From a cyanobacterium endosymbiont of Epithemia clementina EcSB (GTDB lineage: Bacteria; Cyanobacteriota; Cyanobacteriia; Cyanobacteriales; Microcystaceae), in the NCBI RefSeq assembly GCF_029919255.1, contig NZ_CP123991.1, positions 737,110-801,109 on the forward strand: 64,000 nt of DNA. The letters are read 5' to 3'. Within the stretch, counting starts at the first letter, position 1; the number at the start of each line of letters is the position of its first letter. The position numbers were made by a program, and so were the translations under genes. Positions 1 through 64,000 of the stretch are shown one piece after another. The notes below the pieces were generated by a model. The model was given only the letters and a program-made list of their open reading frames with translations, did no database searches and had not been told where the DNA came from.

Positions 1-1
1 G

Positions 2-100
2 GGGTGCGGAAAATCTCTGAGAGGTTTAGACAATTATCAGGGGACAATGTCTGATGTGATTGAGCGATTATTGAGATATCGGTTGTTAGAAGATAAGTAG
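2..100 (+). CDS. C-terminal end of an unrecognised protein (runs off the left edge)
   Basis: Frame 2 is open from the window edge to a TAG at 98-100. It gives about 32 residues ending in ERLLRYRLLEDK. An ATG lies inside it at 47, but the frame is already open upstream, so this is more likely the tail of a longer gene. I do not recognise the family. A decayed fragment is equally possible, because the next 1.6 kb holds no gene. Confidence 0.35.
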   Translation, partial: GCGKSLRGLDNYQGTMSDVIERLLRYRLLEDK

Positions 101-1704
101 CTTTTTGATACTCTTGTCCTTTAAAAGTTAATAATATTAGTTGCTTAAAGTGTTACGGGGAGCCTGAAAATGCTTTTTTTAAAAAAATGGTAAATTTATG
201 GTGATCGCAATGGTTGCGGTTGACAGTTAGTTCGTTTGTCCATCATTCAAACGTAAAGTAAAAAAACGATGTAGCTATCACTAATAATTAACGTAATATT
301 TTCTTCTTAATCATCAGTCAAATTTCTATAAAATTGTTTTTTTCAGTTGTTCTAGTAAAGTAAATAATCGTAGCAAAATTAACTTGGTTACATCAATAAA
401 GACTAGGTCTGTAAGTTTAAGTCATTAAAGTCTTATCTAATATAAGAGTCTCGAAGTTTGTCCCAAATTTTTATAAACCTTAAAAGGCATAAAGTATTTT
501 TTTTGTTAATTTAAGTTTTTTAAAGTAAAAATGCTAGATTTACTAACTTTAATGTTTATCTTGTTGTGCGAGTAGTCACTTAGTAAGTGTAGAGAAACGT
601 TGTGATTCTGTTCTCGCAATTATTCAACAATCTCAAGTTATTTTTTCTCAAGTAAAGGGTGATTTTTTTAAAAAATAAGGTAATAATTTTATTCTTTTCA
701 TGGTTTTCTAGCGTCCAAAGATATGATTAACGAATCTATACCAAAATTTTAAAAAACATGTTAGTTGTTGTGTTGATTAATTGGTCTTATTGTTAGTTTA
801 TCTAACTTTAGTGGAAATATCTATCGAGTACAGCTTCGTTTTTTGATGCAACTAATATTTTTTTGTTTTTTTCACTATAATCTATCCAAATAAAACTCAC
901 TATGAATTAGAATACCACCTACTCTATCTGATGTTTGCTATCTTCATTGTTATAGTTGTTCAATGACCATTGAAGTAATTAACTACTTACTTAAGATAAA
1001 AGTTGTTTTACCTATCAATCAACTTATACAAACAATATGTCAATTATAGAGATAGTGTTTTTTCCTATGTTCAAGCATCATCAAATAGAACTAATAAACT
1101 TTAATTCATTGGTTAAGCGTCAATACGAAATAGAACAGCGATCACATATTTTTTAGTAGATTATCTATGGGTTGTTTCAGGACAACAAGAGCTATGGTAT
1201 TTTGCGGTAAAACTTCGAAGCAGCATTTTTAACAATTGCGCTTAGAACAAAATTTGTGAGATACCATCGATGTAATAGCAATTCATTGTTGACTACCAAG
1301 CTATTGTTAATCTGACAATTGGTTTGATCATTTGTGTTAAATTTAGAAGTTAGTCCTCCAAATTAAGATATTGTCTCTATTACGTTAGGTGATTGTTTAG
1401 AAATGGCAGGAATCGCTAAAGGGAGTGAAACCCTACAGCAAGTTCATTATCTCAAAATACTGGACTGTAAATTAATGTGAGGTTATTCCTTTTTTAAACA
1501 TCTCATGGCAGAAAAGGTTGTTTTTTTTAAAAAAAATCCCTAGATATTAATACTTTTACTTTAATATTTTAAAAATCATCATTCTCTTTATCTCCAACGG
1601 TTAAACTGCAGCCAAACTACCTCCATTATTACTACCAGAACTAAGTAGGTGAGCTCAAATTAAGTCTAAAATAGAAAAGTAGTTAAAAAAGAGCAATCAT
1701 CTAG
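101..1704. other. AT-rich spacer, no intact gene
   Basis: About 1.6 kb with stops in all frames. Some stretches (about 1190-1330 and 1390-1450) have a more even base mix and short gene-like reading runs in shifting frames, which suggests a decayed coding region, but I could not assign a family. No RNA gene was seen. Confidence 0.5.
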
Positions 1705-2130
1705 ATGCCGGCCTGCCTCAAAATTCAGCTAACAAAATTAGAAGAGCAAGAACTATTAAAGTTAACCCACGATCCAAAAATTCCCTCCAGAACTAGAACA
1801 AGAGCAGAGATTTTATGTTTAAATGCAAGAGGATGGAAAGTTAAAGAAATTGCAGATTGGGTTAAATTATCAGAGAATACAATTAGAAAAACGATTTCTA
1901 GATGGATTATTCAAGGAAAAGAAGGACTGTGGGATCTTCCGAGAAGCGGAAGAAAAAGAACTTGGAAAGAAGAAGATATAAAATATTTGGAAGAACTATC
2001 AGAAAAGGATGAAAAAACTTATAATAGCAGGCAATTATCTAATCTTTTAAAAAAAGAGAGAAAAATCAAGTTAACCCCAGGAAGAATCCGTAAGATTCTT
2101 AAAAAAAGGTCTGGAAATAGAAACAAATAA
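1705..2130 (+). CDS. IS630-type transposase, N-terminal helix-turn-helix part only
   Basis: The 141-residue product resembles the N-terminal DNA-binding region of IS630/Tc1-type transposases. It has a helix-turn-helix around residues 43-68 ([20 protein letters not shown]), a basic linker RSGRKRTW, and a second winged-helix-like segment to the end. Such elements often split the transposase into ORF A and ORF B joined by a frameshift, and here the frame ends just after an A-rich run (CTTAAAAAAAGG). No DDE catalytic domain can be read downstream in any frame, so the element cannot make a complete transposase. A decayed copy of the same 5' region lies about 1 kb further on. Confidence 0.7.
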
Positions 2131-3245
2131 AATTGAGGACGATGATTCATCTATTTTCTGAAGAAAAAGAGTCCAAGCTAGTGCGAACAAAGCGGCCCAC
2201 TGAAAATTAACCCCGCAATAATTATGATTGAGAGTGAAGAGAACAATCTTATCAAAATTTTACTAAGGATGGCCAATAGTAATCAATATGGGATTAGTCC
2301 CTTTGACATTGCATCATGATGCTGCAAAAGCAGTAGTTTAGCGATTAATAATAAATTCTGTTATCCAATCCAAGACATTAACTTAATCAGTTCCCCAAAA
2401 ACCTTATTATTGGTCTGTGGGTTAATAACTTGATTCGTAGTAAAAACTATATGCAACAGAAGAAAGTAAAATAATAAAAATAGCGATCATGGTCGAAAGA
2501 ATAGTCTCTCCCAAAATAGTAAGATTTTGATCAACTGAGATGTAGATTAGCTATTAATTAGCGCAATTTAGAGTGAGTACAAATTATGGAAATAATTGCC
2601 TAATATACGGAAATTGATCCGATTATAATAATTGTTATATTGCTTTAGTTTTACAACTAACCTATCATGCTGTTTAGCAAGCAGGTGAGTTTAAATAAAC
2701 TTAAAATAAGAAAATAGTTAAAATGGACTAATTTCTAGATGTCAACTTACCTGAATACTCAGCTAACACAATTACAAGAACAGGCGCCATCAAAGTTAAA
2801 TCGCGTCAAAAATCATAAGTTCCTCAAGAACTAGAATAAGAGTAAAAATAGTATTTATCTTTATAAATTAACTATGACTAACAATTACAATAGCAACTAA
2901 TTTAATTTCACTAATTTTATCAGTTAAATTTCGTAATATAGGACAACTATATTCTCTATCAATTGAAGATTTAACTGATTTTATCGACTATCCCTAGATA
3001 TTGAAAATGGGAAGTATAGGTTTATAAAGCAGTGCGACCACTGAATTTTACAATGAACGAGTCGATTATAAAATACTTTGGCACGTTCGGTAAAATTTTG
3101 ACCACAGGAAAATTATATAAGCTGGGGGGTCTTTTTGATGTTTGTAAGCATATTACAACTGAATTGATGTCTTCCAAGTATCTTTTTCTTCTATTTAAAT
3201 TAATACAATATGCACAATCATCAAATTAGTTTTCCTTCGTAAAAG
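2131..3245. other. Spacer with transposon debris
   Basis: No intact gene. It should hold the missing catalytic half of the transposase, but only short broken frames remain. The second transposase remnant is annotated separately. A 65-codon open frame at 3032-3229 has no recognisable domain or ribosome-binding site and is probably chance. Confidence 0.5.
2680..2870 (+). mobile_element. Decayed second copy of the IS630-type transposase 5' region
   Basis: The stretch from GCAGGTGAG (2681) through an ATG at 2739 and on to about 2865 aligns by eye with 1645-1835, which covers the leader and first codons of the transposase above. The ATG is followed by a start resembling MSTYLNTQLTQLQEQ, matching [16 protein letters not shown]. 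The frame is then lost by small indels and a stop. Same orientation as the first copy, about 1.03 kb apart. Confidence 0.65.
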
Positions 3246-4301
3246 TTAAGTAAATTCCTGACCAGATTTAATTTCATTAATTACCTCTAATAACCGAGCA
3301 ATTTCCTGATCGGTTCCAACAGAAATTCTGACATAATCTTTAATACGAGGATTTTCAAAGTATCTTACCAAGATTTTTCTCTCTTTTAACTTTTTGTAAA
3401 GTTCTGATGCAGGTATCCATTGAGAAGATGCAAAAACAAAATTTGAATCAGAATCAAATACTAAAAAATCTAAAGCTTTTAGGGATTCAATAAGATGACT
3501 ACGAGTTTGACGAACTTTTTGCCAAATTACTTTAAAATATTCTTGAAAATTAAAAGCATTTGTTCCTAATAATTGTGCTATCCTATCCAAGTTATAGGAG
3601 TCCTTGACCTTATTCATTTGTTCAATTATGGGGATTGAAGCAATTCCAAAACCTACCCGCATTCCTGCTATACTATAACTTTTAGACATAGTACGAGAGA
3701 TAATAACGTTGTCATATTTATTCAAAAAGTCAAGATGATTTTCATCGCTAAAATCTGCATAAGCTTCATCAATTAAAACTATTCCAGTAGCTCTTTCACA
3801 AGTTTCTTCTAAGTAATCACGGTTCAAATGTTTCCCCACAGGAGGGTTAGGAGAAGCAATAAATATTAATTTAGCTTTAGGACAAATAATAGGTTGATTA
3901 ATGGCAAACCGATTATCTGTAGGAATTTTAATAACAGATGCACCATGAACCCGCGCGATTGTTTCGTATAAAGAGTAGGTTAAATCGAGGAAAGTAACAG
4001 TTTCTCCTGGATTTACAAATGTCCTTACTGCAATATTTAAGATATCGTCAGAACCATTTCCTGCTAAGATATTTACGGAAGAAACTCCAAATACTTTTGC
4101 CGCAGCCTTTCGTAATTGAGTAGAAACTGGATCAGGATACAATCTAACTTTTGTTAATTCTTGTTGAAGCCCTTCAAAAATCTCAAGAGGAGGTGGATAG
4201 GGGTTTTCGTTAGTATTCAATTTAATAAAATCATTGGTTCGAGGTTGTTCTCCTGGAATATAACCTGATGTTTGTTCAACGCATTCCCGAATAGGTAACA
4301 T
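3246..4301 (-). CDS. hisC: Histidinol-phosphate aminotransferase
   Basis: PLP-dependent enzyme of histidine synthesis; it transaminates imidazole acetol-phosphate with glutamate to give histidinol phosphate. The 351-residue protein has the class II aminotransferase fold. Visible motifs are LNTNENPYPPP near residue 28, AGNGSDDIL at 80-88, SPNPPVG with Asn152, DEAYADF with Asp178 and Tyr181, and SRTMSKSYSIAGMRVGF with the Schiff-base lysine at Lys207. Length is normal for the family. It lies downstream of htpG on the same strand, but 230 bases and an htpG hairpin separate them, so it probably has its own promoter. Its presence implies the cell still makes histidine. Confidence 0.93.
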   Translation of the reverse strand: MLPIRECVEQTSGYIPGEQPRTNDFIKLNTNENPYPPPLEIFEGLQQELTKVRLYPDPVSTQLRKAAAKVFGVSSVNILAGNGSDDILNIAVRTFVNPGETVTFLDLTYSLYETIARVHGASVIKIPTDNRFAINQPIICPKAKLIFIASPNPPVGKHLNRDYLEETCERATGIVLIDEAYADFSDENHLDFLNKYDNVIISRTMSKSYSIAGMRVGFGIASIPIIEQMNKVKDSYNLDRIAQLLGTNAFNFQEYFKVIWQKVRQTRSHLIESLKALDFLVFDSDSNFVFASSQWIPASELYKKLKERKILVRYFENPRIKDYVRISVGTDQEIARLLEVINEIKSGQEFT

Positions 4302-4473
4302 AGAGATAAAGTTTATTGCTAGACCCAGAAAGTCTAGCGTAGAGTTGTAATAACATATGAACTTCTTAACGATACTTTAACGACGAGAATCTCTAGCTAA
4401 TAATCACTTTAAGTTTTCTATTTATCTACTACTACAAACAAAAATATAATTGACTTTTTTAAAATAAAAAGTG

Positions 4474-4499
4474 GGGATGCTATTCACCAATAACATCCC
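4474..4499 (-). terminator. Hairpin terminator of htpG
   Basis: The arms at 4474-4484 and 4489-4499 pair over 11 bases with one mismatch. Read on the minus strand the stem is followed by a T-rich run (4445-4472), as expected of an intrinsic terminator just past the htpG stop. Confidence 0.65.
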
Positions 4500-4531
4500 G
4501 AGAAGAGTGATATATTTAGCAGGTAATTCTA

Positions 4532-6523
4532 TTATTTTGTCAAGCGAGTTAATATTTGATTAGAGCGTTCTACAAAGGACTTCATCCCCTGTGAACTTAA
4601 TCCTTGTTGCGCTATTACAGCTAAGTCATAAACGTGCTGACAAAGCATTTTAGCAATCTCTCCAGAGGGAGATTCACCTTTTCCTTGGATAATACTAGAT
4701 TGACTTAATTGATAAATATTTTCAATCAATGGATGGTTAGTATTAATCACTAAAACGTGCTCTTCTGGAAATCCTACAGCTTGTTGTTGCATCATGGCCG
4801 TCATTTCCTGTAAACGTCGCATTGCCTCAGGTAACAGAACCATCACAGAAGGAGTACTTTCAGGAGTATTTGATTTTAACGCCTCAGTGCGAATATTTAC
4901 CTTGGGTTTATTGAGTGCTTTCTCGAAAATTTCTTTAATTTGTTCACTTCGAGTTTTATTTGTAGTTGGATCAACAATTTCTTTGTTTTCATTCTCCTGT
5001 AACAGGGTTTTATCTAACTCCGCATCCACACGAGAGAATTGAACATCAGAATATTCCCGTTCCAAGAAGGGAATAAAGTAGTTAGTATCAATGAAAGAGT
5101 CCATAAATAGTACTTCTATTCCTTGATTTTTATAGAGTTCAACATAGGTTGTTTGGGTAGTTTGATCACTACAGTAAAATACTCTATTTTCGTGAGTTTC
5201 CTTGTTTCTTTCTAAATAAGCCTTCAAAGTAGTAAATCCTGATTGTTCATAAGTTAATTGTGGATTTGTGTTATTTTTTTCTATACTTTGCCAAACATCT
5301 CCCTTGGCTTCTGTTGTAATTTTGTCCGTTTTACTCTCAGTTTTAGTTGGTGTATCAGCAGGCTGATAAGTGGTACGATAGATGAGGATATCTTCGACTT
5401 GTTTCTTGAATTTATCTTCTTTTATCGAACCATATTTAACAAATGTTCCTACATCTTCCCAACAACGAATATATTCTTCTGGGGTTTCCTCCGAAAGTGA
5501 TTTAAGACGATCAGCAATTTTTTTAGAAATGTGATTAGCGATACCCCGAACAGTTCGATGATTAGTTAATGCACTACGAGAAACATTTAAAGGAATATCA
5601 GGACTGTCAATCACCCCTCGCAATGGCATTAAAAATTCAGGGATAACCTCTTCACAATGGTCGCTGACAAAAACTTGATTACAGAAGAGTTTGATAGACC
5701 CTTTTGAGACATCTACATCGGGACGAAGTTTAGGAAAATAGAGAATTCCAGTAACCAAAAAAGGGTAGTCAGTATTCAGATGTATCCAAAGTAGAGGATC
5801 TTCTTGAAAAGGATAGAGATAACGATAAAATTCTAAGTAATCTTCTTTAGTTAAATTTTGAGCCGATTCCTTCCACAAAGATCGTTGTTTATTAACAGTC
5901 TCTCCTTCAAATTTGATAGGAACTGATAAAAAGTCAGAATAAGTTTTAACCAACTGACGAATACGAGAGGGTTCAAGGTATTCCTCCTCATCATCCATTA
6001 AAGTTAGAATAATGGTTGTTCCAATTTCAGTCCGAGAAGAGTTTGTTAATTCAAATTCAGGAGAACCATCACAAGACCAATGTACTGCCTGGGAACTTTC
6101 TTTGTAAGAAAGAGTGTCAATTTCAACTTTTTTAGCCACCATGAAAGCCGAATAAAAACCCAAACCAAAATGACCGATTAAATCATTAGTATCCTTCTGG
6201 TATTTATGAATGAATTCTTCCGCGCTAGAGAACGCAACTTGATTGATATATTTCTTGATTTCATCAGCTGTCATGCCAATGCCATTATCAGAAATAGATA
6301 AAGTTTTGTTATTTTTGTCAATCGAAAGTATAATTTCAGGCTCAGGAACTTCTCCCTTCATTTCTCCAGCGAATATAGCCATTTTTAGTTTAAAAATGGC
6401 ATCAACAGAGTTAGAAATTAACTCCCGTAAGAAGATTTCGTGATCAGTGTAGAGGGACTTCTTAATAATGGGAAAAATATTCTCAGTATGAATGGTGATA
6501 TTGCCTTTTTCAAGTACCGTCAT
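4532..6523 (-). CDS. htpG: Chaperone protein HtpG (Hsp90)
   Basis: ATP-dependent cytosolic Hsp90 chaperone. The 663-residue product has the GHKL ATP-binding motifs in order: ELISNSVDA (residues 34-42, with Glu34 and Asn38), SDNGIGM (Asp79 to Met84), and GHFGLGFYSAF (from 117). A middle domain with LYFPK and NVSRSALTNHR follows, then a dimerisation domain. Length is normal for cyanobacterial HtpG. A charged stretch around residue 400 (PADTPTKTESKTDK) is a variable linker. It is the first gene of a minus-strand pair with hisC. Retention in an eroding genome fits its stress and light-harvesting chaperone roles in cyanobacteria, but the client here is unknown. Confidence 0.95.
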   Translation of the reverse strand: MTVLEKGNITIHTENIFPIIKKSLYTDHEIFLRELISNSVDAIFKLKMAIFAGEMKGEVPEPEIILSIDKNNKTLSISDNGIGMTADEIKKYINQVAFSSAEEFIHKYQKDTNDLIGHFGLGFYSAFMVAKKVEIDTLSYKESSQAVHWSCDGSPEFELTNSSRTEIGTTIILTLMDDEEEYLEPSRIRQLVKTYSDFLSVPIKFEGETVNKQRSLWKESAQNLTKEDYLEFYRYLYPFQEDPLLWIHLNTDYPFLVTGILYFPKLRPDVDVSKGSIKLFCNQVFVSDHCEEVIPEFLMPLRGVIDSPDIPLNVSRSALTNHRTVRGIANHISKKIADRLKSLSEETPEEYIRCWEDVGTFVKYGSIKEDKFKKQVEDILIYRTTYQPADTPTKTESKTDKITTEAKGDVWQSIEKNNTNPQLTYEQSGFTTLKAYLERNKETHENRVFYCSDQTTQTTYVELYKNQGIEVLFMDSFIDTNYFIPFLEREYSDVQFSRVDAELDKTLLQENENKEIVDPTTNKTRSEQIKEIFEKALNKPKVNIRTEALKSNTPESTPSVMVLLPEAMRRLQEMTAMMQQQAVGFPEEHVLVINTNHPLIENIYQLSQSSIIQGKGESPSGEIAKMLCQHVYDLAVIAQQGLSSQGMKSFVERSNQILTRLTK

Positions 6524-7006
6524 AACTTTTTAGTCTAGGAAGGGTTTACATATTCTAAATAATAATTGTGCCTGATTACAGGTTAATATTCACTCAGGGA
6601 TTGTCCCCCTAAACGGATGTGGATTTCCGTACACTTATGATTTACAATTCAGATCTTCTCGAATAGAATTGCTCAAATTGGCTGGACTCTCGAGGAACAG
6701 ATTTGACAGAGACGCGTCAGTCCCAAATAGTGGCCAGTAAAGGTTTAGCAGCAAACGCTTTAATTTTACTCAATTTGGCAAAATACTGTTGCGATCTCAG
6801 AGAGGATGTTATCCCTTGCTTAAAAGGTTATTTATAAAATCTTACTTACTCTTCAATCATTCACCTTTGAGTTTCTCTTGAGCTTGCTTTACTTCACAAG
6901 CAATTTTTTTATTTGATCTATTGGTACTGCTACAATCCTTAAAATGCCTCCTAATGCCAATGAAAAGGCAACTCTTATCCTACTTTTATCTTAAAATAAC
7001 ACCGAA
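6524..7006. other. Divergent spacer between htpG and the 7007 gene
   Basis: About 480 bases that must carry both promoters. Apart from the short gene remnant annotated at 6667-6837, I see no clear RNA gene or operator. Confidence 0.4.
6667..6837 (+). pseudogene. Remnant of an unidentified gene
   Basis: A 56-codon frame is open between an in-frame TAG (6664) and TAA (6835). It has no usable start but a protein-like composition in its second half (SKGLAANALILLNLAKY). Bases upstream carry similar content in another frame, suggesting a frameshifted, truncated gene. Family not recognised. Confidence 0.3.
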
Positions 7007-7978
7007 ATGGCATTCATGACCAGTCCCCGCAAAACACCTGCCACTGGCTGTTTAAATAAACTTATTTTTCTTACAATCCTAATTCTTGGTTCAGGAATCC
7101 TCGGATGGTTTGCGGGGAAAACTTGGATCTCTCTGGTTGTTGGAGTTAATGAAAAGAAAAATGCTGAAGTTTTTTCAGAGACTTCCGATGAGAGTAATCT
7201 TTCTAACATTAAAAATGAAGAGTTACAACGCAAAAATAATTTACGTAGTCGTCGCCGAAGTTTAGGATTAAATCCTAGCTTATTTATCACCTTAGTCGAT
7301 GAATATTTTAGTGAGCAATATCCTAGCCAAAAAGGTCGTCATTTGAGTAATAATTCTGAAGATGCTTCTTGGCGAAAAAAGTGGGACCAAACGGCAGCTT
7401 ATTTACTTGATATTGTGGCATCTTTGAGTCCTGAAGCAGTTAGAAAAATGGGGACCTATACTAAAAGTGACCGACATAACTGGAAACAACAGGTTAATAA
7501 TTTACATTTAAGTAGTCGTGCTCTTTCTGATTTAGTTAATGCTCGCTTTTTTCAGGTATTTCCTCAGCAAAAAAAAGCATTTTCTCTTGATAAAGCTATC
7601 GGTCAAATTTGGAATGGTATGATGTTCGATACTTTACAAGCTCTGCAATCTAGTTTAAGTTATGAGAAACTTTCTTTTATGGCTACAGAATCTAACGTTA
7701 TTCAGCGAGAAGCAACCCTCAAACTAGGAGAAGGAAGAGCATATGTTCTTTTCTTAGAGGCTTCCGATCGGATGAAGTTTGACTTGAAAGCTGATCGAGA
7801 TATTTTATTATCCATTTATTCTCCGACAGGCAATAATAACTTGATCGAAAATTCTCAACAATATCAATGGTCTGGAATACTTCCTGAAACAGGATATTAT
7901 GAAATAATAATAGTCTCTCATGCTAAAAAAATAGTTAACTATCAATTCAAAATATTAGTTAATAAGAGTAATATATAA
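7007..7978 (+). CDS. Membrane-anchored protein of unknown function
   Basis: The 323-residue protein has one hydrophobic segment near the N-terminus (about residues 18-45, LIFLTILILGSGILGWFAG). A charged, low-complexity stretch and a long soluble region follow. Residues about 75-220 are probably helical. The last 85 residues (TLKLGEGRAYVLFLEAS... GILPETGYYEIIIVSHAKK) read like a beta-sandwich of the PPC type that follows many cyanobacterial extracytoplasmic or kinase domains. No catalytic motif is visible. A second ATG at 7016 could be the start. Coding composition and length indicate a genuine gene, probably a conserved cyanobacterial protein. Function unknown. Confidence 0.7.
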   Translation: MAFMTSPRKTPATGCLNKLIFLTILILGSGILGWFAGKTWISLVVGVNEKKNAEVFSETSDESNLSNIKNEELQRKNNLRSRRRSLGLNPSLFITLVDEYFSEQYPSQKGRHLSNNSEDASWRKKWDQTAAYLLDIVASLSPEAVRKMGTYTKSDRHNWKQQVNNLHLSSRALSDLVNARFFQVFPQQKKAFSLDKAIGQIWNGMMFDTLQALQSSLSYEKLSFMATESNVIQREATLKLGEGRAYVLFLEASDRMKFDLKADRDILLSIYSPTGNNNLIENSQQYQWSGILPETGYYEIIIVSHAKKIVNYQFKILVNKSNI

Positions 7979-9123
7979 TTTTTTGATTTATTTTTTTAAA
8001 AAAATAATAAATCGCAATATTTTTGACTATCTTTTATGTCAAAGTTTCGGTGTTAATTTGGCATTATGTTAGAATATATATTCATTTATCTTGGGGAGAG
8101 ACAACAAGGAATAGACTACAATGCATAACGGTAAAAAATTAAGTTTAAATTCTAAGCAGTTAGAACTATTTTATTACCTATTTCCAATTAATTGTTAACA
8201 ACTTCTGCCACTTTGCGACAGTGTTAATTGCATGTTCAACAAGTTTTAGAAATATGGTTATTATTTTTGATAACTAACTTAAAATATAACGATTTTGACG
8301 GTTATATAAAATATAAATTCCTAATAATTTAAGACTACAATGGTTGTTCTAAAATAACAATAGATAAAACTAGCTTACCTTTTTATCCTAGATTGAAAGA
8401 AGATTTTCTGTCTAAATTTGTAAATAAAACCTTGCGTTAACTCACAAATAAGTTTTTACTAGTTAAATTTTATTTATACTTCTATACTTGTATTGAATTG
8501 GTGAAACTCAATGTTTAGGCTATATTTTTTTTTGAAAATATTTGATAATTTATCTAATAAGCAGGAGTCGTGTTTCATGATGACAATAACTAAAAATAGT
8601 TTATCTTAAATCAAAGAAGGGGAATAACAGTCAGTTAAAACTTTATAGATAATTGAAACTCTATAGATACAGGATAATGGGGCAATTATTTATTTAAAAT
8701 AGTTTGGAAAAGTTAAAGTTTTAAAATAACAGTTATATAACAATATTTTTCGGTTTTATTTTATACATATAGACATAAATAAAGTTAGTAAAAACATATT
8801 TTTTAAATTGAAAATAACTTACTTCATTGAGTTATTAAATGTCACTACTAGGTCCTAAAGCAATTAGGTAAATTTAGTAGATTTATAGCCATAAAATCTG
8901 AGGTAATAAAAAGTTAATTGATAATTAGGATGAGATTAAAGGAAAATTATTTATCAAAGTTAATCACAATTTAATTTCTGAATATTTACACTAAAACTTA
9001 GTTCTCTTATTTATTTGATAAATGTTCTCATTATTGAGAAAATCTAAGTTAAATTAATATCTAGTAACCGTTTTATTTATTTCAGAAAATTTATATATGA
9101 CGTAATTTATCAATGTATAATTT
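7979..9123. other. AT-rich spacer, no gene seen
   Basis: About 1.1 kb with dense stops in every frame. A run at 8566-8610 has a Shine-Dalgarno-like AGGAG before two ATGs but closes after ten codons. It could be the start of a lost gene. Nothing else is supportable. Confidence 0.5.
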
Positions 9124-10149
9124 CTACTCTCTACTAATCTTAGTCAATGCTTTCTCAATAACCTTAACGTCTGCCCTAGGTAAGTGAGTATTCTCGCTAA
9201 TATATCGTTTCCAAGCTCTCGTCCCTGGAACACCTCCAAAAATAGCTAGTAAATGACGAGTAATACTATGAAGTTTCAGTCCGTTATTACTCCAATAATC
9301 AATATAAGGAAACATTTTTTCAATAACTTCATGACGTGTTAATGGAGTAACTGTTTTTCCATAAATATCTCGATCTACTGTAGCAAATAAATAAGGATTA
9401 TCATATGCTGCTCGACCAATCATGACTCCATCTACAAATCGTAAATGTTCTTTAATTTTTTCTAAGGTAATAATTCCCCCATTAATCTCAATAAAAAGCT
9501 GAGGAAACTGTTGCTTAAGGCGATAAACATCACCATATCTTAATGGAGGAAGAGTCCGATTTTCTTTGGGACTTAATCCTCTTAACCAAGCTTTGCGAGC
9601 GTGTACTATAAACCGTTGACATCCTGCTTCTGAAACGATACGAACAAAGTTAGCAAGGTCCTCATAGCGATCGCATTCATCAATTCCAATACGATGCTTC
9701 ACCGTTACGGGAATATGAACCCGTTTTTGCATTGCTTCAACACAGTCTGCCACTAATTCTGGTTGTGCCATTAAACAGGCCCCAAAGTTGCCACTCTGGA
9801 CACGATTGCTCGGACAACCTATATTCAAGTTAACTTCGTCGTACCCTAAATCTTCAGCAATAACTGTACATTCTGCTAATTCTTGCGGACTGTCTCCCCC
9901 TAATTGTAAAGAGAGAGGTTTTTCTTCTGGTGAAAAACCTAGTAATTTGGAGCGATCACCGTAACGAATAGCCCCCGTTGTAATCATCTCTGTATAGAGT
10001 AGAGTATAACGAGTAATCTGACGCATAAAATAACGGAAGTGGCGATCAGTGCGATCCATCATTGGTGCTATACTGAGCGAGTATCCTGAAGACCTCTTAT
10101 TTATAGAATTCAAAGTCATTGGATTAGTCAATTTTCTATTCTTCGGCAT
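9124..10149 (-). CDS. dusA: tRNA-dihydrouridine(20/20a) synthase
   Basis: Flavoenzyme that reduces uridine to dihydrouridine in the D-loop of tRNAs with NADPH. The 341-residue protein shows the Dus TIM barrel: SIAPMMDRTDRHFRYFMR (26-43) for FMN binding, LQLGGDSPQELA, NLNIGCPSNRVQSGNFGACLM with Cys112, VKHRIGIDE and NGGI. The MMDRTDRHFR start and the HARKAWLRGLSPKENR segment are typical of DusA rather than DusB/C. ATG at codon 11 (MTLNSINKR) is an alternative start. It stands alone between two long spacers. Confidence 0.92.
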   Translation of the reverse strand: MPKNRKLTNPMTLNSINKRSSGYSLSIAPMMDRTDRHFRYFMRQITRYTLLYTEMITTGAIRYGDRSKLLGFSPEEKPLSLQLGGDSPQELAECTVIAEDLGYDEVNLNIGCPSNRVQSGNFGACLMAQPELVADCVEAMQKRVHIPVTVKHRIGIDECDRYEDLANFVRIVSEAGCQRFIVHARKAWLRGLSPKENRTLPPLRYGDVYRLKQQFPQLFIEINGGIITLEKIKEHLRFVDGVMIGRAAYDNPYLFATVDRDIYGKTVTPLTRHEVIEKMFPYIDYWSNNGLKLHSITRHLLAIFGGVPGTRAWKRYISENTHLPRADVKVIEKALTKISRE

Positions 10150-10924
10150 CTGCTGTTGAGTCTTAAATTTATTGAGAAAACTAATTGGCTACTTTAGTAT
10201 TGCTTTCTTATTTTAAACGTTTTACGTTCATTCTAATAAACTGACTAGATAATTTACTTAAAACTGACAAACATTATTTATTAAAATTTTTGATTGTCTT
10301 GCAATTTAAATACAAGTATTAGTTCTATTCTAAAATCAACTACTCAATATTTGAAAATACCCAAATACTCATAGAGAGTTTCTTTTGATTTAAATTTAAA
10401 AATTTAGTATGATCACACATTTGTCTAACTAAATTTATAATACCAAACTAATCAAAATTAAAATAATAGTTACTCCTGGTTTTTATGTGTAGTTATTCTG
10501 AACCAAATAAACTCTCTTAATTAGACTTAAAGTTTATTTGACCTGTCAAAAACAATCTAACCTATGTTTGTTTTTTTTTATCTTTATGTTGACCAAATAA
10601 AATAAACAATGCTTAATTTGCATAAATTTTATAAATAATCTAAATAATTTTCTTTGTTGTTACTTGTTTTTTTAGAGTCTAATTATAGATTAGACATTAT
10701 CTAAAGAAACAATATCCTATTTTTTCTTTAGAAATTAGGGAAGTGATGATTACAATTACAGGCTAGAAGCTTATATTGCTTAGAACTCTTACATTATGCT
10801 TTAATTAGCTGCGAAACTTATTTTTCGGCTACTGCAGCAATAAATTTAAACTAGTGATATGGAAAAATCTCTCGAGATTAACAGAATTAAGTTAAATTAG
10901 ATATAAAATATTCTTATACTTTTT

Positions 10925-10972
10925 AAACTAAATAATTAGGGCTTTTTTAAAAACCCCCTAATTATTTAGTTT
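10925..10972. repeat. Perfect inverted repeat (17-base arms)
   Basis: Arms 10925-10941 and 10956-10972 are exact reverse complements around a 14-base loop. It looks like a strong two-way terminator but borders no surviving gene end: dusA reads away from it. Confidence 0.75.
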
Positions 10973-11502
10973 TATAGTTTGAAGTAAAAGAGTAGAAAAT
11001 TTATTAAAATTGAAACATTCAATGAACTAAGAAAAAAGTTCATCGCTAAATAATTTTTAGTTTCAAATTACTTGCTAATATGGTAAATATTATTTATGCT
11101 TTGTTGTTGATGGAGAAGATAGAAAAGATGGTTAAAATAGGAAAGGTGATATCCCCAATAAGTACTCAATTTCAGTACCCATTTTTTAAAAAATGTATCT
11201 AACAGTAAGCTGTGCAAAATTACAACTATTCATTCAAAGCATCTATTGCTAATTCAGTAGGATAGTTTTAACAAACGAATTAAAAATGTAACACCAACAG
11301 TGACTGTTTAATACAGATGTACTCAAAAGTATCTTAAAAATGTGTTTATACTTCAGTTTTTAGACAAGGAGTACTAGAAGTATTTGAGAGGAAATACTAA
11401 GCAGAAGAAATTGAAACAATGTTTGATCAACATTCAATTCTTAATCAGGGCGATGGAATTAATTCTAGAGTATTAAAACTATAATGACACCTTTTTATCT
11501 TT

Positions 11503-11542
11503 TATAGTTTAAGTTTTTTGATTTTAAAAAACTTAAACTATA
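11503..11542. repeat. Perfect inverted repeat (17-base arms)
   Basis: Arms 11503-11519 and 11526-11542 are exact reverse complements with a 6-base loop, ending in A/T runs on both sides like a bidirectional terminator. No gene now ends beside it. Confidence 0.7.
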
Positions 11543-12519
11543 TTTAATAGAACTAAATATAATTCATAAAATTGTCCGCAATTTAGATTTCAAATGGTAG
11601 ATTACTAATCTATAACTAATTTGATGATACGATCGTTTTTAAAAAAAAATAGGCTTTACACTTAAGATCTTAAAAGAAGTAGTTTTGACCAAAAATGAAG
11701 ATGTTAATATGAGCAGACGAAAACCTTGTCAAAAAGAATATTGTGAATAGGTAAACACTACAAAAAAGACTGTCATTATAAAGCCATTTATCTAAAAGAA
11801 ACGGTTTTTTAATAAAAGGACAGAAGTGAAGATCGATGGCATTACGAATAAGGAATAACAGCACCAAAAATAATAGATGAGTGAAACCAGGCTTATTAAA
11901 TACCGTCAGTATCTACTGGAGAAGCTACGACGGAATGGTAGCAGTTAAAAGAATGGAGAACAAACATTAAGACACCGAACTAAACTAGATGAAGCGGTTG
12001 TTGATGCCATTGCTCTATTAGCAAAACTGTTTTGTCTTAGTAGGATTAATACTTGAAGCTGCGACCACCGCATAAATGGGGCTTAATAATCTTGATAGCA
12101 ATTATTAAATTAAAAACTCTCTACGGTTAAATAAATTCTACTCAGGGGTTGATTTTCATAGGCACTTGCTTGTAAGATCTATGGTTGTGGCTAAAAAACA
12201 TTAATGACTACTGCCACGACGGATAGCCGTTGCCTTAGCTGATAAGGTATCGTGAAAGCATCCAGCAGCTTAGTGTTGTCAAGCCGCCTTGAAGATACTG
12301 AGGAAAAAAACTATCCTTAAGTCTTAAGGAGAAAACGGCATCTAGACCTTAACCAGATAAATTTAACTGGTTAAACGTGTAATCAAGCATCTTCTTGATA
12401 TACCGAATCTAAAACATCACCCAGAGATGGAGAAGTGTGGAGATATTATCATCGCGCCTCTGGCTTTGGTTGATTGCTGCTCACCTATTGTCTAAATAAT
12501 AATGTAGAGGGAAAAATCC

Positions 12520-13158
12520 GTGGCTGTTGGTATCCTCGGAACTAAGCTCGGCATGACCCAAATCTTCGACCAGGAGACGGGACTAGCAATCCCCGTTACT
12601 GTGGTTCAAGCAGGTCCATGTACCGTTACACAAATTAAAACATCTGAAACAGATGGATATAGTGCCATCCAAGTTGGATATAACGAAGTTAAAGAAAAAG
12701 CTCTAACTAAGGCTGAATTAGGGCATTTGAAAAAAAATGACGTACCGCCCTTGCGTCATTTAAAGGAATATCGGCTAGAGAATCCCAATCAATATCAGTT
12801 AGGGGATGCCATCAAAGCAGATATATTCAAAACAGGTGATTTAGTAGATATTGCCGGGAAAAGTATAGGTCGTGGGTTTGCTGGGTATCAAAAACGTCAT
12901 AACTTTAAACGGGGAAACATGACCCACGGGTCAAAAAACCATCGTCTTCCAGGATCCACTGGAGCTGGAACTACTCCAGGGAGAGTTTATCCAGGGAAAC
13001 GTATGGCAGGTCAATATGGTGCAACCCAAGTCACCATCCGCAAACTTCAAGTGGTGCAAGTCTATGGAGAACGAAACCTAATACTTGTTAAAGGAGCAAT
13101 CCCGGGTAAGTCTGGGGCTTTACTTAATATTACCCTAGCCAAAAAAGTCGGTAAATAA
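12520..13158 (+). CDS. rplC: 50S ribosomal protein L3
   Basis: First gene of the cyanobacterial ribosomal cluster. L3 nucleates 23S rRNA folding near the peptidyl transferase centre. The 212-residue protein starts [14 protein letters not shown] and carries the L3 signature [14 protein letters not shown] with the extended loop [16 protein letters not shown]. The start is GTG at 12520, chosen because [14 protein letters not shown] is the family N-terminus and an AGAGGG site lies 8 bases upstream. 46 bases separate it from rplD. Confidence 0.97.
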
Positions 13159-13204
13159 TTGTGTGTAACAATGACGACCTATCACTGATAATTGAGAACT
13201 AAAA

Positions 13205-13837
13205 ATGGTTGACTGTATCATTAAAAACTGGCAAGGAGAAGAAGCGGGTCAAGCTACCTTGGAGTTAAAAGTGGCTAAAGAAGAAAACGCCGCTCACATA
13301 ATCCATCGTGCCTTAGTGCGACAACGTGCCAATGGCCGTCAAGGGACTGCCTCAAGTAAAACTCGTGCTGAAGTTAGAGGGGGCGGACGTAAACCATGGA
13401 GACAAAAAGGTACTGGACGAGCTAGGGCTGGTTCCAATCGTTCCCCATTATGGCGAGGCGGGGGAGTTATTTTTGGACCTAAACCTAGGGACTTTAACCT
13501 CAAGATGAACCGCAAAGAGCGCCGTCTAGCTTTGAGAACCGTCTTACAAAGCCGTGCTGAAGACCTAGTGATTGTAGAAAACTTTGCCGTTCAATTTTCT
13601 CAACCAAAAACTAAAGAATTAATTTTGGCTTTGAGCCGTTGGGGAGTAGAACAGGGCAAACAAGTCATTTTAATTTTGTGCGATATTTCTGATAACGTCT
13701 ACTTATCAGCTCGTAACGTTTCCCATCTAAAGCTGTTAAGAGCTGACAGTCTAAATGTCTATGATTTGTTAGTAGCAAAAAAAATTGTCGCCACCCCAGA
13801 AGCTTTAAGCAAAATACAGGAGGTTTACAGTGACTAA
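13205..13837 (+). CDS. rplD: 50S ribosomal protein L4
   Basis: L4 (210 residues) lines the peptide exit tunnel. The family loop is clear: [25 protein letters not shown], then [17 protein letters not shown]. In E. coli L4 also represses the S10 operon; whether it does so here cannot be read from the sequence. Its last codons overlap the rplW start by 8 bases, so the two are translationally coupled. Confidence 0.97.
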
Positions 13838-14132
13838 CTATGACCCCCGCAACTTGGCTGATTTAATCCTCAAGCCAATTGTTACTGAAAAAGCAACTTT
13901 ACTCTTAGAAGATAATAAATATGTCTTTGAAGTTGCTCTTAAATCAACTAAATCCCAAATTAAAGCAGCTATTGAGAGCTTATTTGAGGTCAGTGTCTTG
14001 AAGGTTAACACAGCTCGCCCTCCACGCAAAAAAAAGAAAGTGGGCAAGTTTGTTGGGTATAAGCCTTTATATAAACGGGCGATCGTAACCTTACAAGAAG
14101 GGGACTCCATTGTCTTGTTCCCTGATGTCTAA
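13830..14132 (+). CDS. rplW: 50S ribosomal protein L23
   Basis: L23 (100 residues) forms part of the tunnel exit and the docking site for trigger factor and SRP. Visible features are [15 protein letters not shown] at the start, the central [17 protein letters not shown] and the C-terminal [14 protein letters not shown]. The start is GTG at 13830, 6 bases after a perfect AGGAGG (13818-13823) lying inside rplD. Confidence 0.96.
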
Positions 14133-14200
14133 AGAACCAGTCAATAGTGATAGTCAATATGAAGGTATGAAAGAGGGCATCTGACAAACCAAAATATTTA

Positions 14201-14233
14201 CTATCAACTACTAACGATTAACTATTAACTATC
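14201..14233. repeat. Heptanucleotide repeats before rplB
   Basis: TTTACTATC-AACTACT-AACGATT-AACTATT-AACTATC units in a 7-base rhythm (TAACTAT variants) fill the spacer just before the rplB start. They match the short tandemly repeated repetitive (STRR) class known in cyanobacteria. Confidence 0.6.
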
Positions 14234-14236
14234 ATC

Positions 14237-15067
14237 ATGGGTATTCGTTCTTATCGGCCTTACACTCCAGGAACTAGACAAGCATCTGTTTCAGATTTCT
14301 CAGAAATCACCAAAAGTAAGCCGGAAAAATCATTAACCACATCTAAGCACAATCCCAAAGGGCGCAATAACCGAGGGGTAATTACCAGTCGTCATCGTGG
14401 AGGTGGCCACAAACGTTGTTATCGATTAGTAGATTTTCGCCGCGATAAGCGCAATATTCCGGCAAAAGTTGCCGCTATCGAATATGATCCCAACCGTAAT
14501 GCCCGCATTGCTCTTCTATTCTACCAAGACGGAGAAAAGAGGTACATGTTAGCACCAGCCGGCATCACTGTAGGAACCATGGTGGTGTCCGGCGAAAATG
14601 CCCCCTTTGAAATCGGCAATGCCCTACCTCTGATTAGAATTCCTCTAGGAACTGAAGTTCATAATGTTGAGCTAGTACCAGGGAAAGGAGGACAAATAGT
14701 ACGTGCTGCTGGAGGAGCTGCCCAAGTGGTGGCTAAAGAAGGGGACTACGTCACCTTGAGATTGCCCTCAAAAGAAGTCCGCATGGTTCGTAAAGAATGT
14801 TACGCCACCATTGGTAAAGTGGGCAATATCGAAGCCAGAAACCTCAAACTTGGAAAAGCCGGACGTACTCGTCATCTCGGACGACGACCTCACGTTAGAG
14901 GAAGTGTCATGAACCCGGTAGATCATCCTCACGGTGGTGGAGAAGGACGCGCCCCCATTGGTCGTAGTGGACCAATGACACCCTGGGGTAAACCTGCATT
15001 AGGAGCCAAAACCCGCAACAAGAAAAAACAGAGTTCCAAACTAATTGTGCGTCGTCGCACAAAATAA
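14237..15067 (+). CDS. rplB: 50S ribosomal protein L2
   Basis: L2 (276 residues) is an rRNA-binding protein needed for subunit joining and peptidyl transfer. The N-terminal [21 protein letters not shown], the OB-fold region and the C-terminal [16 protein letters not shown] (with the conserved histidine) are all present. Length is normal. A heptanucleotide-repeat spacer separates it from rplW. Confidence 0.98.
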
Positions 15068-15130
15068 TCTTACTGGAAAATGTAATTCCTTTAGGAAATC
15101 AATCACTAAATTTTTACCATTGAATTGCTT

Positions 15131-15412
15131 ATGGGTCGCTCTCTTAAAAAAGGTCCGTTTGTTGCCGATAGTCTTCTTTCAAAAATCGAAAAACTCAACG
15201 AAAAAGGAGACAAACAGGTTATTAGAACTTGGTCAAGAGCTTCAACTATCGTTCCCCAAATGGTTGGTCATACTATTGCCGTCCACAATGGAAAACAACA
15301 TGTCCCAATCTTTATCTCAGAACAGATGGTGGGGCATAAACTGGGAGAATTTGCTCCCACCCGAACCTTTAGAGGACACGCCAAAAGTGATAAGAAATCG
15401 GGTCGTCGATAA
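15131..15412 (+). CDS. rpsS: 30S ribosomal protein S19
   Basis: S19 (93 residues) sits in the 30S head and contacts the A-site tRNA region with S13. The start is placed at [10 protein letters not shown] (15131), the family N-terminus. An ATG two codons upstream (15125) is in frame but unlikely. The signature [16 protein letters not shown] and the tail [16 protein letters not shown] are intact. Confidence 0.96.
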
Positions 15413-15440
15413 CCTAACTGATAGTCAATGGTCAAAAGCT

Positions 15441-15470
15441 ATTAACTATTAACTATTAACTATTAACTAA
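15441..15470. repeat. Heptanucleotide repeats before rplV
   Basis: Four tandem copies of ATTAACT directly before the rplV start. Same 7-base phase as the repeats before rplB and rplF. Confidence 0.75.
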
Positions 15471-15474
15471 AAAA

Positions 15475-15837
15475 ATGACAGTTGATACGACAGTAGAAGT
15501 AAAAGCGCTTGCTCGTTATATCCGAATGTCACCCGCAAAAGTGCGGCGAGTATTGGATCAGATTCGCGGGCGTTCCTACCGAGAAGCTCTAATTATTCTC
15601 GAATTCATGCCCTATAGGGCTTGTGAACCTATTCTCAAGGTCCTGCGTTCAGCTGCAGCTAATGCAGAACATAACCAAGGGTTAGAGCGAGCAACTTTAG
15701 TGGTCAGTAAAGCCTACGCTGATGGTGGGCCAAGCCTAAAACGCTATCGACCTAGAGCTCAAGGGCGAGCTTATCAAATTCGCAAACCCACCTGTCACAT
15801 TACGGTTGCCGTCGCGCCCAATGTAGCAGAAGACTAA
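15475..15837 (+). CDS. rplV: 50S ribosomal protein L22
   Basis: L22 (120 residues) binds several 23S domains and its hairpin reaches the exit tunnel. Visible are [20 protein letters not shown], the [11 protein letters not shown] core and the tunnel hairpin region [20 protein letters not shown]. The start ATG lies right after the tandem heptamer block, with no good Shine-Dalgarno site, so translation may rely on readthrough from rpsS. Confidence 0.96.
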
Positions 15838-15873
15838 CGAAAACCCTTAATACTTTCCTCCTTTTACGTCAAT

Positions 15874-16599
15874 ATGGGACAAAAGATACATCCAATCGGG
15901 TTTCGTCTCGGCGTTACCAAAGAACATAAATCCTGTTGGTACGCTGATGCCAAACACTATCCAGAACTACTACAAGAAGATCGCCGAGTTCGCGATTTTA
16001 TAACTAAAAATCTTAGTAATGCCGGAATTTCTGGCATTCGTATTGAGCGCAAAGCCGATCAGATAGACCTCGCTATTCATACGGCACGACCAGGAGTTGT
16101 CGTTGGACGAGGAGGTAGTGGTATTGAGCAACTACGTGTTGGCTTACAAAAAGAGTTAGGCGGCAACCGTCAAATTCGCATCAATGTTATTGAAGTATCG
16201 CGGGTCGATGCTGACGCAGCTTTGATTGCTGAATACATTACCCAACAGCTTGAACGAAGAGTCTCTTTCCGTCGTGTCGTCCGTCAAGCTATTCAACGGG
16301 CACAACGGGCAGAAGTAAAGGGCATTAAAATTCAAGTAGGAGGTCGTCTCAACGGAGCAGAAATTGCCCGGACTGAATGGGTGAGGGAGGGACGGGTTCC
16401 TTTGCATACTCTCCGAGCTGATATCGACTATTCCTACCGTACCGCCCAAACCATCTACGGCATATTAGGGGTTAAAGTTTGGATTTTCAAAGGAGAAATC
16501 ATTCCTGGTCAAGAGGAACAACCTGTTCCCATGCCGACTCAGGCTCCCCGTCGTCAGCGCCGCCGTCAACAATTTGAAGATCGCTCAAGTGAAGAGTGA
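15874..16599 (+). CDS. rpsC: 30S ribosomal protein S3
   Basis: S3 (241 residues) forms the mRNA entry site with S4 and S5. N-terminal [13 protein letters not shown], a KH domain with [13 protein letters not shown] (residues 70-82), and a C-terminal domain with [22 protein letters not shown] are present. A basic/polar tail ([18 protein letters not shown]) follows. Confidence 0.97.
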
Positions 16600-16624
16600 G
16601 TTAACAAAAGTTAAGGAAATGTAG

Positions 16625-16664
16625 TCAATAATGGATTATTTAGTAATCAATAATGGATTATTTA
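16625..16664 (+). repeat. Direct repeat of 18 bases in the rpsC-rplP spacer
   Basis: TCAATAATGGATTATTTA occurs at 16625-16642 and again at 16647-16664. The downstream part of the spacer (16670-16715) continues with degenerate heptamers of the TAACTAT/TAACGGA kind up to the rplP start. Confidence 0.8.
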
Positions 16665-16715
16665 ATGGTTATTAACTACTAACGAATAACTATGAACTGA
16701 TAACGGATAACTACA

Positions 16716-17135
16716 ATGCTTAGTCCTAGAAGAACTAAATTTCGGAAACAGCAGCGAGGGCGAATGAGGGGAATGGCCTATCGAGGTAATACCCTTAATT
16801 TTGGTGAATATGCCCTACAAGCTACCGAACCCTGTTGGATTACCTCTCGTCAAATTGAAGCTGCTCGACGCGCCATGACCCGTTATATCAAAAGAGGTGG
16901 GAAAATCTGGATTAGAGTTTTTCCTGATAAACCTGTGACTATGCGTCCCGCAGAAACTCGAATGGGATCGGGTAAGGGCAATCCAGAATACTGGGTTGCA
17001 GTGGTTAAACCTGGTCGCATCATGTTTGAATTATCGGGAGTGACTGAATCCATTGCGCGGGAAGCCATGCGGTTAGCAGCCCAAAAATTGCCGATTAAAA
17101 CGCAATTTATAACTAAAGAGGAGGAATACACCTAA
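16716..17135 (+). CDS. rplP: 50S ribosomal protein L16
   Basis: L16 (139 residues) organises the A-site side of the peptidyl transferase centre. It has [19 protein letters not shown] at the N-terminus, the [22 protein letters not shown] helix and the [17 protein letters not shown] loop. The stop is followed 4 bases later by rpmC. Confidence 0.97.
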
Positions 17136-17139
17136 GGTT

Positions 17140-17394
17140 ATGCCCCTACCTAAGATAGAAAATGTGAGAAAGCTCAACGATGAAGAACTGGTTGATGAAA
17201 TCTTAGCTACCAAGCGTCAGTTATTTAACCTGAGATTTCAGCAAGCCACCCGCCGCTTAGAAAAACCCCATGAATTTAAGCATGCACGCCATCGTTTGGC
17301 ACAACTTCTCACCGTGGAGCGAGAACGTGAAATCCGGGCAGTTAATTCAAATATATTGCCAAAGTTAGAGTCCACGGAAACTAAAACCCCATAA
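17140..17394 (+). CDS. rpmC: 50S ribosomal protein L29
   Basis: L29 (84 residues) is a small helical tunnel-exit protein beside L23. The signature LFNLRFQQATRRLEKPHEFKHARHRLA is present in two antiparallel helices. The tail is slightly extended and acidic, as in other cyanobacteria. It is tightly packed behind rplP. Confidence 0.95.
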   Translation: MPLPKIENVRKLNDEELVDEILATKRQLFNLRFQQATRRLEKPHEFKHARHRLAQLLTVEREREIRAVNSNILPKLESTETKTP

Positions 17395-17424
17395 CCAACC
17401 TCAGAGGAGGAATAAAAGTCAATT

Positions 17425-17667
17425 ATGGCAGTGAAAGAAAAAGTAGGAGTCGTCGTCAGTGACAAAATGGATAAAACCGTTGTTGTTGCTATTGAAAACC
17501 GTTCTCCTCACCCAAAATATCGGAAAATTGTCGTGAAAACAAAAAAATTCAAAGCCCACGACCAAGAAAACCAATGTCAAGAAGGTGATCGAGTTCGCAT
17601 TCGAGAAACCAGACCTCTCAGCAAAACCAAACGCTGGGTAGTTGCAGAAATTTTAACGTCCCATTAG
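17425..17667 (+). CDS. rpsQ: 30S ribosomal protein S17
   Basis: S17 (80 residues) is an OB-fold primary 16S-binding protein. It shows [35 protein letters not shown] and [23 protein letters not shown]-like site at 17403-17409 precedes the ATG by about 16 bases. Confidence 0.96.
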
Positions 17668-17683
17668 TTCTTTTGTTAGCCCA

Positions 17684-18052
17684 GTGATTCAACAGCAAAC
17701 CTATCTCAATGTCGCTGATAATAGTGGCGCTCGCAAATTAATGTGTTTGCGAGTATTAGGAACCGGAAACAGCACCTACGGCGGGATTGGCGATGTCATT
17801 ATTGCTGTCGTCAAAGACGCCATCCCTAACATGCCGATCAAACGCTCTGATATTGTCAGAGCCGTTATTGTGCGGACTCGCCAAGCACAAAAACGGGCAA
17901 GCGGTATGAGTATTCGATTTGACGATAATGCCGCTGTTATCATCAATAACGATGGTAATCCGAAAGGAACCCGTGTTTTTGGACCAGTGGCGCGGGAACT
18001 GCGCGATAAAAACTTTACCAAAATCGTTTCTCTGGCTCCGGAGGTACTCTAA
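17684..18052 (+). CDS. rplN: 50S ribosomal protein L14
   Basis: L14 (122 residues) makes an intersubunit bridge and is a binding site for silencing factor RsfS. It has the N-terminal [20 protein letters not shown] and AVIVRTRQ motifs, and ends EVL. The start is GTG at 17684, fixed by the family N-terminus MIQQQT. It is followed without a gap by rplX at 18053. Confidence 0.97.
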
Positions 18053-18403
18053 ATGAGTAATAAGAAAAACCCAAAGCCCCAACGGCATAGAATGCACGTC
18101 AAAACAGGCGACACCGTTCAGGTGATATCTGGTCGAGATAAAGGAAAGGTTGGGGAAATTATTAAAACCAATCCTAAGACCAGCAAAGTCGTCATCCAAG
18201 GAGTTAATGTAAAAACCAAGCACATTAAACCTCAACAAGAAGGAGAATCTGGGCAAATTACTACTTTTGAAGCCCCGATTCACAGTTCTAATGTCATGTT
18301 GTATTCCACTAAAGAAAAAGTTGCAAGCCGAATTTGTTACACCTTCACCGAAGAGGGTCGTAAAGTACGGATGCTTAAGAAAACTGGGGAAATTATTGAT
18401 TAG
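18053..18403 (+). CDS. rplX: 50S ribosomal protein L24
   Basis: L24 (116 residues) initiates 50S assembly. The KOW motif [22 protein letters not shown] and the [19 protein letters not shown] loop are present. The ATG follows the rplN stop directly, and a GGAGG at 18040-18044 inside rplN serves as its ribosome-binding site, so the pair is coupled. Confidence 0.96.
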
Positions 18404-18506
18404 TATGAGGAAAAATCAATTATTATCCCTGGATAGTTAACCCGTTCACTAATCAATGATTAATTCCTTCCCTGACCAAGCCCAGGGGAATCAAGGATAA
18501 AATGCC

Positions 18507-19049
18507 ATGACTCAACGCCTGAAAATTTTTTATCAAGACACCATTGTCCCAAAACTCAAAGAACAGTTTGGGTACAAAAATATTCATCAAGTTCCTAAAG
18601 TGGTCAAAATCACCGTCAATCGAGGATTAGGAGAGGCATCTCAAAATGCCAAAGCTCTAGAATCTTCTATTGGTGAACTGTCCACTATCACCGGACAAAA
18701 ACCCGTTGTTACCCGGGCAAAAAAAGCAATCGCTGGCTTTAAAATCCGTGAAGGAATGCCTGTCGGGGTCATGGTTACCCTGCGGTCAGATCGGATGTAT
18801 GCCTTTTTGGATCGTCTGATTAACCTAGCTTTGCCTCGGATTCGAGACTTTCGTGGTATCAGTGACAAAAGCTTCGACGGGCGAGGTAACTATAGTTTAG
18901 GAATCCGCGAACAACTTATCTTCCCTGAGATTGACTACGACACCATCGACCAAATTCGGGGGATGGATGTCTCAATTATTACTACGGCAAAGACTGATGA
19001 AGAAGGACGCACTTTACTCCAAGAAATGGGAATGCCCTTCCGCAAGTAG
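18507..19049 (+). CDS. rplE: 50S ribosomal protein L5
   Basis: L5 (180 residues) binds 5S rRNA and the P-site tRNA. Motifs are [41 protein letters not shown] and [22 protein letters not shown] 103-base spacer with a small CCCTGACC...AGGGG stem lies before it. Confidence 0.97.
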
Positions 19050-19140
19050 TCACTATATTACTCCGCTTTATACGGAGCCTGCCTACTAGCAACCGTTGGT
19101 TAATCAGCGACTTTATAGGAGAAATTCACCTTAAGCAATA

Positions 19141-19542
19141 ATGGCACCTAACGACACTATCTCAGATATGCTAACTCGCATCCGCAATGCTTGTGCCGTC
19201 CGGCATCCCACCACCCAAGTGCCGACCACAAAAATGACCCGCAGCATTGCTCAAGTTCTCAAAAAAGAGGGCTTTATTGAAGACTTTGAAGAAACGGGAG
19301 AAGGAGTTAAACAATTTCTTATCCTGACTCTCAAGTATAAAGACAAAAGCCGTCAACCCATTATTAATATGCTTAAGCGGGCAAGTAAACCCGGGTTACG
19401 AGTCTACTCTAAGCGAAAAGACTTGCCTCGAGTCCTTGGCGGCATTGGTATTGCAATCATTTCTACCTCCAAAGGTGTTATGACTGACCGGGAAGCAAGA
19501 CGTCAAAACGTGGGTGGCGAAATCTTATGCTACATTTGGTAG
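19141..19542 (+). CDS. rpsH: 30S ribosomal protein S8
   Basis: S8 (133 residues) is a primary 16S helix-21 binding protein. It has [13 protein letters not shown] at the N-terminus and the C-terminal signature [19 protein letters not shown] ending GGEILCYIW. In E. coli S8 represses the spc operon; no such site was identified here. Confidence 0.97.
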
Positions 19543-19568
19543 CGTTTTCAGTAAACAGTAAATAGGAA

Positions 19569-19626
19569 CTGATAACTGAAACTGATAACTGATAACTGAT
19601 AACTGATAACTGATAACTGATAACTG
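19569..19626. repeat. Tandem heptanucleotide array before rplF
   Basis: About seven near-perfect copies of AACTGAT/TAACTGA, with one variant unit (GAAACTGA), fill the rpsH-rplF spacer. This is the cleanest of the heptamer blocks in the operon and fits the cyanobacterial STRR class. Confidence 0.85.
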
Positions 19627-19638
19627 GTAATTAGACCT

Positions 19639-20178
19639 ATGTCTCGTATTGGTAAACGCCCCATTCTCATCCCTAATAAAGTCACCATCGAGATCAACGG
19701 GCAATATGTGGCGGCTAAAGGACCCAAAGGATCGTTAGATCTCACCCTTTCCAAAAAAGTCAAGGTAGTTCAAGAGTCGGACACCCTGGTGATAAAACGA
19801 GCCGATGATTCTCGTACTGCCAAAGAGCGTCACGGACTTAGCCGTACCCTTATAGCCAATATGGTTGAGGGAGTATCTAAAGGCTTTGAAAAACGTCTCA
19901 GTATCCAAGGGGTCGGCTATCGAGCTCAAGCCCAAGGAAGTAAACTTATTCTGAATGTGGGCTACAGCAAACCCGTTGAAATGATTATGCCCCAAGGCGT
20001 TCAAGTCCTAGTTGAAAACAACACCCAAGTGGTGGTTAGTGGCATCGATAAAGAAATTGTGGGCAACGTTGCAGCCCAGATTCGTGCTGTCCGTCCCCCA
20101 GAGGTTTATAAAGGTAAAGGCATTCGCTATCTGGGCGAGTTTGTCAGACGTAAGGCAGGTAAGGCAGGTAAAAAATAA
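19639..20178 (+). CDS. rplF: 50S ribosomal protein L6
   Basis: L6 (179 residues) has two similar alpha/beta domains near the factor-binding site. [15 protein letters not shown] starts the protein. The second-domain signature [27 protein letters not shown] ends it. rplR begins 2 bases after its stop. Confidence 0.97.
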
Positions 20179-20180
20179 AT

Positions 20181-20543
20181 ATGAAACTCACGCGTAGACA
20201 ATCAGTTCAACGTCGCCATCGGCGGATTCGCAAAAAAGTCAGCGGCACGACTGAGTGCCCCCGTCTGGCAATTTTCCGTTCCAATCAGCATATATATGCT
20301 CAAGTTATTGATGATATAGCTCAGCAAACTTTAGCCGCTGCCTCGACCTTGGAACCAGATTTAAAACAATCTTTGTCTTCAGGGTCTACTTGTGAAGCAT
20401 CAGCAGCAGTAGGCAAATTGATTGCCCAACGGACTATCAATAAGGGAATTGAACAAGTTGTCTTTGATCGAGGGGGGAATCTTTATCACGGACGAATTAA
20501 AGCATTGGCAGATGCAGCCCGTGAAGCTGGATTGCAGTTTTAA
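20181..20543 (+). CDS. rplR: 50S ribosomal protein L18
   Basis: L18 (120 residues) binds 5S rRNA with L5. Basic N-terminus [36 protein letters not shown], and the C-terminal [28 protein letters not shown] are family hallmarks. Closely packed after rplF. Confidence 0.97.
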
Positions 20544-20581
20544 ACACAACGAAACAATATCTCAATGTAAGGGTAGAAATT

Positions 20582-21103
20582 ATGGCAAAGCGTCGTAAAG
20601 GCAGCCGAACAAAAGCAAAAGAGACCAACTGGCAAGAACGGGTAATTCAAATTCGTCGGGTCAGTAAAGTCGTTAAAGGCGGTAAAAAACTGAGTTTTCG
20701 TGCTATTGTCGTCGTTGGCAATGAAAATGGACAAGTCGGCGTTGGCGTCGGTAAAGCCGGGGATGTTATTGGAGCAGTTCGTAAAGGAGTCGCTGATGGC
20801 AAGAAACAACTAATAGACGTATCTTTGAACAAAGCCAGCTCCATTACCCATCTTGCTAAAGGTATTTCTGGAGGAGCCAAAGTTGTTGTTAGACCTGCTG
20901 CCCCAGGAACAGGGGTAATTGCTGGGGGAGCCGTACGTACCGTTTTAGAATTAGCAGGGGTGAAAAATATTCTTGCTAAACAACTTGGTTCCAGTAATCC
21001 CCTCAACAATGCTAGGGCTGTGATTAACGCTCTTGAAGGCGTCCGGACTTTCTCTGCTGTCGCCCAAGAGCGGGGGGTTCCCCTAGAATATCTTTACACC
21101 TAG
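20582..21103 (+). CDS. rpsE: 30S ribosomal protein S5
   Basis: S5 (173 residues) takes part in decoding fidelity and mRNA unwinding. It shows [20 protein letters not shown], the [17 protein letters not shown] double-stranded-RNA-binding motif and [18 protein letters not shown]. Confidence 0.97.
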
Positions 21104-21180
21104 TCCCTAGACTCCAATGGATTATCAAGGTGTGAGGAAGAATGACTGGCTCAATATTAAATGTTCAAAACAAAGAAACT

Positions 21181-21627
21181 ATGAGAATTCATGAATTGAC
21201 CCCAAAAGAAGGCTCCAAAAGACGCCGCCGTCGCGTTGGGCGTGGAATTTCTGCCGGACAAGGAGCAAGTTGTGGCTTTGGAATGCGGGGGCAAAAATCA
21301 CGCTCAGGAACAGGGACAAAACCAGGATTTGAAGGGGGACAAATGCCTCTGTATCGCCGTGTTCCCAAATTAAAACACTTTTCTATAGTTAATCCCCATA
21401 ACTACACCATTATTAACGTGGGTAAATTAAATTCTCTGTTTCCTCAGACTGAGGTTACCCTAGAAAGTTTGATTGAACAAGGAGTCATTACGAATAATGA
21501 TGGTCCATTAAAGGTGTTGGGAAATGGAAATCTTGACAAATCTTTAGTAATTCAAGCAGCGGCCTTTACCAAAAGTGCCAAAGAAAAAATAGAGGCAGCT
21601 GGAGGAAGTTGGAAAGAGTTATCTTGA
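21181..21627 (+). CDS. rplO: 50S ribosomal protein L15
   Basis: L15 is a late-assembly 23S-binding protein. The start is placed at [18 protein letters not shown] (21181), the usual family N-terminus, giving 148 residues. An upstream in-frame ATG at 21142 would add 13 residues and has a GAGGAAG just before it, so the longer form cannot be excluded. The glycine/arginine-rich [20 protein letters not shown] and [14 protein letters not shown] motifs are clear. Confidence 0.95.
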
Positions 21628-21654
21628 AATACTCCCCAAAAAAAACACTAAAAC

Positions 21655-21702
21655 GATTAATAATTGATAAGTAATAATTGATCATTGATAACTGAGGTAG
21701 CC
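21655..21702. repeat. Degenerate ATTGATA repeats before secY
   Basis: The rplO-secY spacer contains AATTGATAAGTAATAATTGATCATTGATAACTGA-type units, a drifted version of the heptamer repeats elsewhere in the operon. Confidence 0.45.
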
Positions 21703-21706
21703 ATTA

Positions 21707-23023
21707 ATGGTTGTCAGTCGAGATAAAACGCCTACAGCACAAGAGACATTTTTACAAATGGCTCAAGCCGCCGGTCTTCGAGGTCGGCTCTTGATAACCA
21801 TCGGATTATTAATTTTAATTCGTTTTGGCATTTTTATTCCCATTCCAGGAATTGATCGTGAAGCCTTTGCCACCGCTATTAGTAATAGCCCTATTTTAGG
21901 TTTTTTGGATATCTTTACAGGAGGAGGGATTGCCGCTTTAGGAATATTTGCCTTAGGAATTCTCCCGTTTATTAATGCCTCCATTATTATGCAGCTATTA
22001 ACGGCTGCTATCCCTGCTTTGGAAGATTTGCAAAAAAATGAAGGAGAAGCAGGAAGGCGGAAAATTTCCCAAATAACTCGCTATGTTGCCCTAGGCTGGT
22101 GTATTGTCCAGAGTTCTGGAATTACTATTGGTTTGTTGAGACAGTATGCCCTCAATGACCAGTTCTGGTTTGTCCCTGAAACAGTTTTGGCTCTAACGGC
22201 TGGTTCAATGTTCGTAATGTGGGTGTCAGAAATTATAACCGAACGAGGTATTGGCAATGGAGCATCTTTATTGATTTTCGTTAATATTGTTGCAAGTTTA
22301 CCGAGAACTTTGGGAAATACTATAGATTATGCCCAAACAGGCGGTCAGCAAGCTGTAGCTCAAGTTGTAATTCTGTTGTTAGTATTTCTGATTATGATTG
22401 TGGGGATTGTGTTTGTTCAAGAAGGAACTAGACGTATTCCAATTATTTCAGCCCGTCGTCAAGTAGGCCGAAGATTATACCGAGAAAGAACCAGTTATTT
22501 ACCCCTGCGGTTAAATCAAGGTGGAGTAATGCCGATTATTTTTGCTTCCGCTGTTTTGATTTTACCCCAGTCCTTAGCGGGATTTTTTGGTAATCAAGGG
22601 CCAGTTAGTCAGGTGTTAGTACAAATTGCTAATACTTTACGTCCTGGAACTTGGACTTATATTGGAGTCTACTCATTGTTGATTCTCTTTTTTAGTTACT
22701 TCTATGCTTCCTTAATCATGAACCCTGAAGATGTCTCCAAAAATCTTAAGAAAATGGGGGCAAGTATTCCAGGAATTCGCCCAGGAGATAAAACTAAGCA
22801 GTATTTAGAAGGAGTTCTTAACCGTCTGACTTTCCTAGGGGCAGTCTTTTTGAGTATTGTCGCAACCGTTCCTACTCTAGTTGAAGGAGCAACTGGAGTG
22901 ACAACCTTTCGGGGACTAGGAGCAACTTCCCTCTTGATTCTAGTAGGGGTCGCTATTGATACCGCTAAACAAATTCAAACTTATGTCATCTCCCAAAGGT
23001 ATGAAGGAATGATTAAACAGTAG
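21707..23023 (+). CDS. secY: Protein translocase subunit SecY
   Basis: Channel-forming subunit of the Sec translocon in the plasma (and, if present, thylakoid) membrane. 438 residues with about ten hydrophobic helices. Hallmarks: IPIPGID with the plug region after it, GILPFINASIIMQLL, ITERGIGNGASLLIF, the cytosolic loop VGRRLYRERTSYLPLRLNQGGVMPIIFA, and MNPEDVSKNLKKMGASIPGIRPGDKT. Full length. It sits in the usual place between rplO and adk. Confidence 0.97.
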   Translation: MVVSRDKTPTAQETFLQMAQAAGLRGRLLITIGLLILIRFGIFIPIPGIDREAFATAISNSPILGFLDIFTGGGIAALGIFALGILPFINASIIMQLLTAAIPALEDLQKNEGEAGRRKISQITRYVALGWCIVQSSGITIGLLRQYALNDQFWFVPETVLALTAGSMFVMWVSEIITERGIGNGASLLIFVNIVASLPRTLGNTIDYAQTGGQQAVAQVVILLLVFLIMIVGIVFVQEGTRRIPIISARRQVGRRLYRERTSYLPLRLNQGGVMPIIFASAVLILPQSLAGFFGNQGPVSQVLVQIANTLRPGTWTYIGVYSLLILFFSYFYASLIMNPEDVSKNLKKMGASIPGIRPGDKTKQYLEGVLNRLTFLGAVFLSIVATVPTLVEGATGVTTFRGLGATSLLILVGVAIDTAKQIQTYVISQRYEGMIKQ

Positions 23024-23106
23024 ATGATTGAGGGAATAGAGAAGTTTAATTATTCCCAGTTCCTATTTTTCACGAAGCCTAACTAACCTCAAGACAAACA
23101 ATAGCT

Positions 23107-23670
23107 ATGAGTCATGCAAAGGGATTAATTTTTTTAGGACCCCCAGGTTCAGGAAAAGGAACCCAAGCCCAACTTTTATCAGAACAATTAACAATTCCCC
23201 ATATCTCAACCGGAGAAATGTTGAGAGAGGCGATTGCTAAAAAGACGGAATTAGGGAAAAGAGCTCAATATTACGTTGATAAGGGGGAGTTAGTGCCTGA
23301 TGAGTTACTGTTAAATTTGATTAAGGAACGACTTAACCAGGATGATGTCCAAAGTGGGTGGATTTTAGATGGGTTTCCCAGAAACGTTTCTCAGGCAACT
23401 TTTTTGGATAAACTCTTATCAAAGTTGGGAAAATTTTCAGAACAAGCTATCAATTTAGAAGTGTCTGATAACCAACTTGTTAAACGGCTTCTATTAAGAG
23501 GTCGTAAAGACGATAATGAAGAAACTATTCGTCGTCGATTAGAAGTTTACCGAGAGAAAACAAAGCCAGTTATTGATTATTACCAACAACATTGTCGACT
23601 AACTTCCGTGGATGGAAACCTCCCACTAGAACGGGTAACCGCCTCTTTAAAAGAAGTTATTACTGCTTAA
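23107..23670 (+). CDS. adk: Adenylate kinase
   Basis: Interconverts AMP + ATP and two ADP. 187 residues, the short-LID type usual in cyanobacteria. P-loop GPPGSGKGTQA (residues 11-21), AMP-binding STGEMLREA, DGFPRN (about 95-100), and the LID region LLLRGRKDDNEETIRRRLEVY. It follows secY as in most bacteria. Confidence 0.96.
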   Translation: MSHAKGLIFLGPPGSGKGTQAQLLSEQLTIPHISTGEMLREAIAKKTELGKRAQYYVDKGELVPDELLLNLIKERLNQDDVQSGWILDGFPRNVSQATFLDKLLSKLGKFSEQAINLEVSDNQLVKRLLLRGRKDDNEETIRRRLEVYREKTKPVIDYYQQHCRLTSVDGNLPLERVTASLKEVITA

Positions 23671-23842
23671 TTGAGTGACGGAGTTAACCACAAACCGATT
23701 AATCCCGCGACCTCAAAATTTCTGATAAAATAGGCGGGGAATAGTCTACAGGGATCACACGTCGGACTACTTAGATTTGTCCATTCCTAGCGTAGGTATT
23801 TACCTAATCTTTTTTAAAGTGTACCATTTGAGGCTTAATCTT

Positions 23843-24070
23843 TTGTCCAAACAAGATTTAATTGAAATGGAGGGAACAGTAACAGAATCCCTCCCTAATG
23901 CTATGTTTAGAGTCGATCTTGACAACGGGTTTAATGTGTTAGCTCACATTTCAGGGAAAATCCGCCGTAACTATATTAAAATTCTGCCAGGTGATCGCGT
24001 GAAGGTTGAATTAACTCCTTACGACCTAACTAAAGGAAGAATTACTTATCGGCTAAAAACAAAAAAATAA
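23843..24070 (+). CDS. infA: Translation initiation factor IF-1
   Basis: IF-1 is a small OB-fold factor that blocks the 30S A site during initiation. The TTG at 23843 is chosen as start because [12 protein letters not shown] is the family N-terminus; it gives 75 residues, and GAGG at 23830-23833 is well placed. The frame is open further upstream to another TTG at 23777, but that extension is not family-like. Core motifs [22 protein letters not shown] and [20 protein letters not shown] are intact. An inefficient TTG start is notable for an essential factor. Confidence 0.93.
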
Positions 24071-24186
24071 GAGGTTAGTCAGCTGAAGCTCGATAACAAT
24101 TCCTTAAAAAATTTGTTAAATTAGCTAAATTTGAAGACAATTGTTGCTATAATAATAAGCTTGCAGTCAAAGCTGTAGAAACCAAA

Positions 24187-24300
24187 ATGAAAGTTAGAGC
24201 ATCAGTCAAGAGAATGTGTGATAAATGTCGGGTTATCCGACGACGTGGGCGGGTGATGGTACTTTGTACCAATCCTAAACACAAGCAGCGTCAAGGTTAG
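24187..24300 (+). CDS. rpmJ: 50S ribosomal protein L36
   Basis: A 37-codon gene. The product starts [20 protein letters not shown] and ends NPKHKQRQG. The zinc-ribbon ligands Cys11, Cys14, Cys27 and His32 are all present (C+ form of L36). It lies between infA and rpsM, the standard position. Confidence 0.95.
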
Positions 24301-24371
24301 TCGTTGTCGTTACACAAAAGTGAAACAATTTCTAAAAACGCAAACAGCAATATTGTAGAGGGAGAAAAAAC

Positions 24372-24755
24372 GTGGCAAGGATAGCTGGTGTAGACCTGCC
24401 TCGGGATAAACGGGTGGAGATTGGCCTAACTTATTTATTTGGCATTGGTCTATCGAGATCTCAAGAAATTTTAGCAGAAACAGGGGTTAATCCTGATACT
24501 CGGGTTAGAGATTTAAGTGATGAAGACATTGCTACCTTACGTGCTTACATCGAAGCAAACTATCAAATCGAAGGAGATTTGAGACGTTGGGAGGCAATGA
24601 ATATCAAGCGTTTAGCAGATATTGGGACCTATAGAGGCCGTCGTCATCGTCAAGGACTGCCAGTAAGAGGACAACGGACTAGGACCAATGCCCGTACTCG
24701 TCGCGGTAGAAGACTTACCGTTGCTGGGAAGAAAAAAGCCCCCTCTAAAAAATAA
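24372..24755 (+). CDS. rpsM: 30S ribosomal protein S13
   Basis: S13 (127 residues) bridges to the 50S and contacts P-site tRNA. It starts at GTG (24372) with [21 protein letters not shown], has the helix-two-turn-helix region and [28 protein letters not shown], and ends in a lysine-rich tail. A GAGGGAGA site at 24358-24365 precedes it. Confidence 0.97.
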
Positions 24756-24803
24756 TGAGTTTCTATTGGTAATTGATTTAGACAGAAAATTCAGTAAAGA
24801 ACT

Positions 24804-25196
24804 ATGGCGCGACCAACAAAAAAAAGCGGTGCAAAGAAGCAGAAGAAAAACGTTCCTAATGGCATTGCTCACATCCAATCTACCTTTAATAATACTATCG
24901 TTACCATTGCTGATACGAAAGGTGACGTCGTTTCTTGGGCATCAGCTGGCTCAAGCGGTTTTAAGGGGGCAAAAAAAGGGACTCCTTTTGCGGCACAGAC
25001 CGCGGCCGATTCAGCCGGTAGACGAGCAATTGATCATGGAATGCGACAAATTGAGGTCATGGTCAGTGGGCCAGGGGCAGGACGTGAAACAGCTATTCGT
25101 GCTCTTCAAGGTGCAGGGCTAGAAATTACTCTTATTCGGGATGTTACCCCTATACCTCACAACGGCTGTCGTCCACCAAAACGACGCCGAGTTTAG
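24804..25196 (+). CDS. rpsK: 30S ribosomal protein S11
   Basis: S11 (130 residues) is part of the platform and the mRNA exit region. [40 protein letters not shown] and the C-terminal signature [20 protein letters not shown] are present. Confidence 0.97.
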
Positions 25197-25296
25197 CCAG
25201 CAGTCATAAATCTTTCAAAAAACATAAAAAGTTGGCGTTGGACAAGGCGCGAATCCGCGTCGTAGGGGCATTTGACAATGAAGGGAGGTCATGGTC

Positions 25297-26241
25297 GTGG
25301 CGCAGTTTCAAATTGAGTGTGTTGAGTCTAAGACTCAAAAAAACCAAAGTCAATACAGTAAGTTTGTCCTGGAGCCTCTAGAACGAGGACAAGGGACGAC
25401 AATGGGTAATGCTCTAAGGCGAGTATTGCTAGCTAATCTAGAGGGAGCATCGGTTACGGCGATTCGCATTGCGGGAGTTAACCACGAGTTTGCCACCATT
25501 CCAGGGGTTAGAGAAGATGTACTAGAAATCATGTTAAACATGAAGGAAATTGCCCTTAAAAGTTATAGTGATCAACCGCAAATTGGTCGCCTAGTAGCGA
25601 TAGGAGCAGCCACAGTAACTGCGGCAAATTTTGAGTTACCCTCAGAAGTAGAAGCTGTTGATCCAACCCAGTATATTGCTACCCTGACAGAAGGGTCAAA
25701 GTTGGAAATGGAGTTTCGAGTTGAAAAAGGAACTGGATATAAGGGAATTTACCGTCAAAAAGATGAATCTCCTTCTCTGGATTTTTTACAGATTGATGCG
25801 GTTTTTATGCCGGTAACCAAAGTTAATTATAGTGTAGAAGACATTAGGGGAGATGGAGCTGAGCCTAAAGATCGACTGATTTTGGAGATTTGGACGAATG
25901 GCAGTTTTAATCCAAAAGATGCTCTTTCTGAGGCAGCAGAGATTGTAGTCGATTTATTTAGTCCCCTTAAAGATCTTAATCAACTTGAAACTAGTCCTCC
26001 TGATTATCAAGATGACGACAATCCTCAAAGTCAGATTCCTATTGAAGAACTACAACTTTCAGTGCGAGCTTACAATTGTCTAAAAAGGGCACAGATAAAT
26101 ACAGTCGCAGATTTATTGGATTATAGTCAAGAAGATCTTCTCGAAATTAAGAATTTTGGGCAGAAGTCTGCTGAAGAAGTGATTGAAGCCTTACAAAAGC
26201 GGTTGGGCATTACCTTACCTCAAGAAAAAGCTAAACCCTGA
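25297..26241 (+). CDS. rpoA: DNA-directed RNA polymerase alpha subunit
   Basis: Scaffold for RNA polymerase assembly and contact for UP elements and activators. GTG at 25297 (MAQFQIECVES) is preferred because GGGAGG at 25283-25288 is 8 bases upstream; an in-frame ATG at 25291 is too close to it. 314 residues. N-terminal dimerisation domain with LEPLERGQGTTMGNALRRVLL, and C-terminal domain with IEELQLSVRAYNCLKRAQIN and IKNFGQKSAEEVIEALQKR. Normal length. Confidence 0.96.
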   Translation: MAQFQIECVESKTQKNQSQYSKFVLEPLERGQGTTMGNALRRVLLANLEGASVTAIRIAGVNHEFATIPGVREDVLEIMLNMKEIALKSYSDQPQIGRLVAIGAATVTAANFELPSEVEAVDPTQYIATLTEGSKLEMEFRVEKGTGYKGIYRQKDESPSLDFLQIDAVFMPVTKVNYSVEDIRGDGAEPKDRLILEIWTNGSFNPKDALSEAAEIVVDLFSPLKDLNQLETSPPDYQDDDNPQSQIPIEELQLSVRAYNCLKRAQINTVADLLDYSQEDLLEIKNFGQKSAEEVIEALQKRLGITLPQEKAKP

Positions 26242-26245
26242 TATT

Positions 26246-26287
26246 AGTCCTCAGACCTCAGTGTTGCACACTGAAAATTTGAGGACT
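26246..26287 (+). promoter_or_regulatory. Nested hairpin between rpoA and rplQ
   Basis: An outer stem (AGTCCTCA 26246-26253 with TGAGGACT 26280-26287) encloses a perfect inner stem (TCAGTGT 26258-26264 with ACACTGA 26268-26274). No T-run follows directly, so it is more likely an mRNA processing or stability element than a strong terminator. Confidence 0.5.
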
Positions 26288-26335
26288 TAAACTTGACTCA
26301 TTACATTACAATTTACTTTAGGAGGAGTAAAAATC

Positions 26336-26686
26336 ATGCGTCATCAATGTCGCGTTCCCCAACTGGGCAAGCCAGCAGACCAGCGGAAAGCTTTGTTAAG
26401 ATCACTCACAACAGAGTTAATCCGTCATGGTCAAATTACAACTACTAAAACTCGAGCTAAAGCTGTACGCTCTGAGGTAGAAAGAATGATTACCTTAGCA
26501 AAAGACGGCTCCCTAGCAGCTAGACGCAGAGCAATAGGCTATATATACGATAAACAGTTAGTTCATGCCCTATTTGCAGAGGCCAAAGACCGCTATAGCA
26601 ATCGCAATGGTGGTTACACTCGAGTCGCTCGAACCCTGCGCCGTCGCGGAGATAATGCCGAAATGGCTATTATTGAACTTGTCTAA
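26336..26686 (+). CDS. rplQ: 50S ribosomal protein L17
   Basis: L17 (116 residues). [45 protein letters not shown] is the family start (quoted here only by its ends: [24 protein letters not shown]), with [14 protein letters not shown] at the end. A strong AGGAGGAG site at 26320-26327 precedes the ATG. Confidence 0.96.
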
Positions 26687-26713
26687 ATTGTTCTGAAATT
26701 TGTTACCGAGTTT

Positions 26714-27613
26714 ATGAACCGAACCCAACCACTAGAAAAACAACGAGTAGCCCTGGTTATTCAATATTTGGGGAGTTGCTTTCATGGTTGGCAATGGCAG
26801 CCCAATCGGCGAACGGTTCAAGCAGAAATTGAAACTGCGATCACCCAAGTCCTTGAAACCAAAGTTACCTTACACGGTGCAGGACGAACAGATGCAGGAG
26901 TTCACGCAGCCGCTCAAGTGGCTCACTTCGACTATTCTAGTCCCATTCCTTCCACTCGATGGGCAGATATTCTCAATTCTCGTCTACCCGAAGATATTCT
27001 CATTCGAGCTTCGGCTCTCGTTACTGAAAACTGGCACGCTCGTTTTTCGGCCCAGTGGCGACGCTATCGCTATACTTTTTATACCGAAAAGCAGCCAAAC
27101 CTATTTGTAAAACCCTTTAGTTGGCATTATTATCATTCGCCCTTGAATGAATCTCTAATGAACACGGCTCTTAAACCCTTGATTGGAAAACATCATCTAG
27201 CGGCTTTTTGTCGCGCAGGTTCCCATCGTGATCATTGTTGGGTTGAGATTCAAGCCGCTCATTGTTACCGACAAGGACCCTTTATTCATCTAGAAATTCA
27301 AGCCAATGGTTTTTTGTATGGGATGGTGCGTTTATTAGTGGGAATGTTAGTTGAAGTAGGCAGTGGTAAGCGTTCTGCTGATAATTTTACCGATATTTGG
27401 ATGAATCAACGAAGAGAAGAGGTTAAATATTCTGCTCCAGCTAAAGGATTATGTTTGCTGCGAATAGGTTATCAAGATTTTCCTTTTCCCTGTAGTGTTT
27501 GGTTTGATACCCAACCCTTTTTTGTGTTTCATCAAAGTTTTGAACCACAGTTTTCTGTGGCTGAGCAGCCTATAGATGTGTGCCATCAGTTCCTAGAAAA
27601 CTCAATAAAATAA
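26714..27613 (+). CDS. truA: tRNA pseudouridine(38-40) synthase
   Basis: Makes pseudouridine at positions 38-40 of tRNA anticodon arms. 299 residues. The catalytic aspartate is Asp60 in GAGRTDAGVHA. Also present are FHGWQWQP, ARFSAQWRRYRY and QANGFLYGMVRLLVG. The C-terminal 40 residues are a little longer than in many homologues and look divergent. It lies between rplQ and rplM as in other cyanobacteria, so it is co-transcribed with them. Confidence 0.95.
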   Translation: MNRTQPLEKQRVALVIQYLGSCFHGWQWQPNRRTVQAEIETAITQVLETKVTLHGAGRTDAGVHAAAQVAHFDYSSPIPSTRWADILNSRLPEDILIRASALVTENWHARFSAQWRRYRYTFYTEKQPNLFVKPFSWHYYHSPLNESLMNTALKPLIGKHHLAAFCRAGSHRDHCWVEIQAAHCYRQGPFIHLEIQANGFLYGMVRLLVGMLVEVGSGKRSADNFTDIWMNQRREEVKYSAPAKGLCLLRIGYQDFPFPCSVWFDTQPFFVFHQSFEPQFSVAEQPIDVCHQFLENSIK

Positions 27614-27643
27614 ACTTTATCTTAATTACTCACTGAGTTCTCC

Positions 27644-28102
27644 ATGAATAAAACCCTAACTTCAACCCTAGAAAATATCGAACATAAATGGTATGTTGTC
27701 GATGCAACCAACCAACGTTTGGGACGTTTGGCTTGTGAGATTGCAAAAGTTTTACGGGGGAAAAATAAACCAACTTTTGCTCCTCATATGGATACAGGAG
27801 ATTTTGTTATTGTAGTCAATGCCGAAAAAGTCATGGTAACCGGTAGAAAAAACACTCAGAAACTCTACCGTCGTCATTCAGGTCGACCGGGAGGAATGAA
27901 AATAGAGACCTTTGAAAAACTTCAAGCTCGTATTCCTGAGAGAATTCTTGAAAAGGCTGTCAAGGGGATGCTCCCCAAAAATGCCTTGGGTCGTAAGTTG
28001 TTTACAAAACTCAAAGTGTATACCGGAGCGACCCATCCTCATCAAGCACAACATCCTGAAGCACTTAATATTAATACTATTCCTAATGGAGGAAAAAATT
28101 AA
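27644..28102 (+). CDS. rplM: 50S ribosomal protein L13
   Basis: L13 (152 residues) is an early-assembly 23S-binding protein. [38 protein letters not shown] and [22 protein letters not shown] are conserved. Its stop overlaps the rpsI start region (28102), so the two are coupled. Confidence 0.97.
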
Positions 28103-28515
28103 TGCAAGCTACTGCGTCTGAAGATAAAGTCGTTTATTGGGGAACTGGACGTCGTAAATCAGCGATCGCAAGGGTTCGTTTAGTACCTGGTGGTGGTGAA
28201 CTCACCGTTAATGGAAAACCTGGGAACATTTACTTTAACCGAATTGCTTCCTATATTCAGTCGATCAAGGCTCCGTTAGAAACCTTGGGACTAGAAAATG
28301 ACTATGATATTTTAGTCACCTCTCATGGAGGAGGGTTGACTGGTCAAGCGGATGCCGTCAAATTGGGGATAGCGAGAGCTTTATGTGAGTTAGCTCCTGA
28401 AAACCGCCAACCCCTAAAAGTTGAAGGATATTTAACTCGTGATCCTCGGGCGAAAGAACGTAAGAAATACGGCTTACATAAAGCTCGTAAGGCCCCTCAA
28501 TACTCAAAACGATAA
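28102..28515 (+). CDS. rpsI: 30S ribosomal protein S9
   Basis: S9 (137 residues); its C-terminal tail reaches the P-site t[43 protein letters not shown] and the tail [18 protein letters not shown] are intact, including the final Lys-Arg. A GGAGG at 28088-28092 inside rplM serves as its ribosome-binding site. Confidence 0.97.
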
Positions 28516-28565
28516 TTCACGATTTTTGTCAAAAACCACTAGTCAATCATAGCATAAGGAGTTTT

Positions 28566-28823
28566 ATGGCTAAACCAGACATTCACCCCACTTGGTATCC
28601 CGAATCGGAAGTAATGTGTAATGGGGAAGTTGTGATGAAAGTAGGATCGACTCGACCCGAAATTAATGTGGAAGTTTGGTCGGGAAATCACCCTTTTTAC
28701 ACTGGAACTCAGAAGATGATCGATACGGAAGGACGAATTGATCGCTTCCAAAAGCGGTATGGAAATTTTAGTAAAGGAGGCAACAAAAAATCTGAAAAAA
28801 AATCTGATGCTTCTAAAAAATAG
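28566..28823 (+). CDS. rpmE: 50S ribosomal protein L31
   Basis: L31 (85 residues), last gene of the cluster. It starts [21 protein letters not shown] and has [23 protein letters not shown], with a lysine-rich tail. Of the zinc-ribbon cysteines only one (Cys18) is seen, so this is the zinc-free (C-) type common in cyanobacteria. A terminator follows its stop. Confidence 0.95.
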
Positions 28824-28844
28824 CAACGTGATTGATATTAGTGG

Positions 28845-28877
28845 CCCAGCAGAGTTTCTGCTGGGTTAATATTTTTT
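28845..28877 (+). terminator. Intrinsic terminator of the ribosomal operon
   Basis: A GC-rich 9-base perfect stem CCCAGCAGA / TCTGCTGGG with a GTT loop, followed by TTAATATTTTTT. A classical rho-independent terminator 22 bases after the rpmE stop. Confidence 0.9.
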
Positions 28878-29352
28878 GAGATAAAGACGAGAAAATATGC
28901 TGTGTTTAGAATATCAAAGGAATTTGATGTGCTAATCTATAGGTTATTAACGAATTTGGCTGTCTAGAGACTCTCTGGTTAAGATTTCTACAAAAAAATC
29001 CCCATTTTATCTTAATTTATACTTATGTATACATTTTTCATATATATATTTTTAGTGGGTAAAGAAACAATTTATTACTAGTAAAGTTATTCTTCCACAA
29101 CGGTGAACTAAAAATGGTTCCATCTTGAAAAGTTCAATTAGTAGCTGCCATGTAGTTTAGTCATATCATAAAAGTTCCACTTCAAATACCGTTAGTTTGT
29201 CATACAAACAAAAAACACTAAAAAAGTTTATTATCTTCAGTCTACTAAACAGATATCGTAATTTTTTAGTTGATTCAAACCGAGTTGAAAACAAATCCCT
29301 TGACATAATCTTGTTATTGTTAAATTAGAAGTATTAAAGTTAAGAGAATCCT
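28878..29352. other. Spacer between rpmE and prfA
   Basis: About 470 AT-rich bases with no gene seen, apart from the likely prfA promoter at its right end. Confidence 0.5.
29300..29326 (+). promoter_or_regulatory. Likely prfA promoter
   Basis: TTGACA at 29300-29305 and TAAATT at 29321-29326 with a 15-base spacer, ending 26 bases before the prfA start. The -35 box is perfect; the spacing is short, so the exact -10 may differ. Confidence 0.4.
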
Positions 29353-30465
29353 ATGGCTGAGTCCTATCTTTTAGAAAAGTTACAATCTGTTGAACAAACC
29401 TATAAAGAATTAACCTACCGTCTAGCAGATCCTGACATTGCCACCAACCCTGATGAACTTCAACGGGTGGCTAAGGCGCGTTCATCTTTAGAAGAAACTG
29501 TTCTCACTTATGAGATTTGGAAAGAAACTCAAGAAGAGTTAACAGGGGCTAAACAAATTCTCAAAGATGCCGGAGGTGATTTCGAAATGAGAGAAATGGC
29601 TTCCCTAGAAGTGGAGGAGTTACAAAAAAAGTCAGAAGATTTAGAAAAAAAACTAAAAATCCTGTTACTTCCTCGAGATCCTAACGATGATAAGAATATC
29701 ATGCTAGAAATTCGTGCTGGTACTGGAGGCGATGAAGCCAGTATTTGGGCTGGAGATTTAGTAAGGATGTATTCTCGCTATGCAGAAGGTCAGAAATGGA
29801 TGGTTAAACTAGTGAGTGAGTCCCTGGCGGACATGGGCGGGTTTAAGGAAGCTATTCTTGAAATTCAAGGGGAACAGGTTTATAGTAAACTTAAATTTGA
29901 AGCTGGAGTTCATCGGGTACAACGCGTTCCTGTTACAGAAGCAGGAGGACGGATTCACACTTCAACCGCAACGGTGGCAATTATGCCAGAAGTGGATGAA
30001 GTGGAGATCGATATTGATCCCAAAGATATTGAGATATCCACAGCACGTTCAGGGGGCGCAGGGGGACAAAATGTCAACAAGGTAGAAACGGCAGTAGATT
30101 TATTTTATAAACCTTTGGGTATCCGTATATTCTGCACAGAAGAGCGTTCGCAACTACAAAACCGTGAACGAGCAATGCAAATTTTACGAGCAAAGTTATA
30201 CGAAGTAAAGTTACGGGAACAACAAAACGCGGTTAGTTCGATGCGTAAGTCTCAGGTAGGAACAGGGGCACGTTCTGAGAAAATTCGGACTTATAATTAT
30301 AAAGACAATCGGATAACGGATCATCGTTTAGGTCAAAATTTTGCTCTTGGTGGTGCTCTGGAAGGAGATATTGAGGATATAATCCAAATTTGTATTAGTC
30401 AGGATCAACAGGAACGTTTAGAAGAATTAGCAGCTTTCCCAGAAATAGCTGAGGCAATCAACTAA
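29353..30465 (+). CDS. prfA: Peptide chain release factor 1
   Basis: RF1 recognises UAA and UAG and triggers peptide release. 370 residues. The stop-codon tripeptide PVT is at 193-195 ([18 protein letters not shown]) and the catalytic GGQ motif at 237-239 ([17 protein letters not shown]). PVT marks it as RF1 rather than RF2. Full length. Co-located with the ribosomal cluster but probably transcribed from its own promoter after the rpmE terminator. Confidence 0.96.
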
Positions 30466-30480
30466 TCAGGTTGATAATGT

Positions 30481-30777
30481 CTAATTATGATGAAAATCAC
30501 TCACTGTCTTCACGCCGCTATTAATGAATTTAAGGTTAACATTTCGTAGAAATTGCTGTTTAACGTCGGCGAGAGTGTTGTTAACATCGTACTTTTGTTT
30601 GATAGAATTGATGAGTTCAGTTTGGTTGTACTTCTTAGCAACACCCCATAGGTCAGCAATTAAGTAGAAAGTCCTATCGCTGTTACGGGACTAAGCGAGA
30701 TCATATTCGTCCTCGAGAACAGCTACAATGTCGGAACGAGCATGCTGTCCGTCGTAACTATGGACATCAGCTTTAGC
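30481..30777 (-). pseudogene. Broken DUF1257 / Ycf35-like gene
   Basis: The minus-strand frame from about 30777 down to a TAG at 30481-30483 reads like the DUF1257 (Ycf35-related) family of cyanobacteria. It shows YDGQHARSDIVA, then YDLA-stop-SRNSDRTFYLIADLWGV, then YNQTELINSIKQKYDVNNTL. One internal TAG interrupts it and another closes the frame at 30778-30780. The segment to about 30890 may hold the missing N-terminus in other frames. In relatives such genes neighbour small ferredoxin/DUF2997-type genes; none is seen here. Family assignment is from memory of conserved positions. Confidence 0.6.
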
Positions 30778-31027
30778 CTATAATGTAAATACCGAGATTG
30801 AATGCTCGTCTGTGGCGACTCTGACCTCGAGCTGCCAACTGGTTCCTGGAAAAAGATATCGTCTGATTTTTTGCTTGTTCTGCATATCACTTTAGTTAGT
30901 ACAACCCGAGTTCACGTCCTTGACACTAGTTATTTCTCAAAGTAATGTCGAGTTGTTGTAGAAGTAATGTTCGTACAATAGTATTCTGGCAATGAATAGT
31001 TAACAAATAAAGAAAAAGCTGAAAAAC

Positions 31028-31070
31028 CAAGACATAGATAAAATACTTAGGGCATTGTATCTATGTCTTG
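31028..31070. repeat. Inverted repeat (13-base arms)
   Basis: CAAGACATAGATA at 31028-31040 is the exact reverse complement of 31058-31070, with a 17-base loop. Located upstream (5') of the dead DUF1257 gene. Confidence 0.65.
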
Positions 31071-31665
31071 TTGAATTGAAAAAAATAATGTCAGCCTTGA
31101 TTTTAGAAAACTTTTTTCGTTATTTTCCTCATCATAGTCTTATAGGAGAAAATTGAGAGTACACTAGAGATGACAATAGGAATGAGGAAGAATGTTATTG
31201 TGTATGGTTATAAGGATAAGGTAGACCAATAGTAAAAGTACTCTACATATCTAGTTAAATTTTAAAAAAACAACCATAAAAAATATTTTTTATATATATG
31301 AAATACAGATATTCATCCAATATATGAATCTACTAAACATCGCTAAAAATTTATTTATCTCTACTTTTTTATAAACCAGACATATAGTTTTGAGATATGT
31401 TTATACTATTTCTCTTTCAAGAAGAGCTAATTAACCAATTAATTATAAATTTTGTCTTTTTGTTAAAAAACGAGTAAAATAAACTAGAAAATAAATCAAG
31501 AAACTCAAAAAAATTAGAATTATTAGAATAAAAAGCCGTGATTGATAATAAATTTTACCAGTAAAAAAATATTAAGTAGGAAATCATTCTAGAGATTTTA
31601 CCTTCCTCTCTTATTGACCTTAACCACTGAACTTTATATTTGTGGTGTTAATTATCAACAAGACA

Positions 31666-31713
31666 GTTAAAAATAAATACTAGGTTTTTTTAAACCTAGT
31701 ATTTATTTTTAAC
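31666..31713. repeat. Perfect inverted repeat (22-base arms)
   Basis: Arms 31666-31687 and 31692-31713 are perfect reverse complements around TTTT. It resembles a strong terminator but no surviving gene ends near it: the transporter starts 280 bases downstream. Confidence 0.85.
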
Positions 31714-31993
31714 TCTAGTAAAAACGTTTTTTATCTTTACCTAATCTAGGATAGTTTTGAATTGATAAGAATACTATATTGAAGAATAGTATATATTAGA
31801 ATTAATTGTAGATATACAAATAATTAAAATTAGATGGCTTATGGTCCCTTATAGATTATAACTTAATCTATAAAAATATTTAGATTTAGTTTAAAAACGA
31901 ACATTACTACAAACTTTATATTTTAAAAAAACAAAGACAGTTATTATTACTTTAGATTAAACTAGGTCAAATTGTATTTCTATGATTCCATAA

Positions 31994-32947
31994 ATGACAC
32001 GCCATCATCATATTAACTCTTACGATGGACATTCTGCTACAGGTCATGGACATCATCATAATCCTACTAGTTACAATCGTGCCTTTGTTGTTGGGTTACT
32101 GCTCAATACAAGTTTTGTATTAATTGAGTTTATAGGGGGGTTTATAGCCAACTCAGTTGCCTTGACGGCAGATGCAGGACATAATTTAAGTGATGTTTTA
32201 GGGCTGATTTTAGCATGGGCAGCTAATTTGGTCGCCCGCCGACAACCATCGAGCCGAAAGATCTATGGTTGTCGAAAATCGTCAATTTTAGCCGCATTTT
32301 TGAATGCAGTGTCTTTATTACTAGTGACAGGGGGAATAGCTTGGGAGGCACTTGAGCGATTGTTCTATCCTGTGGATGTGCAAAGTAATCCAATTATTTG
32401 GATAGCAGCGATAGGTATTATTATTAATATTGGTACTGCCTTAATGTTTTTCTCAGGTCGTCGAAATGATATTAACATCAAGGCTGTATTCTCCCATATG
32501 GTAGCAGATGCTATGGTATCGGTTGGGGTTGTTTTGGCAGGAATTGGGATTATCCTAACTCGTTGGTCTTGGCTAGATCCAGCATTTAGCTTAATTATTA
32601 GTGTATTGATTATTGTCAACAGCTGGGAACTGTTAAAAGAGTCCTTTCACTTAGTAGTCGATGGAGTTCCTACTAAAATTGATGAGCGTGTTGTTTACAC
32701 TTATTTGTCTGAATTTACAGGGGTAACTCAAATTCATGACTTACATATTTGGGGAATTAGTACCACAGAAACTGCCTTAACAGCACATTTAGTTATTCCT
32801 CAAGGTCATCCAGGTGACAAATTTTTATCCCAAATTTGTCAGGAGTTACATAATAACTTTGGCATCGCTCATTCAACACTACAAGTTGAATTAGGCGATT
32901 CACAATATACTTGTAAATTAGAACCAACGGAGAGAGTTTCAGAGTAA
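31994..32947 (+). CDS. Cation diffusion facilitator (Zn2+/Co2+/Cd2+ efflux)
   Basis: Proton-coupled efflux transporter of the CDF family, CzcD/ZitB-like. 317 residues. The N-terminus is histidine-rich (MTRHHH; HGHHHNP). About six membrane helices span residues 30-210. The transport-site HxxxD motifs are at His63-Asp67 (DAGHNLSD) in helix 2 and His168-Asp172 (FSHMVADAM) in helix 5. The cytoplasmic C-terminal domain carries DLHIWGISTTETALTAHLVIP. Zinc is the likeliest substrate from the HxxxD pattern. It stands alone, 66 bases before dnaE. Confidence 0.9.
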   Translation: MTRHHHINSYDGHSATGHGHHHNPTSYNRAFVVGLLLNTSFVLIEFIGGFIANSVALTADAGHNLSDVLGLILAWAANLVARRQPSSRKIYGCRKSSILAAFLNAVSLLLVTGGIAWEALERLFYPVDVQSNPIIWIAAIGIIINIGTALMFFSGRRNDINIKAVFSHMVADAMVSVGVVLAGIGIILTRWSWLDPAFSLIISVLIIVNSWELLKESFHLVVDGVPTKIDERVVYTYLSEFTGVTQIHDLHIWGISTTETALTAHLVIPQGHPGDKFLSQICQELHNNFGIAHSTLQVELGDSQYTCKLEPTERVSE

Positions 32948-33013
32948 ATAATCAATATTTTCGATTAATAAACAATCAATTAAAAAACCATTTTTATTTT
33001 TAAGAGGAATTTT

Positions 33014-35719
33014 ATGTCTTTTGTTGGTTTACATATTCACAGTGAATATAGTCTACTTGATGGAGCGTCTCAACTCAATGCTTTAGTTGATCGTGCTGTG
33101 GAATTAGAAATGCCAGCGATTGCTCTAACGGATCATGGAGTAATGTATGGAGTGATCGAACTCATGAAAGTTTGCCGTAATAAAGGAATTAAACCAATTA
33201 TTGGCAATGAAATGTATGTTATCAATGAAGATATTGAAGTTAATCAACGTCATCGACGATATCATCAAGTTGTCTTAGCTAAGAATACCCAAGGCTATAG
33301 AAATTTAGTAAAGTTAACAACTATATCTCACCTCAAAGGTATTCAGGGAAAGGGAATTTTTTCTCGTCCTTGTATCAATAAAGAATTATTAGAGCAATAT
33401 TATGAAGGATTGATTGTTACGAGTGCTTGTATAGGAGGGGAAATTCCCCAAAAAATTTTAGCAGGAGATTTAAAAGAAGCTAAACGAATTGCTAAATGGT
33501 ATCAAAAAATATTTAAAGACGACTTTTACCTAGAAATCCAAGATCATGGTTCACAAGAAGATCGAATTGTTAATCGAGAGATTGTTGAAATTGCCGATAA
33601 ATTAAACATTAAAATTATTGCAACTAATGACTCTCATTTTATCTCTTGCTATGATGTAGAAGCTCATGATGCGTTACTTTGTATTCAAACACAGAAGTTA
33701 ATTACAGAAGATAAACGTCTTAGATATAGTGGGACTGAATATCTCAAATCTGCCGAAGAAATGAGGTTATTATTCAGAGATCATCTTCCTGATAGTGTGA
33801 TTGAAGAAGCAATAAATAATACCTTAGAAGTTGCTGATAAAATTGAACATTATAAAAATATTTTTGGAGAACCTCGCATTCCTAATTATCCCGTTCCTTC
33901 AGGACATAATCCTGATAGTTACATTGAAGAAATAACTTGGGAAGGGTTAACAAAAAGGCTAAAATGTCGTTTGCGTGAAGAAATACCAGACAACTATAAG
34001 GAAAGATTAGAATATGAATTAAAGATGTTACAAAGAATGGGATTTTCAACTTATTTTTTAGTAGTTTGGGATTATATTAAATATGCAAGAGATCATAAAA
34101 TTCCTGTTGGACCCGGAAGAGGATCGGCTGCAGGTTCCTTAGTTGCTTATTCTTTGAAAATAACTAATATAGATCCAGTTCATCACGGACTTTTATTTGA
34201 AAGATTTTTAAATCCTGAACGGAAATCTATGCCCGATGTTGATACAGATTTTTGTATTGAAAGACGGGATGAAATGATTAAATATGTTACTGAAAAATAT
34301 GGAAAAGCTAATGTTGCTCAAATTATAACTTTTAACCGTATGACTTCTAAAGCGGTTTTAAAAGATGTAGCTAGAGTGTTAAATATTCCCTATGCAGACT
34401 CCGATAAAATGGCGAAAATGATTCCGGTTTCACGGGGAAAACCTACTAAATTAAAAGTAATGATTTCTGATGAAACTCCAGAGCCAAAATTTAAAGAAGC
34501 TTATGATAGTCAAGAAGTAGATATTAAAGATGATAAAGGAAATGTGATTGGTCAAATTCCTGTGCGTAATTGGGTGGAGATGGCAATTCGCATTGAAGGA
34601 ACCAATAAAACCTTTGGAGTTCATGCTGCAGGTGTAGTTATTTCTTCTGAACCTTTAGACGAAGTTGTTCCTCTTCAAAAGAATAATGAAGGAGCAGTTA
34701 TTACTCAGTATTTCATGGAAGATTTAGAGTCCCTAGGGTTGTTAAAAATGGATTTCTTAGGGTTAAGAAATCTAACAACTATTCAGAAAACAGCAGATTT
34801 AGTTAAGCAAAATAGAAATCTAGATTTAGATTTAGATCAATTACCTTTAGAAGAAAGAAAAGCCTTACAAATCATTGCTAAAGGAACCGCTAAAAAACTT
34901 CCAGATGATATAGACAAAACCTATAAACTTTTAGCAAGAGGAGACTTAGAAGGAATTTTTCAGTTAGAATCATCAGGAATGAAGCAGATTGTTAAAGATC
35001 TAAAACCATCAGGAATTGAAGATATTTCTTCTATTTTAGCTCTTTATCGTCCTGGTCCTTTGGATGCGGGACTCATTCCTAAATTTATTGATCGTAAACA
35101 TGGAAAAGAAGCGATTCAATATGAACATTATTTATTGGAATCTATTCTTAAGGAAACCTATGCTGTCTTAGTTTATCAAGAACAAATCATGAAGATGGCA
35201 CAAGATTTAGCTGGTTATTCTTTAGGAGAAGCAGATTTATTACGTCGCGCAATGGGAAAAAAGAAAATCTCAGAAATGAAAAAGCATCGAGAGATTTTTA
35301 TTGATGGATCGACTAAAAATGGAGTTCCTAGGAATGTTGCAGAAAATTTGTACGAACAAATGGTTAAGTTTGCGGAATATTGTTTAAGTTATGATACGGA
35401 AGTATTGACCGTCGAGTATGGAGCAATTCCCATCGGTAAAGTGGTGGAGGAAAGTCTCGACTGTAATATTTATACGGTAGACAAAAATGGCTTTGTTTAT
35501 ACTCAACCTATTCAACAATGGCATTCACGAGGTCAGCAAGAAATCTTTGAATATTGTCTTGAGGACGGTGCCATCATTCGAGCAACAAAAGACCACAAAT
35601 TTATGACTGCCGAAGGTAAAATGTTCCCTATCCATGACATCTTCGAACAAGGATTAGAGTTGAGGAAAATTTTACCCGGTCCAGCGACAACAGAACCTCG
35701 TCAAATCGAAAATAATTAA
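33014..35719 (+). CDS. dnaE: DNA polymerase III alpha subunit, N-terminal half with split-intein N fragment
   Basis: The replicative polymerase of cyanobacteria is encoded in two pieces joined by protein trans-splicing. The extein part is residues 1-789: PHP domain ([23 protein letters not shown]), then the Pol III palm with [11 protein letters not shown] and the catalytic PDVDTDF (Asp408, Asp410), ending MVKFAEY. Residue 790 begins the intein half [14 protein letters not shown]. The stop at 901 is therefore genuine, not a truncation. The partner (intein C half plus the rest of the polymerase) is not in this window and must be encoded elsewhere. A strong hairpin follows the stop. Confidence 0.96.
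35381..35716 (+). other. Split intein, N-terminal fragment (112 residues)
   Basis: Begins with the splicing nucleophile Cys790. Block A is [14 protein letters not shown]. Block B is [14 protein letters not shown], with the TxxH-type histidine. It closely resembles the known DnaE split inteins of Nostoc/Synechocystis. The tail ([16 protein letters not shown]) is about ten residues longer than the Nostoc form as I remember it. Confidence 0.93.
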
Positions 35720-35724
35720 TGAAA

Positions 35725-35762
35725 AGTTTATGGTTCTCTTCTAAAGAAGAGAACCATAAACT
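35725..35762. terminator. Bidirectional terminator between dnaE and cysH
   Basis: Perfect 18-base arms (35725-35742 and 35745-35762) in the space between two converging genes, just 5 bases past the dnaE stop. Confidence 0.85.
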
Positions 35763-35880
35763 GACTGTATTCCGTAAAACCTGTAAGGCATAACTGCTAA
35801 CTTTTGTTTATTATGACCTTGTAGCAGTCGGTCTTAGGAGAGCCGGTTTTGTTAACTCAATTATGATGCTTGGTTGCAGA

Positions 35881-36711
35881 TTACAAGGTACTTGAATCTA
35901 AACTTTGTGCGGCCTCAGGCGTTAAAGGTAAATGCAACCCGCACTCCTGCTTTAGTCCGTGAAAACGTCCATCTCGTTCGCTTTCATCTCCTGCTATCAT
36001 AGGACGACTTGAATGCCAATCTCCAACCGACACATATCCTTTGTCAAAATAGGGATGATAGGGTAAATTGTGGACTATTAAATACTGATAAATATCACGG
36101 GAATCCCAATGTAAAATCGGGTGAACCTTATAATAGTTTCCTTGTTGTTCTACCCGTTCTAAAGATTTCCGATGACTCGTTTGAGCTCGACGTAACCCTG
36201 CTAACCAAGCTGTGGCATTCAATTCAAGTAACGCCCTTTGCATTGGTTCTACCTTCCGGATCTGATCATATAGGTTAAGAGAGTCCAAATCTTTTTTGTC
36301 CCACAGTTTCCCATAGAGAGCTTCCATACGGCCGGGGGTAAGGGGAGATTGATATATCCTCAAATTAAGGTTTAACCGTTTGCTTAATTCCTCAGCAAAA
36401 CGATAGGTTTCTGCCGGAAGATATCCAGTGTCAACCCAAATTACCGGAATATGAGGGACAACTTGAGTTACTAAATGGAGCATGACTGCCGCTTGGATAC
36501 CAAAGCTGGTACTCATCACTAATCCATCTCCGAATGTAGTGGCAGACCACTCGACTACATTTTGGGCATTAGTATCGGATAGGAGTTGATTGGTTGCTGG
36601 TAAATCAAGACCACTTCTAAGAGGAGTGTGATGTGGTTGAGAACCCTGAACGGAGATAGTTTGAGTACCATTTACTTGTATTTGGGAGTTGAGCCGATCA
36701 ATATGGGGCAT
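35881..36711 (-). CDS. cysH: Phosphoadenylyl-sulfate (PAPS) reductase
   Basis: Reduces PAPS to sulfite with thioredoxin in assimilatory sulfate reduction. 276 residues. The nucleotide-binding [13 protein letters not shown] (near 69), [11 protein letters not shown], and the C-terminal active-site KQECGLH with Cys257 are present. The paired cysteines that bind 4Fe-4S in APS reductases are missing, so it is the PAPS type. A variable 40-residue N-terminal extension precedes the core. It converges with dnaE. Confidence 0.94.
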
Positions 36712-36794
36712 TCGGTAACTTTTTCCCTGGAGTTCAACAATCTTAAAGTTAAGTAATGGTATCCATCAAAGTCGAACGATCCCATCGACGCCCT

Positions 36795-36816
36795 CACCTT
36801 AGCAATTGCTAAGGTG
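36795..36816. repeat. Perfect 22-base palindrome upstream of cysH
   Basis: CACCTTAGCAATTGCTAAGGTG is self-complementary. At 85 bases upstream of the cysH start it could be an operator or simply a hairpin; no regulator can be named. Confidence 0.6.
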
Positions 36817-37088
36817 ATTCGGCAATTTGACATCTAGGTTTTTGATCCTTCTAAAAGTTTGATTTTAACCAAAATTTAGCACAGTCATGGGACTATTGTA
36901 TCGTAGTTCCCAAAAGGACAACTCCTGTAGCTAATTCATTAGCTTTTTTTAAGATTGAGCTTTACTAAAATACTTAATCGATAGACCCAGGAGTCATTGA
37001 GCGATATGATTGTCTAGAAACTGTAACTGATTTGACTTGAGTTGACATATCTACTCAAATCAATCATGTTGCAAAAAACACTCTGCTG

Positions 37089-37220
37089 TTGGACAGCCAG
37101 TAGAAGTTAAACAAATGCTTGTAGAGGGGAATCTGGAGCGAGTTTGGAAACCTTGCTTTCTGAACAAGACAAACCCAATGAAGCAAGAATCCTGCGCGGT
37201 TTCACCGGTGGGAGTGTCAA
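37089..37220 (+). mobile_element. Decayed right end of an IS200/IS605-type (tnpB) element
   Basis: The stretch TTGGACAGCC...CTGGAGCGAGTTTGGAAACC...GAAGCAAGAATCCTGCGCGG...GGGAGTGTCAATT matches, by recognition, the 3' end typical of cyanobacterial tnpB elements. There the tail of the tnpB gene overlaps the guide-RNA (omega RNA) scaffold, and the element ends soon after a GAATCC-hairpin-GGGAGTGTCAA. The rest of tnpB is gone. The hairpin pairing is degraded. Assignment is by remembered consensus, not by alignment. Confidence 0.6.
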
Positions 37221-37237
37221 TTAAACGTAAACTCTAG

Positions 37238-38522
<1,285 letters not shown>

Positions 38523-38626
38523 TCGACTAAGTACTATGTATACTTGCCTTAAGTCAGTCTAAGTAGGGGATTAACCTCATAAATTAGGTCCTTACTGGAA
38601 AAGAAACTTTATCAACAAAAATCTAT

Positions 38627-38649
38627 CTCCTGCTTTTTGAAAGCAGGAG
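38627..38649. repeat. Hairpin CTCCTGCTTT / AAAGCAGGAG
   Basis: Perfect 10-base arms (38627-38636, 38640-38649) followed by GTGTCGG. It may be the frr terminator, though no T-run follows. The ATCTCCTGC...GCAGGAGGTGTCGG layout also resembles the terminal hairpin of IS200/IS605-type right ends. Confidence 0.5.
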
Positions 38650-38895
38650 GTGTCGGAATCGACGTTGAACTAAAAGAAATAATTCATTAAGATGAACAAA
38701 TATCTATAAAATTTCGAGCAATCACAACTGTTATATTTTCCTTTCTACTATCGCTATTAAATTTGGTTTATAACTCCATTGAGGATTCCCCTTACTTAAA
38801 TCAAAGTATTTAAGATGGATTATCGAAACAGTACCTTTTGACTGCCTGAAAAGCATGTCACTAACCGCATTTACAAGTCATCTACTAGTTGTTAT

Positions 38896-39078
38896 ATGGC
38901 GACCCAAAAAGCTAAAAATACATTAGGAAAAACTGTTTATTATACTGATGTTTTTCGAGGCATTTTAAACACTAATGATGAGCAAGTGTTGTAACATCTA
39001 AATTGTATAGGTTCAATTACTGAAGTTTCCCCAGGGGTCAGCAAGTTTAAACTAAGGATTACGGTTCCAGCTAATTAA
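38896..39078 (+). pseudogene. Small reading frame broken by one stop
   Basis: An ATG at 38896 opens a frame of 32 codons (MATQKAKNTLGKTVYYTDVF...). It is closed by TAA at 38992-38994 and then continues open for 27 more codons (HLNCIGSITEVSPGVSKFKL...) to TAA at 39076. The bases on both sides look coding, and one C-to-T change could have made the stop. Family not recognised. Confidence 0.35.
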
Positions 39079-39176
39079 CTGACCCCCCTTAAATTAAGAC
39101 AATTTAAAGCGTCTGAGGTTACCACTCAAGTGACCCCTATTTTCTAGGAAAGTGAAGCCTATAATGGTTACTCAAG

Positions 39177-39446
39177 CTAGAAGATAGCAGGAACCTGGGT
39201 CAGTATAGAAGAAATAAATTGCAATGCTAAAATTGCTAAAAGGGGAGACATATCCAAGCCGCCTAAGGTAGGGATAATAGACCGAAAAATGTTGAGGTAA
39301 GGGTCAGTAATAGGGCTTAAGAAAGCCATTATACTGTAAGCCCACTCAGTGGTTTGGAACCAAGATAGTAAGATTCTAATAAAAATCAACAGTAGATATA
39401 TGTTGATGAAATTGATTAGAGTTTCAATAATTAACGCAGCAGCCAT
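39177..39446 (-). CDS. YggT / Ycf19 family membrane protein
   Basis: 89 residues with two hydrophobic segments (about 4-30 and 62-85) and the family motif IRILLSWFQTTEWAYSIMAFLSPITDPYLNIFRSIIP between them (family core: SPITDPYLNIFR). Homologues (YlmG, plastid Ycf19) are linked to nucleoid or septum distribution and membrane complex assembly. Its exact role here is unknown. Confidence 0.9.
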   Translation of the reverse strand: MAAALIIETLINFINIYLLLIFIRILLSWFQTTEWAYSIMAFLSPITDPYLNIFRSIIPTLGGLDMSPLLAILALQFISSILTQVPAIF

Positions 39447-39886
39447 AAGTTACAATGCTCCTTAGTGAATTGATTACCGTTGTACAGGTTGATCTTATAT
39501 CAAATTCGATTCTTCAATCACAAACTGAGGGGAACACCCCCCCGATTGAGTTGATCACGATTATATCAAAAGCCGTTTCAAACAGTTCTTAAGTAAGTTT
39601 TGTTTTAACTGACACTTGAACTTTTTTTACATTAGCCTTACTCTTTAGCCATTGTATGGCCGGGTTCATTATTTTCCCCATATCTTGTAAGAGGCGTTGC
39701 ACCAACGTTTATAATAATTTAATCGATAATTTAGCTAATTTCGTATTCAAAGACTTGGGCTGATAAATAAATTTCAATAATAAATATTATTTCAATAATC
39801 ACTAGTCCTTGAGCTTCTTTATCAGCTAGGTCATCTCGACCCCCTTAACGATGCTATTCTATGGAGTCTCCAGGCTATTTAGCTTG

Positions 39887-40154
39887 TTAAACTAAAAGTA
39901 TAAGTTCCTGCTTTAAAGTTAGGGTTTCTTGTCTACTTGGACTAACCTCTACTTCTGTTTCAATTACAGCTTTTTTAATACTTCTAATTGTTTCTAGACA
40001 AATTTTATATTTCGCTTTTATCGCTGTCTTATATATCCATCTTTAACTTTTTTTTGAGCCCTACATATTCTGTTGTGTTGTTAGATGTTTCCTCAAATAA
40101 AGCCATTTTACTCTCGACTTCGACTGCAGAAGTTTCTGCTTTGGGTTTATGGTT
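39887..40154 (-). pseudogene. Frameshifted remnant of an acidic/lysine-rich protein gene
   Basis: On the minus strand, a 43-codon run (NHKPKAETSAVEVESKMALF...) is open in one frame. A second run (IKKAVIETEVEVSPSRQETL...) continues in another, ending at 39887. Both have the composition of a coiled-coil or disordered charged protein. No start codon is usable and the family is unknown. Confidence 0.4.
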
Positions 40155-40221
40155 AAGTTCCGATTTTTAGACTTAAATATTTACCAAAAGAAGCATTACT
40201 TGAACCAGAGATTAAAAACAA

Positions 40222-40265
40222 CAACTCTTCCGCTTTAATCAGGGTTGATTAAAGCGGAAGAGTTG
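40222..40265. repeat. Perfect inverted repeat (20-base arms)
   Basis: Arms 40222-40241 and 40246-40265 are exact reverse complements with a 4-base loop, and are comparatively GC-rich (CTCTTCCGC). It lies between the dead gene and the 40652 gene; it could have ended a lost plus-strand gene or the 40652 transcript. Confidence 0.85.
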
Positions 40266-40651
40266 AGACATTTAAATAAATTTTTTTGGCTATTTGATTA
40301 CCGATGATCACCGATAATTTATGTTTGGTAAACGGAGGTAAAAAGCTTCTTGTTTTATTAAAATGCTCTTTATCTCCGGAACTGGTAGCAGGCTTAATTC
40401 CCTGACTAGCTACTCCTTAACTTGACTAACTTAAGCTCCTTAAAACCTGTTAGTTCATTAACTCTACCTACCTTAATTTACATTTTTGTACTAAAGCAGT
40501 TTTATAATGTATAGTTTGGAAAAACAATACTAACTACCTTCGCCTAGTTAAAAGCTATTGTAAATTTGTTTTGGCAGCAAAAAAAATAGAACAGTTCACA
40601 GTGTAAGTGACCATGATGAACTGGTTCAAAAAATTTTTTTAACGAGTAAAT

Positions 40652-41326
40652 TCAGTTATTTGGAGTTGTAGCTGTCGAAGAAGTCCCAAAAGGCATATCA
40701 ACAAATCCTAATTCATACAACTGCCGATAACATTTTTTTCCTAAATCACTTGTAGGATCTTGGGAACGAATGACTTGAACCAACAAAGGAACAGCCAATT
40801 CTGGTTTGTCTTGTGCTCGGTGAACAAGAGCTAATTGATACGTGGCAGAATCTCTCATCTGACCTGTTTCTAGCGCGCTCTCACGTTGATGTTGATAAAT
40901 CTTACTATCAATTCCTGAAAAACTATTGGCTAGTTGTAAATAGAAATTAGACAACTGATTAAAAATCGTGCGAGCTTGCTGGAGTTTACTGGCCGCTAGG
41001 TCATAGTTTTCAGCATTAACAGCTTTATTAGCTTCTGAAACGAGTCTTTGAGCTCCTTGTGAGCTAAGCAAACTGTCAGCTTGAGTTAGGGGACGCAAAT
41101 TAGTGGGATTACTAAGATCTTCATCTGTGATTTCTCCTCCATTATCTGGGGTAGATCCAAGCACCTCACTATTATTAGGGCTAACAGAGGGCGTTTGAGC
41201 TTGTATTGGATGTGACTGGGTGATTCCCAAGGCTAGTAAGGCAACCATTAGACGATTCAAACTAAAGCAGCGCATTAACACCTTTAACATAGCAGAACTC
41301 GCTCGAGCCGAGTTTTGGTAAAACAA
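40652..41326 (-). CDS. Exported protein with TPR-like helices, unknown function
   Basis: 224 residues. A signal peptide is visible: MVALLALGITQSHPIQAQ, with cleavage likely after AQA/AQT near residue 44. A Ser/Asn/Pro-rich spacer follows, then helical repeats of TPR character (AVNAENYDLAASKLQQARTIF; QLALVHRAQDKPELAVPLL). ATG at codon 13 or 19 could be the true start. It looks like a conserved cyanobacterial periplasmic or lumenal protein; no enzymatic motif is seen. Confidence 0.7.
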   Translation of the reverse strand: MFYQNSARASSAMLKVLMRCFSLNRLMVALLALGITQSHPIQAQTPSVSPNNSEVLGSTPDNGGEITDEDLSNPTNLRPLTQADSLLSSQGAQRLVSEANKAVNAENYDLAASKLQQARTIFNQLSNFYLQLANSFSGIDSKIYQHQRESALETGQMRDSATYQLALVHRAQDKPELAVPLLVQVIRSQDPTSDLGKKCYRQLYELGFVDMPFGTSSTATTPNN

Positions 41327-41427
41327 CTTATGAAGACTCGAAATATCTTAACATTTGTCTTCCCTCATTAGTTGATTTTTTTACAAAAAGCCACTTAAAC
41401 TAAAGGAAGTTATAGCTCAATTTTAGA

Positions 41428-42693
41428 TCAAGAATTGAGTAAATTTAGTTGTTCCTTAAGGATGTTGGTAAGCTCAGTTGCTGCTCCTGGCTGTCCTCTA
41501 ACCTGTAATAAGCGCTCACGGATTTCTGCTAGTTGAATAGGATTGGCTAACCAATCCAAGATTAATTCTGCGACATCAGTTGGTTCAAGTTCCCCTACTA
41601 ATTCCGGCACAATTTCTTCATTAGCCCAAAGATTAGGCCAAGCGAATAGTCGTCCCTGTTTAAGTATCATTAAATTGATAGTCTTAGCGAAAGCTCTCCC
41701 TACTAAAGGTAAACTGGCTAAAATTCCTGGAATCCCATCCCAAGTCCGCATAGCATCGAGTTGTTGGGTAGGGAGTAAGACGATCATCGGAATCCCTAAT
41801 GCTCCTAATTCAGCTGTGTTAGCCCCTACAGTGGTTAAGGCTAAACAACAATTGCAGAGGTGATTGTAGGCAGGAAATTGAGTAATCAATTCTACTTGAA
41901 GTCCATTAGGAGTCTCTAGTCGAGGGGAGGTAGATTGGTCAGCACTAGCCATGACTAATTTTGCACACACTCCTCCCATCTTCATTACCATAGGATTTTG
42001 AATCGAATCAGCAAAGCTGGCTAGGATGGATAAATCCAAGGTGGGGGCAACAGGAAGAATAAAGCGGGTTCTGGGGTTTTGTTGATAAACTTGTTCGGCA
42101 ATCGCCAAACATAAAGGAATCCCCTGCATCAATTTTCCTGGTTTCGACCCGGGTAAAATTCCAATAGTTGGGAAAGGATCAATTTTGGATGAACTTACAG
42201 AATTTGGGGTCAAATCAGCCATTAAATCCCCTACTACAGTCAGTTTATGTTGATGGGATTTGGGAATAGGCTTAATCACATCTGCATTCATGACTCCAAA
42301 GCGATCAATCCAACGATACCAACGGGCCTCCCGTTCTGCATAAATGACGGTGCGGTATCCTAATCGTTTACCGAGTAGTATTGGATAAAATTGATCACCT
42401 CCTAGAAATAGGACAATGCCGTGTTTATGCCAGTTCCAATCTTCAGCTGTTTTTCCCCAGAATAAAAAATTAAAAAAGTGTTCACTTGACTGAACCCGAT
42501 CAACTTCCAGGTAACGACGCGCGATGGCAGCTTCTTGGCCCGTAGCATGAGGACAAGGGGATAACACTACAGAAATACGTACTTGAGAGCGATCCGAGCT
42601 TATAGTTTTACGTATAGCTTTTACCACAGGACGTACCCAGGTGGTCATTTCCCCTGGCCCGTTAGACAAAATGAGAATATCAGCTGGTTGCAT
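41428..42693 (-). CDS. LpxB-like glycosyltransferase (cyanobacterial type)
   Basis: 421 residues resembling the lipid-A-disaccharide synthase-related proteins conserved in cyanobacteria. N-terminal ADILILSNGPGEMTTWVRPV, then VVGDLMADL, IGILPGSKPGKL and, near the C-terminus, TVGANTAELGALGIPMIVLLP. The last two match the donor-binding GT-B half. It differs from true LpxB, so the substrate is not certain; an envelope lipid or polysaccharide precursor is the reasonable guess. It is 100 bases from the 40652 gene on the same strand and may be co-transcribed. Confidence 0.8.
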   Translation of the reverse strand: MQPADILILSNGPGEMTTWVRPVVKAIRKTISSDRSQVRISVVLSPCPHATGQEAAIARRYLEVDRVQSSEHFFNFLFWGKTAEDWNWHKHGIVLFLGGDQFYPILLGKRLGYRTVIYAEREARWYRWIDRFGVMNADVIKPIPKSHQHKLTVVGDLMADLTPNSVSSSKIDPFPTIGILPGSKPGKLMQGIPLCLAIAEQVYQQNPRTRFILPVAPTLDLSILASFADSIQNPMVMKMGGVCAKLVMASADQSTSPRLETPNGLQVELITQFPAYNHLCNCCLALTTVGANTAELGALGIPMIVLLPTQQLDAMRTWDGIPGILASLPLVGRAFAKTINLMILKQGRLFAWPNLWANEEIVPELVGELEPTDVAELILDWLANPIQLAEIRERLLQVRGQPGAATELTNILKEQLNLLNS

Positions 42694-42910
42694 TGATAGT
42701 TGTTGATCCTTTTTTGCAAGAATACCTCATCTTTATAAGATTTTGAGCGTAGCAATCGCTTCCCTGACAAAAATTCTTCTACTGAAGTTTCGACACTCAG
42801 AGGATTATCTTATTTCCTCCCCATAATGGGGAGACATTTGCTATCCTAAGACCCAAAGAGTGGATTTGCTTAATCTGCCCCTAAAACGCCTTTAGCTAAA
42901 GAAATAAATT

Positions 42911-43474
42911 ATGAATAAGAATCATTTATTGTCTGCAATCTTTCTTTCTAAGCGTCTGATTTCTACTTTAATTTTGTCTGGTTGTTTATTTACCGGTGTT
43001 CAAGCTCTAACTTGGGCAGGAAGTAATCCTGGACTAACAATTTTTAGTGGAGTTGAGGACCGTAAAGATATTCTCGATTATCATTTGGACTTTAATGGCC
43101 GCCCTAGACAAGTGGGAGAACGGTATAGACTCTATGTCCCAGGGAAAAAGTTGACTCAAGGGGCAAGTAAGTTTTTTATCTCTTATCTCGAAAGGCCTAA
43201 ATTCGATGGAAAATTTAATCTTGATAAAGTAGAAGTTCGTGTTGACGGCGAGTCTTTACCTTTAAAGGAGGTCCATTGGGATAAAGAAAGTCGTGTCGTC
43301 GAAATTGAGCTAGAAACACCTGTCGAGGCTAGTCAAAAAGCGGAAATTGTCTTTTCTGGTGTAAAAAACCCTAGCAATGGTACTTATTACTTAATTTGTG
43401 ACGTTCTGAGTTCAGGAGATATCCCCATTCGTATGTATATAGGAACTTGGATTGTATCAATTGAAAGAGTTTAA
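42911..43474 (+). CDS. DUF2808 exported protein
   Basis: 187 residues. The signal peptide LISTLILSGCLFTGVQALTWA is followed by a beta-rich domain of the DUF2808 type: YHLDFNGRPRQVGERYRLYVPGKK (family core: GERYRLYVPGK), FFISYLERPKFDG and a C-terminal IPIRMYIGTWIVSIE. Cyanobacteria-specific family, probably periplasmic or outer-membrane associated, function unknown. Confidence 0.85.
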   Translation: MNKNHLLSAIFLSKRLISTLILSGCLFTGVQALTWAGSNPGLTIFSGVEDRKDILDYHLDFNGRPRQVGERYRLYVPGKKLTQGASKFFISYLERPKFDGKFNLDKVEVRVDGESLPLKEVHWDKESRVVEIELETPVEASQKAEIVFSGVKNPSNGTYYLICDVLSSGDIPIRMYIGTWIVSIERV

Positions 43475-46171
43475 GTTTTTAATGGTCGAAATTCCTAAAT
43501 AAAAATTAGACAATGATAAGGGTTGACGGCTGTTGACCCTTATTTAGGGAAACAAATCAAGTTATATCCACCCTACGTTGGAATTTCATACATGTATTCA
43601 AACAATTTTTTAAAATAGACACCTTTGTTCATTATTTAAGATTTTTTTAAAAAATTTAGCTGTGTAAAGTAACACCATTATTAAATTTAGATATTCTGGA
43701 AGTTTACGAGTCATTAAAAAATTTTTTTGACAAACTCTTTAGCCTTCTGTCCTATTTTTATTCAAAAACGTTTGATGAAGAGTTATGCAGAGAAAAGTAA
43801 GTAGTATTTATTGAAATTTGGTACTTTGGATGTAAAATTTAGTTTTGAATCTTGACTGAATCATTATGTGCTCCATAGCACTACGCAAAAATATAATGGT
43901 GGTTTCTAAGAAAAATATCCATACGTTCTTCAAGTGTTTCAAATTTAGATACTATTTGTCTTAGCTAATTTTTTACAAAAGACTATCAATTCTTGATTTT
44001 ATTTAAGTTTGGTCTAGTAAGGTAGAAAGTATTAACGTAGTTTTATCTCAAAAAAATATATCCTAGTTTAAATTGAGTGATTAAACGTTAAGTAAGATAA
44101 CTAAGTCTAAAATAAATCCCTGTTATAACCTCTTTCTACAGTTAACTAAGCAAAGATTTTTTAACCTTTCAAGTTACTAGTGTAAATAACATTTTTCCTT
44201 TTATTTTTATATTTTATTGCTTTACATATTTATCTTCTAGAACTGGATGTAATTTATTTACATAAAAAATTAAGCTTTAGTTAGATATTTTTTATTTTTT
44301 AGCATTTTTTAAAATTTTATTCTCTTATTTTATCTTTTCTTTGTATTTATAGTTTTCAAGCTATTTCTAATTTTATATACATATTTTTTTATATAAAGTG
44401 ATATTGTTATACATAGTTGTACTATTTTTTAGTTTATTATTAGAATTTTACTTCAAAACTACCTAAAATATTATCTATATTAGATAATATTTTAGGTAGT
44501 TTTATATAACTATCTATTAGTAATTGCTGTATAATTTCTGTGTTTTTTTGCTTATCATAATTATGAATACAAAGTATTACAACTAATTCCTAAAACATAA
44601 TATATTTTTTTTACTCTTTTTATGTTATTTAAATGTTTTTTTGTGTAAATTTTAATTATAAATTAGTACTATAATTGATAGTGTTAACTCGACGTTTTTA
44701 TTATTTATTTTATACTTAGAAAAGTAAATAATATTTTTGCTTAGTGGCATAAATAACTTCGATTAAAAATTAAAATAGTACTGTTATTTTATTTCTTGAT
44801 AACAGCATTTATTAAAGATAAAAAAACTATGACAATTGTTTATCTGATAACAAGTAAAGTTATTATTACTATAATTGCTTCTTACTGGTCATGATATCAA
44901 ATATCAAGCCTTTTGTACATTACCTGTTTTTTTATTTAAAAAAGTACTTCTCCGCCCAGTAAACTATTATTACTTTATTTAGCTTATATTTTAATTAATA
45001 AAATTATTATACTATTTTTTATGTATTAACAAAGAAAAATTATATAAGTTAGTATTAATAATACAAACTTAAGATAAGTTTTTTTATCTTCTTAAAAAGA
45101 AGACTTAATCTTTAAGGACTTAATCTATTAGGACTATAATTATGTGAAATATCATCAGAAAATTAAACTAAATTTAGTTAAATATCACTGCCAATAATTA
45201 GATAGCATAAACAATTATTAATTTACTTATTAAGCATATATATAATTATCTATTTTATTAACCTTTTTATTTAACTGATTACTTATATTTATTTACCTAG
45301 AAAAATTTTCTATAGTTATATCGTTAAACTCATATTTTGTTGACTGATTAATTTATTTTAATAAATTATTTATTCATAAAACAGTCTTCTTTGGAGTATT
45401 CACTATAAATTTTGTATAGTAATGAATTTTTTGTGAATTAATCTTCTCCCAATTGCCTCGTAATAATACATCTTTTTTAAGTAGATTTTTTTGGCATTCT
45501 TTTTAATTGGCGTTTTTTGACATAGACTTTATTTAGAAAATCTAATATTCTTGGCAACTGTTTGGCATCATTATTTTCTATTTTTGAGCTAGTTTATTTA
45601 GAACTTAATTCATATTTTTTAATTTTTTTCTTCACTAAGCATTACTTTTTATTTTAAAGTAAAATTTCTTTTATCTATGAATATTTGAATAAATAATATT
45701 AGTTAATCAGAATACTTATGACTAACCTTGTTAAGATATTTTTATATATGTTCATGGCGATTATTTCAAAATTTGTGATGCACATTAATATAGGACTGCT
45801 TATTTATATACAACTATTTAGTGCTGAGTACTAGGAAAAAGACAATGGTAAGCCGCAAAAGAGCTCGAGAATAAAATATCCTAATTATTTTTAGTACTGC
45901 TGCTATATTTACTCACTTTTTCCTGATTAGATTCTAATTTAGAGCCTAAATATCGCCAAATTTAGCTTTGTAAATACCGAATAGATTGATGTTATTCTGG
46001 GACATTATATTTCTGAATATTAACTATTGTTTGTGGCTAAAACTTACGTAGAGAAAAACTTTTGGTTATGTCTTTACAAGGATTAAATAGTCTTAATCAA
46101 ACTATTAGAACTATTTTATCCTTGTATAATCGTTGAAATTAGTAAATTATACTTAATATTGGTTCTTGCTC
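43475..46171. other. 2.7-kb very AT-rich spacer, no gene seen
   Basis: The longest gene-free stretch here. Stops are dense in all frames and base composition is extremely AT-rich. It holds one 23-base-arm inverted repeat. No insertion sequence, RNA gene or residual frame could be recognised, so any gene once here is beyond recognition by eye. Confidence 0.6.
44455..44503. repeat. Perfect inverted repeat (23-base arms)
   Basis: Arms 44455-44477 and 44481-44503 are exact reverse complements around TAT, flanked by A- and T-runs. It is about 1 kb from the nearest gene (DUF2808, ending 43474), so it terminates nothing that survives. Confidence 0.9.
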
Positions 46172-47398
46172 CTACTGACAAAATTTCTCGGCGGCTCTAA
46201 CAAAGATTTCAACTCCTATTAGTAATGCTGTTTCATCAAAATCAAAACGAGGATGATGGTGAGGATAGGTAAATCCTTTATCTTGATTAGCTGACCCCAA
46301 AAAAAAATAACATCCTGGGATTTCTTGTAAAAAGAAAGACATATCTTCTCCTCCCATAGTTTGACAAGAAGAAATAATTCCTTCGTAAGTTTCTGTAACA
46401 TCTATAGCTACCGAGCGCACTAGATCTGCCATCTTTTCATCATTAATAACCGGAGGATACAACCACCAATAATCTAACTCATAGGTCGCACCAAAGGTTT
46501 GACAAATTCCCGCAACAATCTCTTCGATACGTTTACCAAAATATCCTTTTAAATTAGGATTAAAATAGCGCACAGTACCACTCATTCTAGCCTTATCTGC
46601 AATCACATTTAATCCAGTTCCTGCGTGAAGTTCTCCTACTGTAACGACGGCCGAGTTAAGAGGGTTAACACTACGAGAAACAATTGTTTGTAGAGCATTG
46701 ACGATTTGGGCACTAACTACCACAGAGTCCACAGTTTGATCAGGCATTCCATCATGCCCACCCTTTCCAAAAATATCTAGGCGAAAACACTCTACTGCCG
46801 CCATCAACGGTCCACTGCTTACTCTCACTGTCCCTAAAGGAAAATTATTCCACAGATGCAATCCAATAATGGCATCTACATCAGGGTTTTTGAGGATTCC
46901 TTGATCAATCATCAGTTTCGCCCCGCCTGAATTTTCTTCAGCAGGTTGGAAAATGATTTTAACAGTTCCTTTAAAATTATGGCGATGGTGCCACAAATAA
47001 TAAGCCGTTCCTAGAGCGCTCGCCATGTGCCCATCGTGCCCGCAGGCGTGCATTATACCACTGTTTTGAGAACGATAAGGAACTTCACTTTCTTCTTGAA
47101 TAGGTAAAGCATCTATGTCAGACCTAATTGCTAAGACTGGTCCAGGATAGGGACTGGTAATGGTGGCGACAATTCCTGTTTTAGCAATACCTGTTTGATG
47201 AGGAATACCTATTTTTGTTAGAGTTTTGGCAATAAACGCCCCTGTTGCTTGTTCTTGAAATCCTAATTCTGGTTGAATGTGAAACTGTCTGCGCCATTGA
47301 ACTAATTTTGATCGACAGGAACGAATGTCTAAGCGAATTTTAGAAAAATTAATGCTAGGTATTGAGGGAATTTTAGATAAAGTCATCGGGGGTAACAA
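46172..47398 (-). CDS. M20-family amidohydrolase (IAA-amino acid hydrolase type)
   Basis: Metal-dependent amidohydrolase that removes N-acyl groups from amino acids or similar compounds. 408 residues. The metal site is visible: HACGHDGH with Cys119 and His121, PAEE with Glu155, His181 in GLHLWN, and HHHPRFDFDE near the end. The dimerisation domain sits in the middle (FGKGGHDGMPDQTVDSV). ATG at codon 5 is an alternative start. The natural substrate is not predictable. It stands isolated between two long spacers. Confidence 0.9.
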   Translation of the reverse strand: MLPPMTLSKIPSIPSINFSKIRLDIRSCRSKLVQWRRQFHIQPELGFQEQATGAFIAKTLTKIGIPHQTGIAKTGIVATITSPYPGPVLAIRSDIDALPIQEESEVPYRSQNSGIMHACGHDGHMASALGTAYYLWHHRHNFKGTVKIIFQPAEENSGGAKLMIDQGILKNPDVDAIIGLHLWNNFPLGTVRVSSGPLMAAVECFRLDIFGKGGHDGMPDQTVDSVVVSAQIVNALQTIVSRSVNPLNSAVVTVGELHAGTGLNVIADKARMSGTVRYFNPNLKGYFGKRIEEIVAGICQTFGATYELDYWWLYPPVINDEKMADLVRSVAIDVTETYEGIISSCQTMGGEDMSFFLQEIPGCYFFLGSANQDKGFTYPHHHPRFDFDETALLIGVEIFVRAAEKFCQ

Positions 47399-48262
47399 AC
47401 ATAAAAAACATACTGTTCTATTCTAATTTTCTACAAAAAGGGTATTCTGCCTAATTTAGGATGATAAACCAAACAATTAGGTAATGAAAAACAGGGGATA
47501 GTTGAGAGAAAAAAACAAATTAAATTAATTTAAGGACTTTATAACTTAGTAAAAAGGTATCGATTTTACGAAAAAGTGCTATTTACTCACTACAATTTTC
47601 TCTGAAAAAAACTATATTGTAGGGGTTAACAGATTAAAACAAGTCTCGAATTAAATTTTAAGCATAGTGGAAAGATACAGACAGAAGACTATATAGGGAG
47701 GAATGCACAATATTTTTATATCTAGCATAAGGTTCAATTAATTAAAGATAAAACCAATCTAATTTAGTAGAAAAAAGTAAGACTTATTCTCATTAAAAGA
47801 TGTAAAACAAATTATTTATTATATTAACAATCTAGGTAGTTAAAATAGTTTTTTAAAAAAAAATCCTTTAAAGATGTTAGTTATCTATGAAAATTTAGTA
47901 CAAATAAAAAAATAATAGACAAGAAATAGCCTACAATTTTTTGTCTATTAAACGATATTATTTCTCTGAAAATTACTCACTACTCATGTAGTATAATAGC
48001 TTTTTGCATAGGTAACACAAAAAATCAATTAAATATTTATTTTTTTTTAAGGTGATAATCTTATTAAGTTTAAGGGTATAAATAGGTTGTTAAAATGACT
48101 AGACTAAAATAAAGATAATGCGATAATGCTTTTTTTATAGATGCTGTAAATCGGAGAAAGCACCCGCTAGTTGTGAGTCTGAAACTTCTTGGCTATAGAG
48201 ACAAAAAAGGATTTCAATGGTACACTCTAATGGTGTTTCGGTAAACTTTTAAGAGTAAGCCT
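47399..48262. other. AT-rich spacer
   Basis: No gene or remnant recognised. The last about 130 bases are less AT-rich and should hold the promoter of the DUF3134 gene. Confidence 0.5.
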
Positions 48263-48496
48263 ATGTACAATCCCTCTTTACGCCAAGAACCACGTTATGA
48301 ACCAGCTGTGGTGATTCCAGTCAAATACGATTCTTCTATCCTAGATTGGTTAAAAGCTAATGACCGTCTGATTCCCCGCGAACGAGAGGACTTGAGAAGT
48401 CTCCTGAAAGAGGATGAGGAAATCTCAGAATTGATGGATGTCGATGATAGCTATGATGATGATGATGATGATGATATTGATTTAGACGAAGACTAA
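48263..48496 (+). CDS. DUF3134 family protein
   Basis: 77 residues. MYNPSLRQEPR, then SILDWLKANDRLIPRE and EEISELMDVDDSYDD are the family pattern. The tail is almost pure Asp (a GAT run), making it strongly acidic. Cyanobacterial family of unknown function. It lies 69 bases upstream of mraY on the same strand and could share its transcript. Confidence 0.85.
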   Translation: MYNPSLRQEPRYEPAVVIPVKYDSSILDWLKANDRLIPREREDLRSLLKEDEEISELMDVDDSYDDDDDDDIDLDED

Positions 48497-48565
48497 GTTA
48501 TCCTATCAACCCAACGCTATATTATCTGTGTTGATTGTTATTCGATTCTAATATTTAAGGTAGTT

Positions 48566-49663
48566 GTGGACGCTAAATTCTCCCCTTCAACCCTCTTTAC
48601 AAAACCATCAGGGACCTTTTTATTAATTCTATTGATAGTGCTGTTAAACCTTCTAGGTTTAGGGTTAGCTCAACTTGCAGGGCAATCCATTCGCTTTAGC
48701 CTGATGCTTATGTTTCCTCTTGGTATCTCCGCCACTATCAGTGCAATTCTTGGTTATGGGATCGTTCCTCTACTACGGCGACTTAAAACTGGACAAGTCA
48801 TCCAAGAAGATGGTCCTCAAGCTCACTTAACCAAAGCAGGAACCCCGACTATGGGGGGAATTTTTTTTATCCCTGTTGGAGTGACCGTAGCTCTAGTCTG
48901 GACAGACTTTGAGCCGACTGTTATTGCTGTTTCAGCCGTTACCCTTGCTTATCTTGGCATTGGTTGGATAGATGATTGGCAGATTCTAAGACAAAAATCC
49001 AATAAAGGGATTAGCCCTTGGGTGAAACTTATTCTACAAATTGTAATCGCCATTGGTTTTTGTTTTTGGGGATTTCAAAGTCAACCATCTAGCATTACTT
49101 CTATTACCCTTCCTGGCAATCTGATTCTGCATCTAGGACTTTTCTTTTGGTTACTTGCAGGATTTGTCCTAGTAGCTGAGAGTAATGCGACTAACCTCAC
49201 TGACGGGGTAGACGGCTTAGCTGCAGGAAATGGAGCCTTAGCTTTTTTAGGGTTAGGGGTGTTGGTGGGTCCTGACAACTCAGAATTAATGATTTTCTGT
49301 GCTTGTCTGAGTGGAGGATGTTTAGGGTTTGTCGTACACAACCGCAACCCTGCTAGGGTTTTTATGGGGGATACAGGTTCTCTCGCATTAGGGAGTTCCC
49401 TTGGGGCAGTGGGTATTCTTAGTGGTAATCTTTGGGCATTATTTATCATCAGTGGTATCTTTTTTGTTGAATCTCTCTCAGTTATTGCCCAAGTTACCTA
49501 CTATAAAGCAACTAAAGGACCTGATGGCAAAGGCAAACGATTGTTAAAAATGGCTCCGTTGCATCATCATCTAGAATTAAGTGGTTGGGCTGAAACTAAA
49601 ATTGTAGGAATATTCTACCTAGTTAACGCAGGACTGACAGTGTTAGCTGTAGTTTTAACCTAG
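48566..49663 (+). CDS. mraY: Phospho-N-acetylmuramoyl-pentapeptide transferase
   Basis: Integral membrane enzyme that transfers phospho-MurNAc-pentapeptide to undecaprenyl phosphate (lipid I) for peptidoglycan. 365 residues with about ten helices. Motifs: KAGTPTMGGIFFI, GWIDDWQI, NATNLTDGVDGLAAG, VFMGDTGSLALG and APLHHHLELSGW. The start is GTG at 48566, as MDAKFSPS. Full length, which indicates that the cell still makes a wall. Confidence 0.96.
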   Translation: MDAKFSPSTLFTKPSGTFLLILLIVLLNLLGLGLAQLAGQSIRFSLMLMFPLGISATISAILGYGIVPLLRRLKTGQVIQEDGPQAHLTKAGTPTMGGIFFIPVGVTVALVWTDFEPTVIAVSAVTLAYLGIGWIDDWQILRQKSNKGISPWVKLILQIVIAIGFCFWGFQSQPSSITSITLPGNLILHLGLFFWLLAGFVLVAESNATNLTDGVDGLAAGNGALAFLGLGVLVGPDNSELMIFCACLSGGCLGFVVHNRNPARVFMGDTGSLALGSSLGAVGILSGNLWALFIISGIFFVESLSVIAQVTYYKATKGPDGKGKRLLKMAPLHHHLELSGWAETKIVGIFYLVNAGLTVLAVVLT

Positions 49664-49681
49664 TACATTGACTAAGTTATC

Positions 49682-50479
49682 CTAGAGTATCGATTGGGTA
49701 AAGTCTTCAAGGGTTTTAAGCTGAGGTGACTTTTTATCTTGATCGCAACGCAACCATAATAAATATTCCACATTTCCTGCAGGTCCGGTAATGGGAGATT
49801 CCGTTAACCCGTGATAGTACCACCCTAGAGAACAAGCAGCTTGTAGAACTTGGTCAATAGCTTGGGCGTGATCTTTGGGGTTACGAACAACCCCTTTTTT
49901 TCCAACCCGCGACCGCCCTACTTCAAACTGAGGTTTAACCAACAAAATAACTTCTTTGGGAACCACTAATAAATTCCACAAGGGTTCTAATAATTTTGTC
50001 AAAGAGATAAACGAAACATCCATTACCGCTAAGTCAGCTTTAGGACTATCTCCATATAAATTATGGGGGGTTAAATAGCGGAAATTAGTTCTTTCTTTTA
50101 AAAAAACGCGCTCGTCTCGGCGTAAACGCCATGCCACCTGTCCATAACCTACATCTACTCCATAAATCTGTTTTGCCCCAGCCTGCAATAAACAATCGGT
50201 GAACCCCCCAGTAGAAATGCCGCCATCTAGACAAATTCGCCCTGATACAGCTATATTAAAAGTGTTTACAGCTTTTTCTAGCTTAAAACCTCCACGAGAA
50301 ACATAACGGGCTTTAGCTTGTAGTTGGATATCAGCTGTAATATCGACTTTTGTTCCTGGTTTATCAATAACTTGCTGATGTACTTTAACTTCTCCAGCTC
50401 GAATAAATCCCTGGGCTTCTTGACGTGAAGAACACAGGTTCTTATCAACTAACAAAATATCGAGACGTTGTTTACTCAC
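49682..50479 (-). CDS. TlyA-family rRNA 2'-O-methyltransferase
   Basis: 265 residues with an N-terminal S4 RNA-binding domain (RLDILLVDKNLCSSRQEAQGF) and a FtsJ-like methyltransferase domain: YVSRGGFKLEKA with Lys66, CLDGGISTGGFTDCLLQ for SAM binding, VMDVSFISL and LLVKPQFEVGR. The usual motif reads D-I/V-G-A/I-STGG; here it is DGGISTGG, a mild change. In mycobacteria TlyA methylates 16S and 23S rRNA; the target here is inferred. It converges with mraY across 18 bases. Confidence 0.88.
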   Translation of the reverse strand: MSKQRLDILLVDKNLCSSRQEAQGFIRAGEVKVHQQVIDKPGTKVDITADIQLQAKARYVSRGGFKLEKAVNTFNIAVSGRICLDGGISTGGFTDCLLQAGAKQIYGVDVGYGQVAWRLRRDERVFLKERTNFRYLTPHNLYGDSPKADLAVMDVSFISLTKLLEPLWNLLVVPKEVILLVKPQFEVGRSRVGKKGVVRNPKDHAQAIDQVLQAACSLGWYYHGLTESPITGPAGNVEYLLWLRCDQDKKSPQLKTLEDFTQSIL

Positions 50480-50528
50480 AGGTTTTATTTTTTACTTTTT
50501 GTAAAAATTTTATTTATCTAGATTATAA

Positions 50529-50564
50529 AAAAAAACATGTATTTTATAAAATACATGTTTTTTT
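50529..50564. repeat. Perfect 36-base palindrome
   Basis: AAAAAAACATGTATTTTA (50529-50546) is followed directly by its reverse complement (50547-50564). It lies 50 bases upstream of the tlyA-like start, with A and T runs at its ends like a two-way terminator. Confidence 0.85.
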
Positions 50565-51205
50565 GAGCAGGTGGCTATACATAAACCCTAAAGAAGGTAA
50601 CCTAAAGGGAAATTACTTTTTGTATCTATACTTAAGTAATTAGAGTTGAATTTATATTGCTTGAATTGATACTTTTTCGCACAGCTCTTTTGAGCAGAAC
50701 TTTGTTCAACTGTTCTAGTTAAATCACATTTAAACATACTTTTGAGGATTGTATAAGTTTTTATTTACTAAAATAAACTTTTCATTATATTTTTTCACAC
50801 TGGACTGCGAATTAGTAGAAAAAATAAATACAACTCTTTTCCTTTATTTCTTTGTCCTTGCCATGTTCTTCAGCTTCATTTATCTCCTTATCTAAAATTT
50901 TTCTATTTTTTTTGATTCTTTTTCTTTTGAATATGAATCAATTCTTATGCTAACTTTTATTTTTTTCTAGTTATAGCTATTTTTTTCAAAATCTTAGATT
51001 ATTGTTGACTATTATAAGTTCTTTCTTTTTCTTTTCAACTATCTCTCTTCAAGATACAAGATATTTTATATTTTCTTCCTTCTAAATTATTTTATTTATA
51101 CTTCTCAAAAAATATAACAATTCTTCTTTTGCTTGAGTAATCTATCTAGATATTGTTTTTCTAATTTAATTTTGTGATGAGTTCACTAAATTTGTAATTA
51201 ATTTT

Positions 51206-51242
51206 AGGTTTATGTTGTTCTTTTAAAGAACAACATAAACCT
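51206..51242. repeat. Perfect inverted repeat (18-base arms)
   Basis: Arms 51206-51223 and 51225-51242 are reverse complements with a single-base centre. No gene ends nearby. Confidence 0.8.
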
Positions 51243-51368
51243 TCAGTTTTTATTACTTTTTTAAGATAATTTTTGGAGTACGAGTTAACTTTTATAGTGC
51301 TTACTCTTCTAATTATGGAAAATAATTATTTAGGTATGTTTATATCTAAAATACCAGCTTTTTTAAAA

Positions 51369-51406
51369 AAAATAGCTAACTTAAACTTATTTAAGTTAGC
51401 TATTTT
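51369..51406. repeat. Perfect inverted repeat (17-base arms)
   Basis: Arms 51369-51385 and 51390-51406, 4-base loop, preceded by a long A-run and only about 125 bases from the previous hairpin. The pair may have bracketed the ends of two lost genes. Confidence 0.8.
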
Positions 51407-52555
51407 AAACTGGACATACAATCGCTACAGATAGAGCCTAAATTATATTAGTATAGTTGGTACATAATGACTTAAATTTATTGATGTCATCTTCCCGTTT
51501 AAGAGTGTTTATCAAGTCTAAGTTGGGAGAGGAGTTTCTTTTAGTTAAGTAAACATTAAAAGATGGTTATAGCAAACTGGTAATGTAGAATTAACTAGTA
51601 AGATACCGGGTAATAAAATTTCGTAGTCAAAAATTAATAAAATTTCTGAATTCATAGACTCTCCTTATAATTAACTTCAATTTATTATTAATACCTTCTA
51701 CTGTTATTCTAATTGTTTTTTAATTAAAATAGACAATATTTTTTTACTAAAAATCTAATTGTTTTACAGCTTTTTCTAAAAGATAAGTAATTTTTTAAAC
51801 AGAAATTGACTAATTTCGATAGTCCCAATACTTAGTCTTAATTTTTAATAAAAATATTCTGATTTTTTCTTTTATTTAATTAGTATCTTTGTAAGAAGAC
51901 TGATGCCGTCTGATACATCTAATTTAGTTTATCTTTTTTTCTTTAAACATTTTTTTTAGCAAAGAATATTTGCTTTTATTTAACCCTAACAGAGTACTTA
52001 GCAGAGTATTTTATTTTTAACTAGTATTTTTACGTTTTTTATCTTATCGTTTAATGATTTTTATTTTATGTTCTAATTAATCGCTTTTTTTTATCTATAA
52101 ATAGTAGAAAGGTTACTATTTTAGGTTACAATTTTATTTCTCCTATTTTTTTAAAAAATCGCACTTTTATTCTAAGATATTTTACTATTTATTCTAATTT
52201 TTTTGTTTGTATAATTTCTATATTCAGTCCTTTTAATAAAAAATTAATTATTTTAATATCTTAGTTTTTTTATCTGTAAGTCTTTATCTAAATCTTTAGA
52301 TATTGTTTATATTTATAAAAAATTGACTCAATTTCTTTAAGCTATATTCTTAATTTCACTCTTTAAGTCCCATTTAATCTATGTTATCTTCTTTTTTAAG
52401 AGGACTTAATTCTTATATAAATTTGTCTTCACGTTGAAATTTCTCCTAGAAAACACTAAAAATACTATTTTCTTCACGAAGATATAGAAATTCATCTTCT
52501 TTTATTTGAGAGACTTACGAGAATAAAATTTACAGTTTAATTTCTATCAGTTCTT

Positions 52556-52845
52556 CTAGTATGAGAACTTGATGCAGTTTTTTAAAAACTTATTTGTAAT
52601 TTTCTTGGACAGATAAATAAATAGGAAAAGATTTGCTAGCAAAGCTGAAGTTTTACCAGGTGAGATCTCGCTACTTTTTAGGTACTTAGCTATTTTGAAA
52701 AGATATTGATAAAAATTAGTTAATGGTTTTCCAATTTGTTTAAAATAATTTCTGAGAGGTTTAAGTTGTTTATGTAAAGGAGATAATTGCTTAGAACAAA
52801 AAATAAAACTGATTATAAATGTGGTGAAGAGGAGAATTGTATCAT
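52556..52845 (-). pseudogene. Frame of a small basic protein without a valid start
   Basis: The minus strand is open for over 90 codons to a TAG at 52556. It gives a hydrophobic start (ILLFTTFIISFIF), then a basic helical region (LHKQLKPLRNYFKQIGKPL) and SSEISPGKTSALLANLFLFI. The only start-like codons are ATT at 52837 or an ATG at 52843-52845 in the wrong frame; one inserted base there would restore MI-ILLFTT. It begins about 10 bases after the 52857 gene stop, so the two probably formed an operon. Either a recent frameshift or a non-ATG start. Family not recognised. Confidence 0.45.
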
Positions 52846-52856
52846 ACTTGTTATCC

Positions 52857-53051
52857 TCAGCGTCGATTGCTTTGTGCGCTATATAAAATACCTAATAAAG
52901 TTGAGATAGCTATTAATATCAGCACTATCCATCCTGGAAAAAAGCTCAGGATCTTTATTCCTCTCAATATATAGAACGTAAATGTTATTAGTAACAATAT
53001 TATGAAAAGATAAAGTACGGAGGTAGTCTTGGAACGAGTTGATTTACTCAT
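52857..53051 (-). CDS. Small two-helix membrane protein
   Basis: 64 residues. A polar N-terminus (MSKSTRSKTTS) is followed by two hydrophobic segments (12-30 and 38-57) separated by RGIKILSFFPGW, and a basic end (QSNRR). Gene-like composition amid a decayed region, and the sharp segment pattern, argue for a real conserved small protein. Function unknown. Confidence 0.6.
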   Translation of the reverse strand: MSKSTRSKTTSVLYLFIILLLITFTFYILRGIKILSFFPGWIVLILIAISTLLGILYSAQSNRR

Positions 53052-53646
53052 AAACTATAGCAGCACAAAGAACAATAATGATATTAATACAAGGTCGGCA
53101 GTATATCATCAGCTTACATTGTTTTACAATTATATCAATCTTCTAACCATAATGTATAGTATTTTTTCTACAAGTATCAGTGAAAGTGAACTTCTGATTT
53201 ATAAACACTGTGAAGATTTTTTGTAAAAGACTTGGGTCCCCAACCATCTTCAAAGACTTTTTCTCTTAAAACCTTAAGTCTTATCTGTGAAAAATTAAGG
53301 TTAAAGTTTAATACTTAAGCTTTAATATTTTTTAATTAAAAATCGATAGCTTTTCTTTAAATTAATTGAAATTAACTTCGTTAATTTACTTTTTTTTAAA
53401 AAAAATCATAAAAATTTATATTATTTTATACTAAGGCTTTTAGTCGATATAAATTTATGATAGATTACTTATCTTTTTAAAAAGCTTTCTAAGACTCTAA
53501 CGTCTCTAGAACTGATCTTTTATTTCTCGGCAAAATAGTCCATAATTCGATCAATGAGATTAACAAAAGAAAGCTGCTGTTGATCCCCAGTTAAAGCAGC
53601 TATAAGTAAACAGCCATTAAGAGATTTCTTAAGGAGAAAACGAACT
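53052..53646. other. Upstream region of chlL
   Basis: AT-rich, no gene. An AAGGAGA at 53630-53636 is the chlL ribosome-binding site. No specific light-response element was recognised. Confidence 0.5.
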
Positions 53647-54516
53647 TTGACTTTGACACTCGCGGTTTACGGTAAAGGCGGTATTGGCAAATCTACTATA
53701 AGCTGTAATATTTCTACAGCATTAGCCAAACGAGGAAAGAAAGTCTTACAAATTGGTTGTGATCCTAAGCACGACAGTACCTTTACTCTAACTGGGTTCC
53801 TTATTCCTACTATTATTGATACCCTGCAAGAAAAAGACTTTCACTACGAAGACATTTGGCCTAAAGATGTCATCTACAAAGGCTATGCAGGAGTCGACTG
53901 CGTGGAAGCTGGTGGACCTCCAGCAGGGTTAGGTTGTGGAGGTTACGTAGTTGGAGAAACTGTTAAATTACTCAAAGAATTGAATGCATTTGATGAGTAT
54001 GACGTCATCATATTTGATGTGTTGGGTGATGTAGTTTGTGGTGGGTTTGCTGCACCGTTGAATTATGCAGATTATTGTTTAATTGTGACTGATAATAGCT
54101 TTGATGCCTTGTTTGCTGCTAACCGCATTGGTGCTTCAGTTCGAGAAAAAGCAAAGACTTATACCTTACGTTTGGCAGGGTTAATTGGAAACCGTACTTC
54201 TAAGCGTGATTTAATTGATAAATATATCGAAGCAGTTCCTATACCTGTGTTAGAAGTTTTACCCTTAATTGAGGATATTCGGGTTTCTCGTGTTCAGGGT
54301 AAAACTTTGTTTGAAATGTTAGATAAAAATCCCTCTCTTGAGTATATTTGTCATTACTATCTCAATATCGCTGACCAATTGTTAGCAATGCCAGAAGGAG
54401 TGGTTCCGAATAGTGTTCAAGATCGGGAATTGTTTACTCTTTTATCTGATTTCTATCTTAATCCTCAAACCCCTTCTAAGAGTAAAGAAGAAAAGTTAGA
54501 TTTTATGATAGTTTAG
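53647..54516 (+). CDS. chlL: Light-independent protochlorophyllide reductase, iron protein ChlL
   Basis: ATP-dependent reductase component of DPOR, related to nitrogenase Fe protein; it delivers electrons to ChlN-ChlB for chlorophyll synthesis in the dark. 289 residues. Walker [11 protein letters not shown] (8-17), Cys97 (PPAGLGCGG) and Cys131 (VVCGGF), which bridge the 4Fe-4S cluster between two subunits. The start is TTG at 53647 (MTLTLAVYG), fixed by family N-terminus and an AAGGAGA 10 bases upstream. All key residues are intact. chlN follows 237 bases later; chlB is not in this window. Confidence 0.96.
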
Positions 54517-54545
54517 TTTTTTAGCATTCTCTTTAAAACGATTTT

Positions 54546-54568
54546 AGATAAGGTCTTAGACCTTATCT
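54546..54568. repeat. Short inverted repeat after chlL
   Basis: AGATAAGGTCT (54546-54556) and AGACCTTATCT (54558-54568), one-base centre, 30 bases after the chlL stop. No T-run follows, so it may stabilise the chlL mRNA end or attenuate chlN rather than terminate fully. Confidence 0.6.
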
Positions 54569-54750
54569 ACGAACTAGTATTTGCAAAAAAATTGATCTAA
54601 AAATGAAGATTTAAGTTCTGAAGTTAGATTTTAGTCCTGACTAAAAAAATCAAAAAAAGAGCAAAAAAAATAAAATTATTTTCATGATTACCATTGGCAA
54701 CTAAAAAACTAGAATAAATCAGACAAAAAATTCAACCAAGAAAACTGTAA

Positions 54751-56142
<1,392 letters not shown>

Positions 56143-56883
56143 TTTTAATTGTGGGGTGAGCATTGCCAGTCCTACAGGTTATGTAGTGTTGATAATCAGC
56201 AATAATATGTGACTATTCTAAAATAAGCATGATTAATCGGTAGATGATAAGTTCTAAGATTTTTATCCTGAGTGTATTTTATAACGCCAAAAACTTGATT
56301 GCTATCAAGCTCAATTTGATAGGATTTTGGGAAGCTTGTAAAGCGAGACTTTTAGCTTTTATTTACGGCAATCTTAATTATTGCTGGGCCGGAAGAGCTT
56401 AATATTTTTATATCTTCTAAAAAATTGTTAATAAGTAAGTAAATTTAACTAAATTAAAAATAAGAAGGAATCAACTCAATTACGATAATTTATCCATGCT
56501 CTACAGGAAAAAAAGCTAAAAACACTGTAAATAGAAAGGAATAAATACAGCGATTATTATTAATAATAACTAAGTATATATAAGTACTTTAGTTAAAGTA
56601 AAACTGAAACATTTTTTGGATAAAAGTTGTATTTTTTCTATAAAGTTGTGGTTTTTAACTAGATTTAATACAAGTAAAAGAGCACAAAGTAAGAGCTCAT
56701 CTACTCGTCATACATATATTTTAAAAGTTAAACAACTTGGACAAAATAGCTAGACAAAGTATTGTCCAAAAAAGTTACTTTTAAGAAGTACCAATTAAGG
56801 CAATATAAATTAAACTCTGAATACTTAAATATAGAGATATACAATGGTTTATTTTTTACCTCTAGTAAAATAGAGCTACTTAC

Positions 56884-57090
56884 TTAGTATCGCTCTAGTT
56901 GAAGTTCAAATTGAGCTAAGATAGCTGTCAAATTAACCAATGCTACTTGCCAAACCTCATCTACTGACTTACTAATTAATAGCCATGTCTCAATTCTTTC
57001 GGGATAAGAAAGGATAACTAAATTACCAGCCACAATTTTATAAGAAAGAATTTGGATATTGTCAACGAAAACAGTTATAGTAATACTTAT
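56884..57090 (-). pseudogene. C-terminal remnant of an unidentified gene
   Basis: Minus-strand frame of 68 codons ending in TAA at 56884-56886. It reads IQILSYKIVAGNLVILSYPE, then RIETWLLISKSVDEVWQVAL, then TAILAQFELQLERY. It is cut upstream by an in-frame TAG (57091). Protein-like, but with no start; it looks like the tail of a conserved gene whose 5' part has decayed. Family not recognised. Confidence 0.45.
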
Positions 57091-57381
57091 CTAGTCGAGT
57101 AGCAACCCCAATGCCTAGCAACGTGTAATTATCTCTGTTAGTCTTCTTTGTTCTCCCATACAGATTTTACAGTCATAAAAATATGGTAAGTAGGGTTATC
57201 GCCACAATATTATCTCAAAGAATAATTCCCATCAAAGAAAACAACAGAATAAAACACCAAGTAAATAAAAATCATACTAAAAAGAGTCTAATAACCATAT
57301 CGATAATATTCGAATGACTTTATATCTCTATTAGATAGAGATACAGTTGATTATCAAATAATCTTACTTTGACTAACTAAA

Positions 57382-57438
57382 AAGTGAGCTAAGGTCTAAT
57401 TTTTATAGAATTAAACGATTAATTAACCTTGCTCACTT
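57382..57438 (-). terminator. Hairpin downstream of the SpoIID-like gene
   Basis: AAGTGAGCTAAGGT (57382-57395) pairs with ACCTTGCTCACTT (57426-57438) with a one-base bulge and a 30-base loop, 28 bases past the stop of the 57466 gene. Likely terminator for that minus-strand transcript. Confidence 0.5.
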
Positions 57439-57465
57439 GATGAATATCACCACACTGACCAAACT

Positions 57466-58614
57466 TTAATTTAAGGTCGTTAACCGTGCATTTTGATAGT
57501 AATGGCTGACAATTTGGTCATAGGAGATACCTTGTTCTGCTAGGTAATGACTGCCCCATTGACTCAGACCAATACCGTGCCCATAACCCCTACCATCAAT
57601 TTGAAATGTTTCATCATTGGCAGAAACAGTAAATAAGGTACTTTTAAGATCGAGAGCTTTTCGTAAATTGTCATCAGTAATGTTTTTAGAACCGCGAGTT
57701 CCTACTACTTTCAGGGTAATAATGCGTCCATGAGGGGTCGTTCGTTGGGGAATTAGTGATCGTACTGCTCCTATACCGCCGATGAGTCGTCCCATTTGAC
57801 TAGCACTAAAAGACTTACGCCATTGGAAAACGGGGGCAAGTTGATCGTAGTCCACTACACCACGCAGATAAGGTAGAGGAGAACTCCAGACATCTTCAAC
57901 ATTTTCGGTATGACCTCCAGACGAAGAATGGAAGGCTGCCAAGATGACCTTGCCATTGTGGGTTAATACCTGACCGGCTGTTCCATTAACCGCTTCATGA
58001 GTCGTGACGAATTCTGTTTCTAACCCCTTATACACTTGAGTTTTAGTGGTTGTGTCAAGATCGTAGTAACGATTTTCTGCCTTAGAACTTTTGTAGAGAG
58101 CATAGGTGCGGGCAACCACAGCTTGAGATTTGAGGGCTTCTATGGGCCAGGTTGGATAAGCTTCTGACCCCACCACACTGTAAAGATATTCCTCTAAATC
58201 GACCAAATTAACTGCCGTTACGCCATGTCCCTGACGAATTAATCGTACCTTGCCCCGATACCAGCGATCACCGATCCAAATAGAGCCGTTTTTAGTAGGT
58301 TCAATGATAATTTGACTAGAATTCCATTGATCGAGATTCACTCCACTATGATGAGGTTTCACGATAAAAGCCTCTAAATGAGTCAATTCTCCCAATTTAC
58401 GTCCTGATCCATCGCGGACTAGAGCAGGGGTAGAACTTCCCACCTTGAGGGTACCAACACCTTTTTCAATAGCAACTCTTAATTCAGTAGCTCCTTGAGC
58501 TGGAAGACTCAAAATCATCCAAATTAATCCTATTAACCAGCTATAGCGTCCCAACAAAATCTGTGAGAGTTTGAATGTCCAGACTCTAGAATATAAATCA
58601 TGGTTTTGTGACAT
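57466..58614 (-). CDS. SpoIID/LytB-domain cell-wall protein
   Basis: 382 residues. A signal-like hydrophobic segment (YSWLIGLIWMILSLPAQGA, about 24-42) implies export. The SpoIID domain follows: VDLEEYLYSVVGSEAYP, LKSQAVVARTYALYK, HSSSGGHTENVEDVW and the hallmark RGYGHGIGLSQWG near the C-terminus. In Bacillus SpoIID is a lytic transglycosylase acting on denuded glycan; the cyanobacterial proteins are inferred to remodel peptidoglycan. The segment covering residues 43-123 has a decayed copy just upstream. Confidence 0.88.
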   Translation of the reverse strand: MSQNHDLYSRVWTFKLSQILLGRYSWLIGLIWMILSLPAQGATELRVAIEKGVGTLKVGSSTPALVRDGSGRKLGELTHLEAFIVKPHHSGVNLDQWNSSQIIIEPTKNGSIWIGDRWYRGKVRLIRQGHGVTAVNLVDLEEYLYSVVGSEAYPTWPIEALKSQAVVARTYALYKSSKAENRYYDLDTTTKTQVYKGLETEFVTTHEAVNGTAGQVLTHNGKVILAAFHSSSGGHTENVEDVWSSPLPYLRGVVDYDQLAPVFQWRKSFSASQMGRLIGGIGAVRSLIPQRTTPHGRIITLKVVGTRGSKNITDDNLRKALDLKSTLFTVSANDETFQIDGRGYGHGIGLSQWGSHYLAEQGISYDQIVSHYYQNARLTTLN

Positions 58615-58800
58615 TTACTTGTTTTCCTCACACACATCCACAAATATAAAAATCTTATCGCAAAATTCAAGAGATTTGAGAGGTGATTACACATACTGAG
58701 AAAACTTCGGATAGATAGCGTAAATAAGTTTAACTCTGTACATAAATTACTGTAAACAAACTAAATTAACTATTTTTATGCCATTTTCTTGACTAATTAG

Positions 58801-59045
58801 TGATACTTTGCCTCAATACCAACGATCACCATTCTAAAATAAAGCCGTCTTTGGTAGGTTCAACGACAATTTAATTGGAATTCCAATCAATGGAATTCAT
58901 TCCACTACGATGAGGTTTCAAAGCAAAAGCCTCTAAACTGAAGTCAATTCTCCTAATTTGCAGTTTGCCCCATCGCGGACTAAAGCAGGAGTAGAAATAC
59001 CCACTTTTAGAATACCAACGCCTTTCTTAATAGCAACTCTTAAAT
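58801..59045 (-). pseudogene. Decayed second copy of the SpoIID-like gene (partial)
   Basis: This stretch lines up base for base, with scattered differences and small indels, with 58246-58485 inside the neighbouring SpoIID-like gene. Shared blocks include TTGGTAGGTTCAA, CATCGCGGACTA, AAGCCTCTAAA and TAGCAACTCTTAA. Only residues about 43-123 of the protein are represented and frameshifts break it. Same strand and orientation, so it is the remains of a tandem duplicate. Confidence 0.85.
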
Positions 59046-59135
59046 AGAGTCCTTTGTTTGTATGAGCCTTATATCAGAAAAACAGGCAACTTTCCAGTGA
59101 AAGACTTAGCTTTAAGACGCCGAATAATTGCAAAT

Positions 59136-59185
59136 CTATCCCATCTAGTGCCTATTTTTAATAGAACAGGCGCTAGATGGGATAG
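59136..59185. repeat. Inverted repeat (18-base arms, one G-T pair)
   Basis: CTATCCCATCTAGTGCCT (59136-59153) pairs with 59168-59185 with one wobble. It is relatively GC-rich. It sits beyond the 5' side of the decayed duplicate and before the 59227 frame. Confidence 0.8.
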
Positions 59186-59226
59186 AGAGATAAACACTAT
59201 AGAATAGGAAAACATCCATTGAGCTC

Positions 59227-59478
59227 ATGTCAACTTCTCTCTCTTTAACTATTCTTAATTATTTCCTTGACATTCTCTATTCCTTTGACATCCAACTCAC
59301 CACGTTTGGTGAGAGTTTTAGAGGACACGCGAAAGTTAAGGGGATCGTCTTCTACGATCAGAATGCTTGTCATAGACCCCAAAGGCATAAAGATAGATTA
59401 CTGATTTTTAGTGATTTGGGTAAGATTAAAGAGACTATCGAGCTGCTCCAAGAAACAGGAATGACTCTATCAACTTGA
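59227..59478 (+). CDS. Possible small protein, unrecognised
   Basis: 83 codons starting MSTSLSLTILNYFLDILYSF, with a soluble second half (IVFYDQNACHRPQRHKDRLL; KETIELLQETGMTLST). The C-terminal helix looks protein-like, but there is no clear ribosome-binding site and no known domain. It may be a fragment of a lost gene. Confidence 0.35.
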   Translation: MSTSLSLTILNYFLDILYSFDIQLTTFGESFRGHAKVKGIVFYDQNACHRPQRHKDRLLIFSDLGKIKETIELLQETGMTLST

Positions 59479-59717
59479 TATCTGATTGGAAATCAACTCC
59501 CACAAACTACGTTAAATAAGCCCTGCCGGACTAACCCCCTAGCTCTAAATTAGGAGGGGATTCAAGTTTTTGGGTAATATCTTAATAATCAACGCGAATT
59601 GCTAATGGTCAGCCTACATTCGATGCAATTTATCCACAAGTTGCTTAGTGATCAAGTTAAGTTAAATTTAAGGGCTCTTATTGTAAACCGACAGAACATT
59701 CTTATCAAGAAACTTCA

Positions 59718-62234
59718 ATGACAAGACAGCTAAACGTATTACGGACGGGTCAAATTATCCCAACCGCATTGCATACAGAAATGCAACGCTCTTATCTTGA
59801 ATATGCCATGAGCGTTATTGTCGGGCGGGCTTTACCTGATGTTCGTGATGGACTTAAGCCCGTCCATCGGCGGATCCTCTATGCAATGTATGAATTGGGA
59901 TTAACCCCAGATCGCCCTTTTCGTAAATGCGCTAGGGTAGTTGGAGACGTGTTAGGAAAATATCATCCTCATGGTGATCAAGCCGTATATGATGCCCTGG
60001 TGCGGATGGTACAAGATTTTTCGAGTCGTTATCCTCTCCTATCAGGTCACGGAAACTTTGGGTCAGTGGATAATGATCCTCCCGCGGCAATGCGCTACAC
60101 GGAAACACGACTGGCCGCCATTGCTGAGCGCGGGATGTTGAACGATATCAGTGATTCAACTGTTGATTTTACCAATAATTTCGATAATTCTCAACAAGAA
60201 CCCGTTGTTTTACCAGCTCAACTTCCCATTTTACTCCTCAATGGGTGTACCGGAATTGCTGTGGGGATGGCGACAAGTATCCCCCCCCACAATTTAGGGG
60301 AATTAGTTGATGGTTTAATTGCTCTGATCGATAACCCTAATATTTCTGATGAGAAGTTATGGAAAATTATTCCTGGTCCTGATTTTCCCACTGGAGGGCA
60401 AATTATCAACACAAACGGTGTGAAGGAAGCTTATGCGACAGGACGCGGCATAATTCCTGTTCGGGGAGTGACTCGTATTGAAACCCTCAATGTAGGACGA
60501 CGACGACGCAAAGAACGCACTGCTATTATCGTCACAGAATTGCCTTATCAAGTCAATAAGTCTGGTTGGATTGAAAAAATGGCAGATCTGGTTAACCAAG
60601 GAAGCCTAGAGGGCATTGCCGATATTCGGGATGAGAGTGATCGCACGGGAATGCGGGTTGTTATTGAATTAAAACGAGATGCTAACTCCAACACTGTCTT
60701 GAAAGGACTTTATAAAAAAACTGCTCTACAGAGTAATTTTGGAATGATTTCATTAGCTTTAGTGGATAATAAACCATGCCAGCTTTCTTTACGTCAGTTA
60801 TTAGAAGAATTCTTAAAATTTCGAGAACAAACTCTAACACGGCAATATGGCCATGAGTTGAAAGAAGCACAAAACCGTGTCCACTTATTGGAGGGGTTGT
60901 TAATAGCCCTCAATAATCTTGATCAGGTGATTGACATTCTACGAAATGCTGCCGATGGAACTACTGCTAAATTTAGGTTTCAAAAGAAATTAGAAATTAG
61001 TGATGCTCAAGCTAACGCTATTTTGGCAATGCCAATGCGTCGTCTAACAGGGTTAGAACAGGAAAAATTACAGGCCGAATATCATGAATTACAAACTCGT
61101 ATTAATAAATTACAAACTCTATTAAATGACCGTCATGAACTGTTAAAAACTCTTAAGAAAGATCTACGATCACTAAAACGTAATTTTGGTGATCCTCGTC
61201 GCACTAAAATGGTTACTCCCACCAAAGACACGAAAGCTAAATCAACAAAAAGTGATTCTAAACCCAAATCATCTTTCTCTAAACAAGAGAATAATTCGGA
61301 AAGAAAATCACAATCTTCGGAGTTACCCCAACCATTAACCCTCTTTTCTTTTCAAAAACCCCCTGAAGATGCAATCTTAGAGATTACCCATAGTAGTGAA
61401 GCAGCTTGGCGATTGCCTAAAATTAAAGGACTCAATCACCTTGTTTATTCTGAAACCATTGGACAAAAAACCGAGTTAATAGTAATTACCGATGCCAGTA
61501 AAGCTTATCCTATCACCGTATCGGAAATTCCTCCTGTTACGATTCAATCAATTTCTCTGTTGAGTCTTTTAGCAAAAGGAACGCAACGAAATGTAAATCG
61601 GATTATTTATTCAGGTTTTCTACCTCAGCAGTTGGAAAGTCAAGATTTATTATTATTAACCAAACTCGGACGTATTAAACGTATTGCAATGTCCCAATTG
61701 GCCAGTCTAACCAATCGAGGATTAGTGTTGGTGAAACTTAAGGACGGTGATCGTCTTGACTATGCTTGTCCTACTCAAGAAGGGCAAGAAGTAGTGATTG
61801 CTACTTCAGGAGGACGTGTATTACGTCTCTCAGTTACTGATGAGATGATTGGCGTAATGGGACGAAATGCTCAAGGAAATCAGGCGTTAAAATTCCGTTA
61901 TGGAGAAACCATAGTTGGTTGTGTTACTCTGAATTTAGAGAAAGATATTCTCTTAATTTCAAGTCTTGGTTATGGTAAACGCTTGTCTTTAAAAGACATC
62001 AGAGCGGGAAAGTTGGGGGATATTGGTCATCAATGTCTACAATTCAAAAGTAAAACAGATGGTTTAGGGAGAATGATATTGGCTAAAGACGAAGGAGAAA
62101 TTACATTACTCACCAATCAAAACCGTTCTTTAGTCGTGCCAATTAGTTCGATTCCATTTTTGGGTAAAGATGGCACAGGGGATAGGTTAGTCAAACTTCA
62201 ATCAGAGGAAATAATTATTAATGTATTAAGTTGA
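59718..62234 (+). CDS. gyrA: DNA gyrase / topoisomerase IV subunit A
   Basis: Type IIA topoisomerase subunit that cleaves and passes DNA. 838 residues. [21 protein letters not shown] and [10 protein letters not shown] lead to the active-site Tyr127 in [11 protein letters not shown]. The coiled tower follows, then a polar linker (about 495-540, [15 protein letters not shown]) and a six-bladed C-terminal domain. I cannot find the GyrA-box (QRRGGRG type) in that domain, so this may be the ParC-like paralogue that many cyanobacteria carry beside true gyrA. Confidence 0.88.
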
Positions 62235-62539
62235 CTTAATCCCTTGTCGCACTGCTGTACTCAATGTGGTAACAGAAAAATTTTGTGTTTTGTAAGATAA
62301 GTTAGGTAAAGGCTTTATTGTTGAGAGAAGTTTTTCTCTGTGACGTAACCCACTCTAATAGTTGATTATGCAGTTTGTACCAGGCTGCCAAGAGAGTGAA
62401 CTTTGCTAACGTGAGTTCAATTTAAGTTTAGGGAAAGCATTTCCTAATCCGGTCAACTACGATTATTTTGTAGAACTTATATCCTAAGTAAGGATGTTAA
62501 TATGTTATTTATTATTAATTGACAAAGAAAAAATAACAA

Positions 62540-62576
62540 GAACTCCTATAGAAGTATCCTACTTCTATAGGAGTTC
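62540..62576. repeat. Perfect inverted repeat (17-base arms)
   Basis: Arms 62540-62556 and 62560-62576 with a TCC loop, 306 bases after the gyrA-type stop. It could be the terminator of that gene with a long 3' leader, or an orphan. Confidence 0.8.
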
Positions 62577-62724
62577 GCTACTAGGCTTACAGTAAAACTA
62601 CCCAGTTTTTGAACACTTAGTTAAGTAGACCAAAATTATGTGGGATAGCATAATAATTTAAACTACTAATCATAACGACAGTGCTAAGTTGTTAGTTTTT
62701 AAGTTAACTCCAGAAAACACAGAT

Positions 62725-62762
62725 GACCTTGAGTAAACTCATGAATGAGTTTACTCAAGGTC
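62725..62762. repeat. Perfect inverted repeat (18-base arms)
   Basis: GACCTTGAGTAAACTCAT (62725-62742) and its exact reverse complement (62745-62762) with a 2-base centre. No adjacent gene end. Confidence 0.85.
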
Positions 62763-63355
62763 TAAGATGATAGATTACTCAGAATTTTTAAAAAACTTGA
62801 CTAATGATAATAAGTTAAATTTTAAATTTCTTCTTTTAATCGCTCTGGCTTACTATAGCAATTTGTTTTTCTCCAATAGGGAGGATAAACTTTTGTTCTG
62901 ATCGGCTTTAATCGCACTCTAAATCCTTCAAAAGACCATATATATATTTTGTCTTTTAGATATTTTTTTCGATTTTTGTAAATTTTAAAAGTAAATTTTT
63001 AATAAATTTTTCTTGTTCAATAGATTCTACTATTCTATATTTTGGTCTTTAACTCCGACAAAATATTTAATTTTTTCTAACTGCTTATATTCTCTTTAGT
63101 TTCTTTCTTGTATTTTTATATATATAAAAGTTACTTTCCTTTATGTTCATATTCATCATACTAGTATCGATTTTAATTAGTTAATTAATAGTTAAAGTCG
63201 TTTATAAATTATAAAAAATTTGTTTTTTCTTCGTTGTTTTAAAAAAATAATTTCATTTTTTAAATAGAATTTATTTTTTTAAAACAAGTATATTTTTTAG
63301 ATTTTTTAGGCAAAAAATATCTTTTGAATCCAGACATATGTTCTGTTTTTTAACA

Positions 63356-63397
63356 CTACTTAATTTGTTAGGTTAATTGAGTTAACAAATTAAGTAG
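63356..63397. repeat. Perfect inverted repeat (15-base arms)
   Basis: CTACTTAATTTGTTA (63356-63370) and its reverse complement (63383-63397), 12-base loop. No adjacent gene end. Confidence 0.7.
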
Positions 63398-63806
63398 TTG
63401 CCTAGATTACGAAAAAAATATTGAAATTAATTGATAAATTTTTACTTTGTAAACGTTCTTTAATTAAATCGACTTTAATACACCTTCTAAATTAAATATT
63501 TGAACAATCTAAATGTTTATAATTATTTTGTTAACTTTTTTGTCCGACCGATTGCTTATTCCTATTTATCTCAAATATTTTCTCTCAATTGAGAATAAAA
63601 AGGTAATCTAGCCCGGCCTTCTACTGTTTTATAAAAACTGTTTTAGTCTTGATTACTGGCAGTTACTATCTCAGATAATTTTTGACTAATCGTTAACCTC
63701 ATCGTATACTGCGTTTTAAAATTTAATCAAACTAACGCAGGTAGAAATTTCAAGTTGTACAATGATTATTTTTACCTACACACTAACAACCACAATAAAA
63801 AAGTAA

Positions 63807-64000
63807 ATATTTACTTTTTCTAGAAAACTCCCCCAAGACAGAATACCGATAGTAGATTATGACATTCCCAATGCTCCCCATATGATGTATTACTATCGAT
63901 GTAATCCCGTTCGTGAAGTTGTTGGTTATATGGGTGGCACTTATATAAGTCACAATTGTATAAATCTGCTAATGGAAGCTGCTCAAGAACTCTTGAAGTG
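63807..64000 (+). CDS. Start of an unidentified protein (runs off the right edge)
   Basis: The frame is open from 63807 to the window end. It reads RIPIVDYDIPNAPHMMYYYR, then CNPVREVVGYMGGTYISHNC, and continues. The clear protein-like residues begin before the first ATG (63882), and no ATG, GTG or TTG start lies upstream in frame. So either the 5' end has decayed or a rare start is used. I do not recognise the family. Confidence 0.5.
   Translation, partial: MFTFSRKLPQDRIPIVDYDIPNAPHMMYYYRCNPVREVVGYMGGTYISHNCINLLMEAAQELLK

Follow-up and report, generated by a model that had tools for sequence, protein, structure and literature searches.

The four spheroid-body genomes listed in Table 1 of PMC11131595 carry 99–148 predicted pseudogenes each, and the available part of that paper states that the non-coding regions of spheroid bodies likely hold degraded remnants which are hard to identify. 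The locus described here resembles these pseudogenes, as far as that part treats them: its gene remnants are dead and drift, and it comes from the same group. It differs from them in that a copied piece of a neighbouring gene adjoins a broken regulator gene, in an arrangement common to several genomes. The copied gene belongs to the SpoIID/LytB family (PF08486, TIGR02669; solved SpoIID chains 4rwr, 5i1t and 5txu), whereas the fragment represents only its N-terminal part and stops ~10 nt before the Glu151 codon. The broken gene corresponds to the DivK/CheY-like single-domain regulators (PF00072; 1m5t), of which SU2 has an intact homologue but the symbionts keep only a broken 5′ part.

We analysed a window of 64,000 nt from EcSB (G000), a diatom endosymbiont or ‘spheroid body’ whose genome is one 3,072,807-base contig. 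The locus was compared with those of RgSB (Rhopalodia gibberula symbiont), EtSB (Epithemia turgida symbiont) and the E. pelagica symbiont (record uoEpiScrs1), which are the nearest to the window, followed by SU2, UBA12306 (a metagenome assembly) and Rippkaea orientalis PCC 8801 (G006). The available part of PMC11131595 names SU2, from coastal Zanzibar, and R. orientalis as the nearest relatives known for spheroid bodies. In the spoIID tree, EcSB, RgSB and EtSB are the freshwater symbionts and the E. pelagica symbiont is the marine one. The junction between regulator remnant and spoIID fragment is referred to as the left joint, and that between fragment and spoIID leader as the right joint (Table 1).

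Table 1. Coordinates in the window of the features at the spoIID–gyrA locus
Feature	Position	Strand	Evidence
Intact SpoIID/LytB-domain gene (spoIID), 382 aa, source of the copy	57466..58614	-	PF08486, TIGR02669, dN/dS
Leader, from fragment to spoIID start, 118 nt	58615..58732	-	spacer alignment
Decayed copy of spoIID nt 119–440 (codons about 40–147)	58733..59054	-	alignment, synteny, tree
Remnant of a response-regulator gene of the DivK-like single-domain type (5′ part)	59055..59373	-	alignment to relatives
50-nt near-perfect inverted repeat in the regulator remnant	59136..59185	-	alignment; absent from SU2 and UBA12306
83-aa open frame, partly antisense to the regulator remnant	59227..59478	+	no Pfam match
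gyrA-type gene, neighbour in the four symbionts, SU2 and UBA12306	59718..62234	+	PF00521, PF03989, synteny

The intact spoIID gene and the decayed copy beside it

The product of the intact gene matched PF08486 with E 3e-27 (95.5 bits against a cut-off of 23; domain at codons 129–219) and TIGR02669 with E 9e-74 (248.9 bits against 83.3), which places it in the SpoIID/LytB family. It fell below the cut-off of TIGR02870, the stage II sporulation protein D equivalog model (189.4 against 234.75 bits). Glu151, the conserved Glu of the domain, falls on the Glu in ‘VVASE’ of 4rwr and is presumably the catalytic residue. The gene is full length in all four diatom-symbiont genomes compared, the whole-gene dN/dS among them is 0.11–0.20, and a 44-nt leader block just before its start (58621–58664) is 95% identical to SU2. 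spoIID is under purifying selection, and the first-pass annotation, which saw in this locus the loss of a wall-remodelling enzyme, is contradicted on this point.

When the window was searched with the spoIID gene by blastn, one significant second match was obtained, on the same strand, joining gene nt 133–440 to 59043–58733 with 77.2% identity over 311 columns (E 3e-62). A Smith-Waterman alignment of gene nt 119–440 with the copied interval scored 270, whereas 1000 dinucleotide-shuffled versions of the spacer reached at most 34, and a repeat search resolved the fragment and gene pair into two adjacent ungapped blocks (102 nt at 81% and 101 nt at 80% identity). The frame of the fragment is broken, as judged by three TGA, two TAG and one TAA within the read-through match to spoIID residues 43–148. 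The first-pass annotation had read a decayed tandem duplicate of the SpoIID-like gene at 58801–59045, matching residues 43–123. A non-functional partial duplicate is indeed present in tandem with the gene, on the same strand and with in-frame stops, and an identity no better than chance is decisively refuted by the pairwise alignment; the proposed limits were somewhat short, since the match reaches 58733 and residue 147.

The fragment has an intact paralogue, a disabled frame and a neutral substitution pattern, and is thus a duplicated pseudogene. Because it spans codons about 40–147 against a domain at 129–219, it holds no complete SpoIID domain in an open frame and does not itself qualify for the family. 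Because the first 118 nt of the gene, which hold the start and the N-terminal end, and almost the whole SpoIID domain are missing from it, it probably never functioned as a second gene. Beside the fragment, no spoIID signal past nt 440 or before nt 118 exceeded the shuffles in any of the four symbionts. The 62 nt to its right matched neither spoIID nor the end of the regulator above shuffles, and their resemblance to the SU2 and UBA12306 spacers was marginal at best (score reached by 23 to 490 of 500 shuffles).

The first-pass annotation had suggested that relatives may carry two tandem spoIID copies. Among 50 genomes of the family, 47 match spoIID at E<=1e-60, 46 of them at one place, and neither a second full-length copy nor a pair of complete adjacent genes was found at this threshold. 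The exception is G041, where two partial pieces (80% and 62% identity) lie close to contig starts and two genes are possible. A 383-aa SpoIID-family paralogue of SU2 (L140, 576–1727) has full matches in G001, G004 and G006 and is whole in UBA12306. It gave no full match in the four diatom symbionts or G013; in G000, G002, G003, G005 and G013 this query returned nothing but matches to other family members. A third member, of about 525–546 aa, was found in 8 of 8 genomes.

The response regulator formerly at the site

The gene order in SU2 and UBA12306 is gyrA, response regulator, spoIID. In these two genomes and in R. orientalis the regulator is intact and open, about 133–136 aa long and directly upstream of spoIID. 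A PF00072 receiver domain is present in this syntenic gene of the relatives (L038, L039); the SU2 protein matches PF00072 with E 4e-20, and its best solved match is DivK (1m5t, E 6e-17). The window remnant matches in frame only residues 1–40 (68% identity) and holds no complete receiver domain. In EcSB, RgSB and EtSB the remnant carries the same +1 frameshift and a shared insertion some 30 nt long, and about 150 nt are gone within the remnant of the E. pelagica symbiont. The gene lost at this site is therefore a response regulator, not a wall enzyme.

In local alignments the regulator can be traced to nt 263–287 in EcSB and EtSB and to nt 184 in RgSB, and the fragment comes next. The last 60 nt before the left joint were compared with the regulators of SU2 and UBA12306, respectively. 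The match was good for EcSB (scores reached by 1 and 0 of 500 shuffles), weaker for EtSB (32 and 2) and poor for both RgSB (385 and 27) and the E. pelagica symbiont (282 and 30).

Of 29 genomes searched, 23 gave a long match to the regulator, and none was obtained at E 1e-10 in G002, G003, G005, G013 and G028; EcSB keeps residues 1–40 only. The gene is thus broken or missing in the four diatom symbionts, G013 and G028. Leaving out the four diatom symbionts and G013, it is kept in 23 of the 24 other genomes, a set not sorted by lifestyle. This makes it more likely that the regulator was broken after host entry; it is possible that a free-living ancestor had already lost it.

Two further features lie in or over the regulator remnant. 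One arm of the inverted repeat is old regulator sequence, of which the other seems to be an inverted copy, and the repeat is perhaps the product of a template switch. EtSB also carries it, with three pairs changed on both sides, and in RgSB the insertion is present but pairs poorly. A dispersed element was considered and rejected, since a 101-nt query found its own site, on both strands, and no other. The 83-aa open frame was likewise discarded as a gene, as its frame is split in RgSB and EtSB, and is probably spurious.

Shared joints and neutral decay among the symbionts

The fragments of RgSB and EtSB end exactly as in EcSB, at gene nt 440 and 118 nt before the spoIID ATG. The E. pelagica symbiont carries a heavily eroded version, of which 67 nt match the gene at 76% (E 4e-9) and 177 nt match the EcSB fragment at 69% (E 1e-10). 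The half of its spacer that covers fragment and leader aligns with that of EcSB at 66% (425 columns, E 4e-44). When the fragment was used as a DNA query, second copies were obtained in G000, G002 and G005, and none was among the matches listed for the E. pelagica symbiont. A 15-nt anchor over the right edge, chosen by eye for each genome, begins 125 nt before the ATG in all four. The right-joint stretches of EcSB, RgSB and EtSB matched the E. pelagica spacer with scores reached by 1, 0 and 0 of 500 shuffles, respectively, and the left-joint windows of the same three with scores reached by 3, 26 and 2.

A tree of 11 spoIID genes and 4 fragments unites all the fragments in a single clade (100/98), which is nested in the clade of the endosymbionts (99/99). 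Pairing of a fragment with its own gene was rejected for EcSB (p 0.003), RgSB (p 0.007) and EtSB (p 1e-7), and not quite rejected for the E. pelagica symbiont (p 0.0585). It is thus well supported that the fragment was copied once, in the ancestor of EcSB, RgSB and EtSB. In the best tree the fragments stand beside the three freshwater genes with the E. pelagica gene outside (84/79). This placement would therefore date the copy after the E. pelagica split, in conflict with the fragment found in that symbiont; a tree holding the four symbiont genes together, as the reading preferred here requires, was not rejected (p 0.179). Position, joints and the fragment clade make it likely, at a weaker level than for the other three, that the E. 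pelagica remnant stems from the same event. The event most likely preceded the split of marine and freshwater symbionts, the eroded marine copy being the weak point of this dating.

The fragments of the freshwater symbionts evolve without a codon-position pattern and with dN/dS of 0.83–1.09, compared with 0.16–0.25 for the four genes over the corresponding stretch. Identity among these three genomes is 78–81% in the fragment, 84–85% in the regulator remnant and 90–93% in the gyrA-side spacer. The greater divergence of the fragment than of the neighbouring remnant and spacer is not predicted by uniform drift. The 344 nt before gyrA (59374–59717), to which the last value refers, have no Rfam match and may be constrained as the leader of gyrA. 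More generally, no Rfam match at gathering scores was observed across 56000–60000, and a scan for promoters and terminators was no richer than shuffles.

Origin of the arrangement and its meaning for the symbionts

We consider it highly probable that, in the common ancestor of the diatom endosymbionts and after the split from SU2, a single rearrangement put the spoIID piece on the 3′ part of the regulator, and that both have decayed since. About 320 nt of spoIID (nt 119–440) would have landed within or on top of the 3′ part of the regulator just upstream, and the regulator would have lost its 3′ end. The regulator piece and the spoIID fragment would then have drifted as dead DNA, with spoIID keeping its conserved leader block and staying under selection. 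The comparisons above establish the copy and its limits, its presence in EcSB, RgSB and EtSB by descent from one origin, the neutral pattern of all three, and an intact regulator in the relatives. The copying itself may have proceeded by a local replication slip, in the form of a tandem duplication and a later deletion or of two template switches. At the left joint the alignments, read by eye, show a possible AAGGGG overlap, which hints at a replication slip. The regulator may or may not have been dead by the time of copying.

A full-length tandem duplicate of spoIID that was trimmed by deletion at both its 5′ and 3′ sides before the endosymbionts diverged, and is now decaying, would also give a same-strand copy of protein-coding origin in tandem with the gene. 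This history is unlikely. It needs extra deletions, it would have to leave the same right limit in three symbionts, and neither a second full copy in the 50 family genomes (E<=1e-60) nor any spoIID signal outside nt 119–440 beside the four fragments was found. The identical right limit also speaks against the earlier suggestion of a wall-enzyme loss under way here. Separate duplications, or gene conversion, in each lineage could draw on the weak placement of the E. pelagica copy and of its gene. Nevertheless, the strength of the fragment clade, the rejection of own-gene pairing in three of four cases, the common right limit and the frameshift and insertion shared by three adjoining regulator remnants make such independent events very improbable.

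Persistence of the fragment, at least in part, in all four symbionts could be taken as a sign that it is kept for a function, as a regulatory RNA, a leader peptide or a recombination donor for spoIID. This we regard as the least credible of the readings weighed here, because the three freshwater fragments show no codon-position bias and a dN/dS about 1, private indels have accumulated, and no Rfam family matches. Moreover, the E. pelagica copy is 56–60% identical in a codon-forced alignment (71–73% with gaps), and the fragment has the same sense as spoIID and hence is not antisense. The single rearrangement onto the regulator is thus preferred.

Two other observations were made in the window. 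The chlL and chlN frames are open at 53647–56142, which may fit the description of the E. clementina symbiont in PMC12903740, and the EtSB copies are in pieces; the available part of PMC5638926 describes how RgSB and EtSB differ in chlL/chlN. Three inverted-repeat pairs at 1843–2055/50981–51204 and 50610–50677/56783–56850 (173 nt at 71%, 45 nt at 80% and 68 nt at 78%) are perhaps remnants of a dispersed element.

As to the literature, a search of titles and abstract openings found none dealing with this locus, and we do not claim that the locus is unreported. ‘SpoIID’ is absent from PMC12903740 and ‘duplicat’ from PMC5638926, as are the terms sought from PMC11070190.

Taken in itself, the locus is a case of ordinary reductive evolution and genome decay. 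Its wider interest lies in the history of the symbiosis. In the available part of PMC12903740, multiple and single acquisitions of the symbionts are weighed and left open, the E. pelagica symbiont being the odd one. If the E. pelagica remnant represents this scar, the break in the regulator goes back to the common ancestor, and the same joints with a broken regulator in marine and freshwater symbionts would be hard to explain unless their last common ancestor had them. Because that ancestor may still have lived outside a host, the marker supports a single acquisition and does not prove it. We see even chances that the chimeric scar arose within a diatom cell and passed by inheritance to every rhopalodiacean endosymbiont sampled, including the marine E. 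pelagica symbiont. If so, it would be a rare, hard-to-repeat genomic marker of one acquisition.
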